The notes beneath the pieces were generated by a model that saw only the letters and a list, made by a program, of their open reading frames with translations, was not told where the DNA came from and did not search any database. Below, piece after piece: positions 1 to 18,313 of a stretch of 18,313 nucleotides of DNA; within the stretch, counting starts at the first letter, position 1; the number at the start of each line of letters is the position of its first letter. Source of the stretch: Candidatus Desantisbacteria bacterium CG1_02_38_46 (lineage in GTDB: Bacteria; Desantisbacteria; UBA1551; UBA1559); the NCBI GenBank assembly GCA_001871015.1, contig MNUO01000044.1, positions 1 to 18,313 on the forward strand. Reading direction: 5' to 3'. The position numbers and the translations under genes are program-made.

Positions 1-3
1 CCC

Positions 4-20
4 GGTCACCTATGCTGACC
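4..20. repeat. Short inverted repeat at left edge
   Basis: GGTCA (4-8) and TGACC (16-20) form a perfect 5-bp inverted repeat around a 7-base loop. Read on the minus strand, this edge has a TGGTCAGCATAGGTGACC pattern. From memory, such patterns lie in the non-coding ends of IS21-like elements, but no transposase is present here and the window starts at base 1. The rest of 21-150 shows no gene or clear structure. Confidence 0.25.
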
Positions 21-151
21 ACTTTCAGCGTAATCCGTCCCTCTATTCTCAATTCTCCCTGTAAATTCCGGTGATTATATACCCTGTACCGTTCTTTCCG
101 GGCTGTTCTATAAAAAATGCTTTCGATTTCTCTGCAAAACGCTTATTTTAC

Positions 152-180
152 TTGACAAACTTTTATATTTATGGTATACT
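152..180 (+). promoter_or_regulatory. Sigma70-type promoter for the vapBC-like operon
   Basis: A consensus -35 box TTGACA (152-157) is followed after exactly 17 bases by a -10 box TATACT (175-180). Transcription would start around 187, giving a leader of about 30 bases. A strong ribosome binding site (AGGAGGAGG, 204-212) stands just before the ATG at 217. The promoter would drive the antitoxin and toxin genes together, and probably the HicB-like gene as well. Confidence 0.8.
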
Positions 181-216
181 TTTATTATAAAGTAAGACTT
201 AATAGGAGGAGGTAAG

Positions 217-468
217 ATGGCTACTGCAACATTATCCACAAAGGGACAAATAATAATTCCCATTCCAATCCGTCGAAAGCTGCATCTTGGGCCGCAAGAC
301 AAAATTGATATTATGGTAAAGGGGGACGAGATTGTTCTGCGTCCCCTGCCCAGAGACCCCATTGAAGCCTGTTTTGGAGCCTTTAAAACCAAAAAGTCTA
401 CCATGTCTATGGTGCAGGCCGCACGCAGAGAAGAACTGCGCATAGAGGACAAGAAATGGAAAAGGTAA
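217..468 (+). CDS. AbrB/MazE-type antitoxin (VapB-like)
   Basis: This 83-residue protein has an N-terminal SpoVT/AbrB swapped-hairpin DNA-binding domain at about residues 5-45. The typical pattern is visible: STKGQIIIPIPIRRKLHLGP followed by a D-x-I-x-x-x-V-K-G-D-E-I-V-L-R-P strand. The basic, charged C-terminal tail (about 60-83) is the expected toxin-binding arm. As the antitoxin it should neutralise the PIN toxin encoded next and repress the shared promoter at 152-180. Its last 13 bases overlap the start of the toxin gene, which is usual for translationally coupled pairs. The start is fixed by the AGGAGGAGG ribosome binding site 5 bases upstream. The family call is firm; the partner assignment rests on adjacency. 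Confidence 0.85.
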   Translation: MATATLSTKGQIIIPIPIRRKLHLGPQDKIDIMVKGDEIVLRPLPRDPIEACFGAFKTKKSTMSMVQAARREELRIEDKKWKR

Positions 469-869
469 AAGAGGCGTATACCCTGGATACGTACGCTATA
501 ATAGCGTATTTGAAGAAGGAAGGGGGCGGCGAACAGGTAAGAACACTTTTGGAGAAAGCAAAAAAGAAGGATGTGGTGCTCTTTGTGCACGAAATCAATC
601 TGGGCGAAGTGCAATATATAGTACATAGAGAGTCCGGTGAAAAGGAATCAGATAAATTAATTGCATGGCTGAGAGAGTGCCCAATTACTTTTGTCGGGCT
701 TGAAGACAACATCCTCTCCCGGGCAGCCAAAATTAAAGCCGTCTACCCCATTTCTTTTGCCGACGCGTTTGCTGCAGCCACCACTATTTTAAAAGACTCC
801 ATACTTCTTACAGGAGACCCTGAATTTAAGCCCATGGAGAAAATAGTCAAAATTAAGTGGCTAAAATAA
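456..869 (+). CDS. PIN-domain toxin ribonuclease (VapC-like)
   Basis: This 137-residue protein is a single PIN domain, a Mg2+-dependent ribonuclease fold; VapC toxins usually cleave tRNA or rRNA. The four acidic metal-binding positions can be placed: D11 (LDTYAIIAYL), E51 (INLGEVQYI), D103 (ISFADAFAAA) and D121 (LLTGDPEF). All appear intact, so the toxin should be active unless bound by the AbrB-type antitoxin encoded just upstream. The ATG at 456 lies inside the antitoxin gene (13-base overlap), with the purine-rich sequence AGAGGACAAG ahead of it. Length and C-terminus (FKPMEKIVKIKWL) match ordinary VapC proteins. The target RNA cannot be told from sequence. Confidence 0.9.
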   Translation: MEKVKEAYTLDTYAIIAYLKKEGGGEQVRTLLEKAKKKDVVLFVHEINLGEVQYIVHRESGEKESDKLIAWLRECPITFVGLEDNILSRAAKIKAVYPISFADAFAAATTILKDSILLTGDPEFKPMEKIVKIKWLK

Positions 870-888
870 TGCCCCTTCGGGAGAGAAA

Positions 889-1098
889 ATGGCTCGTTAT
901 GAACTGATTATCTATTGGAGCAATGACGACAAAGCATTTATTGCAGAGATCCCGGAATTGCCGGGCTGTATGGCCGATGGCAGAACCTATCAAGAGGCCA
1001 TGGATAATGTAGAATTGATAGCTCGAGAATGGGTTGAAACCGCCAAAGAATTAGGCCGAGCAATTCCTGAACCAAAAGGACGATTAGTATACGCATAA
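889..1098 (+). CDS. HicB-family antitoxin-like protein, no HicA partner
   Basis: This 69-residue protein fits the short HicB-like fold, a partly degraded RNase H fold. The pattern is YELIIYWSNDDKAFIAEIPELPGCMADGRTYQEAMDNV, then a helix (ELIAREWVETAKELG) and the closing strand PKGRLVYA. HicB proteins normally neutralise the small HicA mRNA interferase, but no HicA-like frame of about 60 codons is visible on either side. Upstream is the PIN toxin (gap 19 bases) and downstream is non-coding sequence. The ribosome binding site is GGGAGAG just before the ATG. It may be a solitary antitoxin, a remnant, or a regulator, and is probably co-transcribed with the vapBC-like pair. The family call is solid; its role here is inferred. 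Confidence 0.8.
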   Translation: MARYELIIYWSNDDKAFIAEIPELPGCMADGRTYQEAMDNVELIAREWVETAKELGRAIPEPKGRLVYA

Positions 1099-1235
1099 CT
1101 ATTTGCAGGTGGGTATAAATTATAAGAACCTGCTTCGCCAAAAGTAGGCTCTCTGGAAAAGCAGAACCTTGTTTTTCGCAGGCAAAGTCGGGAAAAAGTC
1201 GTAATGGTTTTATTGAAACGAAAGGAGCAACCGAA
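1099..1235 (+). promoter_or_regulatory. Structured leader, possible riboswitch-like element
   Basis: This 137-base stretch has no open gene. It holds an inverted repeat GCAGGT (1105-1110) / ACCTGC (1128-1133). Nearer the next gene it has GCAGAACC at about 1159 and GCAGGCAAAG at about 1180-1189. The order AACC...CAAAG before a signal-peptide gene faintly recalls c-di-GMP-I (GEMM) riboswitches, but important parts of that consensus are missing. I treat it as a weak candidate only. Confidence 0.15.
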
Positions 1236-1448
1236 ATGAAAAAGTTAATTTTTATCTTAACCGCGGGTTTACTTTTATCAGGTTTATCTTACGCCAAACA
1301 ACAGCAGTGGGGCAATAATGTTTCTTTTGAAATGGTCATCTCCCGCGATAGCCAACGACACCGCAATGAAAATGAAACTTGTCGCCCAAGGCGACTCGCT
1401 GGGGCGAGACTCCACAAAATCCCCGGCCCCTACCATTCCACCAAGTAA
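1236..1448 (+). pseudogene. Short exported protein, probably frameshifted
   Basis: The 70-codon frame starts at an ATG with a good ribosome binding site (AAAGGAG, 1221-1227). It encodes a typical signal peptide: two lysines, a hydrophobic core (LIFILTAGLLLSGLS) and an AxA-like end (SYA, residues 18-20). After about residue 35 the translation becomes an unlikely run of Arg, His and Asn. Another forward frame then reads more like normal protein (from about 1337: SSPAIANDTAMKMKLVAQGD) and stops at about 1455. One indel near 1310-1340 would join the two into a secreted protein of about 70-75 residues. No family was recognised. A GC-rich pair of hairpins lies at 1381-1408 inside it. A truly short secreted peptide is the alternative. 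Confidence 0.4.
1381..1408. repeat. Two adjacent GC-rich hairpins
   Basis: GTCGCC-CAA-GGCGAC (1381-1395) is a perfect 6-bp stem with a 3-base loop. It is followed at once by CTCGC-TGGG-GCGAG (1395-1408), a 5-bp stem with a 4-base loop. The two share base 1395 and sit within the broken exported gene. They stand out as GC-rich in an AT-rich neighbourhood, and no T-run follows, so they do not look like a terminator. Confidence 0.4.
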
Positions 1449-1769
1449 AATTTGATATCGATTGAAACTAAACCTACCAAATCCAATACTAATTACATCT
1501 TTCCAGAATTTAGTTGGTATTAACTTCAGCAGCCCTTTTTAGTTTTTTCAGTTAATCCTCTCAGGGATATATGAATTTTTCCAGAATTTGGTTGTTACTC
1601 TGGATACAGAATGTGGTTGTTTTTCTTCCAGGATTTTGGTGGTGCACCCTTAATCCTCACATCAGATTTAATGGGATTAAATCAAGAATATATATCTTAG
1701 TGAAAAAGCAGTTTTATGAAATTTTGGGGAATTTCTGGGAATATTCACATAGGGAATCTTCACATTTTC
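1449..1769. other. Intergenic stretch without convincing gene
   Basis: I see no supported gene here. A 70-codon frame at 1571-1783 has no ribosome binding site and an odd Trp/Phe-rich composition, so it is left out. The only structure is a loose, imperfect repeat: TTCCAGAATTTAGTTG at 1501, TTCCAGAATTTGGTTG at 1579 and TTCCAGGATTTTGGTGG at 1626. The spacing is 78 and 47 bases, so there is no regular period. Confidence 0.5.
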
Positions 1770-1798
1770 TTGACATTTTATAAAGTCTCTGATATACT
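1770..1798 (+). promoter_or_regulatory. Sigma70-type promoter for the NIF3-nfeD-floA operon
   Basis: TTGACA (1770-1775) and TATACT (1793-1798) are separated by 17 bases, the same pair and spacing as the promoter at 152-180. A second TATAAT-like box overlaps just downstream (1800-1805). The leader of about 70 bases carries AAGGAGG (1866-1872) just before the ATG at 1878. It would drive the five-gene run to 6085. Confidence 0.8.
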
Positions 1799-1877
1799 AT
1801 ATAATATCTTAAATGCATGAAAATGATGATTGCCATTACTGTGGAGGCGCTACATTATTTTTTAGAAGGAGGATTCG

Positions 1878-2831
1878 ATGAAATTAGGTGAAATTTACAG
1901 GTTTGCAGTAGAAAAGGGAATGGAGAAGGACCCACGGGGTAAGAAGAAAGTTTTAGATGAACTTAAAAAAATTAAAGAAAAATATGAAAAAATGGACAAA
2001 AAGGAAAAGGAATATTTTGACAGAGAGAAATTGAGTAATCCCTATGCTGATACCCGTATTCTTTATGGTGAGCTCAACAAAGAAATAAAAAATGTCCTGA
2101 TGGGTATCGATATGGAAGTTGGTGAAGTACTGGCTGCGCAAATGTTGAGAAATAAAGGAGAGAAGATAGATTTAATTATCTCTCATCATCCTGAGGGTTC
2201 TGCACTTGCTTCTTTCTATGAGGTAATGCATATGCAGGCCGATATACTTAATAAATACGGCGTTCCTATTAATGTTGCTGAAGACCTACTGGGGGAAAGA
2301 ATAAAAGAAGTGTCACAAAAAGTTATGCCTGCCAACCACCAGAGGGCCGTTGATTTAGCTCGTCTTTTTGATATACCGATGATGTGCATACATACTCCTG
2401 CAGATAACCATGTCACTAATTATTTGCAAGGAATTATGGATAAAAAAAAGCCGCAGACCCTGGATGATATAATGAATATCCTGAAAGAAATTCCTGAATA
2501 TAAAGAGGGAGCTAATCTAAACAATGGACCAAAGATTATTGTTGGCAGTGCAGAAAAACGGGCTGGAAAAGTATTTGTAGATATGACAGGTGGAACAGAG
2601 GGTTCACAGAAGATTTTTGAAAAACTTTCACAGACAGATGTGGGCACTATAGTGGGGATGCACTTAAGCATTGAGCACTCAAAGGAGGCTCAAAAGAATC
2701 ATATCAATGTGGTAATCGCCGGACATATTCCCAGTGATAATTTAGGTTTAAATCTCCTGCTTGACGAACTTTTCAAGAAGGAAAAACTGAAAATTACTTC
2801 CCTGTCAGGTTTTAGAAGAGTTGAAAGATGA
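1878..2831 (+). CDS. NIF3-like dinuclear metal-centre protein
   Basis: This 317-residue protein belongs to a NIF3-like (NGG1p-interacting factor 3 / YqfO-YbgI related) family with a two-metal site. Likely ligands are H103-H104 (LIISHHPEG), H172 and D176 (IHTPADNH), E266 (LSIEHSKE), and H283 and D287 (VIAGHIPSDNLG). The Lys-rich N-terminal 60 residues form an extra helical segment that short NIF3 proteins lack. Family members have been proposed as metal-dependent hydrolases or GTP cyclohydrolase-like enzymes; no reaction can be assigned here. It is the first gene of the operon, with a strong ribosome binding site, and its stop overlaps the next start as ATGA. The family call is firm, the biochemical role open. 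Confidence 0.85.
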   Translation: MKLGEIYRFAVEKGMEKDPRGKKKVLDELKKIKEKYEKMDKKEKEYFDREKLSNPYADTRILYGELNKEIKNVLMGIDMEVGEVLAAQMLRNKGEKIDLIISHHPEGSALASFYEVMHMQADILNKYGVPINVAEDLLGERIKEVSQKVMPANHQRAVDLARLFDIPMMCIHTPADNHVTNYLQGIMDKKKPQTLDDIMNILKEIPEYKEGANLNNGPKIIVGSAEKRAGKVFVDMTGGTEGSQKIFEKLSQTDVGTIVGMHLSIEHSKEAQKNHINVVIAGHIPSDNLGLNLLLDELFKKEKLKITSLSGFRRVER

Positions 2832-4210
2832 AAAGGGTGAAAAGGGGACGCTTCTATTTTTCCATTTTATTGATAATCTTTGCAATTTTTTCAAATTTGT
2901 ATTCCATTGGCCAGAACAAGAAAATTGTTTATGTAATACCAATTAAGGGGACAATTGACCTTGGCTTGAGTGGATTTGTTGAAAGAGCTATAAAGGAAGC
3001 CAGGGATAAAGGCGCAAAAGTACTTATTCTGGAAATCGATACTTTTGGTGGAAGGGTTGATGCTGCCACCCAGATAAGAGATGCAATATTTGAGTCCGGT
3101 ATTCAAAGCATTGCATTCATAAACAAAAGGGCAATTTCAGCAGGTGCGCTTATTTCTCTTGCAACAAATTCCATTGTAATGGTACCTGGAAGTACGATTG
3201 GTGCAGCGACGCCTGTTGCGTTTTCTCCTGCAGGTACTACTTCTCCCACAGGCGAGAAAGAGATTTCTTATGTGAGGAAGGAGTTCAAGGCAACAGCAGA
3301 AAAAACCGGACATCCTGCGGACCTTGCTGAGGCAATGGTAGACCCTGATGTAGAAATAAAAGGTGTTATTAAAAAGGGAAAATTGCTTACCCTGACAACA
3401 CAGGAGGCACTTAAATTAAAACTTGCTGCGCATCAGGCTTCAGGTATCTCTGAGTTGATGAAAATTTATGGGTTAATGGATGCAGAAATAATTGAACCGG
3501 GTCTCAACTGGTCTGAGAATTTTGTGCGATTCCTAACAAATCCAATGTTCAGTGGTCTCCTGCTGACAATCGGATTCCTGGGTATATACTTTGAATTACA
3601 GGCGCCGGGATGGGGAATTAGCGGGACCATTGGAGTGATATGTCTTATTCTGTTCTTCGGTGGATATCTCCTGGTTGGGCTTGCCCAGTGGACAGAAATA
3701 ATTCTATTTATGGCAGGAACAATTCTGCTGACGATTGAAATATTTACAATTCCTGGATTCGGGTTTGTTGGTGTTTCTGGAATTTTTTTCATAATTTTAA
3801 GCATTTTTCTTTCCCTGATTAAAAAACCTGCTCCTGATGTTCCTGTATTCAGAGGTGATTATCTTAGGGCTTTGCAAACAGTTGTTTGGTCATTAGTTGC
3901 AACACTTGCAACCCTCTTTGTTATATTCAAATTTTTCCCTTCAACCCGCATCTGGAAGAGATTCGAAAATGCGTTTGCATTGAAATTCAAAGAAGAAAGC
4001 AATTTAGGTTACAAAGTTACTTTGTTCAATGCAGAAGCATTCAAAGGAAAGGAGGGAAGGACAGTTACTGTTCTTCGCCCGATAGGCAAGATTCAGATTG
4101 GCGATGAAATAATTGATGCTACAACTGATGGAGAATATATTGGAGCTGGGAAAAAAATAAAAGTTGTTCGGATTGAAGGAAATAATATTATAGTTTCAGA
4201 AGAGGTTTAA
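2828..4210 (+). CDS. Long NfeD-family membrane serine protease
   Basis: This 460-residue protein has the full-length NfeD layout. An N-terminal signal/anchor segment (about 9-27) is followed by a ClpP-like protease domain (about 32-220). Then come membrane segments (about 241-256, 266-286, 289-308, 312-331 and 348-369) and a C-terminal soluble beta domain of the NfeD type (about 392-460). In archaeal PH1510 the catalytic pair is Ser97-Lys138. Here S104 (RAISAGALI) and K144 (TGEKEISYV) align with them by spacing and context, so the protease should be active. NfeD proteases act at the membrane and are commonly encoded beside flotillin-like proteins, as here. The gene overlaps the NIF3-like gene by four bases and touches the short nfeD gene at its end. 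Confidence 0.9.
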   Translation: MKRVKRGRFYFSILLIIFAIFSNLYSIGQNKKIVYVIPIKGTIDLGLSGFVERAIKEARDKGAKVLILEIDTFGGRVDAATQIRDAIFESGIQSIAFINKRAISAGALISLATNSIVMVPGSTIGAATPVAFSPAGTTSPTGEKEISYVRKEFKATAEKTGHPADLAEAMVDPDVEIKGVIKKGKLLTLTTQEALKLKLAAHQASGISELMKIYGLMDAEIIEPGLNWSENFVRFLTNPMFSGLLLTIGFLGIYFELQAPGWGISGTIGVICLILFFGGYLLVGLAQWTEIILFMAGTILLTIEIFTIPGFGFVGVSGIFFIILSIFLSLIKKPAPDVPVFRGDYLRALQTVVWSLVATLATLFVIFKFFPSTRIWKRFENAFALKFKEESNLGYKVTLFNAEAFKGKEGRTVTVLRPIGKIQIGDEIIDATTDGEYIGAGKKIKVVRIEGNNIIVSEEV

Positions 4211-4684
4211 ATGGCTGCATGGATGACAGTTCTTCTGCTTTTAGTTTTAGGATTTATATTATTATTGATGGAACTCTTTATTATTCCTGGTTTTGGACTT
4301 GTGGGTATTTCAGGTTTAATCCTGCTTTTTGTCGCTTCATATCTATCTTTTAAAACCCTGAACATCCTTGTGGGACTTGTTCTTTCCATCGGGAGTTTTA
4401 TTCTTGTTATTATTTTGATTCGATTTTTTGCAGATAAACTTTCTAATTTGGTAAGTCTAAAAGAAAAGGAAGATGCGGAAAGGGGATTCAGAACTTCAAC
4501 AGATTACGCTAATTTATCAGGCAAGGAAGGGGAATCAATAACATCTCTTCGCCCTTCGGGTATGGCGTTAATAGATGGCAAAAAATTTAGTGTAGTTACA
4601 GAAGGAATGTTTATTGCAAAGGGAATAAAAATAAAAGTGGTGAGAGTAGAGGGTGGTAAAATTTTTGTTCGAAAGGGAGGTTGA
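4211..4684 (+). CDS. Short NfeD-family membrane protein
   Basis: This 157-residue protein has the truncated NfeD form without the protease domain. Hydrophobic segments at about 5-25, 28-45 and 50-74 precede a soluble beta (OB-like) domain at about 95-157. The C-terminal pattern ([32 protein letters not shown], then [14 protein letters not shown]) closely repeats the tail of the preceding long NfeD (TVTVLRPIGKIQIGDEIIDATTDGEYI). The two therefore look like long and short paralogues in tandem. The ATG follows the preceding stop directly (TAAATGG), indicating translational coupling. Short NfeD proteins are thought to bind flotillin-type scaffolds, and floA follows immediately. Confidence 0.85.
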
Positions 4685-4685
4685 A

Positions 4686-5684
4686 ATGAGTGGAGGAGCG
4701 ATTGCGTTTTTAGTAATGCTGGTCATAGTTGTGCTTTTGTTTTTGTTTACTTACCTGATTCCGGTAAGATTGTGGATTGCTGCATGGGCAGCAGGGATTA
4801 GAGTAAGTATTCTTACTCTGGTTGGTATGAGGCTGCGTCGTGTGCCACCGTCCATCATTGTGAATTCGCTGGTAATGTCACAGAAGGCGGGATTAGACAT
4901 CAAGATAAATGACCTTGAGGCACACTATCTTGCAGGTGGGAATGTTTATCAGGTTGTGAAGGCATTAATTGCTGCTGAAAAAGCAAATCTTAATTTGGCA
5001 TTTGCTCGTGCAGCAGCAATTGACCTGGCTGGAAGAGATGTTTTAGATGCAATTCAGATGAGTGTAAAACCCAGGGTTATTGATTGTCCTGACCCTACAA
5101 AAGGAAAAGAAATGGTAGAGGCAGTTGCAATGGACGGGATTCAGTTGAAAGCAAAAGCAAGAGTTACGGTGCGAGCCAACATTGAGCGTTTAGTAGGCGG
5201 AGCTACTGAAGAAACCGTAATAGCGCGTGTCGGAGAGGGTGTAGTTAGCACAATAGGCTCATCAAAAAGTTATAAGGATGTTCTTGAAAATCCTGACAAT
5301 ATTTCTAAAACAGTGCTGGGCAAGGGATTGGATTCAGGCACTGCTTTTGAAATCCTTTCAATTGATATTGCTGATGTGGATGTTGGTAAGAATGTGGGTG
5401 CTGAACTTCAGGCAGCTCAGGCAGAAACAGATAAGAAAATTGCCCAGGCAAGAGCAGAGGGACGCCGCGCTATGGCTGTAGCTGAGGAACAGGAAATGAA
5501 AGCGCGCACCCAGGAAATGAGAGCTAAAGTAACTGAAGCTGAGGCAGAGGTTCCAAAAGCAATTTCCCAGGCGTTCAGGGAAGGAAAATTGGGAATTATG
5601 GATTATTATCGGATGAGAAATGTCCAGGCAGATACTGATATGCGCGGTTCAATTTCAAAAATGGGTCCAGAAGAAGGTAAGTGA
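4686..5684 (+). CDS. floA: Flotillin-like scaffold protein FloA
   Basis: This 332-residue protein matches the bacterial flotillin-like FloA (YqfA) family in length and sequence. An N-terminal membrane hairpin or anchor (about 5-38) leads to a basic [23 protein letters not shown] segment. The SPFH-like core follows (about 60-235, including [11 protein letters not shown] and [23 protein letters not shown]). The C-terminal helix (about 240-300) is rich in Ala/Glu/Gln ([23 protein letters not shown]). FloA forms membrane microdomain assemblies that influence fluidity and protein organisation. The start at 4686 is preferred over 4653 because it has a well-placed GGGAGG site, gives the family N-terminus and only touches the preceding stop. 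The NfeD-NfeD-FloA order supports a working complex. Confidence 0.93.
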
Positions 5685-6085
5685 TGGAATCAATAATAGG
5701 GTTAATCATCTGGGTGATTATAATCATGGTGATTATTTTCAGGACAATTCGTCAGGCGGGCACCCGTCCGACAGAGGATGGTGCGGGTGCTCCTGAGAAA
5801 AGAGAAAAGGAAGACGAACTCAAACGTTTGTTTGAGACTATGTTTACAGGGGAGCATCCCGAGGAAGAAAGAATTCCTGAAGAGCAGGAAGAAGTTGAGG
5901 TTGTAGAACCCCAGCCGCAGATTTCAGTTCCTGTTCAGCAGGAGAGCAAGATACCTGAGCCGGTAGCTGAGGTTGAGACGATATTGCCAGTCGAACCTGC
6001 ACAGAAGTTAGAAGAATTTCAGATTCCAAAGGACCTCAGGCAGGCAATAATCCTGCGCGAGATAATCGGTCCGCCAAAAGGCTGA
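5684..6085 (+). CDS. Small single-pass membrane protein with acidic tail
   Basis: This 133-residue protein starts with one hydrophobic helix (about 3-19, SIIGLIIWVIIIMVIIF). A long, low-complexity, Glu/Pro/Val/Gln-rich tail follows (repeated EEE, PEP and VEPQPQ stretches) and ends LRQAIILREIIGPPKG. The tail is probably disordered; its last 20 residues may form a short helix that binds a partner. No known domain was recognised. The ATG at 5684 overlaps the floA stop (TGATG); a GTG at 5681 is an alternative that adds one residue. As the last gene of the NfeD-FloA operon it may be an accessory of that membrane complex, which is an inference from position only. Confidence 0.75.
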   Translation: MESIIGLIIWVIIIMVIIFRTIRQAGTRPTEDGAGAPEKREKEDELKRLFETMFTGEHPEEERIPEEQEEVEVVEPQPQISVPVQQESKIPEPVAEVETILPVEPAQKLEEFQIPKDLRQAIILREIIGPPKG

Positions 6086-6159
6086 TGGGGTCAGACCTCA
6101 ACATCCAACAACTCCTTCAAATATGAAATTATGAAGGAAAATGAGGAGGTGAGTTTAAA

Positions 6160-6453
6160 ATGACTACTATTGCAATGAGAGAAATTGCTAAAATTGCAAG
6201 GGAAATGGAGATTTCTCCCGGTGTTTTTCTTTCAGAAGCAGTGGAGACTTTTTTGAAAAAAGAACTACGGAAAGTTCAAGCAGAAATATTTCGTCTCTGT
6301 GGCAAATATAAAGTAAGCAAATCTTCCGAGATTGATGGAAAATACAGAAAGGGTAAGTTGGAAGAGAGGGATTCCTGGGAAGATTACTTTAGACTTGACC
6401 ATCTGGAATATAAGCGAAGACAGATTCTTAAAATTTTGGAGAGTTATAAATGA
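6160..6453 (+). CDS. Putative antitoxin partner of TumE-type toxin
   Basis: This 97-residue, charged, mostly helical protein begins with a stretch (MTTIAMREIAKIAREMEISPGVFLSEAVETFLKKELR) resembling ribbon-helix-helix or AbrB-partner antitoxin N-termini. It continues into a helical, charged half (residues 38-97). A strong AGGAGG ribosome binding site precedes it, and its stop overlaps the next start in an ATGA arrangement. The next gene encodes a DUF6516/TumE-like toxin, so an antitoxin role follows from position, size and coupling. I do not recognise the family confidently. No good promoter consensus is visible in the 74 bases upstream, where the AT-rich accessory segment seems to begin. Confidence 0.6.
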   Translation: MTTIAMREIAKIAREMEISPGVFLSEAVETFLKKELRKVQAEIFRLCGKYKVSKSSEIDGKYRKGKLEERDSWEDYFRLDHLEYKRRQILKILESYK

Positions 6454-6827
6454 ACGTTATTGACATTGACAAATTAGCACAAATATCTGAAATAGAATTT
6501 TCTGATATTATAGAAGATACTATTTCTGGTTTAAATCGAATGAGAATATTTCTAAGAGATAGTACTTTCATTGACATTTGGTATTCTCTAACCAATTATG
6601 ATAGATATGCTTATCACTGGGATAGAAAGAATATTGATGGAATGATTTATCGCCATAATAACGCTCCTCATAAAAAATGGTTAAGAGTTTCTACTTTTCC
6701 AAAACATTTTCACAATGGTTTTGAAGATAGAGTTGAAACAAGTGAAATTCCTAAAAGACCTGATGAGGCAATCAGATATTTCCTTAATTTTGTAAGGACA
6801 AAGATAAAAAATTCAGAAATAAGATGA
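6450..6827 (+). CDS. TumE-family (DUF6516) toxin
   Basis: This 125-residue protein shows the marks of the TumE/DUF6516 toxin family. A strand pair (GLNRMRIFLRDSTFIDIWYSL) precedes the core YAYHWDRKNIDGMIYRHNNAP. Then follow H673-type family features: STFPKHFHNGFEDRV and a C-terminal helix (PDEAIRYFLNFVRTKI). Conserved His and aromatic residues (YHW, APHKKW, FPKHFHNG) are all present, so it seems intact. Members are reported or predicted toxins of type II toxin-antitoxin systems; the target is not evident from sequence. It is coupled by a four-base overlap to the putative antitoxin upstream. The base composition is clearly AT-rich compared with the neighbouring floA operon. Confidence 0.75.
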   Translation: MNVIDIDKLAQISEIEFSDIIEDTISGLNRMRIFLRDSTFIDIWYSLTNYDRYAYHWDRKNIDGMIYRHNNAPHKKWLRVSTFPKHFHNGFEDRVETSEIPKRPDEAIRYFLNFVRTKIKNSEIR

Positions 6828-6860
6828 AATTTCCTCGCACGCTAAAAATGGAGGAGGACC

Positions 6861-7925
6861 ATGATAGAAATAAAACAAGCAATAGAAAGAATTGCTAAAT
6901 TAAAAGAGAGCGACATAGGACCTACTGAAGAAAACGTAAAACAGAAGGTCGTTGTACCAATACTTGAATTGTTAGGTCACAAAAGAGAAAACTTAGAGTT
7001 TGAATACCGCGCACGAAGCGGAGGTAAAATAGACATTTACATTAAGAATGTACCTCCTGATTGCAAGGTGATCATTGACACAAAAAATTATAATGAAAAC
7101 CTAAATGACTATGTTGAGCAGATAAAAAATTACACTTTTGATGAGAATGCGTTACTTACAGTAATAGCAAATGGCAACGAAATTAGAATCTATAGTCAAC
7201 TCCGAGGGGTTGCATTTGAAAGGTCATTATTGTATTCAATCAAAAGGCAAGACCTCAACAAAGAATCAGTTTGGATGACACTTTCAAGCCTTTTACACAA
7301 CGATAATTTGCAGAATAGAAATGTACTTAAGAAAATAGATGAGCGAGAGCGAGAAATAAAAGATGCTATGTCAAATGAAGAACGCTTTAAACAGGAATAC
7401 GATAATAAAGTCGAAGGCATCGATAGCGACATAGAAACAAAGGAAGAAGAAATCGAACAATTGAAAAAAGAAAAGAAAAGTCTGGAGGAAGAAGTGAAAA
7501 TTAAAATATCAGAGATTTGGAATGCCATTGGCTTATCTCTTGACTTTCATAGAATTTCTACCTCAACCCCCTCTGATGGGATACCACAAGTCGGTTCATC
7601 CCCAGAATATGCGAGAAAATCTAGGAAAGTCACTTTACAAGAATTAGCAGATGCGGGATTGGTTAGGAATGGTCAGGCCTTATTTTTTTTCCACAGTAGA
7701 GTATTTAAGGACGAGCAAGCCGAAATAGTGACAAATCAAAACAAATTAAAATACAAAGGCGATGGGAATTTTTACTCAATTTCGGAAATAGCTGCGATTA
7801 TAGATAGAAAACTTGGGTTTAAACATGATGAACACGGCGTAGCAGGGCCCAAATATTGGCAAACGGAAGATGGGAAATTATTGCATGACCTCAATGAAAT
7901 AGTGAGGCAAAAGGGTGATAAATAA
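6861..7925 (+). CDS. HsdR-type nuclease / coiled coil / RAMA-like protein
   Basis: This 354-residue protein appears to have three parts. (1) Residues 1-125 resemble the N-terminal nuclease domain of type I restriction R subunits. E24, D58 (GGKIDIYI), D73-x-K75 (VIIDTKNY) and Q87 (YVEQIKNY) match the PD-(D/E)xK core, with Asp instead of the usual Glu in ExK. (2) Residues 155-220 are a charged heptad-like coiled coil. (3) Residues 255-350 (VTLQELADAGLVRNGQALFFF...NFYSISEIAAII...KYWQTEDGKLLHDLNEI) look like a RAMA domain, found with restriction and methylase systems and thought to read modified DNA. There is no helicase domain and no hsdM or hsdS nearby, so this is not a normal type I subunit. 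A modification-sensing DNA nuclease is plausible but unproven. It has a strong GGAGGAGG site and follows the TumE pair by 33 bases. Confidence 0.7.
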   Translation: MIEIKQAIERIAKLKESDIGPTEENVKQKVVVPILELLGHKRENLEFEYRARSGGKIDIYIKNVPPDCKVIIDTKNYNENLNDYVEQIKNYTFDENALLTVIANGNEIRIYSQLRGVAFERSLLYSIKRQDLNKESVWMTLSSLLHNDNLQNRNVLKKIDEREREIKDAMSNEERFKQEYDNKVEGIDSDIETKEEEIEQLKKEKKSLEEEVKIKISEIWNAIGLSLDFHRISTSTPSDGIPQVGSSPEYARKSRKVTLQELADAGLVRNGQALFFFHSRVFKDEQAEIVTNQNKLKYKGDGNFYSISEIAAIIDRKLGFKHDEHGVAGPKYWQTEDGKLLHDLNEIVRQKGDK

Positions 7926-8043
7926 AATATTACATCAATTGCCTTCGGCAACTGCGTTTATCCGCAAAACCTTATACGCCATTGCAAAACCTGAAATAGT
8001 GCATTATGCCTATGTTTTTGATGTGCCGATTTCAAAGAGATGA
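7926..8043 (+). pseudogene. Possible C-terminal gene remnant before the permease gene
   Basis: This gap has one open forward frame ending ...TLYAIAKPEIVHYAYVFDVPISKR with TGA at 8041-8043, immediately at the permease start. Coupled starts of this type are the rule in this window, so the frame may be the tail of a gene cut away when the accessory segment was inserted. It has no start codon with a ribosome binding site. A small hairpin TTGCC-TTC-GGCAA lies at 7939-7951, without a T-run. No family was recognised, and it may be plain intergenic DNA. Confidence 0.25.
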
Positions 8044-8045
8044 TT

Positions 8046-9017
8046 ATGTGGAATTATATTGCTCGACGTCTATTTATGATGATACCTGTATTATTTGGGA
8101 TAACTATTATTACATTTATTGTCATTCACCTTGCTCCGGGTAGTCCCACAGATATAGTTGCCCAGGCTGGTCCGAAAGTTTCTTTTGAAGCCAGAGAAAG
8201 GTTGACTAAACTCTATGGGTTGGACCAGCCTTTACATATTCAATATCTGAACTGGTTGAAGAGATTTATCAAGTTAGATTTTGGTTCTTCTTTTAAAGAT
8301 GACCGCCCCGTGATGGAAAAAATCCTGGAGCGTTTACCTGCCACTCTGTTTCTTGAAGGACTCTCCCTTTTTTTGATTTTCCTGATAGCAATACCTGTGG
8401 GTGTGCTTTCTGCTGCCAGACAATATTCTATTTTTGACAAATTCACAACGATTCTTGTTTTTATCGGTGTTTCGGTTCCAAGCTTCTGGCTCGCTCTTCT
8501 TTTAATGATTTCCTTCGGAGTGAAATTAAACTGGCTGCCGATTTCAGGTATGCGTTCCATTGGAAGTGAATACCTCCCAATCTGGGCAAGAACTATTGAC
8601 TACACTAAACATTTAATTATGCCTGTGTTCGTATCTGCTTTTGGCGGGATTGCTTCGTTATCTCGATATACCCGTGCAGGAATGCTTGAGGCAATCCGTC
8701 AGGACTATATCCGCACTGCCCGCGCAAAAGGATTGTCTGAGAACGTCGTGATTTATAAACATGCCCTTCGCAATGCACTCCTTCCTGTTATTACAATTGT
8801 TGGATTTTCTATACCTGGTTTAATCGGCGGAAGTTTTATAATTGAGACAATATTTGCCTGGCCAGGCATGGGAAGGCTTGGCTATCTTGCAATTATGGAG
8901 CGTGATTACCCATTGATTATGGGGGTTGGCGCTGTTGCTGCTTTTTTAACTTTACTGGGAAATTTGGTTGCAGATATTCTTTATGCATGGGCAGACCCCA
9001 GAGTACGATATAAATGA
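8046..9017 (+). CDS. ABC transporter permease, DppB/OppB family
   Basis: This 323-residue membrane protein is the first permease of a dipeptide/oligopeptide/nickel-type ABC importer. It has the usual start (MWNYIARRLFMMIPVLFGITIITFIVIHLAPGSP), a periplasmic segment (about 35-98) and five further membrane segments. The EAA-loop motif is clear (DYIRTARAKGLSENVVIYKHALRNALLPVI), and the C-terminus ends in WADPRVRYK. ATG 8046 is preferred because it aligns with the DppB N-terminus and follows AGAGA; ATG 8040 would add two residues. The second permease gene follows 15 bases later. The substrate cannot be fixed, because the binding protein that normally sets it is not encoded in the window. Confidence 0.9.
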   Translation: MWNYIARRLFMMIPVLFGITIITFIVIHLAPGSPTDIVAQAGPKVSFEARERLTKLYGLDQPLHIQYLNWLKRFIKLDFGSSFKDDRPVMEKILERLPATLFLEGLSLFLIFLIAIPVGVLSAARQYSIFDKFTTILVFIGVSVPSFWLALLLMISFGVKLNWLPISGMRSIGSEYLPIWARTIDYTKHLIMPVFVSAFGGIASLSRYTRAGMLEAIRQDYIRTARAKGLSENVVIYKHALRNALLPVITIVGFSIPGLIGGSFIIETIFAWPGMGRLGYLAIMERDYPLIMGVGAVAAFLTLLGNLVADILYAWADPRVRYK

Positions 9018-9032
9018 TGAGGATGTGGAGAT

Positions 9033-9854
9033 ATGTGGCGTAGATTTAAAAAGAATAAATTAGCAGTTGGCGGTGCAATAATTGTAGTTATTTTCTTTAT
9101 AATATCTTTGCTTACGCCAATCCTGTCTCCTCACCAGCCCAATGCTCAGAATTTATTAGAAAGATTGGCTCCGCCATCTGCCAGACATCTTTTTGGCACT
9201 GATGAATTGGGTAGAGATGTCTTTTCCAGGATTCTCTGGGGTTCCAGGATTTCTTTGAAAGTGGGTTTTGTAGCAGTTGGAATTTTCATTTTCATTGGGA
9301 CCCTGCTCGGGGCTATTTCAGGATATTATGGAGGATGGATTGATAATTTTATTATGCGTCTGGTTGATATAATGCTCTGTTTTCCAGATTTCTTTCTTAT
9401 CCTGATGGTTATTGCTGTGTTAGAACCAAATATAAATTATGTGATGGCTGTGATAGGGTTGGTTAGCTGGACCGGCGTTGCACGACTTGTGCGCGCTGAA
9501 TTTCTAAAACTGAAAAAGCAGGAATTTGTAGAGGCAGCAAGAGCATCGGGTTTAAGTGATATGAGGATAATTTTTCGACATATCCTTCCAAATGCTATAG
9601 CTCCAGTGCTTATCGCAGCAACTCTGGGCGTGGCTTCTGCAATACTTGTAGAATCCGGTTTGAGTTTTTTAGGTCTTGGCGTACAACCTCCAACTCCTTC
9701 CTGGGGAAATATTTTAACCAGTGGAAAGGATTATTTACTTCATGGTGCCTGGTGGCTTAGTGTATTCCCGGGGCTGGCTATTTTCATTACTGTTTTATCT
9801 TACAACCTGTTAGGTGAGGGTTTGAGGGATGCAATGGACCCAAGACTGAAATAG
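9033..9854 (+). CDS. ABC transporter permease, DppC/OppC family
   Basis: This 273-residue protein is the second permease of the importer. It starts with the DppC-type N-terminal helix (MWRRFKKNKLAVGGAIIVVIFFIISLLTPILSP) and the hallmark HLFGTDELGRDVFSRILWGSRISL. The transmembrane core and EAA loop (EFVEAARASGLSDMRIIFRHILPNAIAPVLI) follow, and it ends in LLGEGLRDAMDPRLK. These are complete family features and the length is normal. A GAGGA site lies about 9 bases before the ATG. It should pair with the DppB-like permease upstream and be powered by the ATPase encoded after the repeat cluster at 9878-10001. Confidence 0.93.
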   Translation: MWRRFKKNKLAVGGAIIVVIFFIISLLTPILSPHQPNAQNLLERLAPPSARHLFGTDELGRDVFSRILWGSRISLKVGFVAVGIFIFIGTLLGAISGYYGGWIDNFIMRLVDIMLCFPDFFLILMVIAVLEPNINYVMAVIGLVSWTGVARLVRAEFLKLKKQEFVEAARASGLSDMRIIFRHILPNAIAPVLIAATLGVASAILVESGLSFLGLGVQPPTPSWGNILTSGKDYLLHGAWWLSVFPGLAIFITVLSYNLLGEGLRDAMDPRLK

Positions 9855-9877
9855 ACAATTGGACGATTAGGCGATCA

Positions 9878-10001
9878 GTAGTGGCAGAGATTGCTCTGCC
9901 ACAAAGTCGAGTAAACTCGCCCACTACAGTAGTGGCCCAGATTGCTCTGCCACAAAGTCGAGTAAACTCGCCCACTACAGTAGTGGCAGAGCTTGCTCTG
10001 C
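9878..10001 (+). repeat. Modular palindromic repeat, cluster 1 (2 full units + partial)
   Basis: Two exact 51-bp units in tandem (9878-9928 and 9929-9979) are followed by the first 22 bases of a third (9980-10001). Each unit has an outer arm GTAGTGG...CCACTAC enclosing two hairpins. The left one is GGCAGAGCTTGCTCTGCC or a variant; the right one is CGAGTAAACTCG. Where units meet, CCACTACAGTAGTGG forms another palindrome. Folded as RNA or single-stranded DNA, a unit can make a three-way junction. GGACGATT occurs at 9861-9868 and again at 10007-10014, flanking the cluster and possibly a target duplication. The cluster separates the dppC-like and dppD-like genes. Confidence 0.9.
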
Positions 10002-10022
10002 AAAAAGGACGATTGGTTAAAA

Positions 10023-11078
10023 ATGGAAAAATTACTGGAAGTAAAAGATTTACGGACATATTTTTACACCGACGATGGAATAATCAAAGCAGTAGATGGA
10101 GTGGATTTTTCCCTGGATGAGGGCGAGACATTAGGGTTGGTTGGAGAATCCGGATGCGGAAAGAGTGTTACAGCCCTGTCTATTATGAATCTTGTGCCAA
10201 GTCCAGGAAAGATTGTTGAGGGAAAAATTTATTTTAAGGGAAGGAATCTCCTGAATCTTGATGAAGAAGAGACAAGGAAAATAAGGGGCAATGAGATTTC
10301 AATGATTTTCCAGGACCCTTTTACTTCGTTGAATCCTGTTTTTACTATTGGCGAGCAAATTAAAGAGGCAATAGAAGTTCACAGTAGTGGCAGAGCTTGC
10401 TCTGCCACAAAGTCGAGTAAACTCGACCACTACAGTAGTGGCCCCCCCGTCTGCTTGTCGCAGACAAGCGGGGGGGCTACAAAAGAACAAGTTTTTAACA
10501 GAGTGGTAGAGTTGCTAAAGTTAGTGGAATTGCCATTTCCCGAACAGTATTATCGTTATTATCCTCATCAACTGAGCGGTGGAATGCAGCAACGCGCAAT
10601 GATTGCAATGGCACTTTCCGGCAATCCATCTTTACTCATCGCAGACGAACCTACAACCGCTCTGGATGTAACAATCCAGACGCAAATTATAAAATTATTA
10701 CAGAGGTTGCAGGCAAGATTAAATATGAGCATCATTTTGGTTACACACAATCTTGGGATTGTTGATGAGATAGCAAAAAGTGTTATTGTTATGTATTTAG
10801 GAAGGATAATGGAATACACATCCACAGAAGATTTATTTAAAAATCCCACCCACCCCTATACTCAGGGTTTATTGAATGCAATTCCAGGGGTGCATAGCGA
10901 GTCAAAGGAGGTGCCCAGGCTTTACGTTATCCCCGGTACAATTGGTTCACCTCTTAACCTGCCAAAGGCGTGTAGATTCTATCCACGCTGTGAAAAAAGA
11001 ATGAAAATTTGCCTTCAAGAAGAGCCACCTCTTAAAGAAGTTGCTACAAATCATTTAGTACGTTGCTGGCTGGCATAA
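10023..11078 (+). CDS. ABC transporter ATPase, DppD/OppD family, with in-frame repeat insertion
   Basis: This 351-residue ATPase would drive the importer formed by the two permeases upstream. Walker A GESGCGKS (41-48), Q-loop Q97 (FQDPFTSLNP), signature LSGGMQQ (184-190), Walker B LLIADEP (204-210) and switch H242 are all present. The oligopeptide/dipeptide C-terminal domain carries C317, C323 and C330 (ACRFYPRCEKRMKIC), plus C348 near the end. Between the Q-loop and the signature, about residues 121-154 (starting SSGRACSATKSSKL) are translated from palindromic repeat DNA and do not belong to the family. The frame is kept. Start 10023 is chosen because the family N-terminus begins there; 9993 would start within repeat sequence. 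No second ATPase (OppF/DppF) follows. Activity depends on the insertion being tolerated. Confidence 0.92.
   Translation: MEKLLEVKDLRTYFYTDDGIIKAVDGVDFSLDEGETLGLVGESGCGKSVTALSIMNLVPSPGKIVEGKIYFKGRNLLNLDEEETRKIRGNEISMIFQDPFTSLNPVFTIGEQIKEAIEVHSSGRACSATKSSKLDHYSSGPPVCLSQTSGGATKEQVFNRVVELLKLVELPFPEQYYRYYPHQLSGGMQQRAMIAMALSGNPSLLIADEPTTALDVTIQTQIIKLLQRLQARLNMSIILVTHNLGIVDEIAKSVIVMYLGRIMEYTSTEDLFKNPTHPYTQGLLNAIPGVHSESKEVPRLYVIPGTIGSPLNLPKACRFYPRCEKRMKICLQEEPPLKEVATNHLVRCWLA
10384..10481 (+). repeat. Modular palindromic repeat, cluster 2, inside the ATPase coding sequence
   Basis: One complete 51-bp unit (10384-10434) has left hairpin GGCAGAGCTTGCTCTGCC and a right hairpin lengthened to GTCGAGTAAACTCGAC. 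It is followed by a shortened second unit (10435-10481) of the other type. There the left hairpin is seven C (10442-10448) paired with seven G (10470-10476) around GTCTGCTTGTCGCAGACAAG. That unit lacks the right hairpin and closes with CTAC against its opening GTAG. The DNA is read through in frame as about 33-34 extra residues of the transporter ATPase. Confidence 0.92.
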
Positions 11079-11090
11079 AAAGGGGGACAA

Positions 11091-11378
11091 ATGAAGATAG
11101 ATAAAAAAACGGTAGAGTATATTGCGAACCTTGCAAGATTGGCGCTTACTGAAAAAGAGAAAGAATCATTTACCGGACAACTCGACAAAATACTCAACTA
11201 TATTGATAAATTAAATGCACTGGATACAAGTAACATTGAACCGACATTTCATGCAGTGCCGCTTAAAAATGTTTTTAGAGACGATGAGGTTAAGCCTTCC
11301 TTGACCCAGGAAAGAGCTCTGGCAATGGCACCTGAGAAAGACAGGAATTATTTCAAGGTTCCACGAATAATCGAATGA
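11091..11378 (+). CDS. gatC: Glu-tRNA(Gln)/Asp-tRNA(Asn) amidotransferase subunit C
   Basis: This 95-residue protein is GatC, the small subunit that stabilises the GatCAB complex, which converts Glu-tRNA(Gln) or Asp-tRNA(Asn) to the amidated forms. The family pattern is complete: KTVEYIANLARLALTEKEKE, the middle helix (QLDKILNYIDKLNALDTSNIEPTFH) and the C-terminal FRDDEVKPSLTQERALAMAPEKDRNYFKVPRII. The ribosome binding site AAGGGGGA stands ahead of the ATG, 12 bases after the ATPase gene. gatA and gatB are not next to it. Instead it is coupled by a four-base overlap (ATGA) to archease, so here it shares a transcript with RNA-repair genes. Confidence 0.95.
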   Translation: MKIDKKTVEYIANLARLALTEKEKESFTGQLDKILNYIDKLNALDTSNIEPTFHAVPLKNVFRDDEVKPSLTQERALAMAPEKDRNYFKVPRIIE

Positions 11379-11821
11379 AGAAATTCAAGATAATAGAACA
11401 TACGGCAGATGTTGGAATCGAGGCGTATGGCAGGAATTTAAATGAATTATTTGCCAACGCTGCCTATGGCATGTTCAGTATCATTACGAATCTCGACAAA
11501 ATTGGGGAAAAAAAAATAGTTAAAATTGAAATTTCACAATCCACGCTTGAAGATTTGATTCATTCATGGCTTGATGAATTATTATTTAAAGAGAGCGTAG
11601 ATGAAATATTATTCAGGAAGTTTGATGTCCAGATTTCGTTAAATAATTTTAAACAGAAGTTCAAGTTAGTCGGCAAAGCATTTGGCGAGAAGTTTGATTC
11701 AAAGAAACATCATCTAAAAACCGAAATTAAGGCGGTTACATATCATCAGCTGAAAATTGAAGAAATTCCTAAAAGAAAAGCAGGATCAATATATAAAACA
11801 AGGGTTATTTTTGATGTGTAA
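11375..11821 (+). CDS. Archease, activator of RtcB RNA ligase
   Basis: This 148-residue protein is an archease. The N-terminal HTADVGIEAYG (H9, D12) and FANAAYGMFSII are diagnostic, as are the DLIHSWLDELLF helix and the C-terminal KTRVIFDV, with its conserved acidic residue near the end. In studied systems archease speeds guanylylation of RtcB and broadens its nucleotide use, with acidic residues at both ends of the protein forming a metal site. The rtcB gene lies about 1.1 kb downstream, separated by one unrelated exported protein, so the pair is likely co-expressed. The start overlaps the gatC stop. Length is normal and no key residue is missing. Confidence 0.93.
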   Translation: MKKFKIIEHTADVGIEAYGRNLNELFANAAYGMFSIITNLDKIGEKKIVKIEISQSTLEDLIHSWLDELLFKESVDEILFRKFDVQISLNNFKQKFKLVGKAFGEKFDSKKHHLKTEIKAVTYHQLKIEEIPKRKAGSIYKTRVIFDV

Positions 11822-11834
11822 AGAGACAGGTTCT

Positions 11835-12863
11835 ATGTCCAATATTCTATGTTTAAGACTTGCAGGCTTGATTGCTGTCCTATGTTCACTATTCACTGTT
11901 TTAGAAGCACAGGAGACAGCTGCTTTATATGAAACACCGTCTATTTCTACAGTTCTTGAAACTCCGGTAGACCAGACATATGTAGAGACACAGGTTATTC
12001 GGACTTCCTCAGAAACGCCAGTGGAGGTAGTGCCTGCTCAGACGCCGATTCTTGCTCAGGCTCCATCTGTGCTTTCTTTAGTCCGTCCAGGGCTTTCACT
12101 TATGCCTACAGCTTATGTCAGGGTGAGTCCAAAGCATCCTGGAGAAACCGGGTTTAACAGCGATTTTTTGTTTAATTTTTACATTGGAGAAATTTACGAA
12201 TATATTAATAATAAACATAACTTTTTCACTCCGTACAGAATTTTTATGTTTGGGGTAGATACAAAGATATCATTTACCCTGGGGCAATTACTGAAGGGAA
12301 TTGGCATATTTTATGGGGAAGAATATGCCGTTGGGAAATTGTCAAATTTACTGAATTTTTTTGACCCTGGTTTCTGCAAACAAGAGCAGAAATACTTTCC
12401 TACTGTCGCAGCAGGATTAAGGGGGTGGCTGTTCCGCTCAATGGGTCCGTCTTTTGACCTTGCAGAAGCATTTGAAGGAGCACAGTGGATAACGGATTAT
12501 TATATTGTGGCAAGTAAAAAAATTGGAGATTACGGATTTCATGTTGGTTATGTTTATGGAAGTTTTATAAACAATTTTTTTAACGAAATAAAAAGAGCAA
12601 ACTACTTTAATCGAGGCCAGATGCGCAACTGGGATGTAGACAAGAGTTCGGATTCGCACACTCTGTTTGTTGGATTTGATATGAATGTTTCCTGGGGGAC
12701 AAAAAAGTTTATTGTGGAGGGTATATTTTCTTCCATCGACACATTTTTGATAAATACTTCAACGGGGCTGTGGGGATTTGACCTCGCATTCTTAAAAATT
12801 CCTACTGGATTTTCAATTATTGGATACTGGAGTTTCCGCTCTAATATGTTCACATTTTTTTAG
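11835..12863 (+). CDS. Exported protein, possible outer-membrane beta-barrel, unknown function
   Basis: This protein of about 342 residues is of unknown family. It starts with a likely signal peptide (MSNILCLRLAGLIAVLCSLFTVLEAQ). A low-complexity Thr/Pro/Glu/Val-rich spacer follows (about 27-85), containing loose ETP/VETP repeats. The C-terminal part (about 90-342) is rich in aromatic residues and alternating hydrophobic strands (FHVGYVYGSFINNFF, TLFVGFDMNVSWG, FSIIGYWSFRSNMFTFF). It ends in Phe, as outer-membrane barrels often do. The frame is open back to 11757, inside archease, but ATG 11835 gives the signal peptide and clears the archease stop. The TAG stop at 12861-12863 shares its last two bases with a repeat fragment, so the native end may have been altered. 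It stands apart from its RNA-repair neighbours. Confidence 0.6.
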   Translation: MSNILCLRLAGLIAVLCSLFTVLEAQETAALYETPSISTVLETPVDQTYVETQVIRTSSETPVEVVPAQTPILAQAPSVLSLVRPGLSLMPTAYVRVSPKHPGETGFNSDFLFNFYIGEIYEYINNKHNFFTPYRIFMFGVDTKISFTLGQLLKGIGIFYGEEYAVGKLSNLLNFFDPGFCKQEQKYFPTVAAGLRGWLFRSMGPSFDLAEAFEGAQWITDYYIVASKKIGDYGFHVGYVYGSFINNFFNEIKRANYFNRGQMRNWDVDKSSDSHTLFVGFDMNVSWGTKKFIVEGIFSSIDTFLINTSTGLWGFDLAFLKIPTGFSIIGYWSFRSNMFTFF

Positions 12864-12890
12864 TCGAGTAAACTCGACCACTACAGTAGT
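12862..12890 (+). repeat. Modular palindromic repeat, fragment 3
   Basis: This 29-base piece of the repeat family is the right hairpin GTCGAGTAAACTCGAC, the closing arm CCACTAC and the first bases (GTAGT) of a following unit. It fills most of the gap between the exported protein and rtcB. The preceding stop codon TAG overlaps its first two bases, and the rtcB ribosome binding site (GGAG, 12894-12897) starts just after it. Confidence 0.85.
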
Positions 12891-12902
12891 CCTGGAGAAA
12901 AG

Positions 12903-15900
12903 ATGGCACAGGAATGGAAGGGAAAACTTGAAAAAATTGATGATTACCGCTGGCGTCTTCCAAAAGAAGGCGGAATGCGCGTTCCTGGTCTGATCTATGC
13001 GGATGAAAAACTTCTAATAGATATAAAGAAAGAGCAGAGTTTAAATCAGGTAAGAAACGTTGCCCATCTCCCGGGTATCATCAGATATTCTATGGCTATG
13101 CCCGATATCCACTATGGGTACGGTTTCTGCATTGGCGGTGTAGCTGCAACCGATATAGAAAAAGGAGTAATTGTCCCGGGCGGGATCGGTTACGATATAA
13201 ATTGCCTTTTTGGAGATGCAAAAATTATGTGTGAGCATGGTTATCATATTCCATTAAGAGAATTTGAAAAGAAATGGGGGGATATAAATATAGCATCCAC
13301 AGAACTTTCTAAATCTTCTTCAGTGATTACTACTATCGCAAGATTTCTTAAAATAAAACCACAAAATCAAATTTATAAGTTAACCACTGAAAGTGGTAGA
13401 GAGGTAACAGCAACTGAAGACCATCCTTTTTGGACTCCTGATGGGATGATACCATTACGTGAATTAAGGGTTGAAGATGTTGTTGCTGTTCAGCATTTCA
13501 CTGGCGTCCCATACGAAGAGCCTTCTGAAAGAATTATTCTGAGTGAAGAAAAAATTAAGGCTATCCTTTTGAAATTTGAGAAAGGTTCTCAAGGTCATGG
13601 ATTGGAACAAACAATCATTCATTTTAAAAAAAGGAATTTGCTACCAATTAAATACGACTCATGGCAGGTTCCGTATATTTTAAAAATTATGGGTTATGTA
13701 TTTGGCGATGGGACGGTTTATTTTCAAGGTGGAAGAAGAAAGGGTGTGACATTATTCTATGGTAAACCTGAGGATCTGGAAGATATAAGAAAAGATATTT
13801 TGAATCTCGGGTTTACTCCTTCCAGAGTATATTCTCGTCTTAGAGATTGCAAGATAGACACCTATTATGGCCATTATAAATTTACTCACAATGAACATAT
13901 GATGAAAGTAGTTGGAACATCTTTTGCAGCCTTGTTGATTTCACTCGGTGTTCCTGCTGGTAGGAAAGTCAATCAGAAATATGGAGTTCCAGCATGGATT
14001 TTTGATGCACCACTATGGCAGAAGCGGTTGTTCCTTGCTTCATTTTTTGGAGCGGAAATGTCCACTCCCAAATCCATTCCAAATGAATATAGCTTTCATT
14101 CTCCCTGTGTTTCAATGAACAAGCGGAAAGAGATTTCAGGAGATGCCAGACATTTTTTTGAGCAAGTTGGCAAACTTTTATTAGAATTTGGAGTTAAAAT
14201 ACAAATGATAGGTGAAAGAGAGGAGTGTGAAAACAAAGATGGACAAATTTCACATCGTTTGCGTTTAAGTGTTTGTAACGACACCAAAAACTTAATCAGG
14301 TTTTATGAAAATGTTAATTTTGAATATAACATAGAGAAAAGAAATGAAAGCAATGTGGTTATTCAATATTTGAAAATGAAGAATAAAGTAATCAAAAAGA
14401 GAACATCCACAGCTCAATTAGCTCTAACGATGCATCAGTCAGGTAAGAGTCCTTCAGAAATTTACTCTGAGCTTAGTTCAGAATTTGTCAACAAGAGATT
14501 TCTGGAAAGGTCACTTTATGAGGGAAGAGATGAACCGAGGATTGCTTACAATTTTCCTAAATATTCAGACTACAGAAAAGAGATTACTGCCGGATTAGAA
14601 AACAGTATTTATGTCTGGGATAAAATTGAGAAAATTGAAGAGGTAGAATTTAATGATTATGTTTATGATTTTACAGTAACACATAAAGACCACAATTTTA
14701 TTGCAAATAATTTTGTTGTTTCAAATTGTGGCGTCAGACTTTTAAGAACCGATTTAAAATATGACGATATTAAAGATAAAATTCGCCAGTTGGTAGATGC
14801 ACTTTTTTACACCATTCCTTCTGGTGTTGGTTCAAAAGGAAGCATACATTTAACTCATGACGAATCAGAAAAAGTAATGGTAAAAGGTGCAAAATGGGCA
14901 GTGGATAAGGGTTATGGATGGAAAGAAGATTTAGAGTTTACAGAAGAAAATGGTGCAATGCCTGGCGCAAATCCATCCAGGGTCAGTCAGAGAGCAATTG
15001 AGCGTGGATTGAGGCAATTAGGGACACTGGGAGCAGGAAATCACTTCCTTGAGATACAAGTTGTTGAGGAAATTTATGAAACTAATGTTGCTAAGATTTT
15101 CGGATTGGAAAAGGGTCAGATTACAGTAATGATTCATACTGGTTCCAGAGGATTTGGATATCAAGTATGCGATGATTCTTTAGGAATGATGCAGCGTGCT
15201 ATTCAAAAATATGAGATTGGCCTTCCTGACAGACAACTTGCCTGTGCTCCTATAAATTCTCAGGAAGGCCAGGATTATTTTCAGGCAATGGCTTGTGCAG
15301 CAAATTATGCCTGGGCGAATCGGCAGTGTATTATGCACTGGACAAGAGAAGCATTTGAAAAGATACTGGGGAAGAGCGCAAAGTTGCTGGGAATGAAATT
15401 GGTTTATGATGTGGCGCACAACATTGCTAAATTTGAAGAGCATAATGTGGAAGGCAATAAGGTTAAAGTTTGCGTGCATAGAAAAGGTGCGACGCGTGCT
15501 TTTCAAGCCTATAATCCGGCCATCCCAAAGGAATATATTTCTGCAGGGCAACCTGTAATAATTCCTGGCGATATGGGAAGAAATTCATATGTCCTTGCAG
15601 GCACTCCACTTGCAATGGAACAGACATTTGGGACAGTATGTTTTACAGGAGACACACACATAATTACTAATAAGGGAATAATTTCCTTAAAAAATATTTA
15701 TGAGAGGTTTAATGATAAACAAGAAGATTTTTTAGTTGTCTCTCTAAATAAAGATTTAAAATTAGAATGGAAACCTGTAGTAAGGGCAACGAAAAGGATG
15801 TCTGGGGTTGCACAATTTTTGGTTTCTCAGACAGGCAGATCTGCAATGAGTACAATTAAAGCTACTCCTGAACATAAATTTGCAATTCTGGAAAATTTAG

Positions 15901-17114
15901 GATTGACATACAGAGAAGCAAAAGAAATAGTGAACAGAAATGAAATGATTTGCGCGATTGATAATATTCCTCCTTTGGCAACAAGGCATGATCCTAAATT
16001 AGGTTATTTATTAGGAGCATTAGCAAGCGATGGATATGTGAGAATTTATGGCAATAAAAGACATGGAAGTATACTGTTTACACAAAAGAAAGATGAAGCA
16101 AAGTTAGAATTTATTAATTCTGTCCAAAAATGTTTTAAGGAAAAATTCAATTTAGAATTAAAAGAAAAACGCACTTATAGAAGTAGAGGAATTATTAGAG
16201 GGAAATTAGTAGAGGGAGTTGCTACAGAATTTATCTGTAACAGTAAATATCTCGCTGAAGAGTTACTATTAAAGATGAAAAATTTATCCCAGTGGGTTTT
16301 AAATGTAGACAAAGAAACCGCACTGCAATTCTTGGCAGGAATTATTGATGGTGACGGTACTTTTAATCCAAAACATAGAGTGATTGATATATTTGCCGGT
16401 GACGAGGATTTAGAAATAGGGAAGGCTATATTGGTTGCGTGTTTAAAAAACAGAATTCTTCCTTATGTTTCAAAGCAACGAGGAAATTGTTTTATATTTC
16501 AGATTTCAGAACAGTTTAACGAAGTGTTCAAAAGAACTAAAAGAGTAAAGGGTGAGGTGCACCCAAGAAAATATGGTGTAAAATTATTTGCAATAAGACA
16601 ACTTTTGGGAGAAATGAAAGATGTAAAATGGCCATTTAGCCCCAGGATTGACAGGAATACTTTTATGGACAGTGTAAAAATTCAAAAATATCTTTATCAG
16701 TTTGATGAATGTGCTAAAAATAATTTCTTAAAGATAATAAATAGCGATCTTAGAATGGAGAGAGTTAAAATAGTAAAGGAATTGGGGATTAAGGATGTTT
16801 ATAATATTGAAGTTGAAGATAGTCACAATTATGTAGTGTTGACAGAGACTTTCCTCCCATTAGTTGTGAAAAATTGTCATGGTGCAGGAAGGGTGATGTC
16901 CAGGCACGAGGCAATCAGAGTAAGCCGTGGAAGGTCAATTGTTAAAGAACTTGAAGGCAGGGGGATAATTGTTCGCTGTGCTGAAATGGAAACTCTAATG
17001 GAAGAAATTCCAGACGCCTATAAAAATGTAAATGATGTTGTCAATGTAATTCACAATGCTGGTCTTTCAAAGAAAGTTGCAAAGATGAGACCCCTCGGTG
17101 TTATTAAAGGCTAA
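12903..17114 (+). CDS. rtcB: RNA-splicing ligase RtcB precursor with two inteins
   Basis: The 1403-residue precursor encodes RtcB, the GTP- and Mn2+-dependent ligase joining 2',3'-cyclic phosphate or 3'-phosphate ends to 5'-OH ends. Removing two inteins (101-608 and 913-1324) leaves 483 residues, the usual length of archaeal-type RtcB. Active-site residues, in precursor numbering, are D98, C609 once spliced (GGIGYDIN-CGVRLL), H714 (GNHFLE), H745 (IHTGSRG), H839 (YDVAHNIAKFE) and H1326 (CHGAGR), the histidine that carries GMP. After splicing these become C101, H206, H237, H331 and H406, close to Pyrococcus RtcB. Both inteins interrupt catalytic motifs, so no ligase can form without splicing. 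The start follows GGAG at 12894. Archease is encoded in the same run of genes. Confidence 0.95.
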   Translation: MAQEWKGKLEKIDDYRWRLPKEGGMRVPGLIYADEKLLIDIKKEQSLNQVRNVAHLPGIIRYSMAMPDIHYGYGFCIGGVAATDIEKGVIVPGGIGYDINCLFGDAKIMCEHGYHIPLREFEKKWGDINIASTELSKSSSVITTIARFLKIKPQNQIYKLTTESGREVTATEDHPFWTPDGMIPLRELRVEDVVAVQHFTGVPYEEPSERIILSEEKIKAILLKFEKGSQGHGLEQTIIHFKKRNLLPIKYDSWQVPYILKIMGYVFGDGTVYFQGGRRKGVTLFYGKPEDLEDIRKDILNLGFTPSRVYSRLRDCKIDTYYGHYKFTHNEHMMKVVGTSFAALLISLGVPAGRKVNQKYGVPAWIFDAPLWQKRLFLASFFGAEMSTPKSIPNEYSFHSPCVSMNKRKEISGDARHFFEQVGKLLLEFGVKIQMIGEREECENKDGQISHRLRLSVCNDTKNLIRFYENVNFEYNIEKRNESNVVIQYLKMKNKVIKKRTSTAQLALTMHQSGKSPSEIYSELSSEFVNKRFLERSLYEGRDEPRIAYNFPKYSDYRKEITAGLENSIYVWDKIEKIEEVEFNDYVYDFTVTHKDHNFIANNFVVSNCGVRLLRTDLKYDDIKDKIRQLVDALFYTIPSGVGSKGSIHLTHDESEKVMVKGAKWAVDKGYGWKEDLEFTEENGAMPGANPSRVSQRAIERGLRQLGTLGAGNHFLEIQVVEEIYETNVAKIFGLEKGQITVMIHTGSRGFGYQVCDDSLGMMQRAIQKYEIGLPDRQLACAPINSQEGQDYFQAMACAANYAWANRQCIMHWTREAFEKILGKSAKLLGMKLVYDVAHNIAKFEEHNVEGNKVKVCVHRKGATRAFQAYNPAIPKEYISAGQPVIIPGDMGRNSYVLAGTPLAMEQTFGTVCFTGDTHIITNKGIISLKNIYERFNDKQEDFLVVSLNKDLKLEWKPVVRATKRMSGVAQFLVSQTGRSAMSTIKATPEHKFAILENLGLTYREAKEIVNRNEMICAIDNIPPLATRHDPKLGYLLGALASDGYVRIYGNKRHGSILFTQKKDEAKLEFINSVQKCFKEKFNLELKEKRTYRSRGIIRGKLVEGVATEFICNSKYLAEELLLKMKNLSQWVLNVDKETALQFLAGIIDGDGTFNPKHRVIDIFAGDEDLEIGKAILVACLKNRILPYVSKQRGNCFIFQISEQFNEVFKRTKRVKGEVHPRKYGVKLFAIRQLLGEMKDVKWPFSPRIDRNTFMDSVKIQKYLYQFDECAKNNFLKIINSDLRMERVKIVKELGIKDVYNIEVEDSHNYVVLTETFLPLVVKNCHGAGRVMSRHEAIRVSRGRSIVKELEGRGIIVRCAEMETLMEEIPDAYKNVNDVVNVIHNAGLSKKVAKMRPLGVIKG
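13203..14726 (+). mobile_element. Intein 1 of RtcB (LAGLIDADG type, 508 aa)
   Basis: The intein runs from C101 (CLFGDAKIMCEHGY) to N608, with C609 as the first downstream residue. Splicing motifs are visible: block A at the N-terminus, block B TATEDH (H174) and block F DFTVTHKDHNFIANN. The terminal block reads VVSN|C, with Ser where a penultimate His is usual. A homing endonuclease is present: first motif MGYVFGDG (263-270) and second LASFFGAE (378-385), each with an acidic residue. The insertion point, just before the metal-binding cysteine of GYDIN|C, is the known RtcB intein site of archaea such as Pyrococcus. Confidence 0.93.
15639..16874 (+). mobile_element. Intein 2 of RtcB (LAGLIDADG type, 412 aa)
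   Basis: The intein runs from C913 (CFTGDTHIITNKGI) to N1324 (LPLVVKN), followed by C1325 of CHGAGR. Block B is TPEH (H991) and block F is VYNIEVEDSHNYVVLTE. The penultimate residue is Lys instead of His. The endonuclease motifs are strong: LLGALASDG (1036-1044) and LAGIIDGDG (1144-1152), so homing activity is plausible. It sits one residue before the guanylylated histidine. It differs in sequence from intein 1, so it came by a separate invasion, not a duplication. Confidence 0.93.
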
Positions 17115-17115
17115 G

Positions 17116-17282
17116 GTAGTGGCCCCCCCCGTCTGCTTGTCGCAGACAAGCGGGGGGGCAATAAAGGCGAGTAAACTCGCCCACTACAGTAGAGGCCCCC
17201 CCGTCTGCTTGTCGCAGACAAGCGGGGGGGCAATAAAGTCGAGTAAACTCGCCCACTACAGTAGTGGCAGAGCTTGCTCTGC
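17116..17282 (+). repeat. Modular palindromic repeat, cluster 4 (2 long units + partial)
   Basis: Two long-type units (17116-17188, 73 bp; 17189-17260, 72 bp) are followed by a 22-base partial short-type unit (17261-17282). The long units have GTAGTGG (GTAGAGG in the second). A C/G hairpin follows, with 8 or 7 C, the core GTCTGCTTGTCGCAGACAAG and 7 G. Then come CAATAAAG, the right hairpin and CCACTAC. The one-base length difference is the extra C. The first unit has GGCGAGTAAACTCGCC as a perfect right palindrome. The cluster begins two bases after the rtcB stop. Like cluster 1, it ends with a lone left hairpin, 32 bases before the next start codon. Confidence 0.92.
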
Positions 17283-17314
17283 AATTTTTGTAGGAATTTT
17301 TAAGGAGGCTATTT

Positions 17315-18313
17315 ATGGAAAACAATATTGAAGTTACTGTAGACAAGAGTCATCTTATTACAATTGGTGAAAGACTTTATGGAGAAAGCATAGAACTAAT
17401 CAGGGAACTGGTAAATAATGCCTATGATGCTGATGCCACTGAGGCACATATTGAAATAAAAGATGAAGAGATCACTATTTCTGATAATGGTATTGGTATG
17501 GATATAGAGGGTCTTAAACAATATTTCAACATCGGTTCTCCTTATAAAAAAATTCACCGCAAATCTCTGAGGTTTGGACGTGTGCGAATTGGTGAGTTTG
17601 GTATCGGTAAATTTGCAGTGTTATCTGCCTGTCCATATTTTGAAGTCTGGACAAAAAAAGGAAATTTCCAGGGCAGGGTTATTTTTGATAAAGAAGAGTG
17701 GGAGAAAACACCTGATGTCTGGCATCTTCCTTTACAGGTTGAATCTGTGGACCAGGCAAGACAGGATGGCACAGTAGTCACTCTTAAAAAACTTAAGAAG
17801 AAATTCAATCTTGCAGATATAGAAAAGCGTCTTATAGAATCCGTGCCTATAAGAGCTCCTGAGTTTACTGTTTTTGTAAATGGCAAAAAGATTACTGCAA
17901 AATATATTCCGGGGCATCGCATTCCATTTTTAGAAGGGACAGATTTTGGAGTCGTGCATGGAGAAATTATTATTACCCCTCTTTCGCATTCTGATATAAA
18001 GGAAGCAGGAATTGAGTGCAAAGTGAAGCAGGTGACCGTTAAAAAGGATTTTTTTGGAATAGAAAACTGGGGGATGAATGCTGCAAGGATAACAGGAGAG
18101 GTCAATGCGGATTTTCTACCAATTACCAGTGACCGTAGCGGTTTTGTAAGGGACAGTGATGAATTCAGGGCATTTCGCAAAGTAATGGAAAGAGTTCTGG
18201 AAAGAGTTAAAAAGGTTGTAGAAGAACTTTTTGATTACAAAGAAAATCGGCGCACAAAAAGAGTTTTGACAGAAGTGCTGGACAGAATCAAGACAAGCCT
18301 TATTCAGAATCCC
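17315..18313 (+). CDS. GHKL-type ATPase (HSP90/MutL/MORC-like), runs off the window
   Basis: The first 333 codons of a gene continue past the window end. The N-terminal Bergerat-fold ATPase is clear: N-box E31-LVN-N35 (RELVNNAYDADAT), G1 DNGIGM (57-62) and G2 GEFGIGKFA (93-101), then DGTVVTL. A second, S5-like region follows, with ITSDRSGFVRDSDEFRAF, a lysine-containing KVKQVTVKKDFFG strand and a charged helix at the cut end. This order resembles stand-alone HSP90-like or MORC-like ATPases, not histidine kinases. MutL itself is less likely, because the SDRSGF element is typical of the other group. The start has a strong AAGGAGG site (17302-17308). Function depends on the missing C-terminal part. 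Confidence 0.85.
   Translation, partial: MENNIEVTVDKSHLITIGERLYGESIELIRELVNNAYDADATEAHIEIKDEEITISDNGIGMDIEGLKQYFNIGSPYKKIHRKSLRFGRVRIGEFGIGKFAVLSACPYFEVWTKKGNFQGRVIFDKEEWEKTPDVWHLPLQVESVDQARQDGTVVTLKKLKKKFNLADIEKRLIESVPIRAPEFTVFVNGKKITAKYIPGHRIPFLEGTDFGVVHGEIIITPLSHSDIKEAGIECKVKQVTVKKDFFGIENWGMNAARITGEVNADFLPITSDRSGFVRDSDEFRAFRKVMERVLERVKKVVEELFDYKENRRTKRVLTEVLDRIKTSLIQNP

Follow-up and report, generated by a model that had tools for sequence, protein, structure and literature searches.

How does a conserved transporter ATPase gene come to carry a cluster of palindromic repeats inside its ATPase region, and what becomes of the residues that the repeats add? We addressed this question in an 18,313-nt stretch (the window) from a metagenome bin of 1.73 Mb that is 88% complete. 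The gene is of the oppD/dppD type, has no other close copy in the assembled genome and lies near three further REP loci:

8040-9017 and 9033-9854, oppB/oppC-type permease genes, both upstream of the ATPase gene
9878-10003, + strand, tandem array of forward and inverted REPs with a 51-bp period, between oppC and oppD
10023-11078, + strand, oppD/dppD-type ABC transporter ATPase gene with the insert, 351 aa (ABC_tran PF00005 and oligo_HPY PF08352)
10384-10480, + strand, inserted cluster of repeats, GTAG...CTAC, with the in-frame translation (S)SGRACSATKSSKLDHYSSGPPVCLSQTSGGA
10384-10408, + strand, REP 1, GTAG followed by a TGGCAGAGC-TT-GCTCTGCCA hairpin
10412-10433, - strand, REP 2, an inverted copy that ends in CCACTAC, GTAGTGGTCGAGTTTACTCGAC on the - strand; with REP 1 it forms a REPIN/BIME-like doublet
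10435-10480, + strand, REP 3, GTAGTGG fused to a C7-GTCTGCTTGTCGCAGAC-AAGC-G7 hairpin, a mosaic present twice more at 17116-17237
12861-12884, - strand, single inverted REP flanked by rtcB and the gene that ends at 12863
17116-17286, + strand, extragenic mosaic REP array with two C7/G7-hairpin REPs, just 3' of rtcB

The rtcB gene itself (12903-17114) encodes an RtcB RNA ligase in 1403 codons with two intein-like insertions (intein splicing domain, LAGLIDADG), and an archease gene lies nearby at 11375-11821.

A repeat cluster is read in frame within oppD

The oppD frame starts with an ATG at 10023, and its stop codon ends at 11078. Its product has the Walker A (residues 41-48), Q-loop (Q97), LSGG signature (LSGGMQQ from residue 184), Walker B and H-loop motifs and the C-terminal oligo_HPY region of an OppD/DppD ATPase, with DEPTTALD at 208-215. 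The PF00005 match spans residues 25-212 and includes the insertion. Alignment with orthologs bore out the motif placement originally proposed, with the insert after Q97 and before LSGGMQQ, and all of these motifs intact.

The insert measures 97 bp, from the GTAG at 10384 to the CTAC at 10480, and supplies 32 repeat-derived codons. The original prediction had placed a repeat of about 98 bases at 10384-10481; the repeat is indeed present but ends one base earlier. The ACA present on each side might suggest a target-site duplication, but this reading was dropped, as it would imply a net insert of 98 bp, out of frame. As had also been proposed, the cluster consists of one 51-bp unit, which we see as a REP/inverted-REP doublet (REP 1 plus REP 2), and a variant C/G-hairpin unit, the C7/G7 REP. 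It is read through without a stop or a frame change, encoding peptides that include SSGRACSATK and LDHYSSGPPVCLSQTSGGATK. The REP 1 palindrome reads GTAGTGGCAGAGCTTGCTCTGCCAC. The insert is predicted to fold as RNA with -59 kcal/mol (z = -7.3), which none of 200 shuffled sequences equalled. A query of 131 bases matched 76 places in the genome at E ≤ 0.001, and the core of the C7/G7 hairpin of REP 3 recurs without GTAG at 8 further sites. The 21-nt apical hairpin GTCTGCTTGTCGCAGACAAGC is conserved at 10447-10467, 17129, 17201 and eight other genome sites; it caps a variety of C-rich/G-rich stems and turns up in varied repeat settings, giving the impression of a graft into other palindromes.

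Relatives lack the segment, which is predicted to form a disordered loop

In the comparison with related DppD/OppD proteins that was proposed with the original prediction, the inserted segment is absent from all aligned relatives. Across homologs from 17 other genomes, the invariant H120 is separated from the next helix by 6-7 residues, with one longer exception (G039), whereas OppD of the window has 34; the net gain over most relatives is thus 27-28 residues and not the 33-34 first suggested. The corresponding stretch in the same-order ortholog reads EEAIKVHIPGSAKNREAARRAVEML. From these orthologs, which are distant (the closest is 65% identical), we infer insertion into a pre-existing oppD, with approximate borders.

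A single-sequence AlphaFold2 prediction of OppD reached a mean pLDDT of 31 and was replaced by one based on a 23-row alignment of the window OppD with relatives from a virus collection (mean pLDDT 88.8, pTM 0.87). The best PDB match of the resulting model was E. coli OppD (8z21_C, TMt 0.92). In the model, helices 109-121 and 154-167 are confident, and residues 124-150, with pLDDT <50, form the sole extended region of low confidence. The loop anticipated from the sequence is thus predicted to be a disordered connector between confident helices, and alignment and model together support an in-frame insertion within the helical subdomain that leaves the ATPase motifs intact.

The repeat is a GTAG-tagged REP

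A perfect 7-bp stem with a 2-nt loop comes directly after the tag at 173 of 612 GTAGTG sites, compared with 0 of 575 sites of the reversed tag GTGATG. These hairpins comprise 17 different stems, each self-complementary. A relaxed search yielded 234 matches in 139 clusters over 1.64 Mb, against a background of about 44 in the reversed genome. Inverted REPs pair with a short spacer, as at 10384-10408 and 10412-10433; layouts of the +- and +-+ kind recur, and arrays are mosaic. The repeat thus combines a GTAG end with a short palindrome, a high dispersed copy number and a mostly extragenic location. On these tag and hairpin statistics, it matches the published description of GTAG-tagged REPs, and the inverted pairs correspond to REPINs/BIMEs. 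Known REPINs are mainly extragenic.

REPs of this family are open in 4-5 of the six frames. There was no support for a REP structure designed to avoid stops, as random hairpins behind GTAG commonly give the same number of open frames. In other genomes, the REP core is present at 14 places in G001, which is of the same order, and at one place each in a Brocadiales bin and a Zixibacteria bin. None of five REP-core contexts inspected (L183, L184, L039, L041 and L042) lies inside a recognisable conserved gene.

REPs lie in frame in about 20 other conserved genes

Using a trained hexamer coding score, we sorted REP clusters according to the coding status of the sequence on either side, covering 1.64 of 1.73 Mb. 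Twenty clusters, a few of them chance hairpins, had both flanks coding in one open frame. A more permissive pass gave 25 in-gene clusters; about 20-23 are firm among about 108 classifiable clusters, though ORFs of at least 200 aa cover 77% of the sequence. Clusters left out of the firm set are C92, a chance hairpin, and C3 and C125, probably 5' leaders, together with C18, which was initially assigned to the wrong strand and whose real host gene is ispE.

The hosts include thiL (two REP sites), tsaB, an Mrp-type antiporter subunit gene, thrC, asd, topA, dprA, ispG, trmD, ispE, trpE, trpG, tsaD, miaB, a second trpE/pabB, mfd and aroA-cmk, among others, and most have Pfam matches through the insert or on both its sides. 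The same repeat is in frame in about 20 other conserved genes, mostly single-copy and housekeeping, in keeping with the original prediction of a family that can add segments to proteins. No second copy of thrC, asd, aroA, topA, dprA, ispG, trmD, tsaD, miaB or ispE was detectable in the genome, so the function is presumably carried by the interrupted genes. With such single-copy housekeeping hosts, the data fit an OppD enzyme that is still functional despite its insert.

Among the classified clusters (1.64 Mb), no intragenic copy breaks the frame or brings in a stop. Nine clusters show a frame change (7) or a stop (2) between coding flanks. Each of the nine marks a boundary between two different genes, which we take, from reading the sequences, to be for example ptsH/ptsI, ftsW/murD, hypA/hypF and dxr/rseP. 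After random insertion, an open frame would be expected in about 2/9 of cases (one third for length times about two thirds for stops). Two forward phases are open, and among the inserts the polar one, SGRVYSA, is more frequent than the hydrophobic one, VVAEFTLL (14 versus 3, or 12 versus 2 without doubtful cases; p ~0.01), and CSGRVYSA-type peptides recur among the inserts.

In ispE (L087:4875-5060), about seven tandem REP-derived units (SRINSATT) add some 60 residues. A further recurrent peptide type, SGTTPMVTSGCPGSA, occurs within IspG and also upstream of Ogt, and ThiL contains a stretch resembling it (L102:13808-15040, L170:794-1552 and L044:3309-4616), which suggests another repeat family read in frame.

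Other palindromic families and candidate mobilisers

The genome holds a second palindromic family, CTCAGGACTTTAGTCCTGA / GTAACTCAGGACTTTAGTCCTGA with variant stems, in 105 clusters (for example, L062:12534-12648), and a third, GGTGTCAGGTCTTGACA / GGTGTCAGGTCTTGACAAATGACAAAT, in 49 clusters, many of them intergenic (for example, L053:8422-8464). Neither has a firm in-gene case. The in-gene share of the GTAG family differs from those of the 105-cluster and 49-cluster families (Fisher p ~1e-7 and 3e-4, respectively). Only 2 of 6 frames of the 105-cluster family are open, which accounts for part, not all, of its absence from genes. The GTAG family's presence in 20 or more mostly housekeeping genes, compared with none or at most one for the other two, might reflect an element or mobiliser whose insertion mode is compatible with coding DNA, or a peptide that is especially well tolerated; we regard this reading as unlikely.

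A search of the 88%-complete genome and of G001 found no RAYT gene flanked by GTAGTG REPs. The PF01797 matches at C60 and C109 have no such flanking REPs; these two RAYT-like Y1_Tnp genes (L186 and L185) lie between other inverted repeats, of the GGGTCAGACCTCAAC and AAGGGGACG types, and the L185 gene has an internal stop. A third Y1_Tnp match, at C53, is an IS200-like fragment at a contig edge with a REP about 350 bp away.

Origin and fate of the inserts

These findings are very probably explained by untargeted insertion of REPs into a pre-existing oppD and other genes, with disruptive copies purged and the survivors translated as tolerated loops. REP copies would insert regardless of reading frame, with a RAYT-type (TnpA-REP) single-strand transposase as the probable agent, and selection would eliminate insertions that shift the frame, bring in stops or break the fold. 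The remaining copies would be translated as short, mostly polar, disordered loops. In OppD, the loop would bridge a pair of helices in the helical subdomain, at a place where relatives too differ in length, with little expected effect on ATP binding and hydrolysis. That only about one-fifth of clusters are genic despite the 77% ORF cover is what the loss of most insertions into genes would produce. With at least 20 copies in frame and none out of frame, the reading frame appears to matter, which argues that the insert is most likely translated. The bias towards the polar phase (12-14 versus 2-3) points to selection on the protein.

Other explanations can be weighed against the same observations. 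The repeats might be retained as useful protein segments, such as a regulatory or binding loop, and serve as a source of new modules. The recurrence of one peptide in about 20 proteins and the favoured phase speak for this, yet the hosts and the places of insertion are unrelated, several phases and both orientations are used, the OppD insert is predicted by AlphaFold2 to be unstructured, and the number of open frames equals that of random hairpins of this kind; we consider such a role very unlikely. The stability of the insert hairpins and the need for host gene products to work would also suit removal of the inserts before or during translation, by self-splicing, RNA processing or ribosome bypassing as with the yeast mitochondrial byp elements, leaving proteins of normal length. 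Frame and stops would then be of no consequence, yet no intragenic copy violates either, and the coding phase is skewed to the polar peptide, making removal still less probable. Least likely of all is an assembly or binning artefact at the repeat. Repeats do cause misjoins and the source is a metagenome bin, yet both halves of OppD are in one frame with their motifs intact, as are the halves of about 20 other genes, and chimeric joins would not respect the frame.

Comparison with known systems

Palindromic repeats in frame within genes are a known phenomenon, of which this genome is a rich additional case in a poorly sampled lineage; the search set contained a single further genome of its order. 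Di Nocera et al. (2013, PMC3733652) described GTAG-tagged REPs in frame within conserved genes of several bacteria, most richly in Opitutus terrae; intragenic copies commonly encode 20-30 residues and at most 82. The repeats described here share with them the GTAG at one end, the short hairpin, the arrangement as singles, inverted dimers or clusters and the in-frame location in conserved genes. In contrast, the stems are GCAGAG/CTCTGC, GTCGAG/CTCGAC and others, possibly distinct from those of the 24 published families, the hosts are mostly metabolic and tRNA-modification genes, and no REP-flanked RAYT was found. The 51-bp unit resembles REPINs/BIMEs (Bertels and Rainey 2011, PMC3116915) in having two inverted REPs with a short spacer and in forming tandem or mosaic arrays, and differs in the lack of a detected RAYT association.

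A precedent similar in effect comes from the Rickettsia palindromic elements (RPEs; Ogata et al. 2000, 2002), which, as summarised in PMC2229807 and PMC3767692, are in-frame palindromic selfish DNA first reported in 19 genes and encode solvent-exposed segments; for one host protein, guanylate kinase, both translation and activity were demonstrated. The original prediction had drawn this parallel while noting a different sequence, and rightly so: RPE-4/6 are CGTC-tagged (PMC3733652), whereas the tag here is GTAG. RPEs are palindromes of about 100-150 bp, whereas the units here are at most 51 bp, so by the descriptions of tag and size the two are set apart, and neither a CGTC tag nor a 100-150 bp palindrome of the RPE-1 to 3 type characterises the present units. 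The prediction's picture of an in-frame repeat family stands; the novelty it implied was too strong, as reports from 2000 to 2013 had already described protein-coding palindromes, in-frame GTAG REPs among them. ERIC/RU and the 107-bp Correia elements, which are likewise short, have open frames and are fused in frame to genes (Delihas 2007, PMC2229807), are MITEs with terminal inverted repeats and target duplication, unlike the GTAG REPs analysed here.

Compared with these systems, the present genome offers a rich independent case, outside Rickettsiales, of selfish repeats turned into protein sequence in single-copy housekeeping enzymes. Its approximately 20 host proteins offer material for studying how proteins accommodate inserts of 8-60 residues and which of the reading phases persists.
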